This document shows, piece after piece, positions 1 through 64,000 of a stretch of DNA of 64,000 nucleotides. The position numbers and the translations under genes were made by a program. Source of the DNA: Methylobacterium nodulans ORS 2060 (GTDB lineage Bacteria > Pseudomonadota > Alphaproteobacteria > Rhizobiales > Beijerinckiaceae); assembly GCF_000022085.1 (NCBI RefSeq), contig NC_011887.1, forward strand, positions 372,001 to 436,000, given 5' to 3'. Within the stretch, counting starts at the first letter, position 1. Every line of letters begins with the position of its first letter. Under the pieces are notes generated by a model. That model saw nothing but the letters and a program-made list of their open reading frames with translations, searched no databases and was not told where the DNA came from.

Positions 1-115
1 CCACTATGCTCAGATCCATGCCGAGACCGGCTGGGGCATGAGGGCGTCCGGCCCGCTGCCGGCGCACCACAAGGTGGTCGGGCGAGACGTGCCGTGGCCG
101 GATGAGAAGCGCTGA
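1..115 (+). CDS. 3' end of a gene cut by the window edge
   Basis: An open frame enters from the left edge and stops at TGA 113-115. The visible 37 residues read as ordinary protein (HYAQIHAETGWG...VPWPDEKR). No family was recognised. Only the C-terminus is present, so function cannot be judged. Confidence 0.45.
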   Translation, partial: HYAQIHAETGWGMRASGPLPAHHKVVGRDVPWPDEKR

Positions 116-406
116 AACGAAATGAGTCCGCGCAGCCGAAGCTCGCGGGCTCAGTATTGGGGCTTCAATGAGGCATGAAGCACTGCACTGTCAGCACATT
201 GATTGCGGCGAGACATTAACCTTTGTTCATTGAGCGCCGAGTGAGGCTACATGCTGCAAAAAGCCCGCCGCGGCGCTGCCGGGACACCGACCATCAGCGA
301 ACCGCTCAACCTCAGGCGCATCGCTGATCGAGATACCCCCTAAGAGCATCGGCAGACGGTTCTGAAACCGGCAATAGTGCGGCCCAAAAGCAAGAAAAGG
401 GAGCGC
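116..406. other. intergenic, nothing recognised
   Basis: About 290 bases between the partial gene and the next likely start. No ORF with coding character, hairpin terminator or RNA gene was seen. It presumably carries the promoter of the following small gene pair. Confidence 0.4.
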
Positions 407-670
407 ATGATGCCGCTACACACTGACGAGCGCTGGCACTACGAAGGCGATGCCGCCACGCGCGAGAAGCGGGTCTATTGCGATGACGCGCTGATCGGCA
501 GAGTTCGGCGCTGGCACATGATGGAACCGGACGGGCGGTTCAGCGCGTGGTTTGCATTTGAGCAATGGCAGGATGGCGCGTTCCGTCCAGTTGGCGGCCT
601 GCAAGCTACCTTCGACGAAGCCCTCCTCCATCTGGCCTCCTTGTCTGTACCACCACGCGCTTGCCAGTGA
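407..670 (+). CDS. small hypothetical protein
   Basis: An 87-residue soluble, Trp- and Arg-rich protein (MMPLHTDERWHYEGDA...). I prefer the ATG at 407, which has a good ribosome site (AAGGGAG) six bases upstream, over an in-frame GTG at 377. The stop codon overlaps the GTG start of the next gene (GTGA at 667-670), so the two are probably translated together. There is no signal peptide or membrane segment. No family was recognised. Confidence 0.55.
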   Translation: MMPLHTDERWHYEGDAATREKRVYCDDALIGRVRRWHMMEPDGRFSAWFAFEQWQDGAFRPVGGLQATFDEALLHLASLSVPPRACQ

Positions 671-1059
671 GACGATCCACTCCCCGCCGCGCCTACGACG
701 CGGACGGCCGCGAGATCCGGGCGCCGACGATCGGCGATCTGCGGGCGGAGGACAATACCACTGCGTCCGTGCGCTGCTACGGATGCAGCTACAGGGCGAT
801 CATGAGCATCGACCGCTCCCCCCTCCACCTAGGACCGGGCGAGAGGGCGGCGGAATTTAGATTCCGCCGGCGCCGGGGATCCGCCTTCCTGCCCTCTAAC
901 CGGCCTCAGCCAGGAGAGCGGCTGTGCTCCGGCACACTCTCCTCGGCCGTTCGCGCGAGAGCACTGCTGGCGCGTAAGCTGCATTCCGATATGCAGGGCG
1001 CGCGGGCATCACTATGGGCAAGGATGCCGGCGTCCGTCATACCCAAGGTACGTGCCTGA
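667..1059 (+). CDS. hypothetical protein with one CxxC motif, probably degraded C-terminus
   Basis: It starts at a GTG overlapping the previous stop. The first ~60 residues (AYDADGREIRAPTIGDLRAE, then VRCYGCSY) resemble small zinc-ribbon-like hypothetical proteins known from Methylobacterium. The expected second Cys pair is missing, and the sequence after about residue 65 is arginine-rich and low in information. The 3' half is therefore probably frameshifted or replaced. It overlaps the 3' end of the convergent BA14K pseudogene. The function is unknown. Confidence 0.4.
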   Translation: MRRSTPRRAYDADGREIRAPTIGDLRAEDNTTASVRCYGCSYRAIMSIDRSPLHLGPGERAAEFRFRRRRGSAFLPSNRPQPGERLCSGTLSSAVRARALLARKLHSDMQGARASLWARMPASVIPKVRA

Positions 1060-1755
1060 CTTAGGGTCATAGGATTTGAACCGCTGCGCGCAAGCTGCGA
1101 CCGGATCTACCGTTACGGTCGCCTCACCGGAGGCCGGCACAACCGCGTCGCTTTCGTAGCCGTAACCTGCGGGTGCGTAGCCGCCGTAGTAATAATCAGG
1201 GTAGTAGCCGCCCGCGTAGCCATAGCCGAGACTGCCTGCGGCCAATCCAAGCCCGAAACCTACACCCAGCGCACCGTACCCATAGCCACGCCGGTATCCG
1301 AAGCGGAGCCTGCCATGAAATCCACCGCGATGGCCGATGAAACCGCCCCGGAATCCAGCACCACGGTAGCCGCCGAAGCCGCTGCGGGCGCCTCCCTCCG
1401 CGAGTGCGTTGCCGCCTCGGAAGCCATTGCCGGCCAGTCCGACTCTGCCGCCCCGGAAGCCCGCACCGGCAAGCCCGGCTCCGCCGCTCAAGCCGCCCGC
1501 TCCGGCTAGACCGGCTCCGCCACCATGGAAGACCCCGCCGCCTAGCGCACTACCTCAACGGAAGCCTCCGCCCGCAAGCCCAGCACCACCGCGGAAACCT
1601 CCAGCTCCCATGCCGGCTCCGCCCCGGAATCCACCGCCTCCGAAGCCGCCGTGGTACCCGCCCGCACCGAATCCGACGGGTCGCGCATCGGCGCTCGCAG
1701 GAAGGATGATCAAGGAGCTGGCCATAGCGGCGATGGCGAACAAGGTTTGCTTCAT
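1012..1755 (-). pseudogene. BA14K-like secreted Gly-rich protein, in-frame stop
   Basis: The ATG at 1755 opens a Sec signal peptide (MKQTLFAIAAMASSLIILPA, then SADA). A Gly/Arg/Phe repeat region (GGFRGGAG-type units) and a C-terminus CAQRFKSYDPKSGTYLGYDG...HPC follow; that ending is the hallmark of the BA14K family. The frame is interrupted once by TGA at 1557-1555, where neighbouring repeat units carry GGA, so a single G-to-T change explains it. The 21 codons after the stop remain in frame and keep the repeat. BA14K proteins are small periplasmic or surface antigens of alphaproteobacteria. It is either a pseudogene or the result of a base-calling error. Confidence 0.7.
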
Positions 1756-2037
1756 GATCTTACGCCTGAGTGTGCGGTTTTCCTCGTTTCCTGAACGCAC
1801 TCAGGTGAGGGCAGGTTTCTGCACACCAGTCGCTGGTAGCCGAAAGCCGCCCCAAGACCCTGCTCGGATGTTCGGAAAACGGTCGGATGCAATTGGCGAA
1901 GTTGCTAGCGAAGATCCGCCGTGAGAACTTACTGCATTCGATCACTGGAGTCACCGCCATAAGGTGAGTTGTGTCCGCTCGTTTCGCGTTCGTTCCTGAA
2001 TACCTGCGGACGTGAGCGCCACACCGGCCGAAACGGC

Positions 2038-3069
2038 TTACTCGTCCTCAGCCTCCTTCCATTCCTGGTATGCGGCGGGATCGTAGATGTGCTCGAGCGT
2101 GGGCACGAAGCGAACTTCCCGCCCGCCAAACTTACGCTTGAAGATGCTGAAGTTCTGCCAACCGTCGCTCGGCGCGCCCTGCGGGGTCACACCGAACAGA
2201 TCGTAGGAGAGGCAGCCGCGGCTCTTTGCCGTCCGCATGATCTCGAAGTGGAGCAGATATGGCGCCATCACGTTGCGGTGCACGTCCCGTGAGCCGCCAT
2301 AGTAGTACGTTGCCATGCGGCCGCTATATACCACCAGCGCCGTCGCGATCCTTGTCCCCTGGTATTCTGAAAAGAAGATCGAACCACGGTCTGCAGCCAG
2401 AAGCCTTGGGATCAAGTTATGAAAGTAGCCGGAGCTGCGTCCATCTTTTCTCCTGCGGTCGAAAGTCTCTCGGTAAACGGCCAAAAAGTCCTCAATCCCC
2501 TTGGAGGAGACGTCCTCGACGACTGACACGCCATACCGCTGAGCGACCCGGATGTTGTACCGGCCTTTCGGTTTCATCTGAGCCAAGATGGCGCTCTCGG
2601 ACGAGGTCAAATCGATATAGAGTGTATCACGGGGAGTGCCATAGTAGTGGCTGGATTTCCGGAATCCCGTCACGAATTCCGGCACGTGCTCCCACCGTGG
2701 ATTGATGCACAGGTGACTGACCACCCGCTGTTCGGTCTGCCGCTTGCGCTCGATGAATGACATCACCGTACGAAAGACCTGCTCCTGCTCGGAAGGCGAG
2801 TCCTCTTCCAGGAAGATTGGGCCGTCAGGGACGATATAGTAGCACTTGCCCGGAGCAAATGAGCGCGCGAGAACCATTGCACCGCCGATGATGGCGTCTC
2901 CGTACCGCAGCACCGTCCCGAACTGCTCCCATCCACGAGCGACCTGCAGCGACGTGTACCACGACAGCTGCCGGAAGCCTGGATCAGCCCTTTGTTCGAT
3001 GAAGGCATCCCACGTCTTCCACCTGTCGAATTCCGAATGCGGCTGCTTAACGGCTACTTCAGCACTCAT
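2038..3069 (-). CDS. FemAB/GNAT-fold aminoacyltransferase-like protein
   Basis: A 343-residue cytosolic protein with the tandem acetyltransferase-like layout of the FemAB (lipid II aminoacyltransferase) family. A central segment includes MKPKGRYNIRVAQRYGV, and a second half contains YYYGGSRDVHRNVMAPYLLHFEIM, LFGVTPQGAPSDGW and FKRKFGG, all typical of Gram-negative FemAB-related proteins. The ATG at 3069 is chosen over a GTG at 3084 because GAGAGG lies just upstream of it. It is on the same strand as, and downstream of, the peptide exporter operon, separated by a dead RibD-like fragment. A role in envelope or exopolysaccharide modification is the family norm. A link to the exported peptide is only speculation. 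Confidence 0.75.
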   Translation of the reverse strand: MSAEVAVKQPHSEFDRWKTWDAFIEQRADPGFRQLSWYTSLQVARGWEQFGTVLRYGDAIIGGAMVLARSFAPGKCYYIVPDGPIFLEEDSPSEQEQVFRTVMSFIERKRQTEQRVVSHLCINPRWEHVPEFVTGFRKSSHYYGTPRDTLYIDLTSSESAILAQMKPKGRYNIRVAQRYGVSVVEDVSSKGIEDFLAVYRETFDRRRKDGRSSGYFHNLIPRLLAADRGSIFFSEYQGTRIATALVVYSGRMATYYYGGSRDVHRNVMAPYLLHFEIMRTAKSRGCLSYDLFGVTPQGAPSDGWQNFSIFKRKFGGREVRFVPTLEHIYDPAAYQEWKEAEDE

Positions 3070-3227
3070 CACTACCTCTCGCACTCTCGATCAATTGCAA
3101 TGTCTCAGACACAGACAACCGCTCCTCTACAGGAGCGACACTTGGCTGATCGAGCGAATGACCGGCCAGGAGCACGAAAATGGTAACGCCTACTTCGCCT
3201 CTCCGGAGAAGCGCTTCCTGCGGGAGC

Positions 3228-3435
3228 CTTGGAACGCGGGGCGCCAAGTCCTACGGCGTGGTGCTCGGTCCTCGGAGCAAGATCGCCCGAAGTCGCACCG
3301 CCATTGAGGGCGACCTCATCGTAGCCGTCCTGACCGAGCAAGCGCCCGACGCGCACCTCGCCGGGCTCCGCGCCGACGGCGTTTCGTACGTTTTCGCTGG
3401 CAACGGCGAACTCGACCTCGGCAAGCTGGGACATC
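3228..3435 (+). pseudogene. C-terminal fragment of a RibD-like/dihydrofolate reductase-fold gene
   Basis: The plus strand encodes SYGVVLGPRSKIARSRTAIE, then VAVLTEQAPDAHLAGLRADG and VSYVFAGNGELDLGK. This matches the later part of the RibD C-terminal (dihydrofolate reductase-like) domain. Both ends of the gene are missing. Similarity stops near 3435, where the opposite-strand exporter gene begins to look normal. The fragment lies antisense under the last ~37 codons of that exporter, so it marks a recombination junction. Confidence 0.6.
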
Positions 3436-5619
3436 AGTATTCGGTATGGTGAGAGGGGTGGCTGGGGGCAGGTGCAGCTCGTGCAGCTCGGTCGCCTCGT
3501 CCGCGCGATGGCAGGAGACCTTGCCGTTGCACAGGGTGATCACCCGGCCCGAGGCGCGGATGGTCTCCGGCCGATGCGCGATCACGATGCGCGTCACGCA
3601 GGCGGCCGCAAGGGCCGCGTTGACCGCCCGCTCGCGATCCACGTCGAGATGGCTCGTCGCCTCATCCAGCAGAAGGATCCCGGGCCGCCGGTACAGGGCG
3701 CGAGCGATCAGCACCCGCTGCTTCTGACCGCCCGACAGCATCGTCCCCATGTCCCCGATCAGCGTGCTGTAGCCCATCGGCATCTGGATGATGTCGGCGT
3801 GCACCGCCGCCAGATCCGCACACTCGACGACCCGCGGCAGATCAGGCTGCTCGGCAAAGAAGCTGATGTTGTCCGCAATCGAGCCGGCGAACAGCTGGTC
3901 GTCCTGCATCACCACACCGAGCATGGCGCGGTAGTTCTGGAGACCGATCCGGCTCATCGGCTCGCCGTTGACCAGGATCTCGCCATGGGTCGGCGCCACG
4001 AGGCCGGAGAGGATCTTCAGCAGCGTCGTCTTGCCGCCGCCGGAGGGCCCCACGATGGCGACCGACTCGCCGGCCTCGATCCGCAGGCTGACGTTGTCGA
4101 GAATCCAGGGCTCGTGCTCGCCGTAGCGGAAGCTGACATGGCGCAGCTCGACCGCTTGCGGCGGGTGGCTCCCTTCCGGCCGAAGGCGCACCGGGCTGCG
4201 CGGCTCCGGCTCGGTGAGGGCGATATCGGCCAGGCGCTCCGCATGCAGCCGGAGCATCTTCAGGTCGACCAGCTTGTTGATCAGCTCCGCGACGCGCTCG
4301 ATGAACTGATCCTTGTACAGGAGGAACGCCAGCAGCAGGCCGACCGACATGGTGTTGGCCATGATGTGGCGTGCGCCGAGCCAGATGATGGTGATCTTCA
4401 GAAAGCCGAACAGCAGCCCGTTCGCCGTCTTGAACAGGAACCGGAGCCGCTCGACGGAGAGCTGCCGGTTGGTGGTGGAGACGAGCAGGTTCAACCAGTG
4501 CGCGCGCCGCTCCTCCTGCCCGTTGAACAGCTTGATGGTGCGGATGCCGCGCAGGGTTTCGAGGAAGTGGCTGTCGCGCCGCGCCGACCACACGATCGCC
4601 TCGGCGGACGCCTCGCGCAAGGGCGTGTAGGAGGCCCAGCGCAGCCCCGCATAGAGCAGGGCGCCCAGCACGGTCACGGCCGCGAGGTCGGGCGCGAACA
4701 GGACCATGATCACCAGCGTGATCCCGGCCATGATCCCGTCGATGATGCTCTCGACCAGGTCGGTCGTGACGACCTGCAGGATGGTCTCCTGAGACGAGAA
4801 GCGGGAGGTCACGTCCCCGAGATGCCGGCTCTCGAAGAACGTGGCGGGCAGGCTGATGAGATGGCTGAACAGGTTGGCGCGCGACTGGATCTTCAGTGTG
4901 GCACTCAGCCCGATCAGCATCCAGCTGCGCATCGCCGTCACGGCGGTTTGGATCAGCAGCAACAGCGAGAAGCCGAGCGCCAGCGTGACAAGCAGGTCGT
5001 GGTCGGCGGTGACGAGCGCATGGTCCACCACCCACTGCAGGAAGAGCGGGCTGATGATGGCGAAGACCTCGATGGCCAGCGCCAGAACGACCTGATTGGT
5101 CAGCGCCCGCTTCACGCCGACGGTGCGGCCGAGCAAGTGCAGGGCCCGGATCCGCGCCGGGGCCGTGGCCGGCACGAAACGGTCGGTCGGGTACAGCTCC
5201 AGCGCCACGCCGGTGAAGTGGCGCGACAGCTGCGCCTTGCTGATGCGGCGGATGCCGACGGACGGATCGTGCACGACGGCACTGCCCCGCGCGACCTTCT
5301 GGAGCACGACGAAGTGATTCAGGTCCCAGTGCAGGATGCAGGGCAGCCGCAGCTGCCCGAGCTCCGCGATCTCCAGGCGCAGGGGACGGGTGGCGAAGCC
5401 GAGCTCGTCCGCAATCCGCATCAGCTCGTTCAGCGTCGCGCCCTTGAGCGACATGCCGTAGCGGCGGCGCAGTTCGGACAGCCCGGTCTGATAGCCGAAG
5501 TAGCTCGCCACCATGGCCAGGCTGGCCAGGCCGCACTCGGCCGCCTCGGTCTGGAGCAGCATCGGGACGCGGCGGCCCCAGCCGAGGTTCAGGCCCTCCA
5601 AGGCGCTTACGCGTGCCAT
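3316..5619 (-). CDS. peptidase-containing ABC exporter (C39 bacteriocin-type)
   Basis: A 767-residue exporter that should cleave a double-glycine leader and pump the core peptide across the inner membrane. The N-terminal C39 cysteine peptidase has Gln23, Cys29 (QTEAAECG), His102 (LNHFVVL) and Asp118 (HDPS). A six-helix membrane domain spans roughly 165-445. The ATPase domain carries Walker A GPSGGGKTT at 524-532, signature LSGGQ at 628-632, Walker B ILLLDE at 648-653 and the H-loop His682. The start at 5619 overlaps the end of the hlyD-like gene by 13 bases, implying coupling. The last ~37 residues are an Arg-rich tail read from antisense RibD debris, so the native end was probably lost. All catalytic motifs are intact. 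Confidence 0.93.
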   Translation of the reverse strand: MARVSALEGLNLGWGRRVPMLLQTEAAECGLASLAMVASYFGYQTGLSELRRRYGMSLKGATLNELMRIADELGFATRPLRLEIAELGQLRLPCILHWDLNHFVVLQKVARGSAVVHDPSVGIRRISKAQLSRHFTGVALELYPTDRFVPATAPARIRALHLLGRTVGVKRALTNQVVLALAIEVFAIISPLFLQWVVDHALVTADHDLLVTLALGFSLLLLIQTAVTAMRSWMLIGLSATLKIQSRANLFSHLISLPATFFESRHLGDVTSRFSSQETILQVVTTDLVESIIDGIMAGITLVIMVLFAPDLAAVTVLGALLYAGLRWASYTPLREASAEAIVWSARRDSHFLETLRGIRTIKLFNGQEERRAHWLNLLVSTTNRQLSVERLRFLFKTANGLLFGFLKITIIWLGARHIMANTMSVGLLLAFLLYKDQFIERVAELINKLVDLKMLRLHAERLADIALTEPEPRSPVRLRPEGSHPPQAVELRHVSFRYGEHEPWILDNVSLRIEAGESVAIVGPSGGGKTTLLKILSGLVAPTHGEILVNGEPMSRIGLQNYRAMLGVVMQDDQLFAGSIADNISFFAEQPDLPRVVECADLAAVHADIIQMPMGYSTLIGDMGTMLSGGQKQRVLIARALYRRPGILLLDEATSHLDVDRERAVNAALAAACVTRIVIAHRPETIRASGRVITLCNGKVSCHRADEATELHELHLPPATPLTIPNTDVPACRGRVRRCQRKRTKRRRRGARRGARRALARSGRLR

Positions 5620-6938
5620 GATCCGCTCAAGGTGTAGAGAGGTTCGAGCACCCACTCGATCAGGCGGCGGCTCTCGATCAGCACGTCCGCCTCCAGCTGC
5701 ATGCCGGGCTGGAGCGCCACGGCCTGCCCATAGGCGACGGCGGTCTGGCGATCGAGCTCGACGGTGACGCGATAGATGGGCTCGTTGCTGCCGAACAACG
5801 CCGTCAGTCCGGCCAGGGTCTGGTTGAGCTCCGCCGGGCTCAGGGCGGAGCGGGACACGGTGGTCACCACCCCGCCGTAGAAGCCGAACTTCTGGTACGG
5901 GAAGGCCTGATAGCGCAGCAGCACCCGCTGCCCGGCGCGCAGGAAGCCGATGCCGCGGCTCGGGCTGAAGAGCTGCGCCTGCAGCTTGGACCGGGACGGC
6001 ACGATGCCGAAGAGAGGAATCGAGGTGGTGGCGTTGCCGCCGGGCTCGGCCTGAAGGCCGGTGATCGTGCCATCCTGAGGAGCCGTGATGACGATCTCCC
6101 GCCGCGCCTCGGCCTCGATCAGGTCCTGCTCCAGCGCCGCGACGCTGCGCTCGCTCTCGTTCTCCTGGATCTGCCGGCGGAGCGGCACGGCCTGCAGGGT
6201 CGCCCACGCCTCGGCCTGTTCGCGCTCCAGAGTTGCGAGGCTGCGTTCCAGCGCCTGGAGCTTGGCGGCCTCGTCGAGGCGTTCCTTCTCCGCCTCCTCC
6301 AGCCGGGGGGCGGTGACGATATCCCGCTTGCGCAACTCGCGGAGGCGAACCGCCGTCCTGTCGGCCATCTCGATCTTGGTCTTCTGAAGGCCGACCTCCA
6401 CTTCCAGATGCTTCCGCTCGGCGCTCAGGATGTCCAGCTTCTTGCGGGCATCGTTGATCTGGTTCTCGAACACTCTCACCTGAACGCTCTTCTCCTGCAT
6501 CATGCTGTCACGGCGCCGTTTCAGCTGCCGGACGACCTCCTGCCGGGTGGCGCCGGCCGCACTGCTCAGCATCTCCGTCGAGATGACCAGCACCGGGCTG
6601 CCCTTCCGAACCGCCATGCCTTCCTGCACGAGGACCTCGGTGATCACGCCGGCCTGCGGGGAGAAGCTCCGGACAACGCCCTGCTCCGGCACGAGCCAGC
6701 CGTTGATGCGCGCCTTGCGCGTGTAGGAGCCGAAGACGAGCAGCAGGACAATCGCCATCACTGCCGCCGATGCAAAGAGCGCGAACATCCAATGGGTGAG
6801 CCGCGGCTCCAGGAGCACGGTGCCGAGCCATTGCGCCTGCCCTTCGGCCAGGACCTCCGCCCGGAACAGCGACTCGCGGTGGATGGGAAGCTGTTTCTGG
6901 CCGGCAGCGAGTTCGGAGTCGGATCCATCCTGGCTCAT
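5607..6938 (-). CDS. HlyD/CvaA-type membrane fusion protein
   Basis: A 443-residue periplasmic adaptor that links the ABC exporter to an outer-membrane channel. It has a short cytosolic N-terminus, one membrane span at about residues 48-70 (WMFALFASAAVMAIVLLLVF), a lipoyl half-motif (GWLVPEQGVVRSFSPQAGVI), a long coiled coil at about 135-275, the second lipoyl half (ITAPQDGTITGLQ), and a C-terminal beta-barrel region ending in LQPGMQLEADVLIESRRLIE. It starts eight bases after the upstream gene and overlaps the exporter. No outer-membrane TolC partner is encoded nearby, so a housekeeping TolC would have to serve. Confidence 0.93.
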   Translation of the reverse strand: MSQDGSDSELAAGQKQLPIHRESLFRAEVLAEGQAQWLGTVLLEPRLTHWMFALFASAAVMAIVLLLVFGSYTRKARINGWLVPEQGVVRSFSPQAGVITEVLVQEGMAVRKGSPVLVISTEMLSSAAGATRQEVVRQLKRRRDSMMQEKSVQVRVFENQINDARKKLDILSAERKHLEVEVGLQKTKIEMADRTAVRLRELRKRDIVTAPRLEEAEKERLDEAAKLQALERSLATLEREQAEAWATLQAVPLRRQIQENESERSVAALEQDLIEAEARREIVITAPQDGTITGLQAEPGGNATTSIPLFGIVPSRSKLQAQLFSPSRGIGFLRAGQRVLLRYQAFPYQKFGFYGGVVTTVSRSALSPAELNQTLAGLTALFGSNEPIYRVTVELDRQTAVAYGQAVALQPGMQLEADVLIESRRLIEWVLEPLYTLSGSWHA

Positions 6939-6946
6939 GGATCAGC

Positions 6947-7906
6947 CTATGCGTCGTCGAGAGACCTGACGGAATAGTCCTTCACCTCGAAGCTCAGCTC
7001 GATGACCTGCGAGGTTCTGCGGACCTGCAGCACTTTGCGGATCCGCGGTTCGAAGAAGTCCTTCAGGAGTGGTGGCCGCGCCGCCCGGAAGTAGAAGCTC
7101 GGCGACGCCATGACCTTGCTCGATGCGAGCAGGCCGAGTTCCTCGCCACGGGTCGCGGTCTGGATGATGCAGGGCGCGAACCGGACGCCCATGGCGCGCA
7201 GCGCGTAGGCGCGATGGTGGCCGTTGTGGAGGAGCAGGCGCGACTCGGATTGGACGACGCTGAGGAAGTTCGATCCGAAGCCGACGATGAGCCCGACGGC
7301 CCCACTCACCGAGCCGAAGGCGGCGTGGTTGGCCAGGTCCTGTGGCTTGAGCAGCAGACATTCGTGGAAGCGCAGATCCGAGGAAGCCGAGACGAACAGG
7401 TACCGGCGTGCGCCGGCCTGCCGGATCTGAACGGGCGCCTCGAAGTCACCGAGGGGCTGGCAGAAGCGGAAGAGGGCTTGCGCATTCAGACGATCTCCGG
7501 CGCGGGCTTGGAGCCGGTCCGCATGGTCGAGATCGATATGGGATTGCGCCACCACCAGACGGTCGAGTTCGACCATTGCGAAACGGGTCGGCACCTTGTC
7601 GAAGGCGCGCCGGTAGCGGGGATCCGCCCGCACCGCGTCGGCCAGCTCGGCACAAGTGGGATCCAGGTCCCGGACCTCGATGGCATCCGCCGCACCCGCC
7701 TCGTTGAGCTCCAGGTGATGGTAGTAGTCGTTGGCCGCGCGCCATTCATCGACCAACGCCGAGCGGGACAGGGCGGCGACGCCGACTGCATGATCCTCGA
7801 CGTAGTCCAGAAAGTCTTGCAGGCCCGGCTGCCCGAGCAACCAAGCTTCCCTGACGCCGACCTGCGGTTCGCCATGAGTCATCGGCCAGTGTTGCCGAGC
7901 GTCCAT
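6947..7906 (-). CDS. ParB/sulfiredoxin-fold-like protein of the peptide export operon
   Basis: A 319-residue soluble protein with no signal peptide. I do not recognise a named family. Two segments resemble the ParB/Srx nucleotide-binding fold: a strand-helix start at VPTRFAMVELDRLVVAQSHI, and LLHNGHHRAYALRAMGV, which parallels the G-x-H-R-x-x-A box of ParB-like domains. The ATG at 7906 has a strong ribosome site (GGGGAGG). It lies between the peptide gene and hlyD-like gene in one orientation with tight spacing, so it probably acts on the peptide: modification, chaperoning, immunity or regulation. None of these can be chosen from sequence alone. Confidence 0.6.
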   Translation of the reverse strand: MDARQHWPMTHGEPQVGVREAWLLGQPGLQDFLDYVEDHAVGVAALSRSALVDEWRAANDYYHHLELNEAGAADAIEVRDLDPTCAELADAVRADPRYRRAFDKVPTRFAMVELDRLVVAQSHIDLDHADRLQARAGDRLNAQALFRFCQPLGDFEAPVQIRQAGARRYLFVSASSDLRFHECLLLKPQDLANHAAFGSVSGAVGLIVGFGSNFLSVVQSESRLLLHNGHHRAYALRAMGVRFAPCIIQTATRGEELGLLASSKVMASPSFYFRAARPPLLKDFFEPRIRKVLQVRRTSQVIELSFEVKDYSVRSLDDA

Positions 7907-8008
7907 GCCATCCTCCCCAGGCCTACAGGCGGAAAGCTGCGGCCGTCGTTCGTACCCCTTGTCGTGTGCGCACCGGCGGCGATCCGCCGGTGCGCTTGGC
8001 CGTTAGGC

Positions 8009-8164
8009 CTAGCCGTGCCTCTTGCTCTTGGACTTCGAGTGCTTCTTCGAGCGGCTCGCGTGCTTGCTCTTGCTCTTGCTGCCGTGCTTTCTGTCCCCCG
8101 AGCCGCAAGATGGCGAGCCCGCCCCATAGACATGGGTCAGTTCGTCGATAGTCAGTTCACGCAT
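8009..8164 (-). CDS. double-glycine-type leader peptide with Lys/Ser/His-rich core
   Basis: A 51-residue ORF. The leader MRELTIDELTHVYGA fits the class II bacteriocin / C39 consensus exactly: Leu at -12, Glu at -8, Leu at -7, Val at -4, Gly-Ala at -2/-1. The predicted 36-residue core starts GSPSCGSGDRKHG and continues as SK repeats (SKSKSKHASRSKKHSKSKSK). It holds nine Lys, three Arg, four His, one Cys and a single Asp. The ATG at 8164 is preceded by GGGAGA. It is the first gene of the export operon, and the operon contains its matching peptidase-transporter. It is probably a secreted cationic peptide, with antimicrobial, metal-binding or signalling roles all possible. A spurious ORF in this composition is unlikely given the perfect leader. 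Confidence 0.85.
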   Translation of the reverse strand: MRELTIDELTHVYGAGSPSCGSGDRKHGSKSKSKHASRSKKHSKSKSKRHG

Positions 8165-9026
8165 TTTGGTTCTCCCGTTTCAACAGGCCGCACTTCTTTC
8201 GGCCGAAGCATCGTCTACAACGTGCCTCGGATCCTGTTTTTTGCTGCGGCAGGTTTCTGTAGTTCAGCAATCAAACAGAAACCAGTGCGAAAAGGGGGTA
8301 TTTTGGATTATTACAAATGTAAGAAAAACATCATGAACTAGCGCGAATAAGATTTGCCCCGCATGCATCAACATGACAGAAGCCAAGCCTTACAGGCATC
8401 TAGCGAGGAATATGTATCGCGACCCCGGTGCGTACCGCACCGTGGCTGCAATTGATTGGTCGCGTGTTATGTTATGTTTTTATGTATTTCTGCCTGCTGC
8501 GCCAAGCAATGACCTTACGCCGCGGCCGAAGGAGGCGTGCTGGCAGAGCGGCTGCCGGACGGTGCCGAAGCACGCATGGCGGTCCTCCTGTTTGTATCCT
8601 CGGCTCGACGGCCGAGCAGGCGTCACCGGTCATCCATTGCCGGAGCGCTGCGTGCCGTTCGCATTGGCTTCGGCCCTGAGCCGGCCATTCTTTCGGGTCG
8701 GGTATCACACGCAACTGTGAGTTTCGCTAACAAATTTGAGTTCTCCAGTCAGTTTCGCGTGGATCGGCCACATTGTTGTTCGGCACGACAGCAGGCAGCC
8801 GATCACGCCAAGGATGCGCAGCAGTTCTATCTTGAGCATGACCGGATTTACGCGCTGGAGGACGTCGATGACCTGCCGACCGGCGCACCAGATCGCCCCG
8901 GCCAGACATCGAGTGCCCTGCCAGGGTACGAGCCATTACCGAGGAGGCGCTTGATGCAAGCTCTTCAGTTGAGAAGCCTTGCCAACAGCGCACCGACTTG
9001 CCGCCATTGACGCCGTGTGGTGTTGA
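8165..9026. other. long intergenic region upstream of the peptide operon
   Basis: About 860 bases without a convincing gene. The stretch 8280-8350 is AT-rich relative to its surroundings (it includes GGATTATTACAAATGTAAG) and is the best place for the peptide operon promoter, although no clear -35/-10 pair could be fixed. ORFs here on both strands have no protein-like composition. 8440-8490 is also AT-rich. Confidence 0.45.
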
Positions 9027-9656
9027 TTATTCCCTGGGTCGCCAAACAATTTTTCTTGCCGCCTCTGGGCACGCGGCGCAATCCGGCCGGATCCTGCGTA
9101 TCGGAGAGTTTGACTGAAACCCTCGGATCGATCCTCGCCAGACCCCCGGCTTCGGCTTGTTGGTGGGCCAGTTGTGGGTCTCGTCGGTGGCGTCCCGGCA
9201 CCAGCGGTAGAAGGCATCGTAAAGCAGCATCCCGGCATCGAGCTGCGCCAGATCGTCGGCATACATCCGCGACAGCCCGAGCGAGGCGGCGAGCAGACCG
9301 GCTGCCTCGGGGGCGAGGTCGAGCCGCGCCGTATCGGCGCCGCGCACGATGGCCGCCAGCCGGCGCAGGGGCTCGGTCCCGAGGTTCAGCTCCTCGACCA
9401 TCACGTCGAAGCTGCACCGCTCGCCCCGGTGGCTCCAGAACACCTCCGGGCTGTCGATGTCGAAGGGCGCGCCACCGAAGCCCTCGGCCACCGCCTCGAC
9501 CTCGGAGGGGGGCACGAACAGGAACACGGCGGCGGGATCGACGAAGCGGCGGATCAGCCACGGGCAGGCGATGCGGTCGATCTTCGGTCGCGCGCGCGTG
9601 ACCCACACGGTCCGGCCCAGGGCATCGCGGGCGGGCAGCTTGTCGGCCGGCACCAT
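9027..9656 (-). CDS. chrB: ChrB-type chromate resistance domain protein with foreign tail
   Basis: A 209-residue protein matching the C-terminal ChrB domain: RPKIDRIACPWLIRRFVDP, FLFVP, PFDIDSPEVFWSHRGE, then AGMLLYDAFYRWCRDATDE and HNWP. ChrB proteins sense chromate or support chromate resistance. The N-terminal ChrB region is absent, and the last ~40 residues (after NKPKPGVW) are Arg-rich and look like readthrough past a junction. The 5' end abuts a transposase remnant whose coding sequence fades at about 9670. No chrA transporter is seen. The domain core looks intact, but whether it is expressed is doubtful. Confidence 0.65.
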   Translation of the reverse strand: MVPADKLPARDALGRTVWVTRARPKIDRIACPWLIRRFVDPAAVFLFVPPSEVEAVAEGFGGAPFDIDSPEVFWSHRGERCSFDVMVEELNLGTEPLRRLAAIVRGADTARLDLAPEAAGLLAASLGLSRMYADDLAQLDAGMLLYDAFYRWCRDATDETHNWPTNKPKPGVWRGSIRGFQSNSPIRRIRPDCAACPEAARKIVWRPRE

Positions 9657-9669
9657 GGGCAACCGCCGA

Positions 9670-10103
9670 GAGCAGATCGATGGCGGCATAGCTCATATCG
9701 GCGACCGCGACGATCTCTCGCCCCGGCAGCCAGCGCGCGAGCAGGAGCAGCAGCTGGCGCGCCCAGTCGGTCAGCTGCGCGCCTTAATCTTGGTGCCACA
9801 GCGCCGCTCAAGGGTCTCGTCGATGCCGACCACCACCGGCCCGCTCGGCACGAACGCCGCGATCAGCAGCCCGAGCAGGCCGCGCGCCGTCGCCTGGGCG
9901 CGCCAGCGCCTGCGGCTCAGCACGCGATGCTCGGTGCTGACCGTCACCCCCTCGCGCAAGCCCAGGCTGCTCAGCGCCGCGGTCACGGTCCGCCGCCCGG
10001 GCGCGAGCACGGCCCCGGCGACGAGCACCGGCAGGGTGGCGAAGGTCGGACGCGTGAAGCAGGCGGCCAAGGGCGCCATCCAGGTGGACAGGACGGCGGG
10101 CAC
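9670..10103 (-). pseudogene. IS701-like DDE transposase remnant
   Basis: It starts at GTG 10103 and reads PAVLSTWMAPLAACFTRPT, LVAGAVLAPGRRTVTAALSS, VVVGIDETLERRCGTKIKA. The frame then breaks, and a later piece follows directly (LTDWARQLLLLLARWLPGRE, then IVAVADMSYAAIDLLSAV) before the ChrB gene begins. An internal stretch and the whole C-terminus are deleted. The IS701/IS4-like assignment rests on recognition of the DDE-type blocks and is moderately sure. Confidence 0.6.
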
Positions 10104-10248
10104 CGTCGGCCGCCTCGGAGGCGACAGGGCTTGCCATGGTGGGCTCCCGGTGGTGTCGTCGTCGGCCCCAACCCCGCCCGCGCCGCAAGGCTTCCCCATG
10201 CCGGCCAGAAGCGATCCTCTGCAGGCGCGCATCGAGGCGTTCAACTAG

Positions 10249-11714
10249 GAGCCCGTCCGAGTAAGTACCTCGACGGCGGCGCTTTGGGATGATTCACTCG
10301 GCTCATGGCCAAGGTGTTTCGCTCCTGGGACGTCGATCAGGGCTGGCTGCTGCCACCCTCGCTGCATGAGTTCGTGCCGCCCGGGCACATGGCGCACTTC
10401 GTGCGCGATACGGTGCGCGAGGCGCTCGACCTCTCAGCCATTCTCGACACCTACACCGAGGAGCGCGGCTACCCGCCCTACCATCCCGGCATGATGGTGG
10501 CCCTGCTCCTCTACGGCTACAGCCGCGGTCTGTACTCGTCGCGTCAGCTCGCCCGCGCCTGCGAGGAGCGGGTTGACTTCATGGCCGTGACCGGCCTGAA
10601 CCGGCCCGACTTCCGCACCATCGCTGACTTCCGCAAGCGGCATCTGACGGCGCTCTCGGACCTGTTCGTGCAGGTGCTGCGGCTGTGCCGGGCGGCCGGG
10701 CTGGTCGGCTTTGCCCACGTGGCGGTGGACGGCACCAAGCTGAAGGCCAACGCCTCGCGCCACAAGGCGATGAGCTACGGCCGGATGAAGGCGGCCGAGT
10801 CGACGCTGGCCGCCGAGGTCGAGGCTTGGCTGGATCAAGCGCGCGAGGCCGACGCGGCGGAGGATCGGGCTCATGGGACCGACCATCGTGGCGACGAGAC
10901 ACCGGCCTGGATGGCCGACAAGCAGCGGCGGCTGGAGACGATCCGCGCCGCCAAGGCCGCGTTGGAGGCAGAGGCTGCCGATCCGCCCGATCCGGAGGAC
11001 GAGGACGGGCCGGGGGCCTCGTCGGGCATGCGCTGGCAAGGTCGGCCCTTGCGGGGCGAGGACGGCGGTCCGCCCGACCGGGCGCAGCGCAACTTCACCG
11101 ACCCGGACAGCCGCATCCTGCCCACGCGCGACGGGTTCGTGCAGGGCTACAACGGCCAGATTGCGGTTGATGCGGCCCATCAGGTGATCGTCGCGCATCG
11201 GCTCGTGACGAACCCCGCCGACTCGCGCGCTCTCGTGCCGCTCGTCGACGGCGTCTGCACCCATCTCGGGCGCAAGCCGCGGGAGGTCTCCGGAGATGCC
11301 GGCTTTGCCACCGAGGCGAACCTGGCCGCGCTGCAGGAGCGACGGATCACAGCCTATCTCGCTCCGGGCCGTGCCCGTCACGGCGAGGCGGATGCAGCAG
11401 GTCGCCGGAGGCTGACGAAGATGCCCCTGATGAGCGCGATGGCCGTCCGCCTGAAGCGGGCTGGGCGCCGGAGCCGTTACCGTCTCAGGAAGCAGGTCGT
11501 CGAGCCGGTGTTCGGGCAGATCAAGCAGGCCAGAGGCTTCCGACAGTTCCTGCTACGTGGGCTCGATCAGGTCCGCGGCGAGTGGGCGATGATCTGCACC
11601 GCCCATAACCTCCTGAAGCTGGCGCAGGCCGCGCGCTGAGCCTGTGGCGCAGGAGCCATCCGCCCAGATCTCAACCTTAGTCCCAACGCATCAAACCGTT
11701 ACTCGGACGGGCTC
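10249..11714 (+). mobile_element. IS1182-family insertion sequence, copy 1
   Basis: 1466 bases bounded by perfect 16-base inverted repeats (GAGCCCGTCCGAGTAA at 10249-10264 and its complement at 11699-11714), flanked by CTAG on both sides (10245-10248, 11715-11718). It carries one transposase gene. A second copy of the same length lies at 29751-31216; its transposase differs at scattered residues, so the copies are not a recent duplication of each other. Confidence 0.9.
10305..11639 (+). CDS. IS1182-family transposase
   Basis: A 444-residue DDE transposase. The N-terminal domain starts MAKVFRSWDVDQGWLLPPSL and includes PYHPGMMVALLLYGYSRGLY. The catalytic core begins at HVAVDGTKLKANASRHKAM (first Asp), continues through GYNGQIAVDAAHQVIVAHR and EVSGDAGFATEANL, and ends with RKQVVEPVFGQIKQARGF (Glu) and GEWAMICTAHNLLKL. 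An acidic, low-complexity insert lies near 180-240. It is full length with no disruption, so the element is potentially active. Confidence 0.92.
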   Translation: MAKVFRSWDVDQGWLLPPSLHEFVPPGHMAHFVRDTVREALDLSAILDTYTEERGYPPYHPGMMVALLLYGYSRGLYSSRQLARACEERVDFMAVTGLNRPDFRTIADFRKRHLTALSDLFVQVLRLCRAAGLVGFAHVAVDGTKLKANASRHKAMSYGRMKAAESTLAAEVEAWLDQAREADAAEDRAHGTDHRGDETPAWMADKQRRLETIRAAKAALEAEAADPPDPEDEDGPGASSGMRWQGRPLRGEDGGPPDRAQRNFTDPDSRILPTRDGFVQGYNGQIAVDAAHQVIVAHRLVTNPADSRALVPLVDGVCTHLGRKPREVSGDAGFATEANLAALQERRITAYLAPGRARHGEADAAGRRRLTKMPLMSAMAVRLKRAGRRSRYRLRKQVVEPVFGQIKQARGFRQFLLRGLDQVRGEWAMICTAHNLLKLAQAAR

Positions 11715-11974
11715 CTAGGCGCGCGGCGGCGTCGCCGCGCACAAGGCCGGGCGCGGCTACTCGCTGCTCAGCGAGCACACCGGTGCTCCCGTGGCGAGGC
11801 TCCGGCCAACCGGCGAGACCGACAAAGTGCAGGTGCTGTGGTGGAATGGGGCCCGCTGGGGTGCCTCAGGGCCATTCGGCATCGCCACCATGCCCCTCGA
11901 CGCAGCCCTCGACTACATCGCCTCCGAGCCGCTCTTCTGGATCAACGCCTAAACAAAAAGGGCCAAACTCGAGC

Positions 11975-12886
11975 TTATCTGCTGATCAAGTAACCACCGG
12001 CGAGCATGAGGCCAATTCCCACTCCCTTTTGCAGCATCTTCCTGCGGTCCAGCGATTCCTTAGCCACGCGAGGAAGAAGCAGCGTAAGCACGATTCCGAG
12101 CATAAAGACAAAAAGGGGCTGGAACGAATTCACGACAAGAACCAACGCGACGGGCGCCAGGAGTGTTGCATAAAGCGTGACGGCTTCACTGACGCTGAAC
12201 AATGTCCTGCTCAACGCGATAAGGCCAGCAGCGGGGACTTTTTGTTGTTTGAGCAAAGTGATAAAATCTCTCCGGTAACTTGGAACACAGACTAGAAAAA
12301 TAAAACCGGCTATCACTTGGCCGATGAAACCCCAAAAAAGCGATACCCAAAAACCCTTGCTCACAGCGATCAGCTTGAAAACGACGCCATTTATCGCGCT
12401 CAAGAAGGAAGCCACAAGCATCAATGCCACGACGTTTCGCTTGAACCGTATCCCTCGCTGGCCAAACTCCAACGACAATGCAATCGCACCGGCAATAATA
12501 ACGGACGAACCCAAGCCTTGAGAAAGCGTGATAGTTTCACCCAGGATGAAGTATCCGAGGAAGTATGCAAATATTGGCACTGTCTGATAAAACGGCGTGA
12601 CGAAAGATGCCTCGTCGAGGTCGAGTGCGTAGAGATAAAAAACGCCGGCGACGACGCTCAACATCCCGGTCGTGACAAGCGCAGATCCTTGAACAAGGCT
12701 GACCTCGTATACGTTAGGCTGAATGAGTAATGCGATCGGGATCGCGACGCCACTGAATAGCGAAGAGAAAATGACAATAGGTCCAATAGTTTTGTCCTTG
12801 AAGTATTTCGAGAGCAACAACTTGTCATTATGATTGGCGCAGGCAAGAAGGAATGGCGCCCACAGAGCGATGAAAAACCAGCTCAT
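11975..12886 (-). CDS. DMT/EamA-type membrane transporter
   Basis: A 303-residue protein with about ten hydrophobic segments and the internal duplication of the drug/metabolite transporter superfamily (first half ends with FLGYFILGETITLSQGLGSS; second half contains SVSEAVTLYATLLAPVALVL). The ATG at 12886 overlaps the stop of the upstream glycosyltransferase (ATGA), so translation is coupled. GC is lower than in the glycosyltransferase. In this operon a role in moving a glycosylated or lipid-linked product is conceivable, but the substrate is unknown. Confidence 0.8.
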   Translation of the reverse strand: MSWFFIALWAPFLLACANHNDKLLLSKYFKDKTIGPIVIFSSLFSGVAIPIALLIQPNVYEVSLVQGSALVTTGMLSVVAGVFYLYALDLDEASFVTPFYQTVPIFAYFLGYFILGETITLSQGLGSSVIIAGAIALSLEFGQRGIRFKRNVVALMLVASFLSAINGVVFKLIAVSKGFWVSLFWGFIGQVIAGFIFLVCVPSYRRDFITLLKQQKVPAAGLIALSRTLFSVSEAVTLYATLLAPVALVLVVNSFQPLFVFMLGIVLTLLLPRVAKESLDRRKMLQKGVGIGLMLAGGYLISR

Positions 12887-13953
12887 AATCGGACCGTCTC
12901 GACGGCGCGGGCAAACAGTCGAGCGGAATCCTGCCAAGTGGGAAGCTGAGTCGCTGCCGCGCGAGCGTTCGCGGCGAGCCGCTGCCGTTCAGCCGGATCG
13001 CCGATCAGGTAGCGGAGTGCCTGCGCCAATGCGGCCGCATCGTTCGGGGGTACCAGGAAACCGGTCCCCGAAGGTACCGTATCGGGGATCGCGCCCGCCA
13101 CGGTAGACACGACCGGAAGCCCGTGCGCGATCGCTTCTGTGAGCGCCATCCCATACCCCTCGAAACGCGACGCGAGCACAAATACGTCGGATGCCAAATA
13201 CAGGTCGCTGATACGCTCAGGCGACACGGCGCCGAGCACCGCCACCCTGTCGCCAAGCCCGTAGGCCTCGATGTCCGCGTCGAGCTGCGCGGCGATGGCC
13301 GGGTTGCGAGTCCGGTCACCCGCGATCGTCAGCCGCCAGGGCATGTCGGCAAGCGTGGCAACCGCCGCGATCAGCAGATCGTATCCTTTGACCGGCACCA
13401 CCGAGCCGACCGAGAGAAGCCGCACGACGCCGTCGCTGCTGCCGAGCGCGGGTGGAACGGGATCATTACCCGGTCGCACAACGCTGATGCGCTGGACCGG
13501 GACATCGTAATCAGTGCACACGACCCGGGCAGTTGCCTCGCTCGTGACCACGACGCGCGCGGCAGCGGCGAGCGCGGCGCGTTCGCTCTCGCGAAAGGTG
13601 TCTGCCTGTGCGGTGTCTAGACAGGAGTCCAGAGCAAGCGGTTGGTGCACCAGCGCGATGAGCGGTGTGCGGGACCGAAGCGCGCCGGCCTCGGGCAGCG
13701 CACCGAACGCAAGCCCATCGAGGACAGTCGGACAGCCGGCCGGCACCGCGGATAGTGTCGCCAGCGCAGTCGCGCGCTGCACCACGCTCGGGAACGGAAA
13801 GCCGTCGCCTATGTCGGCGACATCCACCTGCCAACCGAGCTGCCGAAGCTCCTGGATGATACGCCGATCATAGCCGTAGCCTCCGGTTGGCGTGGCGAGA
13901 TCACCCGGCACGGCGAACGCAAGATGCGGTTCATTGGATGGAAACGTGCGCAT
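12883..13953 (-). CDS. family 4-type glycosyltransferase
   Basis: A 356-residue GT-B glycosyltransferase. The N-terminal half has the nucleotide-proximal loop ATPTGGYGYDRR. The C-terminal half carries LSVGSVVPVKGYDLLIAAVA, VLASRFEGYGMALTEAIAHG (the E-x7-E region of GT4) and LPVVSTVAGAIPDTV. The ATG at 13953 matches the family N-terminus (MRTFPSNEPHLAFAVPGD). It is the middle gene of a methyltransferase-glycosyltransferase-transporter operon. The acceptor is unknown. Confidence 0.85.
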   Translation of the reverse strand: MRTFPSNEPHLAFAVPGDLATPTGGYGYDRRIIQELRQLGWQVDVADIGDGFPFPSVVQRATALATLSAVPAGCPTVLDGLAFGALPEAGALRSRTPLIALVHQPLALDSCLDTAQADTFRESERAALAAAARVVVTSEATARVVCTDYDVPVQRISVVRPGNDPVPPALGSSDGVVRLLSVGSVVPVKGYDLLIAAVATLADMPWRLTIAGDRTRNPAIAAQLDADIEAYGLGDRVAVLGAVSPERISDLYLASDVFVLASRFEGYGMALTEAIAHGLPVVSTVAGAIPDTVPSGTGFLVPPNDAAALAQALRYLIGDPAERQRLAANARAAATQLPTWQDSARLFARAVETVRL

Positions 13954-14039
13954 GGTCCGGATCCAGCGATGGTTGCGCCAAGACGACGAAATCGCGGGCC
14001 GCAAGCACAACAATATACGTCTTCATGACGGCTTTTTTG

Positions 14040-14792
14040 CTAAGTAGGTTTCGCCTCCTTCCAGGCGCATAGTGCGAGGCCACCGCGAAGAGAATCTAAT
14101 CGAGCGTGCCGCCCAATCGCATCAAGTACAGTGAGCAGTAACGCAACGAGGGAGGGCACATCTCCCTTGGGAATGAACGTCCAGGGAACAGACCGAATGC
14201 GGCGAAACCCAGCCTGATCGAGCAGCGCGGAAAACTCGTCGCGAGTCAGCATTCGGTCGCTGGAAAGATGTTTGGTGGCAAACCCCAACACAGGCGCGAT
14301 TGACCGATACCAAACGTAATCAGCATCCGGTGTCAGGCAGAAAAAACGGCCGCCAAACTTTAACACCCTATGGATGCCGGCCAACACTGCTCGCTTGTCG
14401 AGCATGTGCTCGAAGGCGCCGATGCAAATCGCCAAATCGATCGACTGGTCCGCGATTTCTTTTAGCTCCTCGGCATCATCCACCTCAAACGTAAGATTAT
14501 CTATCCAAGGTGAGCTCCGAACACGAGCGTGCGCCAATTCAATCATGCCTGGCGAGACATCGATCCCGATGCCACGAGCCACTTCAGGAACAAGGGCAAG
14601 GAGGTGATGGCCATTGCCGCAACCGAGGTCCAGGACGACATCAGAGGGCCGGGGCCGGGCCAGGCTTCGCACGAGCGCGAGTCGGTATTCGAGCAGCCGT
14701 TGCGGGTGGCCGTGCTGTTCCAGAAACCCGGTTGAAGCGCATTGATCAAAGAAAGACCTGATGTCCGTGGTGTTGTATGAGGGAGTGGGCAC
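14040..14792 (-). CDS. class I SAM-dependent methyltransferase
   Basis: About 250 residues. SAM-binding motif I is VVLDLGCGNGHHLLAL, with the acidic motif II at IGIDVSPGMIELAHARV, then LAICIGAFEHMLDKRAVLAG and VLKFGGRFFCLTPDADYVW. The GTG at 14792 is the preferred start (VPTPSYNTTDIRSFFDQCA). The frame stays open to 14930, but that stretch has no protein-like character and no good ribosome site. It is the first gene of the operon that continues into the glycosyltransferase 86 bases downstream. A small-molecule or glycan methyl transfer is likely. Confidence 0.75.
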   Translation of the reverse strand: MPTPSYNTTDIRSFFDQCASTGFLEQHGHPQRLLEYRLALVRSLARPRPSDVVLDLGCGNGHHLLALVPEVARGIGIDVSPGMIELAHARVRSSPWIDNLTFEVDDAEELKEIADQSIDLAICIGAFEHMLDKRAVLAGIHRVLKFGGRFFCLTPDADYVWYRSIAPVLGFATKHLSSDRMLTRDEFSALLDQAGFRRIRSVPWTFIPKGDVPSLVALLLTVLDAIGRHARLDSLRGGLALCAWKEAKPT

Positions 14793-15714
14793 GACACCGC
14801 GCAACCTTGACCAAGGCGCTCGCCATTCCGTGCCGGGTGACAGCCCGCGCAGTGGGTGGCCTGCGCGATTGGCAGAACTTACCGGATTCCGCTTCTGTAT
14901 AGTCGGCATGACAGACGGCTCTATCGGCAATCAAATAATTCCAATTGCTCCCGTAAGTTCCTTCGAACAGCTGGTGCGAATCTACACAACCGGAGAGGAT
15001 CGTGTCCCGCAGCGTGGTGTAGCTGGCGCGAGGCCACCACGATCTCCGGCTTGGGCCGGGCAAGTCAGGCCGCCATGGCTGGCAGGCTGATGAGGGGATC
15101 ATCGCTGAGTCCGTTCATCGTTTCCAGCGTCATGTAGCGAGCGCGTTGGATCGCCCACGTGATGGCATGGACCACCCCCGGCGATGGCGGCGGATGATCA
15201 AGGCGTCAACCTGCGCAGGAGGAGGTTCACGATGAGCGTCGCGCGTGTCGGTCTCGATCTGCCGAAATCTGTATGCAGGAAGCTGGATTGGACCTGACGG
15301 ACAGTGTGCGGCGTGATGTCAATCAGCTCTGGTCACGAGGCGCTGGAACCGGGCCGAGACGGCAGGCATGTCCGTCTCGGCTGAGCCCCGCGGTCAAGCC
15401 CCATGGCCGCGCAGCGGGGCGCCGGGCTTGAGGGCGGGGCTCGCGGGCGAGGGACGCTGGTAGAAGCCGTTGATCGCGACCGATGCAGACACTGTCTGAC
15501 GGATCAAATCCAGACTTTACAGGCAGCATGGGCTGCGGCGTTATCATTCACGCACGTATGTCCGCGGAGACTCGCGCTGGCCGGCGAGGCGGCGGGCGTT
15601 CCTGCGGCCGCCGCCCTCGGCCTCCTGCAAGGCTTGAACTCGTTCGGGACGGCGGGGATAAGGCAGGGACACGCCGTCCGGGCCCGTCCGGACGGCGCCC
15701 CCGCCGGAGCCACG
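14793..15714. other. gene-poor stretch with IS debris
   Basis: No intact gene. It contains a truncated IS110-type start (15232-15297) and otherwise only ORFs of random composition. The sequence before DoxX (15400-15710) is GC-rich with no recognised protein. Confidence 0.4.
15232..15297 (+). pseudogene. IS110-type transposase, N-terminal stub
   Basis: A good ribosome site (GGAGGAGG) precedes ATG 15232 and MSVARVGLDLPKSV, the usual opening of IS110/IS1111 transposases (normally ...GLDLAKSVFQ). The similarity stops after 14 residues and the frame ends at 15297. Only the very start of the element survives. Confidence 0.45.
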
Positions 15715-16122
15715 ATGACCCGCGCCGCCACTCTCGACCGCCACGCCCCGACCGTGCTCAGCGTGCTGCGCATCGTGGCGGCGCTGATCTTCATGGCCCA
15801 TGGCACGCAGAAGGTGCTGGGCTTCCCGGCCCACCCGAATCCGCCCGGGCTGATGACCCTGTCGGGCGTTGCGGGGATCCTGGAACTCATCGGCGGTGCG
15901 TTGCTGGCCCTCGGCCTGTTCACCCGGCCGGTCGCCTTCATCCTCTCGGGGGAGATGGCATTCGCCTACTTCATCGCGCATGCGCCGCGCAGCTTCTTCC
16001 CGGTGCTCAATGGCGGCGACGCAGCGATCCTCTACTGCTTCGTCTTCCTCTACCTGGTCTTCGCGGGGCCGGGGCCGCTCAGCCTCGATGCGCTGGGCAG
16101 CCGGGGCAGGTCGCCACGCTGA
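15715..16122 (+). CDS. DoxX family membrane protein
   Basis: 135 residues, four predicted membrane helices. Family features: LRIVAALIFMAHGTQKVLGF near the N-terminus, GVAGILELIGGALLALGLFT, then GEMAFAYFIAHAP and FPVLNGGDAAILYCFVFLYL. The ATG at 15715 follows GGAGCC. It stands alone on the plus strand between debris regions. DoxX-type proteins are inner-membrane proteins, often tied to redox or stress, but the reaction here is unknown. Confidence 0.88.
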   Translation: MTRAATLDRHAPTVLSVLRIVAALIFMAHGTQKVLGFPAHPNPPGLMTLSGVAGILELIGGALLALGLFTRPVAFILSGEMAFAYFIAHAPRSFFPVLNGGDAAILYCFVFLYLVFAGPGPLSLDALGSRGRSPR

Positions 16123-16661
16123 GGCAGTTCCGGCTGGACCGATGCGGCTTGAGATCGTCGCCGCATCGTGTTCGGTGAAACGGTGTCTGCTCGACCGGAG
16201 AATGCGGGGCCTGTCGCAAACGCGACCACGGCGGCGTTCACAGGTCATTAGGCATACCCGCCCAGCTTGCCGGCTCCGCCCCGGAGCCGGCCCATGATCC
16301 TGAACGCCCTCGCCCTCAAGCTGGAGAGACAGGCCCGCGGCGACTTCAAGGGCCGCCATTGCGAGGCCACCCTGATCGTGCAGGCCGTCTCTTGGTACCT
16401 GCGCGACGCCCTCAACCACGCCCACCTTCAGGGACGTGGCCTGAGAACGACGGTTACGCCCGCTCGCCTGCAGCTCTGCTGCACGCGCGGCTTCAATCGC
16501 CGAGCGGCGTCGCGGCCGTGACCGGGCTGCCTGCGGTCAACAAGTTCTCGGGATTGTTGCGGACCCTGGCCGAGTGATCCGCCGCGGTGCCGACCAGCAG
16601 CAGCGCGCGGCCGCAGTGGTCGGCGAGGCGGTCGTTGAACTCCGCCAGCCGCTTCACAGTC
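16123..16661. other. intergenic with a dispersed repeat
   Basis: It holds copy 1 of a dispersed repeat (16211-16300). A short minus-strand frame at 16493-16640 (LADHCGRALLLVGTAADHSA) looks like the end of a lost gene but could not be assigned. No intact gene seen. Confidence 0.4.
16211..16300 (+). repeat. dispersed repeat A, copy 1
   Basis: Shares CTGTCGCAAACGCGA, GCGTTCAC, AGGCATACCCGCCCAGCTTG and GAGCCGGCCCATGATCC with copies at 39733-39815 (plus) and, in its first part, 49752-49812 (minus). Read in one frame, all three give a similar string (xVANxxxxFTxxxAYxPSLP), interrupted by a stop in this copy. Confidence 0.65.
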
Positions 16662-17783
16662 TCAGGCGCACCATTCCTGGACCAGAGCGCCATAAATCCG
16701 GTGCGCGATCGTAATGGCGCTTGTCGCGCACCACTCGTTCGTCTGATGCGCTTGTCCGGGCTCACCAGGGCCGAGGATCACGGTCGGGCACCCACCGAAG
16801 GCCCCCTGCAGCACCGAGCCGTCGGTGAAATACGGCATCCCGATCGCCTCGCCCACCTCCTGCGTGACCTTACGAACGCTCCGCGCGGCCGCCATCGCGA
16901 ACCCATCCGATGGCTCGGTACCGACCGCGGGCAGATCGGCCAGTGGAGGGTCGAACACGACATCCGGCCCCAGCTGGTCCTGCAGCATGGCGAGCGTGCG
17001 AGCGTGGTCCTGACCGGGCAGGGTGCGAAGGTCGAGGGTCAGCGTGCAGCTGTCCGGGATGACGTTGACAGCCTCGCCACCGTGCAGGCTCGTCACGGCC
17101 AGCGTCGGCGATCCAAGCAGTGGGTGAGTGGGAACGCCGAACTCGAAATTCCGGAGCGCCTCGACTGCACGCGTTGCCTTGAGCACGGCATTGTCGCCGA
17201 GTTCGGGCATGGACCCGTGGGCCGTTGCACCATGCGTTCGGGCGCGCAGGTGGAGCGCGCCCTTATGAGCGAGGGCCAAACGGTTGGAGGTCGGCTCGGC
17301 GACAACAAGGCCGCTGGCTTCACCCAGCACGCCGCGCCGGGCGAGATCGGCGGCCCCCAGGCATCCGGTCTCCTCACCTGCCGTGAGCACCAGGGTGACC
17401 CCGCGCGTCAGCACCGCTGCGGAGTGGGCCACATCGAGCACCGCCGCGACGAAGGCGGCGACGCCGGCCTTCATGTCGGACGCGCCCCGTCCGTAGAGGC
17501 GCCCGTCACGGATCTCACCGCGTGGGTCGAACGACCACGGTGCGCTGCCGAGCGGGACCGTGTCGAGGTGACCGGTGAAGACAAGCGGGGCGAGGGCCGG
17601 GTTCGTGCCCGGCAGGCGGGCAACCAAGCTCGTGCGGCCGGGGGCGAACGGATAGTCGGTTACATCGAAGCCAGCCCGGCGGAGCAGCACCGCAAGGTGC
17701 GCCGCGCAGGCGCTCTCTGAGCCCGGCGGGCTGATCGTATCGAAGCGCACCAGATCGAGAGCCAATACCTCGGGATTATTCAT
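16662..17783 (-). CDS. M20 family metallopeptidase (ArgE/DapE-like)
   Basis: A 373-residue amidohydrolase. Metal ligands are visible in order: His in FTGHLDTVPLG, Asp in GRGASDMKAG, the catalytic and ligand Glu in TAGEETGCLG, Glu/Asp in VVAEPTSN, and His near the C-terminus in GQAHQTNEW. The dimerisation domain lies between (HKGALHLRARTHGATAHGS). The ATG at 17783 gives the normal M20 N-terminus. It hydrolyses an N-acyl amino acid or peptide bond; the exact substrate (acetylornithine, succinyl-diaminopimelate or other) is not settled by sequence. It is a single gene with no evident operon. Confidence 0.9.
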   Translation of the reverse strand: MNNPEVLALDLVRFDTISPPGSESACAAHLAVLLRRAGFDVTDYPFAPGRTSLVARLPGTNPALAPLVFTGHLDTVPLGSAPWSFDPRGEIRDGRLYGRGASDMKAGVAAFVAAVLDVAHSAAVLTRGVTLVLTAGEETGCLGAADLARRGVLGEASGLVVAEPTSNRLALAHKGALHLRARTHGATAHGSMPELGDNAVLKATRAVEALRNFEFGVPTHPLLGSPTLAVTSLHGGEAVNVIPDSCTLTLDLRTLPGQDHARTLAMLQDQLGPDVVFDPPLADLPAVGTEPSDGFAMAAARSVRKVTQEVGEAIGMPYFTDGSVLQGAFGGCPTVILGPGEPGQAHQTNEWCATSAITIAHRIYGALVQEWCA

Positions 17784-18020
17784 CGGCTCGATAGCCCCTC
17801 GCACGCCTGGATCAGAGGTAAGGGATGTGCGGAGTGCGATGCAAGCGACGGATGAGCCATTTTTGGGTATCCCACACGGCGCGAGCTCGGAGCATGGTTT
17901 GCGTGGTGGCATTCGATCGCGCGACCGATGTCGGCGAGCGTCATGGCGCGAGGTCCGGTCGATCCAGGAACGCTCTTGCCAACGCAGCCACCTCGTCCCT
18001 CGGGCCGAGACTCTGTCGAG

Positions 18021-18266
18021 TCAGCTAGGAGCAGGTCTGTCGATCTTGTTGAAGCCCTCCAAGAAGCCGGTGCTATTCGGATCCGTCAGCGGACCAAGGA
18101 AAGCGTTCGCGAGCTGGGCATTCGCGTCGTCGGCGAGAACGATCGCCTCGTACAAGGACCGGCACAATCGTACAATCTCGTCGTCAGATCCGCCTGACCC
18201 ACCGTTCCGGGCCTGCGCCTCACGGGCTTGTTCGAGCAGCTGGCGTCGGACCTCGTCTTGAGGCAC
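18021..18266 (-). CDS. small hypothetical protein
   Basis: 81 residues, acidic and helical: MPQDEVRRQLLEQAREAQAR, EIVRLCRSLYEAIVLADDAN, FLGPLTDPNSTGFLEGF. It reads as a real small soluble protein, but no family was recognised. An overlapping plus-strand frame exists and is less protein-like. Confidence 0.45.
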   Translation of the reverse strand: MPQDEVRRQLLEQAREAQARNGGSGGSDDEIVRLCRSLYEAIVLADDANAQLANAFLGPLTDPNSTGFLEGFNKIDRPAPS

Positions 18267-19069
18267 AGAGCCGTCACTCGTGCTGTAGGTCTCGCCCCGA
18301 AGAAGCAGCAGCTTCTGCTCGTAGAAACTGACCGCCTTATTGACGAGACGATGCGTGCTCCAGAGCGCTTGGGCCTTCTCCAGCTCGGACGGATGCCGAG
18401 GAACGACGATCTTCAGTTTAATCGAGCGAACAGGCGTGGCTCAGAGCACCAGATTGTCCCTCACCATCGGGGGTCCAAGCTTGGCTGTCTAGGCCGAACG
18501 AGAGTGCAATGGGAATGCCGTGCTCTCACGCGATAATCGGCTCTGGCTCGACTGCTGGCTTTGGCTCCGGCACGGACATCGAGACAGGCCGATCTGACGC
18601 TCGCCAGCGGTCGAGGAATTCTCCGAAGTGAGGGCGAGTGATCGACTTCGCTCACAGCAGTATGAGCGCAATCGCCTCGGCCCATCTCACGGATCCCTCG
18701 CCCGGCCCGCAGCCGGAGAGTCACCAAATGGTCGGGCGGGATGCCGTCGCCGGATCAGGAGGGCTGAGACGAAAAAAGCCCGGCTGCGGGAGGGCTGCCG
18801 GGCTCAGAACGACCTCGGATCAGATGCAGGAGGGCACAATGTCTCCAGCAACGAAACAACCTGCTGCGAACGAGAAACCCCACCGCGGCGGGGCCGGGCG
18901 GCCTTGCTGACTCTGGACGTGGGGCGGATCAGAGTCCTTTCGATTCTCGTCGATCGAAATCGCGTGCTTGACCTCTCCAATCAAGGTGCGTCCAGCGGAC
19001 GGTGCTTGATCGCGACGGCGGATGCGAACGCCTCCGCCGTCGCTCGTTGGCCGTCAGAGAACGCCGTGG
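18267..19069. other. intergenic region with a terminator hairpin
   Basis: No convincing gene in about 800 bases. It holds a minus-strand terminator at 18772-18804 and a possible 23-codon plus-strand peptide from ATG 18839 with an upstream GGAGG (MSPATKQPAANEK...), which is too short to support. Confidence 0.4.
18772..18804 (-). terminator. Rho-independent terminator, minus strand
   Basis: On the minus strand the eight-base stem AGCCCGGC / GCCGGGCT (18804-18797 and 18784-18777) is followed by TTTTTT. It lies about 270 bases beyond the katG stop with no gene in between, so it may end the katG transcript. Confidence 0.65.
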
Positions 19070-21334
<2,265 letters not shown>

Positions 21335-21637
21335 CTACCGATGTTCAGCGGTTGATTGTGGCAGATTCGTTTCGGCCTCGAGGGCGAAGCCGATCACCCT
21401 CTTGTTAACTTCGTCATAGCAATCCAATGGCGCACTTCGATCGGCAATCGTCTTATGTTGGCATGACATTCGCCACAATGTGCTCCGTGATTGCAACGGT
21501 GACGACAAACGCGGAGCGGGGGCTTCCCGAGGCGCGGATGGCAGCGCCCCGCCCGGCCATTGCCACATACCATGACCGCCACGAGCGATCATGTCTAATC
21601 GAATTGCCTGATTGCGGTGATGAGCTGATCTATCGCG

Positions 21638-21771
21638 GCACTCGCGGAGCACCGTCATTTCGGCTGCGCCACGGCCGCTTGCGCGGTCTCCCAGCCCGCA
21701 CTGTCGATGCAGATTCACGAGCTCGAGAAGCATCTCGGCGCCGAGGTGGCACGGCGCGGCGAACAGCTCGA
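21638..21771 (+). pseudogene. oxyR-like LysR regulator, DNA-binding domain fragment
   Basis: The plus strand encodes ALAEHRHFGCATAACAVSQP followed by ALSMQIHELEKHLGAEVARR, the winged-helix start of OxyR-type LysR regulators (normally ...YFVALAEHRHFGRAAEACHVSQPALS...). An in-frame stop lies just upstream and the effector domain is absent, replaced by transposase debris. Divergent katG-oxyR pairs are common, so this is probably katG's former regulator. Confidence 0.7.
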
Positions 21772-21779
21772 TGCGGCCG

Positions 21780-22367
21780 TCCGCGACTACCCTGCCCGCC
21801 GGCGCCGTGGATCCCGCCCTCGATGAGAGCGAGTGGACGCGGGGCCTGCTGATCCGCCGCAGTCTGAGCGACGGCGAGCGGGCCTCCTGCACAACGTGGT
21901 GCCCGGCCGGCACACCGATTGCGACCCTGGTCGCGGTTGAGGGCCGGCGCTGGGCCATCGCGGACGCCTTCGGCCAAGACCGAACTCGGGCTCGACCACA
22001 ACGCGACCCGCTCCTGGCATGGCTGGCACCGGCACATCTCGCTGGTGATGCTGGCCTGCGCCAGGCTGATGGTGATCCGCCATCGGGCCAACGCGCCGCC
22101 CCCAAAAAGTCGGGGCTGGCCAAGACCGCGCGCCCACTGATCCGCTGGTCGGTGCAGGAGAGCCGCCGCGTCGCGGTGCGGCTGGCGCGACAGCGCATCC
22201 GGCCCGCCCACGTCATGGCCTGGTCGCTCTGGCGACGCGCACATCAGGCCGCCGCCCGCCAAGCCCACCTCAACCGCAGCACGTCAGACGCCAGAGCGCG
22301 CCGCCAACGCCGAGGCAAACTCAGCAGACCAACCCGCCGTTCTTCCCAACCAAAAACGCAACTGTAG
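21780..22367 (+). pseudogene. IS701-like transposase C-terminal remnant with frameshifts
   Basis: Reads [40 protein letters not shown], then (after a frameshift) [20 protein letters not shown], and, back in the first frame, [20 protein letters not shown] and AHVMAWSLWRRAHQAAARQA. Two compensating frameshifts enclose about 120 bases. It is the C-terminal third of the same transposase type as the remnant at 9670-10103, but covers a different part and abuts the oxyR fragment. Confidence 0.65.
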
Positions 22368-22401
22368 TGCTAGCACTGCTTCGCATGACTGTACTTGGTC
22401 G

Positions 22402-22707
22402 TCAGTCCTCCGCGCGTAAGATCTCGACCAAGGGCGGGCTTTGGAGGATGTCGCTGAACGAGCGCATCCACTCACTCGTCTCACCTTCCGAACCCACACC
22501 GCCTCGGCGGAACTGATCGAGTTGATCGAGGTTGGTCAGCTCAACCTCAAATTGCAGAGCCGCGCAGCGTTGAACACGCGTGAGCGGCACCAGAAGACGA
22601 GCCTTGAGACCGTTTGCGCGCGCTGCCTCGATCTCGCGCCGGATGTGCTCGATTGCCTGCTGCCGGTTGACGGGCAGAACATCGTAGGAAAACCGAGCCA
22701 AGAACAT
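22402..22707 (-). CDS. small conserved-looking hypothetical protein
   Basis: 101 residues, soluble, predicted alpha/beta: MFLARFSYDVLPVNRQQAIE, then ARLLVPLTRVQRCAALQFEV and SPPLVEILRAED. It has the feel of a ferredoxin-like dimeric alpha/beta-barrel protein, but no named family was recognised. It is intact and free-standing. Confidence 0.6.
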   Translation of the reverse strand: MFLARFSYDVLPVNRQQAIEHIRREIEAARANGLKARLLVPLTRVQRCAALQFEVELTNLDQLDQFRRGGVGSEGETSEWMRSFSDILQSPPLVEILRAED

Positions 22708-22966
22708 CGCGGCCTCCGCTCAGAACAGATGCTTTGCACGTATGTAGACCTCAATTCCTGAGTCTGGCATTTGCGAATGATAACGTGAACACAAGTCGAA
22801 GCTGACCCGTGGCACAGTCTGCAACGATCCGCCAAGGTTCGGCAGCAGAACACCAGCGGCCATTCCCAATGCACCGCTCGAAGGTCCGTTTGTGGCGCAT
22901 TGCGGCTGTCGGCTCAGCGTGCGCGGAGGGTCGAAGTCCGACCGCTCGACACGTTCCACGCAATAG

Positions 22967-22999
22967 AAAAGCCCGCCCGCGGCGGTGTGCCGGGCGGGC
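22967..22999 (-). terminator. Rho-independent terminator ending the phage-like gene run
   Basis: The minus strand gives GCCCGCCCG, an 11-base loop and CGGGCGGGC, then TTTTCT. It lies 26 bases past the stop of the last phage-like gene (23025), which fits a shared minus-strand transcript of that island. Confidence 0.75.
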
Positions 23000-23024
23000 A
23001 TCGGAGGTGCCTTGGGGCGCCGAG

Positions 23025-23435
23025 TCAACGATGGTGCTGGTCGCGGCGGGAACCGCGATGCTGGCCCTGGTGAGGCCCGCGACCGCCTTGCTCCAGATCT
23101 CCGAGGCGGTCGGTGAGACGCTCCAAGACGCTGATCAGCTGGTCATTGTGCCGGGCCGTGTCCGACGCGGTGTCCTCGCGGATGGCCAGGGCCAGCTCCT
23201 TCACCGCGTCCGTCAGGTCGGCAATCGCGATCGAGTCGAGGACCGTGGGGCCAGACGCGGATGCGACGTCCCGCGCGGTTTCGGCCTGGAGCGCTTCGGC
23301 CTTTTTCGCCTCCAGCCGGTAGTCGAGCAGGGTCTTGATGAAGCCGTTCAGCGGGACCAGCGCGCCCGCCAGCGCGGCCGTGATGCCGACGACGATCGCC
23401 GGCCAGCTGTCAAAGGAGACGCCCGGGTCGGCCAC
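23025..23435 (-). CDS. small membrane protein of prophage-like island
   Basis: 136 residues starting at GTG 23435, which has a strong AGGAGG seven bases upstream. One N-terminal hydrophobic span (WPAIVVGITAALAGALVPLN) is followed by an acidic helical, coiled-coil-like region (LTDAVKELALAIREDTASDT...LISVLERLTDRLG). The layout resembles phage holin- or spanin-neighbourhood proteins, but the family is not recognised. It overlaps the upstream gene by 26 bases. Confidence 0.6.
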   Translation of the reverse strand: MADPGVSFDSWPAIVVGITAALAGALVPLNGFIKTLLDYRLEAKKAEALQAETARDVASASGPTVLDSIAIADLTDAVKELALAIREDTASDTARHNDQLISVLERLTDRLGDLEQGGRGPHQGQHRGSRRDQHHR

Positions 23436-23970
23436 CAGCCCGCCTCCTCTTGCGCAGGCCGAAGGTGTCTTCGGCCGCCATGTCGGAGGCGGCCCGCCCC
23501 GACGAATGAAGCTCGGCCAAGGCGAGGACACCGTAGACCGCGATGCCGGTTGAGAGCGGCGGATAGGCCGCCGCGACGCCGGCCGCGGTCACGAGCCAGA
23601 ACGCAAAGCCTGACATGCACCCGAGCGTCCGGATCAGCGACGTCTCCCGGCCGCGGCGGCCATTGATCCAGAGGGCGAGGATGCGAGCCCCGCCCACCGA
23701 GACGGAGATCGTCCCGGCCGTGCGCTCGGTCACGCAGGACGCGATCACGCGCCATTCCGGGCCGACGAAGGTGGGCTCGGGGAGGAGCAGCACCCCCCCG
23801 AGCGTCATCATGATGAGGGAGAGCCAGACCTCGGCCCAGCGGGTCTGGCCGTAGCGGACGGCTCTGCGGATGCGCTCGTTGATGACCGGATCGGGGTCGT
23901 ACTGGATCATGGCTTGGTTGGGCCAAGGCGCAAGGTAAGCCAGCCAGCAGTGCCGTGGGGGGATCCGCAT
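23410..23970 (-). CDS. hypothetical membrane protein of prophage-like island
   Basis: 186 residues with three to four hydrophobic segments (WLSLIMMTLGGVLLLPEPTF, GFAFWLVTAAGVAAAYP, STGIAVYGVLALAEL) and a basic C-terminus. The ATG at 23970 has AGGAGG upstream and is preferred to the internal ATG at 23910. Placed between two other small membrane or exported proteins on the same strand. Function unknown. Confidence 0.6.
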   Translation of the reverse strand: MRIPPRHCWLAYLAPWPNQAMIQYDPDPVINERIRRAVRYGQTRWAEVWLSLIMMTLGGVLLLPEPTFVGPEWRVIASCVTERTAGTISVSVGGARILALWINGRRGRETSLIRTLGCMSGFAFWLVTAAGVAAAYPPLSTGIAVYGVLALAELHSSGRAASDMAAEDTFGLRKRRRAGGRPGRLL

Positions 23971-23997
23971 GGCCGCCTCCTGTCTGGCTATGTGCGC

Positions 23998-24510
23998 TTA
24001 CTTCCTGGCCGCCGCCGGCAGCCCGTTCAGGACAGGCGTCAGGACGGCGTTGGCGTTCGCGGTCTCATCCAGGTGCAGGGCCCTGAAGATCGTCCTGGCG
24101 ACGCCCTTCGGGCCGCCCGCGGCGCGCACCACCGCCGCCGGAGCAGCGTTGAGCGCACGGTTGACCGCGGTGGCGAGCACCTTCGAGCCGATCTCGACAT
24201 TGAGCGCCTTGCCCTTGGCCGCGCCCTCGACGGTGTTGAGGGCATACTCCAGGCAGGCCTCGACCATCTGCTGGATCCGCTTCTGGGTGATGAACAGCTG
24301 CAGCCACGGGGCGATGAGGGCGATGGCAGCGGTGATCACGGTCACCAGGATCGGCACCAGGACTGAGGTGATGGTCTGGGCGATGGCGACGATCCAGTCG
24401 CCCCACGGCACCACCACGGCGGTGTTGGCGACCGCCGTCACCTCGGCAGCCAGAGCAGGAGCGGCGAGCGCGCACAGCGCCAGCGCCGCGAGCGAGAGCT
24501 TGCGGATCAT
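23998..24510 (-). CDS. exported or membrane hypothetical protein, phage-like
   Basis: 170 residues. A clear signal sequence (MIRKLSLAALALCALAAPAL, AA) is followed by a long hydrophobic span (TITSVLVPILVTVITAAIAL) and an Ala-rich helical C-terminal half (VNRALNAAPAAVVRAAGGPK). AAGGA lies upstream of ATG 24510. It heads the run of small membrane genes. Not assigned to a family. Confidence 0.6.
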   Translation of the reverse strand: MIRKLSLAALALCALAAPALAAEVTAVANTAVVVPWGDWIVAIAQTITSVLVPILVTVITAAIALIAPWLQLFITQKRIQQMVEACLEYALNTVEGAAKGKALNVEIGSKVLATAVNRALNAAPAAVVRAAGGPKGVARTIFRALHLDETANANAVLTPVLNGLPAAARK

Positions 24511-24569
24511 GGGATAGTCCTTGGATGTTGCTGGGGTGGTGCCCTGTCTAAACCCGTAGGGCGAGGGTC

Positions 24570-24871
24570 TCAGGCTGCGTCGAAGTCAGGCAGCGGAACG
24601 GTTTGCCCGGCGAGGTGATGGGTGCTGTCGCCGAGAAATTGGATCTGGCCGTCCCTCACGAAGGAGTGGCAGACGAGGGAGCCGGGTTGAAGTACGGGCC
24701 GGGCGGGTTGACGAAGATCGAGGGGGCGAAGGTCGGACAGTCGTAGTTGCCGTTGAACTGCCAGCGCGGACCCTCCCCCTCACCGATGCGGATGCTGTGG
24801 GCGCCCGCGCACCCCGGGCACCAGAACAGAAGCCGGCCGCCCTCCACGGTGCGGAGGATGCCGCGTTTCAT
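24570..24871 (-). pseudogene. DUF6527-like zinc-ribbon protein, frameshifted
   Basis: The first frame begins MKRGILRTVEGGRLLFWCPG (CPGC, then AHSIRIGEGEGPRWQFNGNY and PTFAPSIFV). The expected C-terminal part, SLVCHSFVRDGQIQFLGDST then HHLAGQTVPLPDF, is in a different frame ending at 24570. One small insertion or deletion near 24690-24670 separates them. The CPGC/CH pattern indicates a small zinc-binding phage protein. Its ATG overlaps the stop of the upstream gene (TGATG). Confidence 0.65.
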
Positions 24872-25143
24872 CAGGCGGCCCCGAAGACGCGATCGATCCA
24901 GCCGCCGAGCCGCGCCACGAAGCCCGTCGTCGCCAGTACGGCCGGGGGCACCGGGGTCGCGGGGGTCGCCGGGACCACCACAACAGGCTCCGCGACCCGC
25001 ACCACGACCGGCGCGGGCGCCGGCGCCGCGTTGCCGAGGCTCTTCGCCTTGGCGATCGCCTTCTCGACCTCGGCGGCCGTGGCGAGCACCTTGTTGATGC
25101 CATCGCCCAGGTAGTAGGTCTGCCCGCGCCTCACCGCCTTCAC
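24871..25143 (-). CDS. small prophage-type protein with Pro/Ala/Val linker
   Basis: 90 residues: MKAVRRGQTYYLGDGINKVL, a helical segment ATAAEVEKAIAKAKSLG, a low-complexity Pro/Ala/Val stretch (~40-70), and a short hydrophobic end (FVARLGGWIDRVFGAA). It overlaps the DUF6527-like start by one codon. No family recognised. The neighbours suggest a phage accessory protein. Confidence 0.5.
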   Translation of the reverse strand: MKAVRRGQTYYLGDGINKVLATAAEVEKAIAKAKSLGNAAPAPAPVVVRVAEPVVVVPATPATPVPPAVLATTGFVARLGGWIDRVFGAA

Positions 25144-25237
25144 CCTAGTTTTGCTCGGAGGGAATTTTGTCCGGATGAGACCCTGTGCGGTTCACCGCCC
25201 CTGACCCGCCAAACTCTCGACCGGCCCCCCGGGGGGA

Positions 25238-25525
25238 TCAGCCACGGCCCGGCTCGGCCGCCGCGCTCCGCACCGCCATCCGCCGCGCCCGCTCGGCCAC
25301 GGTCTTCCTGGTGTGACAGGATCCACATAGACACCTGCCGTTGTTCGGATCCGTGAGCGCACCGCCGTCCTGGCGCTCGATCACGTGATCGGCGAAGAGG
25401 CGGACGCCGCCGCGGCCGCCCTGAGCGCCGCAATCCTCACAGCACCAGCCCGCCCGCTGCAGGACGGCCAGACGCCAGGCCCGGTGCTCCGGGGTCTGCA
25501 GCTCGGCATCCGCCGTCTTGGGCAT
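25238..25525 (-). CDS. HNH endonuclease
   Basis: About 95 residues from an internal ATG at 25525 (MPKTADAELQTPEHRAWRLA). HNH features in order: CCEDCG (zinc Cys pair), LFADHVIERQDGG (the D-H of the catalytic motif), NNGRCLCGSCHTRKT (second Cys pair plus His and Lys). Phage HNH nucleases of this size act with terminase during packaging. The frame is open upstream into a dead regulator, giving a 276-codon chimeric ORF starting at 26068. Whether translation begins at 25525 or 26068 is uncertain. Confidence 0.7.
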   Translation of the reverse strand: MPKTADAELQTPEHRAWRLAVLQRAGWCCEDCGAQGGRGGVRLFADHVIERQDGGALTDPNNGRCLCGSCHTRKTVAERARRMAVRSAAAEPGRG

Positions 25526-26217
25526 GGGTCGGGCGGTGCGTGGGTTGTCGGCTTCCGGGTGCGTGAGGGCAAAGCGGCGCGCCTCCTGAACCGTGTAGCC
25601 GAACAGCGCCTCGCAGCCGGCATTGACTGCGAGCACCTGCAACTGCCTCCCGAGGATCGCCGCCGGAACCCCGACCACGTCGAGAGCCTGTGCGGCGGCC
25701 CGCACGGTCTGAAGGCGCAGGCGCGCCGACATCGTCGCGGCACGCGCAAGATGGGGCCGCAAGGCATCCAGGCGCGCAACGACATCGCGGGTCACCGGGC
25801 CACGAGCGAAAGCGCGCTCCACGTTGAAGATGAGGCGGTCACCACTCGGCACAGTGACGGCGCTGGCAACGCCCCAGCCGAGCCCTCTGGGCCGCAGGAA
25901 ATCGCGAAAGACAGGTTCTACCTCGATTTCCGCAGGAGTGTAGACGTCGAGGTCGGTCAAGAAGCCTGAGTGCTGCTTGGCGAAAAGCCTGGCGGCCCGA
26001 TCCGTCCGCGCCGGCCATCCTTCCGCAACATACTCTGCGGTGCCTTGCTCGAAGCCCGGGGAGGTCACGTAACGAAAATCGTTCCCCTCCGTCGTGAAGA
26101 GAAGGGCGCGTCGCCTTCGCCAAAGCGCGCCAGATCCGAGAGGACGTTCGGCCAGAACTCGGGCAGGACCGCAGCCTCGTAGATCCGGTCGATGAGGTCC
26201 CCAGCTTCAGCGTCCAC
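25526..26217 (-). pseudogene. LuxR-type regulator remnant, truncated and frameshifted
   Basis: It starts around GTG 26217: DAEAGDLIDRIYEAAVLPEF, WPNVLSDLARFGEGDAP. A -1 shift near 26105 moves the frame to FTTEGNDFRYVTSPGFEQGT, VEPVFRDFLRPRGLGWGVAS and VLAVNAGCEALF. This is the N-terminal sensory part common in Methylobacterium LuxR-family regulators. The C-terminal helix-turn-helix domain is missing; the frame runs directly into the HNH nuclease at about 25537. Confidence 0.6.
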
Positions 26218-26816
26218 TGCCCCGGCTCCCGTTTCCCAACGCCGTCCTGCGGACAAACCGCACCAGACCCGACGGTTGCGGTGCAGACGGAGATGGCCTG
26301 CCACGGTGAGGCGGGCTTGGTGGTCACCTGACTGCCTCACACGAAACAGCCCCGTCACGATCGCTCGCGCGGGGCTGCTGACCAATGCACCCGCACGGCG
26401 TGGTTGCAAAAATGCAACAACGACCGTGCGCAGGTGCAAGGTCTCATTTGGCAGCCAGCCTGTCAACATCGACGCTGAGGACATGCTTCTTGCCGAATGC
26501 CTTCAGCAGCACGGCAATGCGACGACCCTCCGGGGCGCGCATCACCTCGCCGATCAGGCCCTCCCAGAGCTCGTCGCGGATCTGCACCTTGTCGCCCACC
26601 GCAAGCTGCGGTCGCGGGCGGTCGTACGCGGCCATCTCATCAGCTGCGATCAGCATCTTCATCATCCACGGCGGCAGCTCGGTCGGAGCCTCGCCTGTCG
26701 TGACGAGCGCGCGGACGCCAGGCACCCGCAGGATGTCCCGCCAGGATTGCTCCGGCCGCTTGCCAACGAAGGCGTAGCCAGGGAACACTGGACGCCGCAC
26801 GAGCCGCTTGCCGCTA

Positions 26817-27874
26817 GAGCCGCTCCCGATCAGGTTGAAGCGTAAGCATCATCCTCGTATCCAGCAGCTGTGAAGTAGTTGCGGCACTCAGCCGGCGAGA
26901 AGCATTTGAAGGCTTGGTGGATCGCCGCCCAGAGTTCACTGACACTGCGGGCCGCCGCCCTGCGCAACAGCGCTTTCAGCTTGGCGAAGGCCTGCTCAAT
27001 CGGGTTGAACTCAGGTGAGTACGGAGGAAGATAAAGCAGCCGGGCCCCGGTTGCCGCGATCGCCTCGCGCACGCCGGCCACCTTGTGAGCGCCCAGATTG
27101 TCCAGGATCACGGTGTCGCCGGGTCTCAGGGTGGGGACCAGGGTGTCGGTCACGTAGGCGCGGAAGCGTTCGCCCGTCACAGGGCCGTCCAGCAGAGCGA
27201 TCGCGTCAGGCCCGCTCGTGCGCAGCCCGGCAATCACAGTGGTGGTTTTCCAGTGCCCTGCGGGTGCCGCGAGGCGGCAACGCTCGCCGCGCGGGGCCCA
27301 GCCGTAGCGGCGGACCATGCTGGTGGTGGCGGCGGTCTCATCCAGGAACACCAGTCGCTCCGGATCCAGCTCAAGCTGGCCGGCAAACCACGCCTCACGA
27401 GCCGCCTTTACATCCTCCCGCTCCTGCTCAGCTGCGTACGTCGCCCTTTTTTCCGCGTGATGCGGTGCCGGGCGAAGAAGCGCGACAGGCTACTGCGGCT
27501 GACCGGAACGCCTTGCTCCTGGAGCGTCTCGCAGAGCTCATGCAGGAAGCTCTGCGGGTGGGCTTGGTAGGTCTGCAGGATGAGCTCGGCATGAGCCTCG
27601 ATGCGCTGCGAGCGCTGGTCGCCGCCCATGGGCTTGGGCGTGACATCTCCCTGGCCCTCCTGCTGCCTGGACCAGCGGCTGACGCTGGCCACGCTGACCC
27701 CGAAGCGCGCGGCGGCCTGATGGCAGGAGGCGCCTTCTGCAACGGCCGAGACGACGCGCTGGCGCAGGTCGACAGACAAAGCTGAGGGCATGGGCCACCT
27801 CCGTTGAGCCGCCCCCCCGGGGACCGGCCAACGCGTTGCCATCACCACGGTTTCAACCCGCTCGGACCCCGCTC
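26817..27874 (-). mobile_element. IS630-family insertion sequence
   Basis: 1058 bases flanked by a duplicated TA (26815-26816 and 27875-27876), the standard IS630/Tc1 target. The imperfect terminal repeats read GAGCCGCTCCCGATCAGGTT at the left and GAGCGGGGTCCGAGCGGGTT at the right (complement). It encodes a two-frame transposase and interrupts the NusG-like gene in the same orientation. Confidence 0.88.
26830..27791 (-). CDS. IS630-family transposase (two frames, probable -1 frameshift)
   Basis: Frame 1 starts at ATG 27791 (MPSALSVDLRQRVVSAVAEG), carries the helix-turn-helix CHQAAARFGVSVASVSRW, and ends at 27408 just after RITRKKGRR. Frame 2 supplies the DDE domain: RLVFLDETAATTSMVRRYGW, GDTVILDNLGAHKVAGVREA, YLPPYSPEFNPIEQAFAKLK. 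The switch lies at an A6G run (CGGAAAAAAGGG), a classical -1 slippage site in this family, which would join ...ITRKK to RATYAAEQEREDVKAAREAW. The product would be about 320 residues, as expected. Confidence 0.82.
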
Positions 27875-28094
27875 TAGAAGCTTGCCGCACGACAGCCGTG
27901 CGGCTCGGAACCAGGGTGACGAAGCCGGCCTTCTGCAGCCACTCGCAGGCCCGATACTCGCCGTGACCGGCCACGGATGCGGCGTAGTAGGTCAGGGACG
28001 GGTCGTAAGCGGGGGCGGTGCCTACGATGCTCTCCAGGGTGCTCAACGTGGGGGAGATGAGGCGGCTGGGCGCATTCCGGCCGCCCCGGCACCG

Positions 28095-28265
28095 TCAGGC
28101 GGCGGTCTTCGCCGCAGCTCTCCGGCCGAGGCCGTGCAGCTTCGCCAACTCGGAGCGCTGGGCGGCGTAGGCCGCCGCGGCCATCAGATACGCGAGCGGC
28201 AGACCCCACTTCTCGCGGTACCGCTCGGGCGATGCGCCCCGCGCCCGTCGACGGCCCTGGCGCAT
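28095..28265 (-). CDS. short MucR-type C-terminal protein
   Basis: 56 residues from ATG 28265: RARGASPERYREKWGLPLAY then AAQRSELAKLHGLGRR. This matches the C-terminal part of MucR/Ros regulators (...EYRAKWGLPADYPMVAPNYA...) but lacks the zinc-finger region. A longer relative of the same kind lies at 43466-43750. These short forms sit among phage-type genes in both places. DNA binding without the zinc finger is uncertain. Confidence 0.55.
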   Translation of the reverse strand: MRQGRRRARGASPERYREKWGLPLAYLMAAAAYAAQRSELAKLHGLGRRAAAKTAA

Positions 28266-28594
28266 GCGCGGCACGCCCTCGACCAGCGACGGGCAAGCCT
28301 CGAGCCGGATACGGGATCCCGGCCTGCGCCAACGCTCGTCGTATCGCAGCGGACGCCCCCCGCCTCAGCTGGCCCGGTGCTTCCACCCTAGTCCTGATCC
28401 GGCAGGGCTGAGGGCACCCCGACCATTGCCTGTCCTCGTTAAGGTCCCGTTCGATCAAGCACGAGATCGGCCCGTGTGGAGAGTGCCTCTCCTCACGCCC
28501 ACGAGGTGACGCATGCGCGCGGCAGGGTACGACTTGGGGAACAGTGCCATGATCGCCCATCTGAGCACCCTACCCTCGCAGGTTCATATCAGCC
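28266..28594. other. intergenic, nothing recognised
   Basis: About 330 bases at the right edge of the prophage-like island. No ORF with protein character, no attachment-site repeat or tRNA recognised. Confidence 0.35.
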
Positions 28595-29254
28595 TCAGGC
28601 CGCGAACCGGGACTGGGACGCAGTCTGCGGATCGGCGCCATCCCGGAAGGTCCCGCCGGGCTTCAGCATGATCGCCTGCAACCTCGCGTGGCCGAGCACG
28701 CGACCGAGCTCGCGGTAAGCGAAATAGGGAACCAGGGCCACCAGCATGATCCAGGCGAGCGAGACCAGGCCGAGCGGGCCACCAGCGATCTCCGGGAGGA
28801 CCTGCCCCACCGCCTTCCCATGCCATGCCCCCTCCAGCACCGCCTCCAGTACATAGGCCGCGACCAGGACGACGGTGAATGCCAGCGCGCGATAGAGGAT
28901 CACCATGACGAGCCGTCCCGCCTCCAAGCGGCGCCCGATGAACCTGGAGCCCACGCCTGCCGCCTCGGCGATCAGCATGATCTTGGCAAACACGAGGGCG
29001 TTGATCAGGCCGAGCGCGTAGAAGTGGTAGCCCGGGTAGCGCGGGACATCCTGGTCGATGCGGGCGTAGATGTTGAGGCTGAAGAGGATCAACGTCCCCA
29101 AGATGACGATGAGGTAGAGGGCAAACCAGAGATAACGCTCGGCCTCATCGATGGCGCGCCGAGCCAATGAATGCCCGGGCCGCCCCGCGATGGGGCCGCT
29201 GGGGTCCGTCGGCGGTGCTGTCAGGGACTCAGTTCGCTCCGGCAAGGGGCTCAT
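28595..29254 (-). CDS. hypothetical four-helix membrane protein
   Basis: 219 residues with four membrane segments: LWFALYLIVILGTLILFSLN, ALGLINALVFAKIMLIAEAA, LVMVILYRALAFTVVLVAAY and LGLVSLAWIMLVALVPYFAY. The N-terminus is Pro-rich and cytosolic, and the C-terminus is charged. No recognised family beyond 'integral membrane protein'. Preceded by a gene-free stretch and transcribed away from the neighbouring IS1182 copy. Confidence 0.75.
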   Translation of the reverse strand: MSPLPERTESLTAPPTDPSGPIAGRPGHSLARRAIDEAERYLWFALYLIVILGTLILFSLNIYARIDQDVPRYPGYHFYALGLINALVFAKIMLIAEAAGVGSRFIGRRLEAGRLVMVILYRALAFTVVLVAAYVLEAVLEGAWHGKAVGQVLPEIAGGPLGLVSLAWIMLVALVPYFAYRELGRVLGHARLQAIMLKPGGTFRDGADPQTASQSRFAA

Positions 29255-29750
29255 GGGCTACCTCCTGAGTTAGGATGGGAGCAAGCGCAGCGGGGGGGGC
29301 GCTGTCGTGGATCTCGTTTCTCGGCTTCTGGATCTCCGGCTGCCGGCGGCGCGGCCCGGGACCGTCACTCCGGCCGCTTGTGCGAGGCTTCGGCTCTCAC
29401 TCGGCTGGACAGCGCTGATAGCTCTGGAGACTTTTGAAGTCCGGACCCAGCGAGACCACGTTGTTCTCCCTCGAAACGAGGATCAGGTTCGCTATCGACG
29501 GCTGCGGCTGTTCGCCGGTCGAGCATCGCATGTGAGCGGAGTAGATTGGGCCGGCTCGTCCTGCGGTTTCGTCGACCCAGTCTATCGTGCATCGCGAGTC
29601 GGCGCGGGTGTAAGCCGACGCGGTGATCGAGAGGGCCGGTTGATCATTTTTGATACACGATTGGTCGGCCAGGACCCACTGGCCCCAAAACGTCTCCGGG
29701 ACAGCCTTGTGACGCTTGATGTCCGCGGATGCAGTGTGAGGAACGGCTAG

Positions 29751-31216
29751 GAGCCTGTCCGAGTAAGCGTCTCGACGGCGGGGCGCGGAGGTGATTCACT
29801 CGGCCCATGGCCAAGGTGTTTCGCTCCTGGGATGTCGATCAAGGCTGGCTGCTGCCGCCCTCGTTGCATGAGTTCGTGCCGCCCGGGCATATGGCGCATT
29901 TCGTGCGCGACACGGTGCGCGAGGCGCTCGATCTGTCAGCCATCCTCGACACCTATACCGAGGAGCGCGGCTATCCACCCTACCATCCCGGCATGATGGT
30001 GGCGCTCCTGCTCTACGGCTACAGCCGCGGCCTGTACTCCTCGCGCCAACTCGCCCGCGCCTGCGAGGAGCGGGTCGACGTTATGGCGGTGACCGGCCTG
30101 AACCGGCCCGACTTCCGCACCATCGCCGAGTTCCGCAAGCGTCATCTCGCGGCGCTGTCGGACCTGTTCGTGCAGGTGCTGCGGCTGTGCCAGGCGGCCG
30201 GGCTGGTGGGCTTTGCTCATGTGGCGGTGGACGGGACCAAGCTGAAGGCCAATGCCTCGCGCCACAAAGCGATGAGCTACGGCCGGATGAAGACGACCGA
30301 AGCGGCCTTGGCGGCCGAGGTCGAGGCGTGGCTTGCCCAAGCTGCCGAGATGGATGCCGCTGAGGACCGCGCGCACGGAATGGATCGGCGCGGCGACGAG
30401 ACGCCGGACTGGATGGCCGACAAGCAGCGGCGGCTTGCTGCGATCCGCGCCGCCAAGGCCGCCCTGGAAGCCGAGGCCGCCGATCCGCCCGCCCCTGAGG
30501 ACGAGAGCGGGCCGGGCGCCTCGTCGGGCATGCGTTGGCAGGGGCGGCCCCTGCGCGGCGAGGACGGCGGCCCACCCGACCGGGCACAGCGCAACTTCAC
30601 CGAGCCGGACAGCCGGATCCTGCCCACCCGCGACGGGTTCGTGCAGGGCTACAATGGCCAGATCGCGGTCGATGCGGCGCATCAGGTGATCGTGGCGCAG
30701 CGGCTCGTGACCAACGCAGCCGACTATCGTGCCCTGGTGCCGCTGATCGACGACGTCTCTGCTCATCTCGGACGCAAGCCGCGCGAGGTCTCGGGCGATG
30801 CCGGTTTTGCCACCGAGGCGAACCTGACGGCGCTCCAGGCGCGTCGGATCCGGGGCTACCTGCCGCCCGGCCGAGCGCGTCACGGCGAGGCCCATGCGGC
30901 TGGACGGCGCAAGCTGACGAAGATGCCGCTGATGAGCGCGATGGCTCAGCGGCTGAAGCGGGCTGGGCGCCGGAGCCGCTACCGCCTGAGAAAGCAGGTG
31001 GTCGAGCCGGTCTTCGGGCAGATGAAGCAGGCCAGAGGTTTTCGGCAGTTCCTGCTGCGCGGTCTTGAGCAGGTCCGAGGCGAGTGGGCGATGATCTGCA
31101 CCGCCCATAACCTCCTGAAGCTGGCGCAGGCCGCGCGCTAAGCCTGTGGCGCGGAATCCATCCGCCCAGATCTCAACCTCAATCCCAACGCATCAACCCG
31201 TTACTCGGACGGGCTC
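29751..31216 (+). mobile_element. IS1182-family insertion sequence, copy 2
   Basis: 1466 bases with 16-base inverted repeats (GAGCCTGTCCGAGTAA at 29751-29766; TTACTCGGACGGGCTC at 31201-31216; one mismatch) and flanking CTAG at 29747-29750 and 31217-31220. The restored reading frame of the interrupted gene shows that CTAG is a 4-base target duplication, not part of the element. Confidence 0.93.
29807..31141 (+). CDS. IS1182-family transposase, copy 2
   Basis: 444 residues, the same length and architecture as the copy at 10305-11639, differing at scattered positions (for example EERVDVMAVTG against EERVDFMAVTG; RIRGYLPPGRARHGE against RITAYLAPGRARHGE). All catalytic blocks are present, including AVDGTKLKANASRHK and VVEPVFGQMKQARGF. 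Intact and potentially active. Confidence 0.92.
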   Translation: MAKVFRSWDVDQGWLLPPSLHEFVPPGHMAHFVRDTVREALDLSAILDTYTEERGYPPYHPGMMVALLLYGYSRGLYSSRQLARACEERVDVMAVTGLNRPDFRTIAEFRKRHLAALSDLFVQVLRLCQAAGLVGFAHVAVDGTKLKANASRHKAMSYGRMKTTEAALAAEVEAWLAQAAEMDAAEDRAHGMDRRGDETPDWMADKQRRLAAIRAAKAALEAEAADPPAPEDESGPGASSGMRWQGRPLRGEDGGPPDRAQRNFTEPDSRILPTRDGFVQGYNGQIAVDAAHQVIVAQRLVTNAADYRALVPLIDDVSAHLGRKPREVSGDAGFATEANLTALQARRIRGYLPPGRARHGEAHAAGRRKLTKMPLMSAMAQRLKRAGRRSRYRLRKQVVEPVFGQMKQARGFRQFLLRGLEQVRGEWAMICTAHNLLKLAQAAR

Positions 31217-31361
31217 CTAGGAGTGGGACGACCGCAGCAATGCCGATGAAGCGCATGCATGCCTCCTGTCTCTCTTCAATGCGTTCAGGACCATCAGCGC
31301 CTGCGCTGGGCACCCGGCCCAAACCGGGAACGGGCGAGTTGTTGATGGCGCAGTCAGGCGG

Positions 31362-32810
31362 CTAGAGCGCCGCGCCGGCGCCGCGCGTAACCGGCGGAGG
31401 GGCCCAGGATCCGTTCAGCAGCGCATCCTTCGGCCAGTAGGTGCGCAGCATCAGGATGAAAGGCCCAGTCGGGGCTGGTAGCCAGTTCGACTCCCGCTGC
31501 GGGCCGGGGCTCTCGGTCTGGATGAAGAGATCGACTGAGCCGTCTGGATTGGTCTGCAGGTTGTTGCGCGGGCTGACCGTATAGCGGTTGAGCGGGTTGT
31601 CGACGAAGAAGAAGTTCGCGTCATACATTGTCAGCGACCAGAATCCATCGACGGGCGGCAGCTCGCCGGCAGGGAAGCGCATCACGTACTTCGAGGTGCC
31701 GGCCAGCCGCCGGCCCGCAGCATCGACGGTGGTCAGGGGGTAAACCGCGTCCTGCGGCAGGTTGCAGCCGAGCCCGACCGCCGTGACCAACGCGCGCTGC
31801 AGGTAGTCCTTGCCGTAATCGCCGCCGTCGGTCGTGAATGTCCAGCCGTTGATGTGTCGGCCCGTTGTCTTCATATGTCCCATGATGCGGGAGATGGCCT
31901 GCTTCGGTGCCTGCTCGACCGCTTCCCGAACGGATGGTGTCAGGCCTCTCGGATCAAAGGTGCGCCCAGACACGATGCCGAGCGAGGCCATCTTGGCAAC
32001 CGCGACCCCGTCCGCGAGCGCTGGCGGGTTATCCTTCATCAGCGCGGCGAGCAAGTTGAAGTAGGTGGCCGCGTCCAAATTGTTGACCTGCTCGCGCACG
32101 GCCGTCTTGGTGTCGATGCCTGGATCAACCTGGCCTGCCGGCGGCGTGTACGACGTTGCGGCCGCGCTCGCGGGGATGAGCCGGTACTGGTCCTGCAGGG
32201 CGTGGACGGTCTTGTAGTCCTCGGGCGTACCCGTGCAGTACGTTCGGCCGATGATCCAGACTAGGCTGGTTGGGGCTTGGATCAGCTTGGCGCCGGATGG
32301 GACGCTGCCGCTCCAACCAGGTCCTGCAATGAAGTAGGTCTGCGGGCCAGTTCCGGTTGTGCGCTTGCCCGGCACGGAAAAGACGTTCGTCCAGGCACTG
32401 AGCATTGGCATGAGGAAGTAGCGCCCGTCCTCGTTCGGGATGCTCAGGATATAAGGTTCCCGGCCGACGTCGAGGAAGGCGCTGGAATAGAGCGTGTCCG
32501 CATTGGGGGCCGTGACGGCTCGGAATTTGGCGTCTGGGTATTCCCGCAAATTGGCGAACTGGCCCATGGGGGCGCTTTTACCTTCGGGCGCGACCACGTT
32601 GGTGAGGACGCGTCGGGTCATCTCCATGGTGACGAGCGGGTAGCCGTAGATGTAGGCGTCCGTTGCCAACTCCAGCGGATCCGCCACAGCGTTGTTGCCG
32701 ATGAGGAGCGCGTCCTGAGCCGCATTCTGGGCCGAGGCACGCGGAAAGCCTGAGCCGATGAGCGGTATCGTAGCGGCGCCTGTGGCGAAGATCCGTCTGG
32801 TGACACCCAT
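31362..32810 (-). CDS. DUF1254/DUF1214 domain protein, exported
   Basis: 482 residues. The twin-arginine-like signal MGVTRRIFATGAATIPLIGS ends near ASAQ. The DUF1254 part holds LATDAYIYGYPLVTMEMTRR and FRAVTAPNADTLYSSAFLDV. The C-terminal DUF1214 part holds ADGVAVAKMASLGIVSGRTF, YVMRFPAGELPPVDGFWSLT, and ends with FILMLRTYWPKDALLNGSWA-PPPV. Family length is normal. These proteins are periplasmic with no established reaction. Stand-alone gene. Confidence 0.9.
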   Translation of the reverse strand: MGVTRRIFATGAATIPLIGSGFPRASAQNAAQDALLIGNNAVADPLELATDAYIYGYPLVTMEMTRRVLTNVVAPEGKSAPMGQFANLREYPDAKFRAVTAPNADTLYSSAFLDVGREPYILSIPNEDGRYFLMPMLSAWTNVFSVPGKRTTGTGPQTYFIAGPGWSGSVPSGAKLIQAPTSLVWIIGRTYCTGTPEDYKTVHALQDQYRLIPASAAATSYTPPAGQVDPGIDTKTAVREQVNNLDAATYFNLLAALMKDNPPALADGVAVAKMASLGIVSGRTFDPRGLTPSVREAVEQAPKQAISRIMGHMKTTGRHINGWTFTTDGGDYGKDYLQRALVTAVGLGCNLPQDAVYPLTTVDAAGRRLAGTSKYVMRFPAGELPPVDGFWSLTMYDANFFFVDNPLNRYTVSPRNNLQTNPDGSVDLFIQTESPGPQRESNWLPAPTGPFILMLRTYWPKDALLNGSWAPPPVTRGAGAAL

Positions 32811-33045
32811 AGCTGCCTCCGATGCCCCCTCATGCGGGTTGGGTCAAAGGCTCAGGTTCCGCCGGCACGATGACCGGAGGGCCCACCCTTGCCCGCCTAC
32901 GAGGCGCGTCTTGATCGGTCCGGCCCACGCTTATCGAGCTACTAGCGCCGCGACGCATGTTTCGAACAGCTTAGCGTAGAGCACTCCATCCAACTTGATC
33001 CGATGAGACAAGCAAACATGAAGGCAGCAAGGGGTCGTCGGCCTT

Positions 33046-33218
33046 GAGCTGCTCGCCTATCAGAATGGCGCGGCGTGCCCGGCCCTGTGGGACAACGGCA
33101 AGGGGTTCACGGAAAAGCCTCACGGCGGCACCGGCATGCGTCTGGTCAATGGGCTTTTCGGCCAGCTCGGCGCGCCCGCTAGGACGGGTACCAGGACGCC
33201 CGGCTGATCATGGCCTAA
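33046..33218 (+). pseudogene. sensor histidine kinase ATPase-domain fragment
   Basis: Reads ELLAYQNGAACPALWDNGKG (N-box/G1 region), then GGTGMRLVNGLFGQLGAPA (G2 region). After a frameshift it ends DGYQDARLIMA. This is the tail of an HWE/HisKA2-type kinase ATPase domain. Everything upstream is missing. Confidence 0.5.
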
Positions 33219-33362
33219 CGCGCGAAGCCATTCTGGCCTGAGACACAGCGACCGCCCGCGCCAAAGTTCTCGAGTTCTGAAAACGCTGGCCGTCTGCCGG
33301 TTCCGTAAGCCGGTCTTATGCGAGCGACGCCGACGTGACAGGCGGGCAGGAGACCGCTGGCG

Positions 33363-33386
33363 TCCGGATTTGATTTCCTGACACGC
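33363..33386 (+). repeat. dispersed repeat B, partial copy
   Basis: TCCGGATTTGATTTCCTGAC shares the TTTGATTTCCTGACAC core with the longer copies at 45128-45214 and 48513-48599. Only the end of the repeat is kept here. Confidence 0.45.
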
Positions 33387-33404
33387 AATCCTTACAGGTT
33401 TAAG

Positions 33405-33562
33405 TGTCTGAAAAACCGTCGGATACTGTTGGCGAATTCGGGTGGCTCTTCGGCCGGGCGTCTGGCGCGGCCGTTGCACGGGCGTGAGGCCGGTCCCATC
33501 CCGGGCTCCGCGGCGGGCCTGATCGAATTCGCCAACTGTATCCCGTCGTTTTTCCATACATG
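33405..33562. repeat. MITE-like unit with ~36-base terminal inverted repeats
   Basis: The left end TGTCTGAAAAACCGTCGGAT-ACTGTTGGCGAATTCG and the right end (complement) TGTATGGAAAAACGACGGGA-TACAGTTGGCGAATTCG match over about 36 bases with a few differences, enclosing about 80 bases of GC-rich sequence without a gene. This is the layout of a non-autonomous miniature element. No partner transposase with these ends is in the window. Confidence 0.6.
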
Positions 33563-33806
33563 TCGTTTAGCGGCTTAACGAAAGTGGCGTGTCTCGGTTG
33601 GGTCTGGATGAAAGCCTGGCCGGCAGCTGCGGGAGCCGCGCCCTGTTCAACACCAGACCACGATCCGTGTCTCACGGGGGGAGTCCCGAACCCCGGCCGG
33701 GCGTTTTGTGTCCCACCGAGACCTGCATGTGCGCTTACGCACGTCATGCCGCCAGGACGGTCCCCACATGAGGTTTGCCCTTCGTGGGCGTTTCCTCCCT
33801 AGACTC

Positions 33807-33837
33807 GGGCCGCTCTCACAAGGGCGGCCCTTTTTTT
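33807..33837 (+). terminator. Rho-independent terminator, plus strand
   Basis: The stem GGGCCGC / GCGGCCC (33807-33813, 33824-33830) with a ten-base loop is followed by seven T. It lies upstream of the phasin gene in a region with no intact plus-strand gene, so it ends a transcript from decayed DNA. Confidence 0.8.
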
Positions 33838-34048
33838 CTGATGGCTCAATCCCGAGCGTGGATCAGCCAGCCGAGCAGGGACATTGCCATATCCCTGTCG
33901 AAGGGGCCGGGGGAGCCGCGCGTGCCGCACGCAGCGATCGAGGCCACCTCGGTCTAGACCGGAAGTCGGGGTTGTGCTCTCTTGTGCATTGCAGCATTAA
34001 TGCCGCGCCGCACAAGAAGGCGGTGCGTACCCCCGTGGAGAAACGTCC

Positions 34049-34399
34049 ATGACGAGCCAGAACCCCTTCGAGGTCCCCGCCGAGCTGCGCGACTTTGCCG
34101 ACAAGAGCCTCGCGCAAGCCCAGCAGGCCGTCGCGGCCTTCTTCCAGAACACCCGCAAGCTCAACGAGACCGTCCAGTCCTCGTTCAAGGCCTCCCAGCT
34201 GCCGGTTAGCGTCGCTTACGCCCGCAGCCTCGACTTCGCCGAGCAGAACGCCGACGCTGCCTTCGCGGTCGCCCATAAGATCATCCGCGCCCGCGATCTG
34301 CAGGAGGCCGGTCAGATCCGGGCGGAGTACCTCCGTGCTCAGTTCGACACGTTCCAGGCTCAGGCCAAGGAAATCTATTCGGTCGCCAAGGCCGCGTAA
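34049..34399 (+). CDS. phasin family protein
   Basis: 116 residues, all-helical: MTSQNPFEVPAELRDFADKS, LAQAQQAVAAFFQNTRKLNE, ARSLDFAEQNADAAFAVAHK and LRAQFDTFQAQAKEIYSVAK. This is the compact phasin_2-type layout. Phasins coat polyhydroxyalkanoate granules. It lies just upstream of a longer phasin-like gene and a third small gene on the same strand, so the three may form a granule-associated set. Confidence 0.9.
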   Translation: MTSQNPFEVPAELRDFADKSLAQAQQAVAAFFQNTRKLNETVQSSFKASQLPVSVAYARSLDFAEQNADAAFAVAHKIIRARDLQEAGQIRAEYLRAQFDTFQAQAKEIYSVAKAA

Positions 34400-34519
34400 C
34401 CTGGTGCGACTGGCGAGAGCCCGCGCCTCCCGGGCGCGGGCCCGCCTCTGACGTGAGAGAGCGGCGACATGGCAGCGCGACGCGGTAGGCGTTCAACATC
34501 AGCCCAACGGGGAAGCTCC

Positions 34520-35113
34520 ATGACCGAGGCAGTGGCTCCTGGCGAGCAAATCACCGAGGCTGGTGACGAGCAGGCTGTTCTGCCGCCGACCGAGGGTGAG
34601 CAGACGTCGCTCGAAGCTGTCCCCGTCTACGACCCTGAGCCGTTGCCCGCGCAGGAAGAGGCTCCTGAGGCTCTCATGTCAGAAGCGGCGCAATCCGAGG
34701 CTGATGAGCCGGCGAGCGCTTCTGAGATCATCGCGGCGGAGCCAGAGCCGATCGCGGTTCACTCGCTCGAAGTGAGCGCGCCAGAGATCTCGGGCGAAAT
34801 ACCCGCTCCTGCGCCAGCCACGAACGAGCATGCGGTTGCCGGTGTGAGTGCCGCCCCCCAGCCTGCAGCCACTCAGGCGAGCGTGTACTCTATCGCTACT
34901 CGTCTTCTCGAGAAGGCAGGTGCGCAGCAGAGGATCTGGTTCTCCTACGCTGAGAGCGAGCTTAAAGCCAAGCTTACTTACGGTCGCGTTCTATCCAAGT
35001 CGCGGACGCCGGTCGATGTGATTTTAGCGTCCAATGCTGAGTATCTCCGTGCGCTTGTGGCGAGCAGCAATGTACTGAGTGAAATTGTAGCGGATGGAAT
35101 CACGCTGGCATAA
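34520..35113 (+). CDS. phasin-like protein with acidic low-complexity N-terminus
   Basis: About 197 residues from ATG 34520 (GGGGAAG upstream); an in-frame ATG at 34469 is possible. Residues 1-115 are Glu/Pro/Ala-rich and probably disordered (EPLPAQEEAPEALMSEAAQS...). The C-terminal ~70 residues form the helical phasin-like part (ATRLLEKAGAQQRIWFSYAE, SELKAKLTYGRVLSKSRTPV, EYLRALVASSNVLSEIVADG). Membership is inferred from that part and from the preceding phasin. Confidence 0.65.
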   Translation: MTEAVAPGEQITEAGDEQAVLPPTEGEQTSLEAVPVYDPEPLPAQEEAPEALMSEAAQSEADEPASASEIIAAEPEPIAVHSLEVSAPEISGEIPAPAPATNEHAVAGVSAAPQPAATQASVYSIATRLLEKAGAQQRIWFSYAESELKAKLTYGRVLSKSRTPVDVILASNAEYLRALVASSNVLSEIVADGITLA

Positions 35114-35157
35114 ACGCCAACGGCTGACCTGATACATTGCTCTGACTGAGACGTGCC

Positions 35158-35439
35158 GTGCTCATATCTTGCCTTGAAGCGACGTTGCTGCTGATAGAGG
35201 GGCAGAAGGTTGTTGAACTGCGGCTCATGAAGCTGGCCCGGGGCGGCTTGGAAGCCTGGCTCGAGGCTCAGCTCATGGTGAGCGAGAAGGTGAGTGCCGC
35301 CTTTGAAGCAGCCGGCATGCTGGTGGTGGGCAAGGGGTTCGAAGCCGTCATTGTCCGCTATCGCGAACATGTGGCTGCAAACACGCAGAGATTATCTACG
35401 GCAACCACTTCTGATCTGCACCCGCAAGCTTGGTCGTGA
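35158..35439 (+). CDS. small hypothetical protein next to phasins
   Basis: 93 residues from GTG 35158: LISCLEATLLLIEGQKVVEL, MKLARGGLEAWLEAQLMVSE, GKGFEAVIVRYREHVAANTQ-RLS. Helical, soluble, with features seen in small proteins near polyhydroxyalkanoate genes. No specific family named. 44 bases after the phasin-like gene, same strand. Confidence 0.55.
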   Translation: MLISCLEATLLLIEGQKVVELRLMKLARGGLEAWLEAQLMVSEKVSAAFEAAGMLVVGKGFEAVIVRYREHVAANTQRLSTATTSDLHPQAWS

Positions 35440-35573
35440 GCGATGCGCCACAGCTCGTTAGTGCGCCGAGGTGAGATGGTCGGGTGGCAGGCTGTTCGTG
35501 GCGTCCACCGAGAAGCTCAAGTCCCAGAGGATTACCCGCAGTCCGCACTAAAGCTGGTTCACAAGGGTGTATC

Positions 35574-35717
35574 ATGAAGCCATCCGCTAGAGCGCTCATC
35601 AAGTGCCATGTGCTGCGTGATCTGGATCGCGCTCTAGCGCAACGCAACCTAGAGCGCGTGATGATTTTACTTGGTCGTCAGCTTAGGCTTGAAGAGTTCG
35701 GTTCCGCCGCAGCATAG
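35574..35717 (+). CDS. very small hypothetical protein
   Basis: 47 residues: MKPSARALIKCHVLRDLDRA then RNLERVMILLGRQLRLEEFG. It has helical, protein-like composition and a weak AGGG site upstream. Last gene of the run before the ISL3-like element. Support is moderate. Confidence 0.4.
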   Translation: MKPSARALIKCHVLRDLDRALAQRNLERVMILLGRQLRLEEFGSAAA

Positions 35718-35855
35718 CAGTCCGCTACGCCGCAGCAGGTGCCGGCGGGCTTGCCCGCCGACCGTGTCGAAACCGGCAGGGTGATCGTGCACCGCACGCC
35801 GTCAGAACCCAGTTCGTAAGCGACCTCGGCCCCGATGATCCGCCCCCCCCTGTGA

Positions 35856-37608
35856 GTGGTTCATCGGCGAGTTTGGTGGATCAGGCTGCGAGGAGGAAGG
35901 GGCGTCGAAGGAGGTCGAGCTTGGCTCGCCCGTACATGGTCCGCTTCAGCAGCTTCAGGCGGTTGACTTGGCCTTCCGCCTGTCCGCGGCTCCACGGCAG
36001 TTCCAGCCCGGCTCGCACGGCGTCTTGATCCTGAGCGAGGCTGGCGGCGAAACTCTCGACCACGCGTACGCCGCAGCTGCGCTTCGGCTAGCCACGTGTC
36101 GAAGGCCGCGAGGGCGGCGGGCTCCGCACCCTTGCCGCCGCAGCGGACGATCCGGCAGAACCGGCGAGCAAGACCGACGACTTTGGCAGTCTCGCCGTCC
36201 TGAAGCACCCGCGCCACCACGGCCACGGCCCCGGGATCGAGCTCGTCGGGCTCGCGCAGGAGATGCCGCGACAGCTGCTTAGGCGAAGGGAGGGGCGGCC
36301 GTGGCGATGGCGCGATCATCGCTGCAGCCGGCGGTGTTTGCCAGCGCCGGATCGTGGTCTTGGCCGGGCGCGTGCGCCGTTCGCTCAGCCAGCGTCGCAC
36401 CTGCTTCGGGGTACCGGGATAACCGAGATCGCGAAGCTCGCGCCAGAGCTGCATGGCCTTCTCGCAGCCCTCACCGAGGCGGGCGGACAGGTGATCGAGA
36501 TAGGGATCGAGGATGCTCGGCCCCGGCCCGCGCAGGCCATGACGCGGGAAGTGCTCGGCGAAGGCGTACTTGCGCACGGTGGCGCGGGCCAGACCGGCCT
36601 CGCGATTGATGCGCCGGAGCGCCTGACCCGCGGCGCGCCGGCGACGGACATCATCGTAGAGGGCCTCCCATCGCCCGACGGCTGCAGCCCGGGTGAACAC
36701 CTCAGCGGGGGCACGCGGCTAGGCCGTCGTCCGGCGGAGCGAGGAAGCTGGGAGTGCCGTCAGCGGCATCTGCCTCAGGCGCGGGTGGACCCGGGCGAGC
36801 CAGCGCTCGAGCATCTGCCGCGTGTTGAGCAGCAGATGCCAGCGGTCGGCGACCTGCGGGGCGGCCGGCGCTCCCATCGTGGTGCCCCGGGCGTACTCGG
36901 TCGAGCGGTCGCGCGCCACGAGGTGGATCTGTGGCTCGTGCCGAAGCCAGGTGGCCAGCGTCGCGGCCGAACGATCCGGCAGCAGGTCGACGGGGCGATG
37001 GCGCTCGAGATCGATCACGATCGTCGCGTAGGTCCGGCCCTTGCGCAGGGCCCAGTCGTCGACCCCGACGACCTGCGGTTGACCTGCGGACGGCAGCGGC
37101 AGAGCCCGGATCGTTCGCAGCAGGGTCGTGGCGGTGGTTGGCATGACCAGATGCGAGAGCAGCCGGGCGGCAGGCTGGCCGCCGAGCGCGACCCCGGTTC
37201 GCACCTGGGCCTGTGCGAGCCGGCGGGTGCGGGAAGCGTCGCGGCCGAGCAGGTGCGTGAAGCGTTCGGCGAACGTGCGACGCGGGCAACCGGGGGCATG
37301 GCAGTAGAAGCGTCGGATCGTCAGGTGCAATCGCACGATCTTGCCGCTGGCGGGCAGATCGGCGGGCCGTCGTTGACAGCGGCTATGGACAGCCGAGCTA
37401 AGCGTCCGACAGGCTGGGCAGCGGGCCTGATCGCGTTCGCCTTCTGCGGCGACGCTGAGGGCGTTTTGGCCGTCACGCCCCACACGAAGCAGGCGGCAGC
37501 CGGGAAGATGGCAGAGCAGGGTCATGCCCTGATCTGCGGATCGGTGCCGGCATCGACCAGAAGCTCGCCGTCACCCTCCCAGATCCACCAAACTCGGCGA
37601 TGAACCAC
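35856..37608 (-). mobile_element. decayed ISL3-family element
   Basis: Ends share a 27-base inverted repeat (GTGGTTCATCGGCGAGTTTG-GTGGATC at 35856-35882; complement at 37582-37608 with one mismatch). About 1750 bases, carrying one transposase gene broken by frameshifts. No clear target duplication was found by eye. Confidence 0.8.
35881..37525 (-). pseudogene. ISL3-family transposase, frameshifted
   Basis: The N-terminal part (37525-36719) has the zinc-binding region ARCPACRTLSSAVHSRCQRR and FYCHAPGCPRRTFAERF, then the DDE start VVGVDDWALRKGRTYATIVI and QVADRWHLLLNTRQMLERWL. The middle part (36700 to about 36080) has FTRAAAVGRWEALYDDVRRR, RARARGQ-like linkers and FDTWLAEAQLRR. The end VVESFAASLAQDQDAVRAGL, ELPWSRGQAEGQVNRLKLLK and RTMYGRAKLDLLRRPF is in a further frame (36063-35881). 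At least two frame changes make it non-functional. Confidence 0.8.
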
Positions 37609-37742
37609 CTCATGGGGGCCGATCAGTATACCCCTGCGGACAAAAGCCTGCGGCGCAGGTTGCAGTTGCGCTATGGCTCTGCTTGGCCCTGGTCCTTTCT
37701 CAGCTTACCTCATGGGAGCCCATGCTTGCCGAGAGGTGCGCC

Positions 37743-38378
37743 ATGCTGGAATGGGACGCTGTCTTGGGCCAGACCGGTTCATCCGGCGACGCTCTGTTCG
37801 CACCGGCCGTAGCTCGAAACAGGGAGGTTATTCTCGACGTCCTACGGCGCGTGCTCCCGCCCACCGGCTTAATCTTGGAAGTGGCAAGCGGGTCAGGCGA
37901 ACACGTCGTGCACTTCGCATCTGCACTGCCCGATCTGCAATGGCAACCGAGTGATGCAGACCCGAAAGCGCTCAGGAGCATCGCGGCACATGCGCAAGCT
38001 TCTGGCGTGCCGAATATCCTGTCGCCCATGCCGCTTGACGTGCGCGAAGAGCGTTGGCCTGTAGCGCGCGCGGATGCGGTGCTTGCCATCAACATGGTCC
38101 ACATTGCCCCGTGGGCCGCAACAGAGGGATTGATGGCGGGAGCTGGCCGCGTCCTGCCAGAAGGCGGGCTGCTGTACCTCTATGGTCCGTTCAGAGTAGC
38201 TGGGGTGCACACTGCTCCGAGCAATGCAGCCTTCGACGCGGATCTGCGGGCGCGGGATCCCGCTTGGGGAGTCCGGGATGTGGAGGCGGTCTCCGCGGCG
38301 GCACTCGCGCAGGGTTTGACCCTCTTGGACCGCATCCCGATGCCAGCCAACAACTTTAGCTTGGTATACTCACGGTAA
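37743..38378 (+). CDS. DUF938 SAM-dependent methyltransferase-like protein
   Basis: About 211 residues from ATG 37743 (an in-frame start at 37683 lies inside the IS end region). Family blocks are in order: ILEVASGSGEHVVHFASALP (SAM loop), SDADPKALRSIAAHA, ADAVLAINMVHIAPWAATEG, GLLYLYGPFRVAGVHTAPSN, AFDADLRARDPAWGVRDVEA and MPANNFSLVYSR. The length is typical. The substrate is unknown. Confidence 0.9.
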   Translation: MLEWDAVLGQTGSSGDALFAPAVARNREVILDVLRRVLPPTGLILEVASGSGEHVVHFASALPDLQWQPSDADPKALRSIAAHAQASGVPNILSPMPLDVREERWPVARADAVLAINMVHIAPWAATEGLMAGAGRVLPEGGLLYLYGPFRVAGVHTAPSNAAFDADLRARDPAWGVRDVEAVSAAALAQGLTLLDRIPMPANNFSLVYSR

Positions 38379-38499
38379 GTCAGCGGCTAGCTTCTATCCT
38401 TCAAATCGTGTCTGTTGGGGTATACCTGTGCGGACAGGTGTATCGCCGAAGCCCAGTCCGTCACCCCAAAGGATTAGCCTGCGGCAGCGGAGGGTCACC

Positions 38500-38848
38500 A
38501 TGGAGTTCAGGATTCCGAAACCGATCTCGGCCCAGGCCCATCGCCGGTTCGACATGCTGGCGTTTCCGGGCCTCCTGGCCCTAACGGCCTGGAGGGCAGC
38601 GCTCTGCTGACCACCAACTACCCGCCGCCGGTTCTCCGGCCGTGGATGAGCTTCCGGCAGCACAACCGCCTGCGGCCATCCATGCGGCCTGCCTGGCCGC
38701 GCTCGCGCTCGGGACACCGAAGATCCCGGAGCAGGACCGTGCCCTGCTCCTGGCAGTCGCGGCGGCTCCCCTCACCCTGAGCCTGCTCAGCGGCACACAG
38801 GAAAGCAGACCACTGCTGCGGCACGGGTTCCGTTGGGCACAACCGTAG
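38500..38848 (+). pseudogene. small membrane protein gene with two frameshifts
   Basis: ATG 38500 with GGAGG upstream: MEFRIPKPISAQAHRRFDML, AFPGLLALTA. The sequence continues in a second frame (GSALLTTNYPPPVLRPWMSF-RQHNR) and then a third (AAIHAACLAALALGTPKIPE, LLLAVAAAPLTLSLLSGTQE). Joined, these make a coherent hydrophobic protein of about 115 residues. Two small indels, near 38590 and 38670, break it. Confidence 0.55.
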
Positions 38849-38926
38849 TGTTTATAACCTGTTCGGTTTGCGTGTTTGGAAATCAAGCATGTTAAACCGG
38901 CTCACACCAGAGGCAATCAAGCGATG

Positions 38927-39580
38927 TCACTCAATTAGGAGAAGGCCGCGTTTCTTGTCGCCATCCAGGGTGTCCATAGCCGAGTAAAGGCGCGGCCGCT
39001 CAATGAGCCATGGCTGGTAGTTGCGGTTCACATCCAGGACGAAAACGAGGTCCTCGGCCTCCATATAGCCGCCAACCGGCGAGTGGTGGCCCGCGCCTCC
39101 GCCGAAGATGGACGCGCGGCTGAAGTTGATGATGTAGCGACGCCCCGAGTCATTGGCGCGGCGCATGTGCTCACGGAACTCGTCAGCGCTAAGATCACGA
39201 AGAACGATGACCTTCCGCTTCGTATGCGTGCGCGCAACATCGGCCAATTGGTCGAGAGTCAATCCGAGCACGCAGAACCCGGTCCAGCAACGCCCGGTAC
39301 CCGCGAGAACAGCTGACTCGGTGTCCGCACGCTCGTTCAGCGAGCGGAAAGCGCTGGCGACACTCGCCGGCCCGCAGAGAGAGACGTTGGACTGCCAAAC
39401 CAGGTCACGCCGGAAGCTTGCTGCAACGGGAAGCTGCCAGGCCCGATCAAGAAGCGGCCCGGAGCGCGTGACCGCCGACTGGATGGCCTCTGGTGAAACC
39501 CGTGGTGAGATCGGCGCGAGCGCTATAGCTCCCGGGATGCCGAGAGCTAAGCAAGCAGTGGCGATGAGCTTGAGCTTCAT
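38927..39580 (-). CDS. phytochelatin synthase-like peptidase, exported
   Basis: 217 residues from ATG 39580. The signal sequence MKLKLIATACLALGIPGAIA is followed by the papain-like phytochelatin synthase core: Cys in SNVSLCGPASVASAFRSLNE, His in SIFGGGAGHHSPVGGYMEAE, Asp in LVFVLDVNRNYQPWLI. Only the N-terminal catalytic domain is present, as in bacterial homologues, which mainly cleave glutathione or its conjugates rather than make phytochelatins. The signal points to the periplasm. Single gene. Confidence 0.85.
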   Translation of the reverse strand: MKLKLIATACLALGIPGAIALAPISPRVSPEAIQSAVTRSGPLLDRAWQLPVAASFRRDLVWQSNVSLCGPASVASAFRSLNERADTESAVLAGTGRCWTGFCVLGLTLDQLADVARTHTKRKVIVLRDLSADEFREHMRRANDSGRRYIINFSRASIFGGGAGHHSPVGGYMEAEDLVFVLDVNRNYQPWLIERPRLYSAMDTLDGDKKRGLLLIE

Positions 39581-39732
39581 GGCGGCTTCTCGCCAACCAG
39601 GGCACACGGCCGGATCACCAGCTTACATCGGGGGCGCAGTCGCGGCACCGGAGATTAGGACCGATTGGCGTCGTGTGCAGAACCCGACCGTGCTGCATTG
39701 CTTTCCACTTGCACCATCGGGGCCGTCCACAC

Positions 39733-39815
39733 TTGTCGCAAACGTGAGCGCGTTCACGCGCCGTGAGGCATACCCGCCCAGCTTGCCGCCCCCGTCCCAG
39801 AGCCGGCCCATGATC
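39733..39815 (+). repeat. dispersed repeat A, copy 2
   Basis: TTGTCGCAAACGTGAG, GCGTTCACGCG, GAGGCATACCCGCCCAGCTT and AGAGCCGGCCCATGATCC match copy 1 (16211-16300) in order and spacing. The frame here is open (TLVANVSAFTRREAYPPSLP). Confidence 0.65.
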
Positions 39816-40041
39816 CGAACGTCCTCTCAACCAAGGATGCCTGACCAAGGACGCTTGGCTCGCCACGTCCGGCATGCGCGCCTTCATGATCAAGCACAAC
39901 GCTGGCTCGCGGCGGGTGCTCTCGTTCGCTGGTCCCGTCCTCACCATGACACAGGACGTGACGAAGCTGGCGAAGGTGAAGCTTGAGGAGGCCCGCCAGC
40001 GGCCGATCGTGGCCGAGGAGTCCCCGACACTTCCGGCACTC

Positions 40042-40242
40042 TCAATGCCCGCCAGCACGCCTACTACTGCCCTTGGTGGACGTCAGGTTGCATCGGATCG
40101 CGCGGATGATCTTGCGCGCGGCGATCACCTTGCCGTGGAGCAACTCCTCAGCCGCCCGGTGGAGTTCAGCCGCTTGATGACTCCAGTCCGCGATCGTCTC
40201 TTCGCCTTGCCTCTGCAGCTCGGCGAACGACGGAGGCTTCAT
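40042..40242 (-). CDS. possible small hypothetical protein
   Basis: 66 residues: MKPPSFAELQRQGEETIADW, SHQAAELHRAAEELLHGKVI, ARKIIRAIRCNLTSTK. The charged helical composition is protein-like. The plus-strand frame opposite it (39874-40392) is less convincing. No family recognised and no strong ribosome site. Confidence 0.35.
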   Translation of the reverse strand: MKPPSFAELQRQGEETIADWSHQAAELHRAAEELLHGKVIAARKIIRAIRCNLTSTKGSSRRAGGH

Positions 40243-40388
40243 GGCTCATTGACCTCAATTATGAACGCGCGCATGTTCAGCGACGGCGCGACTAAGCTTG
40301 GCCCTGACACGACCGGCGTTGTCGAGGTGATCAAGCAGGACGCCACCGTCATGGCGCCCGACGAACCCGGACCTGAGAAGTCTGTACT

Positions 40389-40544
40389 ATGATCGACACA
40401 CTCTCGTGGCTGTTCGGCCGCGCGGACCACGCGGTCCTCTACCACGATGTCGGGCTGGCGCTGTTCGCCTTCGCCGTGGTCGGGTGGTGCGCCGAGCGCA
40501 TCCTGGGGCGCCGCCAGACGCACGAACGCCCGGCGGAGGGGTAG
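40389..40544 (+). CDS. small single-span membrane protein
   Basis: 51 residues: MIDTLSWLFGRADHAVLYHD, VGLALFAFAVVGWCAERILG, RRQTHERPAEG. One clear hydrophobic helix with a positively charged C-terminal side. Clean start and stop, with GAGAAG upstream. The size and type suit a phage or accessory membrane peptide. Function unknown. Confidence 0.55.
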   Translation: MIDTLSWLFGRADHAVLYHDVGLALFAFAVVGWCAERILGRRQTHERPAEG

Positions 40545-40830
40545 GACCTTGCCGGGCGCTCGCTCGCCTGGAGACACATCATACGTGGGTGGCCAACCTT
40601 CATGGTAGGCGCCCTGTTCCAGTGCAGACAAAGAGAAGCCGGCGCGGGGGATGATCCGGCCGGCTCAGTGCGCCTGGCGACGAGTACCGAAGGGGCGCCG
40701 ATACCGATCAGCTCAGTGCCGGACCTGCCGGCCGTTCCTGGCCTACGTAGTTCGCCGCCGCGCCGCGAAGCTTCCATTCAGGGGAGCGGACTCCAGTTGA
40801 ACGTGGAGGAAAAACTCAGTGGCAGGTCAT

Positions 40831-41514
40831 CTATGATAGATCAATGCCGCTTCCGACAACGCTGCTGACCACGGGCCAGACCTCGAGGAATCCGCGGTAG
40901 ATCATATCGAGGGCCACGTACAGGATGATGGCCAGGCCGATATAGCCAATCCAGTGGTACTTCTGCAGCAGACGCGCGATGAAGCTGGCGGCGATCCCCA
41001 TCAGGGCGATCGACAGGCCAAGGCCGAAGATGAGAGCGACCGGGTGCTCCCGTGCGGCCCCCGCCACGGCCAGCACGTTGTCGAGCGACATGGACACGTC
41101 CGCCACGACGATCTGCCAGGCAGCCTGACCGAAGGTCTTGCGCGGAGCATGTTCGGCGATCAGGCCGTCTTGGCCGAGATCACGATCTTCAAGAGCCTCA
41201 TCGGCCTCAAGATCCTTCTCCACGTGGCCAGCCCGCGACTCGCGCCACATCTTCCAACAGACCCACAGCAACAGGATGCCGCCGGCCAGGAGCAGGCCCA
41301 CGATGGCAAGGAGCTGAGAGACCAGTCCTGCGAAGACGATGCGCAGAACCGTGGCCGCCGCGATCCCGATCAGGATTGCCTTGTTCCGCTGCTCCCGCGG
41401 CAGGCCTGCCGCTGCCAGGCCGATCACGATCGCGTTGTCGCCGGCTAGGACCAAGTCGATCATGATGACCTCGAAGAGGGCCGACAGCGCTTCGGCAGTC
41501 AGAAGTTCACTCAT
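40831..41514 (-). CDS. TerC family membrane protein
   Basis: 227 residues from ATG 41514 (MSELLTAEALSALFEVIMID). The two family signatures are LVLAGDNAIVIGLAAAGLP in the first half and VADVSMSLDNVLAVAGAARE in the second. About seven membrane helices. The linker between the halves is highly acidic. TerC-type proteins of this YjbE-like size handle manganese or calcium in the inner membrane. I looked for a manganese (yybP-ykoY) riboswitch upstream and did not see one. Confidence 0.88.
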   Translation of the reverse strand: MSELLTAEALSALFEVIMIDLVLAGDNAIVIGLAAAGLPREQRNKAILIGIAAATVLRIVFAGLVSQLLAIVGLLLAGGILLLWVCWKMWRESRAGHVEKDLEADEALEDRDLGQDGLIAEHAPRKTFGQAAWQIVVADVSMSLDNVLAVAGAAREHPVALIFGLGLSIALMGIAASFIARLLQKYHWIGYIGLAIILYVALDMIYRGFLEVWPVVSSVVGSGIDLS

Positions 41515-41962
41515 GACGAAAGCCCCGGGATAAGACGGCCGCGCTCGGAAATGTCGTGCACCATGTCTCAGGAGAACCTCGTGCTCGTCGGCAGCCGCAC
41601 GGGTGCGGATCGAAAGATCCACGGGCGCGCTGGAGGCGACGTTTGCTCCTGAAGGCCCTGGAGACGGGCGGCATCGCGGTTACGCGATGACGATGAACAG
41701 GAGCCACACCGAGATGGTCGCCATACCCCGCCGGTGTCGCGTTCAGGGCGCGTGCGGGGCACGGAGCGGCTGACCACGCAGTCGGTGGCCGCGATCGTTC
41801 TTGTAGCTATGAAACACGATCTCGATTAGCGTGAGATTTACTTCAAGATCATAGACAAACTATGCTCGATCTTTGAAAAACTACCGGACGGCTTCGACTC
41901 TGATGCGTCTCCGGAGCGCAGCAGCCATCCACTTTTTGAGCCCTGCACACACGTAGGCTGCT
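41515..41962. other. intergenic, partly AT-rich
   Basis: No gene seen. 41810-41880 is markedly AT-rich (AAGATCATAGACAAACTATG) compared with its surroundings and may hold promoters or be part of acquired DNA with the next small gene. Confidence 0.35.
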
Positions 41963-42166
41963 TCACAGCGTTGAACCCTTCCTGGCCTTCTCCTGCCTTA
42001 CAAGGTCTTCAAGAAGTTTTTGGGCCATTACAACGTACTGTGACTTATCAACCGGCGCCGATTTTTTCCCATATGATGTAGTAACCGTCATAACGCCACG
42101 ATCAACCTTGAAGATGCCGGAATAAGTCCTCCCATCCATTTTGCAATGTACTGAATGACCAGACAT
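41963..42166 (-). CDS. small hypothetical protein, low GC
   Basis: 67 residues: MSGHSVHCKMDGRTYSGIFK, VDRGVMTVTTSYGKKSAPVD and QYVVMAQKLLEDLVRQEKAR. Predicted beta-rich start and helical end. A strong GGAGGG site precedes ATG 42166. Base composition is clearly lower in GC than the neighbours, which suggests recent acquisition. No family recognised. Confidence 0.6.
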   Translation of the reverse strand: MSGHSVHCKMDGRTYSGIFKVDRGVMTVTTSYGKKSAPVDKSQYVVMAQKLLEDLVRQEKARKGSTL

Positions 42167-42967
42167 GCGGGATCCCTCCCAGCTCCTAAAAATTACGCAC
42201 CGAATGTGCAGCCCATGATAATGCGCTTCGCAAGTTTAGTCATCCTTGAAATGGAGGCTGCATATTTGTTCGGGGTGAACGCAATGTTTCGCCCTGCGAG
42301 CGACAATTATAAAGTCATAAGCTTGGCTGCTCACGCAGCGACATCGGATGCAGCTACGCTTATCGAAATGTTTAGTGATGCTCCTACCTGTCGGTGTCCA
42401 GGACCGCCATGACACGGTTTGCCCGCCGGGTCCGAACAATCGCAGGAGGGTACGGACGCGTTCTCGCGAGGGGGCGGGGGCCGGTGCGCCGGAGGGGGCA
42501 CCGGTCCTCGTCTGCGGCGTGCCGGCGCGGCATCAGGGCAAGCGCGCGATCAATCCGAGTTGACTGGTCGGCCGGCGAGCTACTGGCGCGCGACGAGGAG
42601 CCGGGAGTAACATCGCGATCGGTCGGCGCGGGTGTCTCCCCCGCACGTCCCCGCGCCGCCAGCGAGACTCCTCGCAAAGGGACGGGGGCCGGTCAGCCGG
42701 AGGGGGCCACCGGTCCTCGTCTGACACCTGCCCGTGGGCATCACCACGGACAGCCGATTGCGCCAGGAGCTCCGGTTCCTTCTCGCCGGGCTCGCCCATG
42801 TCGGAGCCTTCGGTGAAGCCAAACAGGGGCTCGCTGTCGAGCTCTTCGTCGCGGCCGCTGTTCTCTGCCGCGGTTCTCTCATCCTGAGCCAGGACCACGC
42901 TGTCGGGCGGCAGGATGAGGAATGCAGCAGCGGGTAGGAAAGGCAGAGAGTCACCGACAGCCGCCTC
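42167..42967. other. gene-poor stretch with an imperfect direct repeat
   Basis: No convincing gene. Several ORFs overlap here with Arg/Pro-rich random composition. It holds a ~50-base direct repeat (42466-42514 and 42673-42723). Confidence 0.4.
42466..42723 (+). repeat. imperfect direct repeat pair
   Basis: 42466-42514 and 42673-42723 share CGGGGGCCGGT, GCCGGAGGGGGC and CACCGGTCCTCGTCTG with small indels, spaced 207 bases start to start. Each unit can form a GC-rich hairpin. Function not evident. Confidence 0.5.
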
Positions 42968-43450
42968 TCACCGTCTAGCTGGTCGAGTTCCGAACCCAGA
43001 CCGATTTTCGCCTTCGGCCAAGCTCGCCGCGTTCTTTGCCGCGGCGAGCCGCTCACAAGCCCGCACGCGCCGTCGGTGAAAGGTGCGCTCTTGCCAACCC
43101 TTCTCACGGCACCACTCCGCAATCGAGGCCTCCGCGTCCCCGCCGGCCGCCCGGATGCGCGCGTAAGTCGTCAGCGCCAGGAACTCGTCCTTGTCGGTCA
43201 GCACCGTGTGGGCAAACGCCAGAATGTCGAAGCTGGCGCTCGGCTGCTCCAGGTCGGTAGAGCGCAGCGCATTGCCGGGCCTGGTGGCGACCGCGGATTC
43301 CCGCAGGAGCCGCATCGGGATGATGACCCACCGCTCGATGTCCTTGGCGGTCCACGCAGGGAGCGGATCAGCAGGCTCAGGGGGCTCTGCCACCTCGCTC
43401 GGCTCCTCGCCGCCTCTGCCGTTCGCTCCAGGGCTCCCCTGCAGGCTCAC
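42968..43450 (-). CDS. phage-type hypothetical protein (DUF6362-like)
   Basis: 160 residues. The Pro/Glu-rich start is followed by a helical core: PAWTAKDIERWVIIPMRLLR, ASFDILAFAHTVLTDKDEFL, ALTTYARIRAAGGDAEASIA, EWCREKGWQERTFHRRRVRA. The last block looks like a helix-turn-helix. I recall similar proteins (DUF6362) in alphaproteobacterial prophages. A truncated relative lies at 53473-53745. It is next to a MucR-type gene, 15 bases downstream of it. Confidence 0.6.
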   Translation of the reverse strand: MSLQGSPGANGRGGEEPSEVAEPPEPADPLPAWTAKDIERWVIIPMRLLRESAVATRPGNALRSTDLEQPSASFDILAFAHTVLTDKDEFLALTTYARIRAAGGDAEASIAEWCREKGWQERTFHRRRVRACERLAAAKNAASLAEGENRSGFGTRPARR

Positions 43451-43465
43451 ACTGCTTAGGGCTCC

Positions 43466-43750
43466 TCAGCGCGCCTTCGCCTGCGAACGGCCGCCGCTGC
43501 GCCCAGCTGCACCCTTGCGGCCCAGCCCAGAGTTCTTGGCCAGCTCGGAGCGTTGCGCCGCGTAGTTCGCCGCGACCATCGGATAATCGAGCGGAAGGCC
43601 CCACTTGGCCCGGTACCGCTCGGGCGATGCGCCCCGCGCCCGATGGCGCGTGAGAAGCTTCTGTCTGCGATCAAGCGCCTGCCGGTGCCGCTTGGCAGAT
43701 GAAAGAATGGAGGTTGGCCTGGTCTCCAAAGTCATCGCGGGAGCGGTCAA
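43466..43750 (-). CDS. MucR-type C-terminal protein
   Basis: 94 residues: RHRQALDRRQKLLTRHRARG, ASPERYRAKWGLPLDYPMVA, ANYAAQRSELAKNSGLGRK. The last two blocks are the conserved C-terminus of MucR/Ros regulators. The zinc-finger Cys/His residues are replaced by an Arg-rich helix. A similar, shorter protein lies at 28095-28265. Possibly a phage-borne modulator of MucR targets; this is inference. Confidence 0.65.
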   Translation of the reverse strand: MTAPAMTLETRPTSILSSAKRHRQALDRRQKLLTRHRARGASPERYRAKWGLPLDYPMVAANYAAQRSELAKNSGLGRKGAAGRSGGRSQAKAR

Positions 43751-43979
43751 CGGCTTAGGTCCCGGTGTTATGGTGCTGTCCGTACGGTTCCCGTGCCGTC
43801 GATAACGCTGTCAATCGCGCCCGAACAGATGGCTCGCCATGCTCGGCGCCGTGGTCGCCTACCGCGCGCCGAGCACCTGCGCATGACCGCCATGGTCAGC
43901 CTCGCCTCGCCCGAGACCGCGCATTACTCGACTCGAATATCTTCAGATGTCACTCACAAAAACAGCAGATCAGGACTGA

Positions 43980-44855
43980 TCAGAGCTTCTTCTCGAAGAA
44001 ACGATCCGGATAAGGATCATCATTAAAGCGGTCGATCTCCACCCAGCCTGACTGGCAATAGAGGCGTACAGCTTCGGGCAGTGCGCTATTGGTATCCAGA
44101 CGAAGTGTCTTGATGGACAATGCGCGTGCAGTGTCTTCGGCGGCAGCCATCAGGCGTCGGGCGATTCCAAGGCCGCGTGCGCAGGATGACACCCAAAGCC
44201 TTTTGATCTCCGCGGTATCGCCCCCCGTCCCCTTCAGGCCGACACAGCCGAGCGGAAGACCATCCGATAGGGCGACAACAAACGTTCCTCGAGGGCGGAT
44301 CATGTCGGCGGCGTCCGGATCGCGCGAGAGAGAAACGTCGAATCCCTTCGCGAACCGCTGCGCGAGTTCAGCGTAATATTCCTGGAGGCAGTAGCGCGCC
44401 GCATCGCTTCGCGGATCGACCTCATCCAATTTAATTCGGTCGCGCCCCAACGCGGAAGCGACGATATCCATCGCGGACAGGAGCAATTCTTGATCAGGAT
44501 GCTTGCTCAAGATGGATGAGGCTTGTGCATTTGAAAGATCCTCGTAGATCTGGAATTCGCGCTGGCCTGCGTCGGTGAGGATGGCCATACGACGACGTGC
44601 ATCGTCGGGGTGTGGCTCGATCCTCACGAGACCTTCATCCTCCAATCTCCTGAGCAAACGGCTCATCAGGCCCGAGTCCAGCCGAAGACAATCACGGAGG
44701 TCGGCCACGTCCGACCGTCCCTGGCCGATCGCGTTCAACACCCGGGCCGCGCCGAGCGGACGGCCGCGACCAAGGAACGAGGTGTCGAGCGCGCCGACCT
44801 CCAGGGTGACCGCGCGGCTAAAACGGCGAAATCGGGCAACGGGATCGAGCGGCAT
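43980..44855 (-). CDS. MarR-GNAT fusion regulator/acetyltransferase
   Basis: 291 residues. The N-terminal MarR winged helix (about 1-135) has GAARVLNAIGQGRSDVADLR, LRLDSGLMSRLLRRLEDEGL and RIEPHPDDARRRMAILTDAG. The C-terminal GNAT domain (about 145-291) has GTFVVALSDGLPLGCVGLKG, AEIKRLWVSSCARGLGIARR (the acetyl-CoA loop) and LRLDTNSALPEAVRLYCQSG. The fused layout is well known and usually autoregulatory. A perfect palindrome sits five bases upstream of its start codon. The acetyl acceptor is unknown. Confidence 0.92.
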   Translation of the reverse strand: MPLDPVARFRRFSRAVTLEVGALDTSFLGRGRPLGAARVLNAIGQGRSDVADLRDCLRLDSGLMSRLLRRLEDEGLVRIEPHPDDARRRMAILTDAGQREFQIYEDLSNAQASSILSKHPDQELLLSAMDIVASALGRDRIKLDEVDPRSDAARYCLQEYYAELAQRFAKGFDVSLSRDPDAADMIRPRGTFVVALSDGLPLGCVGLKGTGGDTAEIKRLWVSSCARGLGIARRLMAAAEDTARALSIKTLRLDTNSALPEAVRLYCQSGWVEIDRFNDDPYPDRFFEKKL

Positions 44856-44859
44856 GGTA

Positions 44860-44875
44860 TCTGACTTTAGTCAGA
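44860..44875. promoter_or_regulatory. palindromic operator upstream of MarR-GNAT gene
   Basis: TCTGACTTTAGTCAGA: two perfect seven-base arms around TT, ending five bases before the start codon at 44855. The size and position suit a MarR-dimer binding site for autorepression. Confidence 0.7.
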
Positions 44876-45127
44876 CAAAATGCAGTGTCAAAGGCTGTCA
44901 GCAGGCAGCGGCGCTCGTGGCCCAAAATTCCTTATCCTGGGAGACTCATCCTGCTCAGCGAAAACCGCTTCTGAAGCTGCGCGCTAAACCAAACCCGCAT
45001 TCCGCCTGATGGTTGCTGGCGACGTGCTGAGAACCGACAGTCTGGCAGCGTCGTGGGAGCTGGCGTGCGGCGGCAGGAACAGCGTACAGCAAGGCCGCAG
45101 TACTGACCGAATGCTGAACGCTAACTC

Positions 45128-45214
45128 GTGATCCAAAGCGGCCCCTCGCGGCTCGCGAGGCGAACGTCCGGTTGCAAGTATTTTTCGGACTTTTGATTTC
45201 CTGACACGGTTTCC
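45128..45214 (+). repeat. dispersed repeat B, copy 1
   Basis: Matches 48513-48599 at CCAAAGCGGCCC, at GCAAG and at the end TTTGATTTCCTGACACGGTT-TCC, with a variable middle. The third partial copy is at 33363-33386. Confidence 0.6.
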
Positions 45215-45287
45215 GAAAACAAGCGACCAATGGCTGGAGCCCCACGCGGGCCCCAGTCTGTGCCAAGGTGCAGTTCGAGGCGGATTA

Positions 45288-46190
45288 TTATCTTCGCTCG
45301 CCGGCATAATTGATGCAAGTATCCACAAACCTGCCTACCTCAGCCAGGGCTGCTCGACCTGCTGCAAGCTGTGGGTAGAAGAGGTGCCAGGCGTGGATCA
45401 TCTCAGGCCAGATCCGGAGCGTGACGCTAACGTCCGCGCCTCCAGCCGCTCCTGCGAGGCGCACAGCGTCATCGAGGAGTGTTTCAGAAGAGCCGACCTG
45501 GATCAGCATAGGGGGAAGGCCGCGTAGGTCAGCGTAAAGAGGCGAGATCAGGGGATCGTGCGGATCAGCGCTGTTCAGGTAGGCGCGCGCCAGTTCAGCA
45601 AGGTAGGGCTTCTGGATCAGTGGATCGACTGCCGCTTTGGTGATCAGGCTGTCACCGCTCAAGGTAAGGTCAACCCAGGGTGAGCTGAGCCACACGCACC
45701 CTGGCAAGGGCTCCCCAGCTTCGCGCAGACGGAGCAACGTCGCGAGGGCAAGACCCCCGCCTGCGCTCTCGCCGGATAGAACGATGCGACGGGGCGCAAC
45801 CCCGCGCTCTATGACGAAGCGGTAGCCCGCGAGAGCGTCGTCGAGGGCAGCGGGAAACGGGTGCTCGGGTGTGAGACGATAATCGAGCGCGAGCGTGCGC
45901 GCCTGGGCCTCACGTCCGGCCTGCGCGACCACGTGGCGATGACTGTCGAGGGAGCCTGCCATGTAGCCCCCGCCGTGGAGGAAGATGAGGACGCGATTAG
46001 GGTCCGCACCCGGAGTGACGGTCCACTCAGCTGGGACGCCTCCTGCGTCGGCAGCGGTGACGCTCACGTCCGCGGGGAGCGCGTAGCGTCGGCCGAAGCT
46101 GTTCATCCGCTCCCGTCGTGCGGCGGGGTCCGTCGGCCGCGGCTGCGCGAGCAGAAGGTGCCGAATGGCATCGATTTCGGAAACCGTCAT
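45288..46190 (-). CDS. alpha/beta hydrolase (hormone-sensitive lipase-like)
   Basis: 300 residues. Oxyanion-hole motif RVLIFLHGGGYMAGSLDSHR, nucleophile elbow IVLSGESAGGGLALATLLRL (Ser in GESAG), acid in the PPMLIQVGSSETLLDDAVRL region, and His in IWPEMIHAWHLFYP. This is the HSL/family IV esterase layout. No signal peptide, so it is cytosolic. It follows the FAD monooxygenase gene on the same strand with a 16-base gap, so the two may act together on an aromatic or ester substrate. Confidence 0.92.
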   Translation of the reverse strand: MTVSEIDAIRHLLLAQPRPTDPAARRERMNSFGRRYALPADVSVTAADAGGVPAEWTVTPGADPNRVLIFLHGGGYMAGSLDSHRHVVAQAGREAQARTLALDYRLTPEHPFPAALDDALAGYRFVIERGVAPRRIVLSGESAGGGLALATLLRLREAGEPLPGCVWLSSPWVDLTLSGDSLITKAAVDPLIQKPYLAELARAYLNSADPHDPLISPLYADLRGLPPMLIQVGSSETLLDDAVRLAGAAGGADVSVTLRIWPEMIHAWHLFYPQLAAGRAALAEVGRFVDTCINYAGERR

Positions 46191-46206
46191 CGCACTGCCT
46201 CGTCGC

Positions 46207-48158
46207 TCACGTCATGAACCTGTCGAAGAAAGCCGGCAGCTCGGTATGAGCATCGAGCGGCAGGACATGCGCGACATACTGGTCCGGTCGCACGACGACG
46301 ATGCAGCCGGTCGCCCGCACGATGCCGCGCGTCTCGAAAATGTCGCCAGCTTTGAAGTCGGGACAGAACACCTTCTCGTAATCGACGAGGCCGTAGTGGC
46401 CCTTCCGGGGCCGGAGAAGGGGCGGCATCGCACCAGGGGCCAGTTGGCGATGGCCCTGCTGGAAGATCGCCGCACGTCAATGACGGAATCGATGTCGGCG
46501 CCGGCCGGCGTGCAGCGCCGGACGGGAGCGCCCGGGGCCTCGGCCAGGAACGTGCACAGCGCACGCAACTTCGATGACGGGGCATCGGGCTCCTCCGCGT
46601 CGGCGAAGAGAAACAGACGCCAGCGACCGTCGGCCTTGACTGTATGACCCAGCTGGAGCGGCCTGGCATCCGCCAGACGGATCACCGGCGCCGAGTGGAA
46701 GCGCATGCCGATCACCAGACCCTCGGCCAGGCGCTGGTAGGTAGGCTCGGCGGAGATGAGCGAGGGGGCGTAGCAGGTCTCCGTCCCCGCCGTGAAGCGG
46801 CTTTGCTTGAGGAAGTATCTCTGGAACTCGGCCGGATCCACGCCGTCGCCCCCAGCCTCACCGGGGCGCTTAGGCGCGGCGCCGAACATTCGCGCGAACT
46901 TGCGGTCGAAGTCGATGAGTTCCTGGGCGACCGCGCGGCGTTCCGCCGAGTAGGTGTGGAGGATGCCTGCCGAGCAGTGCCCGCGGATGACGGCGGCGAG
47001 CTTCCAGCCAAGGTTGAACGCATCCTGCATCGAGACGTTCATGCCCTGTCCGGCCTTGGGGCTGTGGGTGTGACACGCATCGCCGGCGATGAACACGCTG
47101 GGACAGCGCCGATCGATGTCCTCCTCCGGCACGTCGTCGAACTTGTCACAGGGCCGCTGGCCGATCTCGTAGACTGACCACCACGCGACTTCCTTCACCT
47201 CGAGGGTGTAGGGGTGCAGGATGCGCTGCGCCGCCGCGATCAGATGGTCGACCGTGATGGCGCGATCCGCCACGCGCTCGTTCGCATTGAGCTTGTCGAG
47301 TTCGATGTACATCCGAACCAGGTAGCCGCCCTCGCGAGGGATGATGAGAAGGCTGCCTTCGTTCGCTGAGTGGATGGCCGTCTTGAGGCGGATGTCGGGG
47401 AAGTCCGTAAGCGCCAGGACCTCCATGACGCCCCAGGCTTGATTGGCGGAGTCGCCGTGAACCGCACGTCCAAGCGCCTTACGCACGCTGTTGTGGGCTC
47501 CGTCGCACCCGACCACGCACCGCGCGCGTACAGTTTCCACCTCGCCCCTGTGCGCGTCGTCGAGCCGCTCCAGCCTGACCGTTACAGGGTAACGGGAAGA
47601 GCCATTCGGTTCACCCGAGCAACCCAGCCCAAGGGGCGCAATGCTGAGATCCAAGAAGCTGCGCGCGTAGCTCGGCTCCAGTCGGCTGGGAGAGTTGCGC
47701 ATGACGTCAAGATAAAAATCATGCACCCGCGCCTGGTTCATGATGACGTGCGGGAATTCGGACAAGCCATCCTCGGTGTCCTGGATCCGGCCGGTGCGGA
47801 CGATCGTGGTCCGTTGACTGTCGTCGGGGTTCCAGAAGCACGTCTCGTTAACCCAGTAGGCTTCCTTAAGGACGCGCTCGCTGAAGCCGAACGCCTCGAA
47901 CATCTCCATTGTCCGGCACGCGATCCCGTCGGCCTGGCCGACGAGGAGCCTGCCCGGCTTTTGGTCAACGATCCGGGTCGTGATGTCGGGAAAGGCGGCG
48001 AGTTGCGTCGCGAGCGTCAGACCTGTCGGTCCGCAGCCTATGATGAGAACGTCCACGTGCTCGGGCAGACCGCCCCCTGGTTGCATCGCATTATCCTGAC
48101 GCGCCGGCTCGGAAATGCCTGGATCTCCGGGCTTGTAGCCGTTGAGGTGGAATTGCAT
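46207..48158 (-). pseudogene. FAD-dependent aromatic (phenol-type) monooxygenase, frameshifted near the C-terminus
   Basis: The N-terminal FAD fold is VDVLIIGCGPTGLTLATQLA, then the DG motif ARCVVGCDGAHNSVRKALGR and the GD motif VFIAGDACHTHSPKAGQGMN. The C-terminal thioredoxin-like domain begins normally (PLQLGHTVKADGRWRLFLFA, SVIDVR). One missing G in a GCGGG run near 46470 then shifts the frame. The true end, GHYGLVDYEKVFCPDFKAGD and VVVRPDQYVAHVLPLDAHTE, is in the neighbouring frame and stops at 46207. The catalytic domain is complete. The single indel could be a real mutation or a sequencing error. Confidence 0.85.
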
Positions 48159-48245
48159 GGGCGCAATCTCTCGGTTTGTGGCTAGGCCGGGAATCTGCTG
48201 TGCGATGCGTCAGGTCCAATACGCTGATCGTTGCTGCTGGCTATG

Positions 48246-48401
48246 CTAATCAACAAATTTGCCGTGTCGATCCTGACGACGCGGATCGGGCGCAACATCC
48301 TGACGGCACGGATGTAATCGGCTTGCGTCTTGGTGCCGAAGCCGGATGGTCGTATCCTCGATCATGCGACGGCGCAGCGGGCTGACGGGTTGGTTGCTCA
48401 T
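48246..48401 (-). pseudogene. tyrosine recombinase N-terminal remnant
   Basis: From ATG 48401: MSNQPVSPLRRRMIEDTTIR. The next frame gives TKTQADYIRAV, the opening of the IS91-associated phage-type integrases (...MTIRxxxPKTQxDYIRxVxxF...). A frameshift and early truncation leave no catalytic residues. Confidence 0.55.
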
Positions 48402-48512
48402 GAGGGGCTCCTGTCCGAGACCAGGGGGACCCCGCGATCTTCGGACAGGCCGCGCCGGGCCGATCACGCCAACTGCTTGCAAAACGCCCTACCGCGGAAG
48501 CGGTTTAGTTTT

Positions 48513-48599
48513 CTGACCCAAAGCGGCCCTTCGTGCCACGTGTAAGGAATCTCCGGAAGCAAGCGTTTTCCAGACATTTGATTTCCTGACACGGTTTCC
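48513..48599 (+). repeat. dispersed repeat B, copy 2
   Basis: Shares CCAAAGCGGCCC, GGAAGCAAG and ATTTGATTTCCTGACACGGT-TTCC with copy 1 at 45128-45214. Both copies are on the plus strand in gaps between minus-strand genes. Confidence 0.6.
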
Positions 48600-48712
48600 T
48601 GGCATCCGCCGCTACGCGGGGCTCTCGCGTCAAGCATGTCAGCGGGGGCGGCCTCCTGAACTGTCAGGAATCGGTTGTTTTCTAGACATGTAAGGATCAC
48701 GCGTTCGAGGAA

Positions 48713-49624
48713 TCAGGAGGTCTGGAGAGCCAAGGTCACGCCGCCAAGCGTGAGGGCGAGGGACACGAACTGACGGGGGCCGAGCGGCTCTCCCAAGATC
48801 ACCGCAGCTGACAGCACTCCGATCAATGGCACGAGAAGCATCCCGGTTGAGGCGACGGCGGGTGGAAGCCGGCGCAGAGTCGCGAACCACGCGAGATAGC
48901 AGAGGCCCATCGGGACGAGCGTCATGTAGGCCAGAACCGACCATCCGGCCGAGTTCAGACCGCCGAGGTTCGGCCGCTCGAACACAAGGCCAATCAAGAT
49001 CATTGGCAGACAGCCGAGCCCGACCTGCCACGCCACGGCTGTGATTGGCGGCAGCGGGAGAGGCGTGCAGTTCAGGACTGTCCCGAGCGCGAAAAGCACA
49101 GCGGCGCTAAAGGCAAAGCCGATACCCAGGAGCTTGCCCGTATCCAGGTTGAACCCCCGTGCGCTCAAGAGGACGCTCACGCCCGCCATGCCGAGCAGGA
49201 GGGCGCCAGTGCCGCGGCGTGTTGGCCGGCTGCCCAGGATAGGCCAGGCCAAGAGCGTCGCCCAGATCGGCATCGTGTAAACGAGGAGGGCGCCTTCGCC
49301 GACATCGAGCCACTTCATGCAGAGGGTGGAGAAGCCCATCCAGGCGAAGACATTGGTGAAGGCGGCGAAGAGCAGCCGGGGAATGACGTGCCGAGGAGCC
49401 TTGAGGCTCTCGCCATACAGCACGGCAACGCCGGTCAAGAGAAATGCGGCGGCCGCTCCGGCGACGCCGCGTGCGAACAGGGGTGGCCACTCGCGCAGCA
49501 GGAACTTCATGGCAGGCCAGTTCAGGGCCCAGCCAAGTGCGGTTGCAGCCAGGCAGAGAAAGCCGATCCATCGGGCGCTGAGGGGGGCTTTCAACTGACA
49601 CTCCCAGCGTGAGTTTGTCTGCAC
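48713..49624 (-). CDS. DMT/EamA family transporter
   Basis: 303 residues, ten predicted membrane helices. EamA features are ALGWALNWPAMKFLLREWPP, ARGVAGAAAAFLLTGVAVLY, MKWLDVGEGALLVYTMPIWA and, in the second repeat, VASTGMLLVPLIGVLSAAVI-LGEPLG. This type exports amino acids or small metabolites; the substrate is not predictable. Single gene between integrase debris and a repeat copy. Confidence 0.9.
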   Translation of the reverse strand: MQTNSRWECQLKAPLSARWIGFLCLAATALGWALNWPAMKFLLREWPPLFARGVAGAAAAFLLTGVAVLYGESLKAPRHVIPRLLFAAFTNVFAWMGFSTLCMKWLDVGEGALLVYTMPIWATLLAWPILGSRPTRRGTGALLLGMAGVSVLLSARGFNLDTGKLLGIGFAFSAAVLFALGTVLNCTPLPLPPITAVAWQVGLGCLPMILIGLVFERPNLGGLNSAGWSVLAYMTLVPMGLCYLAWFATLRRLPPAVASTGMLLVPLIGVLSAAVILGEPLGPRQFVSLALTLGGVTLALQTS

Positions 49625-50197
49625 GACGGAGATCCTCTAGCACGGCTGTGCACCCCGCCTAATGCGAACCACTCAGGTGCCCACGAGCCAGTGTTTGTGG
49701 CCTGCCTCAGAAATCGAAATCGGACCTCAACGCGGGGCTCCCGGGCGAAGGCGGCAAGCTGGGCAGGTATGCCTGACGACCCGTGAACACCGACGCGTTC
49801 GCGTTTGCGACAGGCCCCTCGGGGGCGGATTTCTGTAGATCGCTAAAGAGAGTGATGCCGCAGGTCGAGGGCTCTCGCTCGTTCAACCTGGCCCGGCGCA
49901 TGGATCGTGCGTGAGCAGAACCAGCTGCCCGCTCATTGCTCCGGCTTCGCTTCAATGAACAAAGCATGTAACCGGGGCAGCTCAGCTCCGTTCTGCGGCC
50001 TGTTTCAGAGTTTGGGACACGCCGGCGGACTTCTTTGCTACTGTCTAGCTACATCACTGCAGGGGACACAATCCAGCCTGAGGCTATGGCCGAACTTAAA
50101 GCTCTCAGTTAGACTGACCCCAGGGTCCGTGAGACAGCCAACCACTTGCAATGGGTTCGTTTCCGGCCTGGTACAAAATACCAGTCAGGTCGGTACC
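49625..50197. other. intergenic with dispersed repeat A copy
   Basis: No gene recognised in about 570 bases. It carries repeat A copy 3 (49752-49812, minus) and the likely promoter of the TPR gene, although no clear -35/-10 boxes were fixed. Confidence 0.4.
49752..49812 (-). repeat. dispersed repeat A, copy 3
   Basis: On the minus strand: CTGTCGCAAACGCGAACGCG, GTGTTCACGGGTCGTCAGGC, ATACCTGCCCAGCTTGCCG. Its frame (PVANANASVFTGRQAYLPSL) is open and parallels copy 2. The CCGGCCCATGAT extension of copies 1 and 2 is absent. Confidence 0.6.
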
Positions 50198-51376
50198 ATG
50201 CAGCAGATTTATGTATTGACGTCATCATTAGCCTTGCTAGCGCTGACAACATCAGCTGTTCAAGCTTTGGATGCGGCTGGCTATCTCAACCGGGGGATCA
50301 CCTACTACGGTAATCGTGAGTACGAGCAGGCAATAGCGGACTACAATGAAGCTATTCGGATCGAACCCGGTCTCGCGCTGGCCTACTTGGGACGTGGAAG
50401 CGTGTATGAAAGTAGGCGTGAGTACGATCAGGCAATGGCTGACTACAATAAAGCTATTCGGATCGACCCTAAATACGCGATCGCCTACAATTATCGTGGA
50501 AATGTTTACGTTAGCAAGGGCGAGTATGATCGGGCAATTGCCGATTACAGTATGGCCATCAGAATTGATCCCGAGTACACAGATGCCTACGACAACCGTG
50601 GCTACATCTATCAAAACAAACATGAGTACGATCGTGCAATCGCAGATTACAATGAGGCAATCCGGATCAACCCTGAGCTCGTATCGGCTTATTTCAACCG
50701 TGGTCTCATCTACTACAACATGGGGAATTACGATCTAGCAATAGCAGACTACGGCAATGCCATTCGGATAGAACCTAATCATAAGAGCGCCTACAACAAT
50801 CGTGGTCTCGCCTACTTTGGCAAGGGTGAGTATGATCGAGCAATATCAGACTATGATGAAGCTATCCGAATTGATCCAAGTTACACAAGCGCCTATATTA
50901 ATCGAGCAAATCTCAACGACATCATAGGAGATATAGATAAAGCATTAATAGACTACAAGAATGTAATACTACTCGATCTAAACCATGAAATAGCCTACAT
51001 CAATCGCGCTCTCATCTACCAGAACAAGAACAATTACGATCTAGCAATAACAGATTGTAATAATGCCATTCGCATAAAGCCTAAACACGCAAATAGCTAT
51101 TTCATTCGTGGTGGTATTTACTACGACAAAACTGAATACGACCGGGCAGCGGTGGATTATAGCGAGGCTATCAGGATCGATCCCAAGTACGCACTGGCCT
51201 ATTTTAATCGTGGGTTGGCATACCTCAATAAAAATGAACCTAGACGATCTCTTACCGACTTTGCTGAGGCTGTCCGGCTTAAACCGGAACTGGAGAAGAA
51301 CGACAACTTTCTGAAGGCGCGTGCCGATGCGCAGGCGGCTCTGACCCGCTCTCAAGAGCAGCGCCGGCGGCCGTAG
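50198..51376 (+). CDS. exported TPR-repeat protein
   Basis: 392 residues from ATG 50198. The signal peptide MQQIYVLTSSLALLALTTSA (VQA) is followed by ten consecutive 34-residue TPR units of the form YxNRGxxYxxxxEYDxAIADYxxAIRIxPxxxxA (first YLNRGITYYGNREYEQAIAD, last YFNRGLAYLNKNEPRRSLTD). A short polar tail follows. The central units are unusually AT-rich for this window. A periplasmic protein-protein interaction scaffold is likely. The frame extends upstream to 49907, but only the 50198 start yields a signal peptide. Confidence 0.88.
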   Translation: MQQIYVLTSSLALLALTTSAVQALDAAGYLNRGITYYGNREYEQAIADYNEAIRIEPGLALAYLGRGSVYESRREYDQAMADYNKAIRIDPKYAIAYNYRGNVYVSKGEYDRAIADYSMAIRIDPEYTDAYDNRGYIYQNKHEYDRAIADYNEAIRINPELVSAYFNRGLIYYNMGNYDLAIADYGNAIRIEPNHKSAYNNRGLAYFGKGEYDRAISDYDEAIRIDPSYTSAYINRANLNDIIGDIDKALIDYKNVILLDLNHEIAYINRALIYQNKNNYDLAITDCNNAIRIKPKHANSYFIRGGIYYDKTEYDRAAVDYSEAIRIDPKYALAYFNRGLAYLNKNEPRRSLTDFAEAVRLKPELEKNDNFLKARADAQAALTRSQEQRRRP

Positions 51377-51838
51377 CAGCCACGTCTATCCAATCGAGTA
51401 TACCTCAAATCAAATGTATCAGTGTAGCAGCCTTCGCCCACGCACGTAGGGACAAACTTTAACCCGCAAGCGCTTGAGGGCGCAGGTGCTTTCCGGGTCC
51501 GCTCATGTGTACCCGGGTTAGCTGCGCCTCGTCCGCAGACGAGGTTTTCGGGGTCTTGCGACCCTTTGTTTCGCGCTTCGACGCGGGAGGCACGCCCCGC
51601 TCCACGCCCGCGGACTGTCCGCGGTGAAGGATGGCGAGTGCCGCGTTGAGGCCGACATTCACTTTAGTGACCACACGATACGCACTCGAATTGAGAGTGT
51701 GAGCATTGGATCGCAGCCTCAACAACACCGCAGTTCGTACAAGTCTGCGATGTGTGCCGGGGATCGACGGTCAGCAGGTAACCGCCACGCTCTTCCAGCT
51801 TGTAGCTCAGATCAGACGGCCGGCGACCCCCGCCTCTG
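51377..51838. other. intergenic, nothing recognised
   Basis: About 460 bases after the TPR gene. The ORF at 51459-51728 (minus) has mixed composition and no recognisable domain. No terminator with a T-run was seen. Confidence 0.35.
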
Positions 51839-52087
51839 TCAGCGCATGCGGGTCATCAGACGCAGCGCTTCGATGTCGAACCGAGTGAAGCGCTGACGCC
51901 CACTGGGCCGCACACTCTCGCGCGCACCGTAAGGGCCCGACACCACCAGCGGCTCTGCGCGCTGATTGTACCCGCAGGTGAAGCAAGCGGTCGGAGCGTA
52001 GGTCTCAATCAGGGGACGCGCCTGCAGGGGTGTGACGGCGGCAAGCAGACCGGCACAGGCCGGCAGAGCGAGAAGGCGCACAAACAT
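51839..52087 (-). CDS. small secreted hypothetical protein
   Basis: 82 residues from ATG 52087 with AAGGAG seven bases upstream. The signal peptide MFVRLLALPACAGLLAAVTP (LQA) is followed by a short mature part containing a CFTCG pair (IETYAPTACFTCGYNQRAEP) and a basic end (QRFTRFDIEALRLMTRMR). The Cys pair could bind metal or form a disulfide in the periplasm. No named family. Confidence 0.65.
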   Translation of the reverse strand: MFVRLLALPACAGLLAAVTPLQARPLIETYAPTACFTCGYNQRAEPLVVSGPYGARESVRPSGRQRFTRFDIEALRLMTRMR

Positions 52088-52950
52088 AGAGGCTCCTTGC
52101 ACGGGCGCTGGTGGTACACGCATGCCGCGTTGGCGAAATTTAGTTGGTGATTGCAGAGGCGCAATGCAAGTATCTATCATGAATTATTGTGAGCAGTCTC
52201 ACACCAGAGTACGCGTGATTAGGAATTTTTGAGGCAGACCTATACGGCGGCTCCCGTGCCTGCAGCAACGTCTGCACCTTCTTCAGCAACGCCGCGTCGG
52301 CTCCGACTGTTCGCCCGTCTTCGCTGCGGCCAACGCGCGGGCACGGCGGGCCCGTGGAGCCCCGGCGCCAGTTCGCCGGCGGATGCACTCCCGCGCCGCT
52401 GCGCCCGCCTGTAAGCCTCCCCGCGCCGTCCAGAGCCATGCCAACGGCTCAGGTCGCCCATAAGCAAAGCTCACCGGGAACCGGTCTGATTCTGGGCGAG
52501 AAGGTCCGAGGCGAGCCAGAATCGGCGCTTGAAGCTGCTCTTGCACGGCTTGGGAGGGGTCTAGCTTTACAGCTGCAGGCGGCTTTTTCGCCCGATCTGT
52601 GTGACGTCAGCCCCGTGAGGCCACCGCCCTGAACGCCCAACGAAAACACCGCCTGCAACTGTAGTGGTCGCGCTTGCGGCCGGAGCACATCATTGATCTT
52701 CACATTCGCGACATGAGCCGATCCGCCGTGACTCACGGCAGATGCGCTCGATCCGTTCACGTCACGGGCGTGATCAGCGTCGTGCCATCGACCAGGGTGA
52801 ATGCGATGTAGCCGGCGGGGTGTAAGCCTCCCGTCTACTCTCTCTCGTCAGGACTGGCCTCTTCGGCCTGGCTTAAAGACCCTCCCATGCCGTCTTCACC
52901 ACCGGAGAATGAGGCAGCATCGTATCCACGAAACGGATCAGATTTCTTAA
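52088..52950. other. gene-poor stretch
   Basis: About 860 bases with no intact gene. A minus-strand tail GYIAFTLVDGTTLITPVT ending at 52762 may be the end of a lost gene. The rest is low-information GC-rich sequence. Confidence 0.35.
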
Positions 52951-53091
52951 CTATTGAGTCAGCTCCTCTTTAGGTATTGCATTGTGCTTGATAAGCAGAT
53001 TTATAACAGCACCCAGTGGAATGACTGATGCAGAAAGAGCATCCACAATGGGGCCGGTCTGGTTGATAACCGGGCTTTCTGCCTCAGACAT
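52951..53091 (-). CDS. small hydrophobic hypothetical protein
   Basis: 46 residues: MSEAESPVINQTGPIVDALS, ASVIPLGAVINLLIKHNAIP, KEELTQ. A strong AAGGAG lies eight bases before ATG 53091. Base composition is lower in GC than the flanks. It has one moderately hydrophobic stretch. A real small gene is likely, function unknown. Confidence 0.55.
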   Translation of the reverse strand: MSEAESPVINQTGPIVDALSASVIPLGAVINLLIKHNAIPKEELTQ

Positions 53092-53472
53092 CCCTGCTCT
53101 CCTTCACGACAACCTTCCTGAAACGTTCCAGCGCAATCTCGGAGCGCAGACGGCGCTCGCCTAGCAAAGTTTAGAGCGCTGCGCCGGCAGGCGTGTTCCT
53201 CTGAATCGGGTCGATCCTATCGAACCAGAACTTCTAGCCCGCCCGGTCCTGCCATGGCGGGCTCTTCTCGTCCCATACCGACCCTTATGCGAACCGGAAG
53301 AGGGCCAGCGGGCATGTCCGAAGGGGCTTCGAGAGGTCCACTGTCGGGTGACGAGCGGCCATTCCGACGGTACCTTCCGACGGCACCTATCGAAGGTCGG
53401 CACGTGGCGCATCTCGGCCATTCCGGTTGGACGAGGAGCCGTGATTGGCTGCCACCCACACCAGGGAAGAGA

Positions 53473-53745
53473 TCACGCCTCGGGTGCGCAGCGGCCCTGC
53501 GCGCGGTCGGCGGCATTCTTCGCAACAGCAAGCTTCTCGCACGCCCGCACCCGCCGCCGGTGGAAGGTGCTCTCCTGCCAGCCCTTAAGCCGGCACCACT
53601 CCGCAATCGAGGCCTCCGCGTCCCCGCCAGCCGCTCGGATCCGTGCGTAAGTCTTCAGCGCCAGGAGCTCGTCCTTGGCGGTCAGCACGGTGTGGGCAAA
53701 CGCCAGGATGTCGATGCTCGCGCTCGGCTGCTCCAGGTCGACCGG
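53473..53745 (-). pseudogene. truncated DUF6362-like phage protein
   Basis: Reads DLEQPSASIDILAFAHTVLT, LALKTYARIRAAGGDAEASI, EWCRLKGWQESTFHRRRVRA, ACEKLAVAKNAADRAQG. It is closely similar to the second half of the gene at 42968-43450, but an in-frame stop near 53747 and loss of the N-terminal part show truncation. Confidence 0.65.
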
Positions 53746-54137
53746 CGATCAGAGTGACCGCAGGTGCATCTGCTTCCGACCCGCCGTCGAGCCTCGAGGC
53801 GGGCCGGGCCAACCGGTGCTCTTGACCAGTTGCGGACTCTGAGAGCGTTCGCTTTCGGGCACTTCAATTTCATTGCCTCGAATGATTGATGGTGGCCGAG
53901 AGCAGTCGGTCTGCTTTCGGACGACCGAGACCGGAAAGCGGACACGGGTGCTTGGAATGAATTGATTTAATTGGAACAACCGCGCAGCCCGGCACCCCTG
54001 CGTCGCTGATACCATTCCACGCAAAGCGCGGACGAGCGAACCTCTAGGCATTTCAACGGACAGGTGTTGACCCGCTTTTGCCCAGCCGAATGACGCAACT
54101 GTTTCGCCACCTATAGCGCGACCTATCGGATATCGCT

Positions 54138-54956
54138 CTAGGATGATAGGACTTTGAGCTTTAGCGAAGCCCGCTCAATCTCCAAGTGCGGCCTGCTGTT
54201 TTGTGCCGCATCGGTTACAAGCCCCGTGATCGCGTCCATCGAGGCGATGTAGTAGGCGCTGACTTGGCGCCATTTGCTAACATCCGCTACCACCCAGGTC
54301 TCGCGAGCCCGGCTCATGGCCGCTCGCTTCACCTCGAGCCCAACCGGGGTGCTGTTCGTCATACCGCGCTCTGGATCAATGCCGGTGACACCCATGAAGT
54401 AGAGGTCGAAGTTGAGGCCGCGTAGCTCGGTGACGAGCGCGGGGCCGGTCGCCGCCAGGGTGCCGGGATCGACCTCGCCACCGAGCTGATGAACGGAGAG
54501 GCCGACGATCCCGGCGAGCTCCGCGCCGATGTTCACGGCATGCGTCACGATCCGGGCCGTCAGCCCTTCTGCGCGCGCCCGCTCCGCGATCGCGCGGCCG
54601 ACCTCCCGCGCCGTCGTCCCCGCGTCAAGGTAGACGCAGGATCCCGGTGTCACGAGCTGGGCTGCGGCTTGGCCGACTCGGTGCTTCGCGGCCGCATTCT
54701 CCTCGGCACGTCGGTGGTACCCCGGATCGGCGCCGGCGGCCGCTCTGGCGCCGCCGTGCACGCGCCGGACGAGGCCGCGTCGGCCGAGGTGGTCGAGGTC
54801 GCGCCGCAGGGTCATCTCCGAGACGCCGAACTGAAGGGCCAGCTCCGCGGTCGAGCGGACCCTTCCGTCGCGTAGAGCATCGACGATCCCATTCAGCCGC
54901 ACGTCGCGCAGCAAGGTCGGTCCCTCCATGCGGCCGATCGCGGCCGATAGCCTCAT
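54138..54956 (-). CDS. DeoR/GlpR family transcriptional repressor
   Basis: 272 residues. N-terminal HTH: RLNGIVDALRDGRVRSTAEL, ALQFGVSEMTLRRDLDHLGR, RGLVRRVHGGARAAAG, the DeoR family signature. The C-terminal sugar-phosphate sensor domain has GSCVYLDAGTTAREVGRAIA, VHQLGGEVDPGTLAATGPAL and FDLYFMGVTGIDPERGMTNS. It is divergent from the sugar-acid operon with about 120 bases between starts, which hold tandem AT-rich repeats. It probably represses that operon until a phosphorylated sugar acid intermediate accumulates. Confidence 0.92.
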   Translation of the reverse strand: MRLSAAIGRMEGPTLLRDVRLNGIVDALRDGRVRSTAELALQFGVSEMTLRRDLDHLGRRGLVRRVHGGARAAAGADPGYHRRAEENAAAKHRVGQAAAQLVTPGSCVYLDAGTTAREVGRAIAERARAEGLTARIVTHAVNIGAELAGIVGLSVHQLGGEVDPGTLAATGPALVTELRGLNFDLYFMGVTGIDPERGMTNSTPVGLEVKRAAMSRARETWVVADVSKWRQVSAYYIASMDAITGLVTDAAQNSRPHLEIERASLKLKVLSS

Positions 54957-55033
54957 CTCACGTCCCGGGCCGTCCTTCCACCGCCCTGGGCGATCGGAGG
55001 GTTGACAACGTCTGGCCGATCAGCGTTATAACA

Positions 55034-55056
55034 CAAACGAACAAAAACGAACAAAT
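55034..55056. promoter_or_regulatory. tandem DeoR-type operator repeats
   Basis: Two copies of CGAACAAA at a ten-base spacing (55038-55045, 55048-55055), within AAACGAACAAAAACGAACAA. DeoR/GlpR proteins commonly bind direct repeats of a TTTCGTT-like sequence, which is the complement of this. It lies between the divergent deoR-type gene and the operon start. Confidence 0.6.
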
Positions 55057-55062
55057 ACCAAC

Positions 55063-55080
55063 ATGAGCGAAGAGCGATGA
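55063..55080 (+). promoter_or_regulatory. five-codon upstream ORF overlapping the operon start
   Basis: ATG 55063 gives MSEER and its TGA (55078-55080) overlaps the ATG of the oxidase at 55077 (ATGA). The arrangement could couple translation of the oxidase to this tiny leader. It is equally possible that it is fortuitous. Confidence 0.35.
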
Positions 55081-56489
55081 CGGTGACGTTCAGCCAGGCC
55101 CTGGCCTCATCCCGGCCGAGCCTCAGGATCTCGGCGGACGCGGCCGACCGCACGGCGCACGCGCGCGATTGGTGGCCGCGCGCGGCCAAGTGGACGGACG
55201 AGGAGCTCGACCGGCATCGTCCCGATGCGGTCGTCTTCGCGACCGGCGAGGAGGACTGCATCGCCGTCGTCGCGGCCTGTCGGGACACCGGCACGAAGCT
55301 GGTGACCTACGGGGCCGGCTCGGGCGTGGTCGGCGCGGCCGTCCCCGACAGCGGTTCGGTCGTGATCGACATGCGCGGCATGAGCCGCATCGTCGCCTTC
55401 AATGCGACGGACGGCTTCGTGACGGTCGAGCCAGGCTGTCTCGGGGGCGAGCTCGAGAACTGGCTGAACGAGCGCGGCTTCACGCTCGGCCACTATCCGC
55501 AGTCTCTGCATCTGGCGAGCATCGGCGGCCTGATCTCGACGCGCTCGACCGGAACGTTCTCCAACAAGTACGGCGGTATCGAAGAACTGGTCCTGGCGCT
55601 TCGCGTCGTCGGAGCGGACGGGTCGGTCACGGCCTTCCGCAACACGCCGCGCAACTCGTCCGGCCCGGCGCTGCAGCAGCTCTTCATCGGTGCGGAAGGC
55701 ACGCTGGGGGTGATCACGCAGGCGACGCTGCGGGTCTTCCCGCGCGCCGAGCGACGCATCTTCGAGGGCTACCAGTTCCCCTCCGTCGCGGCAGGCGTCG
55801 AGGCGGTCCGCAAGGCCTACGCGGCACATCTGCGCCCGGCCGTGCTGCGCCTCTACGATGAGACCGAGGCCGCAAACCTGTATCGCCGCGTGGGACGCGA
55901 CTCGGGTCCGCCCCTGCTGATCGCGGGCTTCGAGGGTCTGTCCGGCGTGGCGGCGGCGGAGCAGGCCGCCTTCGCGGCCATCGCGAAGGCAGAAGGCGGC
56001 ATCTCGCTCGGCCCCGACATCGGGAATGCGTGGGAGGCGCACCGATTCGACGCGAACTGGCTCACGGCCGGCAACGAAGGGCCGCGCCGCATGGCGGACG
56101 CGATCGAGATCGCGCTGCCCTGGAGCACGCTCGCGGAGGCCCACGCGGCCATCACGGCCGAGGTGGCGCCCTACTGCGCGACCGTGATGAGCCACTACAG
56201 CCACTTCTACTCGACGGGCGGTGCGCTCTACGTCATCGTCCTGCTTGAAGGCGCCGACACCGCGTCGGTGCTAGAGCAGTACCGGCAGGTCTGGGACCGG
56301 GTGATGCGGAAGGCGCTCGCCTTCGGCGGCAGCCTCGCCCATCACCACGGCGTGGGCCGCCAGCGTGCGCCCTTCCTCCCGCAGGAGCTCGACGGTGGCC
56401 ATCGCCTGCTTCAGCTCGTGAAGGCGGCCCTCGACCCCGAGGGCATCCTCAATCCGGGCAAGCTCGCGCTGAACGGGGCCGTTCAGTGA
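55077..56489 (+). CDS. FAD-linked oxidase (VAO/GlcD/AGPS-like)
   Basis: 470 residues. The PP-loop FAD-binding region is RPDAVVFATGEEDCIAVVAA, KLVTYGAGSGVVGAAVPDSG, IVAFNATDGFVTVEPGCLGG, ASIGGLISTRSTGTFSNKYG and LFIGAEGTLGVITQATLRVF. The substrate domain contains YCATVMSHYSHFYSTGGALY and the conserved HHHGVGRQR, and ends LDPEGILNPGKLAL. It resembles D-2-hydroxyacid dehydrogenases and alkyl-DHAP synthases. In this operon it could oxidise a hydroxy acid to feed the next two enzymes. First gene of a coupled trio (overlap with pdxA2). Confidence 0.88.
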   Translation: MTVTFSQALASSRPSLRISADAADRTAHARDWWPRAAKWTDEELDRHRPDAVVFATGEEDCIAVVAACRDTGTKLVTYGAGSGVVGAAVPDSGSVVIDMRGMSRIVAFNATDGFVTVEPGCLGGELENWLNERGFTLGHYPQSLHLASIGGLISTRSTGTFSNKYGGIEELVLALRVVGADGSVTAFRNTPRNSSGPALQQLFIGAEGTLGVITQATLRVFPRAERRIFEGYQFPSVAAGVEAVRKAYAAHLRPAVLRLYDETEAANLYRRVGRDSGPPLLIAGFEGLSGVAAAEQAAFAAIAKAEGGISLGPDIGNAWEAHRFDANWLTAGNEGPRRMADAIEIALPWSTLAEAHAAITAEVAPYCATVMSHYSHFYSTGGALYVIVLLEGADTASVLEQYRQVWDRVMRKALAFGGSLAHHHGVGRQRAPFLPQELDGGHRLLQLVKAALDPEGILNPGKLALNGAVQ

Positions 56490-57496
56490 GCGCCGCCGTA
56501 AAACCCGTCATCGGGGTGACGATGGGCGATGCCGCCGGCATCGGCCCGGAGATCGTCGTCCGAGCCCTCGTCGAGCCGGAGGTCCGCGAGGCCTGCCACG
56601 CGATCGTCATCGGCGACGCCGGCATCATGCGGGACGCCGTCGCGCTGACCGGCCTGCCGTGCGAGATCCGTGCGGTCTCCTCCGTCGCGGAGGCAGAATT
56701 CCGCGACGGCACGATCGACGTCCTGGACCTTCGCAACATCGCCCGCTCAGACTTCGAGCCCGGACGCATCAGCGCGGCTTGCGGGCGCGCCTTCGTCGAG
56801 TACATCCGCCGCGCCGCGCGGATGGCCCTCTCGGGCGAGATCGACGCCGTCGCCTCGGCGCCGACCAACAAGGAGGCGATGCACGCGGCCGGCGAGATCT
56901 ACCCAGGTCAGACCGAGATCTTCGCCGAGGAGAGCCGGTCGACGGACCCGTTCACGATCCTGACCGGGGGGAAGATGCGGGTCTTCCTCGTCTCCTCGCA
57001 CGTATCGCTCTCTCAGGCGATCGCACTCGTGACCCAGCCGCGCATCGAACTCGTGATCCGCAAGGCGGTGGCCTCGCTGAAGGAGCTGTGGGGCATTGAT
57101 GACCCATTGATCGGCGTGGCCGGCCTGAACCCACACGCCGGCGACGGTGGCCTGTTCGGTCGCGAAGAGATCGAGCACGTGATTCCGGTGCTCGAGCGCC
57201 TGCGCGCCGAAGGCATCCGCATCGAAGGCCCCGGCCCGGCGGACAGCGTCTACGACCGGGCGGACCGCGGTGCCTATGACGGCGTGATCGGCATGTATCA
57301 CGATCAGGGCGTGATCCCGCTGAAGCGCTACGGCTACGTCACGGTGATTTCCGGCACGCCGATCATCCGCACGACAGCCGGTCACGGCACGGCCTACGAT
57401 ATCGCCTGGAAGGGCATCGGGCGCGCGAACGTCATGCAGCGCGCGGTGGTGCTGGCGGCCGAGCTGGCCGCCAGTCGTGCGGCGCGGGCGCGATGA
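56486..57496 (+). CDS. pdxA2: PdxA2-type 4-phospho-threonate/erythronate dehydrogenase
   Basis: 336 residues starting at GTG 56486, overlapping the previous stop. PdxA family blocks are IGVTMGDAAGIGPEIVVRAL, SAPTNKEAMHAAG, RVFLVSSHVSLSQAIALVTQ, VAGLNPHAGDGGLFGREEIE (metal His), GVIGMYHDQGVIPLKRYGYV and TTAGHGTAYDIAWKG (metal His). PdxA2 enzymes oxidise 4-phospho-D-threonate or -D-erythronate with NAD, releasing CO2 and giving dihydroxyacetone phosphate. The adjacent acid-sugar kinase supports this role over vitamin B6 synthesis. Confidence 0.88.
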   Translation: MSAAVKPVIGVTMGDAAGIGPEIVVRALVEPEVREACHAIVIGDAGIMRDAVALTGLPCEIRAVSSVAEAEFRDGTIDVLDLRNIARSDFEPGRISAACGRAFVEYIRRAARMALSGEIDAVASAPTNKEAMHAAGEIYPGQTEIFAEESRSTDPFTILTGGKMRVFLVSSHVSLSQAIALVTQPRIELVIRKAVASLKELWGIDDPLIGVAGLNPHAGDGGLFGREEIEHVIPVLERLRAEGIRIEGPGPADSVYDRADRGAYDGVIGMYHDQGVIPLKRYGYVTVISGTPIIRTTAGHGTAYDIAWKGIGRANVMQRAVVLAAELAASRAARAR

Positions 57497-58692
57497 GCAT
57501 CAAGGTCGCCGTTCTTGCCGACGATCTGTCGGGCGGCAACAGCGTCGGCGCCGAGTTCGCGCGCCAGGGGCTCGCGACCCTGGTCGCGCGGGTCTCCGAG
57601 GTCGACGCCGCCGTGAGGTACGGCCCCGAGATCATCGTCGTGACCACGGATACGCGCAACCGCTCTCCTGAGGAGGCGGATGCGATCACGCGCGACGCCC
57701 TGACGCGAGCGGTGACCCTGCAGCCGGCCTACCTGTTCAAGAAGCTGGACAGCCTGCTACGCGGGCCGATCGCCGTCGAGGCGGCCGCCACAATGGCGGC
57801 CGCCGGCGCGGACAGCGCGCTGGTCGTGACGGCCTCGCCCCCGACGGGAAGGACGACGCGCGCGGGCCGCCAACTGGTCGACGGTAGGCCGCTACTGGAC
57901 GTCATCGCCGCGCTCGATCCGGGAGCGTCCCTCGCCACCGACGAGGTCGGGAGCTTCTTCCTGGCCTGCGGACGGCCGTTGCGGCATCTCGACCTCGATA
58001 CCGTTCGGGCTGGCGAGATCAAGACGGGCGAGTGGTCCGGCCGCATCACGATCGCGGACTGCGAGACGCAATCGGATCTCGACCGGACTGTCTCGGCGGC
58101 AATTGCCGCCGACGTGCGGCTTTTCTTCGGCACCTACGGGATGGGCGCCTCGATCGCTCGCCTCCTCGGTCGCAACGCGGGCATGCCCGTGCTCGTTATC
58201 GCCGGCTCGCTCAGCGAGGCGACGCACCGTCAGGTGCTCGCCCTTCGTGAGGAGGGCGAATGTACGCTCCTGTCCGTCGATGCCCCGTCAACGTCGGAGG
58301 AGGCCCGCCGCGCCTTGTCCGCCGGCCGCGACGTGGTGCTGTGCGCGCGCCCGGACACTCTCGGGCCATCGGCCGCCCGCCTGCTTGCGCCACCGACCCG
58401 CGCGGCCGCGTCGGCGATGGAGGAGAGGATCGCGCGTTGCGCCGAACCGCTCCTCGGGCTCGTGTCCGGTCTCATCGTCTCCGGTGGCTCGACGGCCGAC
58501 ACCCTCCTCGTCCTCATGGGAGCGCATGGACTCGTCCTGTCAGGCAGCGAGCTGCTGCCCGGCGTGCCTGTCGCCCGCATCCTGGGAGGGAGCCACGACG
58601 GGCTGCGCTGCGTCACCAAACCCGGTTCCTTCGGGACCGACGATGCCCTGTGTGTCGCGCGGCGCTTCGTGAGGGATCGTCGGATGAGCTGA
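57493..58692 (+). CDS. four-carbon acid sugar kinase family protein
   Basis: 399 residues, ATGA overlap with pdxA2. The N-terminal domain is KVAVLADDLSGGNSVGAEFA, IIVVTTDTRNRSPEEADAIT and FKKLDSLLRGPIAVEAAATM. The C-terminal nucleotide-binding domain is LVSGLIVSGGSTADTLLVLM, GVPVARILGGSHDGLRCVTK and PGSFGTDDALC. This is the DUF1537-type kinase (DtnK/DenK/OtnK group) that phosphorylates threonate, erythronate or related acids at C4. It supplies the substrate of the PdxA2-type enzyme. Which stereoisomer is used cannot be read from sequence. Confidence 0.9.
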   Translation: MSIKVAVLADDLSGGNSVGAEFARQGLATLVARVSEVDAAVRYGPEIIVVTTDTRNRSPEEADAITRDALTRAVTLQPAYLFKKLDSLLRGPIAVEAAATMAAAGADSALVVTASPPTGRTTRAGRQLVDGRPLLDVIAALDPGASLATDEVGSFFLACGRPLRHLDLDTVRAGEIKTGEWSGRITIADCETQSDLDRTVSAAIAADVRLFFGTYGMGASIARLLGRNAGMPVLVIAGSLSEATHRQVLALREEGECTLLSVDAPSTSEEARRALSAGRDVVLCARPDTLGPSAARLLAPPTRAAASAMEERIARCAEPLLGLVSGLIVSGGSTADTLLVLMGAHGLVLSGSELLPGVPVARILGGSHDGLRCVTKPGSFGTDDALCVARRFVRDRRMS

Positions 58693-58739
58693 CGAGGCGG
58701 AACCAATCTTGACAGTTGGACGGCATTACCACTTCAACT

Positions 58740-58776
58740 TGTCTGAAATGTTGAAAACTGTCTGAAATATCAGACA
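58740..58776. promoter_or_regulatory. operator region upstream of MFS gene
   Basis: TGTCTGAAAT occurs at 58740-58749 and again at 58759-58768. The second copy is part of the near-perfect palindrome TGTCTGAAATATCAGACA (58759-58776). It sits 18 bases before the MFS start, after an AT-rich stretch. GntR-type regulators use sites like this. The regulator is not in the window. Confidence 0.65.
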
Positions 58777-58794
58777 ATAAGGGAGGGGAAGACA

Positions 58795-60111
58795 ATGGCA
58801 TCACCAGGCAAGCTGGCCGTCAGCACGGCGTCGACCGGCGTGATGAGAATCCGCTGGGCTGTTCTCGCCATTACCGCCGGCGTCCTGATCCTGAACTACG
58901 CGGACCGGTCGGCTCTCGGAGTGGCGGGCGCCTCAATCATCCATGAATTCAACCTGACCAAGACCGAATTCGGCTTGATCTCAAGCATCTTCTTCGTGGG
59001 GTACGCGCCGTTCTGCTTCGTCGGCGGTTGGCTCGCCGATAAGTACGGACCACGCGCCGTGATGGGCGCCGCCGTGGGTTGGTGGAGCATCTTCACGGGG
59101 CTGACCGCAGCCGGAGCCGGTTACGTCAGCTTCCTGATCATTCGGCTGCTCTTCGGCCTCGGCGAGGGTCCGCAGGGCTCCGTCACCATCAAGACGATGA
59201 GGAACTGGTTTCCGCAGAAGCAGATGGGGCTGGCGGTCGGGATCTCGCAGGGCTCCACGCCGCTCGGCGGCCTGATCGGGACGCCGCTCGTGGCCGGCCT
59301 CATCGCCTACAATGGCGACTGGCGCCTGCCCTTCATCGTCCTGGGTGTCATCGGCATCCTGATGACGATCGGCTGGTTCGTCATCGTGCGCGACACGCCC
59401 GGGCAGCATCCCTGGGCCGGCCAGGCCGAAGTGGACGAGATGAAGGCCGACGCCGCAGTTGTCGCCCAGAGCCCGGCGTCGCCGGGTGGCGCCCCACACT
59501 CGGTAGGCTACTATATTCGCCAGCCGCACGTTCTCGCGACGTCGATCGCCTTCTTCGGCTACGCCTGGGTGCTCTACACCTTCCTGTCGTGGTTTCCGGT
59601 CTACCTCGTGGAAGCGCGCGGCGTGAACATCAAGGAGGTCGCGATCGTGGGCGCGCTTCCCTGGGCGCTCGGCGTGCTGGGCTACATGCTGGGCGGCGTG
59701 CTCACGGACTGGATCGCGGCGCGGACCGGCCGTCCGGCGGCGGCGCGGCGCGGCGTCATCCTGGTCGGGCTCGTCGGTACGGCAGCGCTCCTCGCGGGCG
59801 TCGGCTACGTCGAGACGATCACGGCGGCGGTGCTGCTCATGTCGGGCGTGATCTTCCTGCTCTACCTGACGGGCGCCCAGTACTTCCTGATGATCTCCGA
59901 CACGATTCCCGGCGAGAAGCTCGGCGGCGTCGTGGGCTTCGTTCACCTGATCGCCAACACGTCGGGAATCCTCGCGCCGCTGATCGTCGGCGTCATCGTG
60001 GACCAGACGAAGTCCTGGGTCCTGACCTTCGGCCTGTCGGCCGCGATCTGCATCGTCGGCGTCGTGGCCGTCGGGGTCTGGGGCCGCGCGCGGTCGCTCA
60101 CGGAGGCCTGA
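58795..60111 (+). CDS. MFS transporter, anion:cation symporter type
   Basis: 438 residues, twelve membrane helices. Typical ACS-family N-terminus: RIRWAVLAITAGVLILNYAD-RSALG, GLISSIFFVGYAPFCFVGGW, LADKYGPRAVMGAAVGWWSI and LGEGPQGSVTIKTMRNWFPQ. The second half has GYMLGGVLTDWIAARTGRPA and GEKLGGVVGFVHLIANTSGI. Relatives import sugar acids such as galactonate, glucarate and tartrate. GGGAGGGG lies upstream of the ATG. It probably imports the acid used by one of the two neighbouring gene sets. Confidence 0.93.
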   Translation: MASPGKLAVSTASTGVMRIRWAVLAITAGVLILNYADRSALGVAGASIIHEFNLTKTEFGLISSIFFVGYAPFCFVGGWLADKYGPRAVMGAAVGWWSIFTGLTAAGAGYVSFLIIRLLFGLGEGPQGSVTIKTMRNWFPQKQMGLAVGISQGSTPLGGLIGTPLVAGLIAYNGDWRLPFIVLGVIGILMTIGWFVIVRDTPGQHPWAGQAEVDEMKADAAVVAQSPASPGGAPHSVGYYIRQPHVLATSIAFFGYAWVLYTFLSWFPVYLVEARGVNIKEVAIVGALPWALGVLGYMLGGVLTDWIAARTGRPAAARRGVILVGLVGTAALLAGVGYVETITAAVLLMSGVIFLLYLTGAQYFLMISDTIPGEKLGGVVGFVHLIANTSGILAPLIVGVIVDQTKSWVLTFGLSAAICIVGVVAVGVWGRARSLTEA

Positions 60112-60160
60112 AGAGGCGCGACCACGCCGAGCCTGCGGGTCGTCGAGCGGTGCCTGCCCC

Positions 60161-60178
60161 CGGAGGTAATCACCTCCG
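60161..60178 (+). other. hairpin after MFS gene
   Basis: CGGAGGTAATCACCTCCG: perfect seven-base stem with a four-base loop, 50 bases past the MFS stop. No T-run follows, so it may act as an attenuating or mRNA-stabilising hairpin rather than a full terminator. Confidence 0.45.
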
Positions 60179-60326
60179 CGGCGGGGCAAGCTGGCGCTCC
60201 ACGATCCGCCTCTCACCGTGGCCGAACGCCTCGGCCACCTCCGCGACGTGGGGTCCAGGGTCGAAGCGCCGACCGATCGGCGACACAAGCCGTTCGCCCT
60301 ATTCGTCTCCTAGAAGGACCAGAGCC

Positions 60327-60779
60327 ATGCCAGGCTGGCAGACCGTCGAACGATTCTTCGAGGACTACACGCTGGGTGAGCGGGACGTGGAGCGTCGCCG
60401 CACGATCGACCAAGCGGATATCAACATGTTCGCGGGTCTGACGCTGGACTTCCATCCCGCGCACATCGACCGCACCTTCGCCGACGCCCGCTACGGCGGC
60501 CGCCTGGTGCACGGCGTGCTGACCTTCGCACTCGTGACCGGGCTCAACGTGGAGTACAACATGCGGGCGATCTCGTACGGCTACGAGAAGATGCGCTTTC
60601 CTGGTCCCTTGCGGGCCGGCGACACGCTGGTGGCGCGCTCGGAGGTAGTCGACCTCAAGCCGCACCGCAGGCCCGAGATCGGCCTCGTCACCAAGCAGTA
60701 CACGGGCCTCAACCAGGACGGCGCGACGGTCTTCAGCTGCCTTCACATCCTCGCCGTCGATCGCCGGAGCGCCGCATGA
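60327..60779 (+). CDS. MaoC-like (R)-hydratase/dehydratase
   Basis: 150 residues, hot-dog fold: WQTVERFFEDYTLGERDVER, then the hydratase-2 motif DINMFAGLTLDFHPAHIDRT with FADARYGGRLVHGVLTFALV (catalytic Asp/His region), and YEKMRFPGPLRAGDTLVARS. ATG 60327 has GAAGGACC upstream. Its stop overlaps the ATG of the CoA-transferase (ATGA). It should hydrate or dehydrate a CoA thioester made by the next genes. Confidence 0.9.
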   Translation: MPGWQTVERFFEDYTLGERDVERRRTIDQADINMFAGLTLDFHPAHIDRTFADARYGGRLVHGVLTFALVTGLNVEYNMRAISYGYEKMRFPGPLRAGDTLVARSEVVDLKPHRRPEIGLVTKQYTGLNQDGATVFSCLHILAVDRRSAA

Positions 60780-61966
60780 GCACGACCGAATTCCTCAGTG
60801 AGTACCGTGGCAAGGGTCCGCTTCGGAACGTCACCGTCCTCGACTTCACCCAGATGATGATGGGCCCGGTCGCCACGCAGTTGCTCGGCGACCTCGGGGC
60901 CGTGGTGATCAAGGTCGAACGGCCCGTCAACGGGGAGTGGGAACGCAGCTACATGCCGCGCGGCCGCCGGCTCCACGGCGAGTCCCCCTACTTCCTGGCA
61001 ATGAACCGCAACAAGCTGGCGGTCACGGCCGACCTCAACGACGAGGCCGACCGGAGCTTCCTGTTCGATCTCGTGAAGTCCTGCGACGTCGTGGTCGAGA
61101 ACTTCCGCCCCGGCGTGATGGACAAGCTCGGCTTCGGCTACGACGACCTGGTGAAGCACAATCCGCGTCTGGTCTACGCGTCCGGCTCGGGCTTCGGGGC
61201 CGAGGGGCCGCTCGTAAAGCGGCCCGGGCAGGACATGCTGCTCCAGTCGATGAGCGGGCTCGCCGCCAACAGCGGCCCGGGGAACGGTCCGCCCGTCCCG
61301 GTCGCGGCGCCGATCCTCGACGCCTCCACGGGATTCCTCCTGAGCTTCGCGATCGCGTCGGCGGTCCTCGACGCGCGGGAGAACGGCACGCCGCGCCAGA
61401 TCGAGGCGAGCCTCCTGGGGACCTCCCTCATGATCCAGTGCCAGGAGGCCCTCGTCTCCATGAACACCGACCTGACGTGGGAGCGCAGTTCCTCGGGCAT
61501 CGCGGCCCCGTGGACCGATGCGCCCTACGGCGTCTACCAGACGCGGGACGGCTTCATGGCGATGTCGATGACGCCGCGCGCGAAGCTCGCCGAGATCTTC
61601 GCGCTCGATCCGTCGCTCGTCGCGTGCACCGATGACGAGTGGTTCCTGCGCCGCGACGAGATCAACGCGATCCTGGTCGAGAAGCTGCGCACCCGGACGT
61701 CGGACGAGTGGATCGCCGAGCTGACCGAGAAGGGCATGTGGGTCGCGCCTGTCCAGTCCGTCGCCGAGATGGTGCGCCATCCGCAGGTCGAGGCCAACGG
61801 CTACGTCGAGGCGATCGATGCGCCCGGCGGCAAGCAGGTCCAGGCGGTCGGCCTGCCTTTCCGCATAAGCGGGGTCCACGGCGCGAACCGGCTTCCCGTG
61901 CCGACGATCGGCCAGCATGACGCGGTCGTGCGGCAGGCGCTCGCTGGCCGCAAGCCGCAGGGTTGA
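60776..61966 (+). CDS. class III CoA-transferase (CaiB/BaiF family)
   Basis: 396 residues. N-terminal block VTVLDFTQMMMGPVATQLLG-DLGA-VVIKVE. The catalytic Asp is at 153 (KRPGQDMLLQSMSGLAANSG). Further blocks are VVENFRPGVMDKLGFGYDDL, IDASTG-like APILDASTGFLLSFAIASAV and DAPYGVYQTRDGFMAMSMTP. It moves CoA between an acyl-CoA and a free acid. It is translationally coupled to the MaoC gene, so the two probably act on the same organic acid. Confidence 0.93.
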   Translation: MSTTEFLSEYRGKGPLRNVTVLDFTQMMMGPVATQLLGDLGAVVIKVERPVNGEWERSYMPRGRRLHGESPYFLAMNRNKLAVTADLNDEADRSFLFDLVKSCDVVVENFRPGVMDKLGFGYDDLVKHNPRLVYASGSGFGAEGPLVKRPGQDMLLQSMSGLAANSGPGNGPPVPVAAPILDASTGFLLSFAIASAVLDARENGTPRQIEASLLGTSLMIQCQEALVSMNTDLTWERSSSGIAAPWTDAPYGVYQTRDGFMAMSMTPRAKLAEIFALDPSLVACTDDEWFLRRDEINAILVEKLRTRTSDEWIAELTEKGMWVAPVQSVAEMVRHPQVEANGYVEAIDAPGGKQVQAVGLPFRISGVHGANRLPVPTIGQHDAVVRQALAGRKPQG

Positions 61967-61985
61967 GAAGCGGGGGCAACCGATC

Positions 61986-63170
61986 ATGGCGCAGCAACCC
62001 TCGCTCCGGGGGATGACTTGGAGCCATCCCCGGGGCCTCGATCCGCTCGTGGCCTGCGTGCCGCCGTTGCGCGACCGCGGCGTGGCGGTGACCTGGGATG
62101 CCCGCTCCCTCCAGGGGTTCGAGGAAGCCTCGATCCAGCACCTCGCCACGCAGTACGACCTCATCGCGATCGACCACCCCTTCCTGGGCGACGCGTTCCG
62201 GCAGGGCGCCCTCCATCCGGTCGACGGCATCGTGGGCGAGGCATTTGTCGATGAGCTGCGGGCAAGCTCCGTCGGTCCGAGCTTCCAGAGCTACCTCTGG
62301 AAGGACCGGCTCTGGGCGATCCCGGTCGATGCGGCGGCACAGGTCGCGGCCTTCCGGGCGGACCTCTTGGCCGATCTCGGCCGCGCGGTGCCGCGGAGCT
62401 GGGCGGAGGTCCGGGCGCTCGTGGACGCGCTGCCGGCCGGGAGGTCGGTGGCGATGCCGGCCAATCCGACGCACGTCCTGCTCGCCTTCGGCACGATCTG
62501 CCATGCGGTCGCCGCGGACCGGAGCACCCAGGCCGACCTGCGCCCGCGCTGGTGGCGAGACGACGGTTTCGACCCGGAGACGGCACGGGCGGCGCTCGCG
62601 CTCCTGCGCTCGCTCCTCGACGCGCTGCATCCCATGTCGTGGGACAGCGACCCCATCCAGATCTTCGACCACATGGTCGGGAACGACGACGTGGTCTACA
62701 CGCCGATCGCCTTCGGCTACTCCAACTACGCGCGGCCCTCCTCCTACGAGCGGCCGCTCGGCTTCTGCGGCGTGCCGTCGATGGACGGGGCGGTGATCGG
62801 TGGGATGCTGGGCGGCGTCGGCCTGTGCGTTTCCCGGCAGTGTCGCGACCTCGAAGCCGCGGCCGCCGTGCTGCGCTTCGTCGCCGCCAGCGGAACGCAG
62901 CGCGGCCTCTACACGGAAGCGGGCGGCCAGCCTGCCCATCGGGAAGCCTGGATCGACGAGCGGGTCAACACGATCTGCCCGAACTTCTTTGCGCCGACCC
63001 TTGCCTCCCTCGATGCGTCCTTCGTACGGCCCCGCCTCCCGGGCTACCCCGCCTTCCAGCGCGAAGGCGGGGAGGTGCTGCACCGCCTCCTGCGGCAGGG
63101 CGCATCGGACGACGAGATGATCGCTGCTATGAATGCGCTGTGGAGCGAGATCCGCGAACGGGACGTCTGA
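61986..63170 (+). CDS. solute-binding-protein-like, no signal peptide
   Basis: 394 residues. The fold resembles family 1 extracellular solute-binding proteins: LRGMTWSHPRGLDPLVACVP, FEEASIQHLATQYDLIAIDH, WAIPVDAAAQVAAFRADLLA, VPRSWAEVRALVDALPAGRS and QREGGEVLHRLLRQGASDDE. The ATG at 61986 starts directly with the domain. There is no signal peptide, lipobox or room for one upstream, and no ABC permease follows. It sits between a CoA-transferase and an acyl-CoA ligase, so a cytosolic ligand-binding or accessory role is possible. Confidence 0.75.
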   Translation: MAQQPSLRGMTWSHPRGLDPLVACVPPLRDRGVAVTWDARSLQGFEEASIQHLATQYDLIAIDHPFLGDAFRQGALHPVDGIVGEAFVDELRASSVGPSFQSYLWKDRLWAIPVDAAAQVAAFRADLLADLGRAVPRSWAEVRALVDALPAGRSVAMPANPTHVLLAFGTICHAVAADRSTQADLRPRWWRDDGFDPETARAALALLRSLLDALHPMSWDSDPIQIFDHMVGNDDVVYTPIAFGYSNYARPSSYERPLGFCGVPSMDGAVIGGMLGGVGLCVSRQCRDLEAAAAVLRFVAASGTQRGLYTEAGGQPAHREAWIDERVNTICPNFFAPTLASLDASFVRPRLPGYPAFQREGGEVLHRLLRQGASDDEMIAAMNALWSEIRERDV

Positions 63171-63175
63171 CGAGC

Positions 63176-64000
63176 ATGGCAGAGGAAGCGCCGGGCCGAC
63201 CAGAGGCCTCGTCCCATCTGGAGACTTGGGCGGCCCTTCTTCTGGCCGCGCACGCGAACTTCGCTGGGCAGGTCGCCGTCGTGAGGCCGGAGGGCGCCTG
63301 GTCCTACGCGGACGTCCTGGGCGCCGCGAGTCGCTGCGCGGGCCGGCTCTCTGGCCTTGGCGTGACGCGCGGGGCGCGCGTGGTGATCGCACTGGACAAC
63401 CGGCCCGAGACGGTCGTGATCGAGCGCGCGCTCGCCCTGTGGGGCTTCGTCCGCGTCGCGCTGAGCCCCCGCCTGCATCCCGAGGAGATCGATTTCATCG
63501 CGGCGGATTGCGAGGCGGCAGTGGTGATCTGCGAGGCGGCGGTCGCGGGTGCCCTGAGATGCGAGGCGACCGTCGTGAGTGCCGAGCCGCACCCCGCTGC
63601 CACCCTCTCCCTCGACGCACTGATGGCGGAGGCCACCGCGCCGGCCCTGCCGGCGATCGGCCCTGACGACCTCGCGTCCCTGATGTACACGTCCGGCACG
63701 ACGGGACGACCGAAGGGCGCCATGAACACGCATCGCAACTGGCACGCGATGGCGACGCGCATGGCCTCCATCCTCCCGCCAATCGGGCCGGGCGACGTTC
63801 TTCTCCATGTCGCCCCGATGAGCCACTTCAGCGGTTCGGTCGCGTCCGCCTACGCGGCGAACGGCGCCGCCATCGCGACCCTGCGCCGGTTCGATCCCGC
63901 GCGCGCCGTCGCGGTTGCGCGGCAGATTGGGGCGACCTGCATGCCCTTGGTTCCCACCATGGTGCTCGACCTAATCGCCGGGCGGGACGAGGGGCCGCTC
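63176..64000 (+). CDS. AMP-dependent acyl-CoA synthetase, 5' part
   Basis: 275 codons are visible; the frame runs off the window. ANL superfamily features: WSYADVLGAASRCAGRLSGL, VVIALDNRPETVVIERALAL, the P-loop LASLMYTSGTTGRPKGAMNT and LHVAPMSHFSGSVASAYAAN. It activates a carboxylic acid to its CoA ester through an acyl-adenylate. It starts five bases after the previous stop, in the same operon as the MaoC, CoA-transferase and binding-protein genes. Confidence 0.92.
   Translation, partial: MAEEAPGRPEASSHLETWAALLLAAHANFAGQVAVVRPEGAWSYADVLGAASRCAGRLSGLGVTRGARVVIALDNRPETVVIERALALWGFVRVALSPRLHPEEIDFIAADCEAAVVICEAAVAGALRCEATVVSAEPHPAATLSLDALMAEATAPALPAIGPDDLASLMYTSGTTGRPKGAMNTHRNWHAMATRMASILPPIGPGDVLLHVAPMSHFSGSVASAYAANGAAIATLRRFDPARAVAVARQIGATCMPLVPTMVLDLIAGRDEGPL

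Follow-up and report, generated by a model that had tools for sequence, protein, structure and literature searches.

Within a 64,000-nucleotide stretch of the Methylobacterium nodulans ORS 2060 genome (hereafter, the window), we have identified what is rather probably a dedicated biosynthesis and export operon for a ribosomal, highly polar repeat peptide, in which a 319-residue protein, here called P319, would modify the precursor before export and a C39 peptidase-ABC exporter would cut and export it. We infer that the product is a RiPP-like peptide and that its modification by P319 proceeds most plausibly via phosphorylation of Ser/Thr residues. The preliminary description of this DNA had proposed an unrecognised system for exporting a peptide whose core is polar and rich in Lys and Ser, and this proposal is supported by the presence of the precursor ORF at all of the exporter-linked loci compared here. 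In the literature searched, in which subscription journals are thinly covered, no description of the operon, its peptides or P319 was found.

Organisation of the operon and its precursor

All of the genes lie on the minus strand, in the order precursor, P319, HlyD adaptor, C39 peptidase-ABC exporter and FemAB/GNAT-fold protein. The precursor gene (8009..8164, 51 aa) consists of a leader (8120-8164), a core (8012-8119) and a stop codon (8009-8011), and a Shine-Dalgarno-like GGAG on the same strand (8172..8175) precedes its ATG by 7 nt. It is followed, after 102 nt, by the gene for P319 (6947..7906, minus strand), a protein of ParB/sulfiredoxin fold and the candidate precursor-modifying enzyme, and, after a further 8 nt, by that for a 443-aa HlyD-type periplasmic adaptor (5607..6938, minus strand; Pfam HlyD_3, E 1.4e-12), which matches TIGR01843 at E 1e-38 yet falls below the cut-off of that model. 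The gene for the 767-aa exporter (3316..5619, minus strand) shares 13 nt with the HlyD gene; its product matches Peptidase_C39 (E 2.6e-35), ABC_membrane (E 1.5e-36) and ABC_tran (E 3.6e-33) in Pfam, and the expected Cys, His and Asp of the C39 protease were seen when the translation was read by eye. On the same strand, 231 nt past the exporter gene, lies an accessory gene (2038..3084) for a 348-aa FemAB/GNAT-fold protein (Pfam FemAB, E 2.2e-29), a candidate second modifier. The preliminary description had the precursor heading an operon with a C39-ABC exporter and an HlyD protein; both of these pass Pfam, but the gene that follows the precursor is that of P319, which had gone unmentioned, and not the exporter gene. 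The FemAB-like gene had been left out as well. A sigma-70 promoter scan found no site, and terminator-like sites were no more frequent than expected by chance.

The precursor reads MRELTIDELTHVYGA|GSPSCGSGDRKHGSKSKSKHASRSKKHSKSKSKRHG (leader|core). The leader, MRELTIDELTHVYGA, has Leu at -12, Glu at -8, Leu at -7, Val at -4 and Gly-Ala at -2/-1, exactly as previously reported for a C39-type leader. The 36-residue core, GSPSCGSGDRKHGSKSKSKHASRSKKHSKSKSKRHG, contains nine Lys, four His and one Cys, and its only hydrophobic residues are one Ala and one Pro, so that the composition given earlier also holds in the translation.

Conservation of the peptide beside P319

Is this small ORF a gene? We collected loci by scanning an 84,980-species collection with two patterns derived from a 29-sequence P319 alignment, which gave at least 28 loci, mostly from Alpha-, Beta- and Gammaproteobacteria, with one from a Ca. 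Eisenbacteria MAG. Searching 72,556 plasmids at the protein level added three (L039-L041), and a search of viral contigs with the P319 alignment added one (L037), whereas a single P319 protein as query found none in those contigs; the total is 33 loci, window included. A peptide with the leader consensus MRxLxxxExxxV(Y/S)G(A/G) lies directly 5' of P319 in all 31 loci (31/31) where P319 is intact and linked to an exporter; this count omits L036 and L037. In 30 of these loci the peptide was found by a strict leader pattern, and in L041, whose upstream peptide has Trp at -7 and is missed by the pattern, it was added by hand from the annotated ORF. The gap between peptide and P319 is 15 to 228 nt, and 475 nt for a second copy in L022. 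In L036, P319 is broken and HlyD degraded, and no peptide is present in the genome. In L037, a P319 homologue stands with neither peptide nor exporter, on a contig with ORFs that read as integrase- and terminase-like, and the wider P319 family is therefore not solely linked to the peptide. HlyD and C39-ABC genes were each found in 30 of the 31 loci, the two absences falling at contig ends (L032, L011); the HlyD protein of L012 is shortened to 215 aa. Seven loci (L022, L031-L035 and L041) have a more distant exporter type, with C39-ABC proteins 38-41% identical, which lies on the opposite strand in six of them.

Being short and low in complexity, the peptide might be taken for an ORF that arose by chance in GC-rich DNA, next to an exporter with which it has nothing to do. 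The preliminary description had held that the absence of a conserved small ORF beside homologous exporters would count against it; such an ORF is present at every one of the 31 loci, with the leader kept and with GGAG or a similar site seen by eye 5' of each of the 31 listed peptides. When both strands of 604,176 bases (the window and 32 loci) were searched with the strict leader pattern, 31 matches lay directly 5' of P319, in 30 loci, and the one other match was a second peptide in the P319 locus L041, with no stray match outside P319 loci. Conservation thus refutes the chance reading, which we regard as practically untenable. Because the loci had been collected with P319, the converse search was also carried out with a peptide profile: in samples of 385 genomes (class) and 398 genomes (phylum), matches with a full leader occurred only in the window's own genome. 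Two weak matches in the class sample (E 1.3e-4 and 9.3e-4) enter the profile only at position 15 or 8 and are interrupted by a stop; they were counted as chance.

A larger set of 95 peptides, from which P0183 (no Val at -4) was dropped and duplicates merged, gave 91 distinct peptides with the leader MRxLxxxExxxVxG(A/G). Here Glu at -8 occurs in 91, Leu at -7 in 89 and Tyr at -3 in 88, and position -1 is Ala in 74 and Gly in 17; the R, L, V and G positions, at 100%, were demanded by the search pattern. The cores, in contrast, cannot be aligned between loci, although all are polar repeats of Ser/Gly/Lys/Arg/Asn/His: SKSK in the window and Microvirga, KHSTKK in L022, TNKQNTNK in L019, an Arg/Lys block and then SNSNS in Rhodobacterales, and an acidic core in L025. 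Such a conserved leader and variable core on a ribosomal precursor are as expected of a RiPP. We quote composition from the 31 locus peptides rather than from 62 database peptides because the profile that found the latter included cores. Core composition is 21% Ser, 19% Gly, 18% Lys, 12% Arg, 7% Asn, 4% Cys, 4% His and 4% Thr; hydrophobic residues have a median of 5%, each core has 4 to 16 Ser+Thr, and net charge runs from -9 to +16 (median +12). Lys and His, prominent in the first account, are not the constant trait; what recurs is Ser or Thr, together with Gly and either a basic residue or Asn. Some cores are Arg/Asn-rich; among the 91 peptides, two cores have Thr only and no Ser, and one is acidic. 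In 23/31 cores Ser is encoded by codons of both families, an argument that it is Ser itself that is being retained.

The export half of the operon is of a kind already known. Class II microcins (colicin V type) and other double-glycine peptides that leave the cell by C39-ABC/HlyD/TolC have the same leader residues (L-12, E-8, L-7, V-4, GG/GA), and they share with the window system the adjacent C39-ABC and HlyD genes and the C39 catalytic residues. The accessible part of PMC9746304 gives a GG or GA leader, a C39-ABC transporter and a membrane fusion protein as features of class II microcins, and the window has both such a leader on a small precursor and a C39-ABC protein with the Cys/His/Asp triad together with its membrane fusion protein. 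A gene for a TolC-type outer-membrane partner (OEP-like) occurs in 6/31 loci, and none is grouped with the operon in the window's 20 kb. The window system differs in its hydrophilic repeat core and its ParB/Srx-fold partner, neither of which was found described in the literature searched, in the optional FemAB-like and 2OG-oxygenase genes, and in that no adjacent small immunity gene was recognised. Confirmed immunity proteins have 51-216 aa, often with membrane helices, and little or no mutual similarity (PMC9746304, in the part available); the gaps between precursor and exporter in the window leave no room for a gene of that size.

Might the peptide nevertheless be an unmodified bacteriocin of this class, with P319 itself as the immunity protein? 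The type of leader and exporter would fit, and most cores are cationic. However, P319 at 319 aa lies outside the size range of those proteins, and its most hydrophobic 19-residue window averages 1.74, whereas immunity proteins tend to membrane helices. Moreover, P319 holds a median identity of about 49% among the main-type loci while the cores change completely, whereas immunity proteins are little alike, and the cores are poor in hydrophobic residues. We therefore consider this reading improbable. Three other candidates were rejected: NHLP bacteriocin export (TIGR03796), for which the exporter scores 485 against a cut-off of 853 bits; mersacidin, with a Pfam match (E 0.093) under the cut-off; and a Microbulbifer copper-binding RiPP cluster, the accessible text of which (PMC12538549) does not contain the words ParB, sulfiredoxin or lasso.

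The fold of P319 and its candidate chemistry

No Pfam domain was found in 87 members of the P319 family or among the 120 listed of its 1,097 relatives. An AF2 model (pLDDT 92) has a ParB/sulfiredoxin fold at about residues 94-300, behind a helical N-terminal region, and is nearest to sulfiredoxin, the serine kinases SerK/SbnI and ParB, with ParB, Noc and KorB among the fold matches; VIA Z is below 8 throughout, a range in which chance arrangements are possible. Foldseek with the P319 model gave nothing in the PDB at E <= 0.001, and with a better model the first row by E-value was the unrelated HisB, at probability 0.02. A G-x-H-R motif is invariant (G229, H231 and R232 in 28/28) and agrees with GxxR, named as Box II or P-motif of the ParB/Srx superfamily in a 2025 PNAS survey, the accessible part of which also states that the fold binds diverse NTPs and serves varied functions (PMC12704722). 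A toxin-antitoxin or defence role was considered and rejected: VapB-like Pfam matches occur in only 3/87 members (best E 0.019), and PADLOC found nothing in the four proteins submitted.

The nearest enzymes of the fold include SerK and SbnI, which transfer phosphate to Ser, and NGHHR of P319 aligns with DGHHR of SerK. P319 differs from these kinases in its extra N-terminal helical region, its length and its peptide-cluster context. The sequence match to SerK is weak (E 0.0087 with alignment A1) and drops to E 0.17 with the more diverse alignment A5, for which an unrelated protein disulfide isomerase ranks first; against the NCBIfam SerK model NF053625, P319 scores 14 bits, with a cut-off of 380. 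The catalytic Glu30 of SerK, of which the mutants E30Q and E30A exist as named entries, falls on Gln121 of P319 in the structural register (Gln in 27/28), whereas the sequence register puts it at a residue that varies; the two registers disagree. Because this Glu is not clearly kept, a SerK-type mechanism is doubtful, and phosphorylation is the likeliest chemistry rather than a demonstrated one; we put forward phosphorylation of core Ser/Thr tentatively, with the balance of probability somewhat against it. Sulfiredoxin acts on a protein Cys, and its motif GCHR carries the catalytic Cys; in P319 that position is instead Y, H or S.

The distances among P319 proteins track those among the exporters (Mantel r 0.71 and 0.77; 0.875 and 0.874 for the 22 main-type loci). 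Because P319 tracks the exporter while the cores drift beyond alignment, what P319 reads must be either the leader or some general core property.

The position of P319 between peptide and exporter suggests that the peptide is modified, and two further observations link the family to maturation. First, one branch of P319 adjoins, divergently, a lasso-peptide cluster consisting of Transglut_core3 and Asn_synthase proteins and a precursor that is 85-100% identical throughout, which links the P319 family to peptide maturation. Matches to this branch were found in 10/61 genomes of one genus, Stenotrophomonas going by the names of relatives; nine are full-length, all nine with the cluster, and the remaining match, a fragment, lacks it. 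A published Stenotrophomonas precursor follows the Thr(-2) rule (PMC4675943, available in part), and by the same rule the lasso core in this Stenotrophomonas-type branch would be placed at AHNHGTLWDGVFPTTSP. The lasso B protease and Asn-synthase-like cyclase genes are found only beside this other branch; the window genes have other domains. There is precedent for Ser phosphorylation of a ribosomal peptide in lasso clusters that encode a tailoring kinase, PadeK for paeninodin and PsmK for pseudomycoidin; PadeK acts on a precursor Ser before the leader is removed (PMC9266682, a review whose accessible part makes no mention of ParB). The window system, by contrast, lacks a lasso cyclase, and its export route is C39.

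Second, some operons have genes that point to modification. The optional neighbours are FemAB-like, 2OG-Fe(II) oxygenase, two-component and outer-membrane-channel genes; P319, by construction of the set, is present in every locus. A FemAB-like gene occurs in 4/31 loci (the window, L011, L021 and L023, the last three 48-49% identical to that of the window), and a 2OG-Fe(II) oxygenase gene stands by P319 in three (L033, L034 and L041). In 9/31 loci, eight of Rhodobacterales and L026, the operon has a HAMP-HisKA-HATPase kinase and a response regulator as neighbours, weaker kinase matches in L023 and L024 being left out of the count. The peptide might accordingly be a signal sensed by such a neighbouring system. 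However, the sequence read for the other 22 loci, which includes the window's 20 kb and some short contigs, showed no such system, and the cores are low-complexity and variable, unlike receptor-specific pheromones; a signalling role seems very improbable.

Alternatively, P319 might leave the peptide covalently unchanged and serve as an escort or switch that depends on a nucleotide, much as ParB switches with CTP: it would bind the leader, shield the polycationic core from nucleic acids and pass it to the exporter. The matches to ParB, Noc and KorB and the range of NTPs bound by the fold would suit this role, as would Gln121, which presumably falls where ParB proteins carry Gln. Against it, the family also adjoins lasso clusters, whose precursors are not polycations; the oxygenase and FemAB-like genes point to modification; and P319 has no HTH match in Pfam, although a diverged HTH could escape it. 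We regard an escort without chemistry as unlikely, though worth keeping in mind.

If P319 is instead a modifying enzyme, it would recognise the conserved leader and, with a nucleotide bound at G-x-H-R, modify the Ser/Thr repeats of the core ahead of export, and in some lineages the FemAB-like and 2OG-oxygenase proteins may add further changes. The C39 domain would cleave after Gly-Ala or Gly-Gly as the peptide exits through HlyD and a TolC-type channel. The predicted product is secreted and 28-56 residues long, in most cases polycationic, or zwitterionic should it be phosphorylated; once outside, it might bind surfaces, minerals or metals or act against competitors. The preliminary description had suggested metal binding, nucleic-acid binding, surface coating or antimicrobial action as candidate roles. 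We further speculate, on a proposal that is more likely wrong than right by a wide measure, that P319 founds a new class of RiPP-modifying enzymes on the ParB/Srx fold: a leader-guided kinase that (poly)phosphorylates Ser/Thr repeats of the polycationic peptides exported by C39 and, in the sister branch, lasso precursors. The secreted products would be bacterial phosphopeptides of a silaffin-like kind, alternating Lys/Arg with phospho-Ser and attaching to minerals, metals or cell surfaces; in some lineages the FemAB-like protein would in addition aminoacylate Lys, and the 2OG oxygenase would hydroxylate. Silaffins are peptides of diatoms, which are eukaryotic, and have Ser repeats with clustered Lys; the likeness is one of composition only. 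Should P319 modify precursors, it would add a fold to the RiPP toolkit, and its 1,097 relatives would offer a genome-mining handle on hidden polar peptides whose low complexity makes them easy to dismiss. Whether a ParB/Srx nucleotide fold acts on peptide hydroxyls is now a concrete, testable question.

Distribution of the operon

The P319 system is rare and patchy. P319 was absent from 60 relatives of the source genome, including 36 of the same genus, from 384 other genomes of the class and from 50,697 phages; in the phylum, 2/397 other genomes had it, both of the lasso type, so that the canonical form occurred in the window's own genome only. Nor is the system general in Methylobacterium, though M. 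nigriterrae has a P319, the nearest named one among the matches listed (84%). The source genome comprises 8,839,022 bases in 8 contigs, and the 458,070-base contig on which the window sits is probably a plasmid. Plasmid carriage, seen in L039-L041 and probable here, together with the patchiness, suggests that the operon has spread horizontally. The only known exception to the pairing of peptide and P319 is an orphan peptide with the same leader (L002), which lies on the chromosome of the window genome beside an IS240-type transposase, with no P319 or exporter match in the 16 kb read. In the window, a transposase gene (10305-11639) lies 2.1 kb upstream of the operon.

P319 homologues beside other genes

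A gene resembling that of P319, the 319-residue ParB/sulfiredoxin-fold protein encoded in the window operon, and sharing 30-36% identity with it, lies divergent from a lasso-peptide cluster (L069, 3189-7111; L070, 6788-10699; and L072-L080). This cluster, which comprises a precursor, a transglutaminase-type B gene and an Asn-synthase-type C gene, accompanies the P319-like gene in 9/9 full-length loci, all from a single genus, within which the lasso precursor shows almost no sequence variation. On the IMG/VR contig L037 (8016-9708), a P319 homologue (38% identity) occurs without the peptide and is followed by a HEPN_AbiU2-like ORF (Pfam E 1e-4, under the cut-off). Integrase- and terminase-like ORFs are also present there. 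This arrangement possibly represents another use of the P319 family.

Variation among P319 operons

In the Rhodobacterales loci, a HAMP histidine kinase and a response regulator are encoded immediately 3′ of the exporter gene (L012, 13578-15926), with a similar arrangement in L015, L020, L028-L030, L039 and L040. On a Blastomonas plasmid (L041, 1334-3698), P319 and a 2OG-Fe(II) oxygenase, whose genes overlap by 4 nt, are bracketed by two differing leader peptides.

The orphan precursor and the window operon's flanks

The chromosome of the window's own genome carries a paralogous orphan precursor with an SK-rich core (MRILTSEELGHVYGAG...; L071, 8143-8307; also L002). It has no P319 or exporter of its own within 16 kb and adjoins an IS240-type transposase. 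Upstream of the window operon, a gene encoding a ChrB C-terminal domain protein (9027-9689, minus strand; Pfam E 1.5e-44) separates it from a transposase gene (10305-11639). Downstream lie two neighbouring minus-strand ORFs with glycine-rich repeats (1012-1491 and 1555-1800), the upstream member having a signal-peptide-like start; they are possibly a single secreted protein split over two frames.
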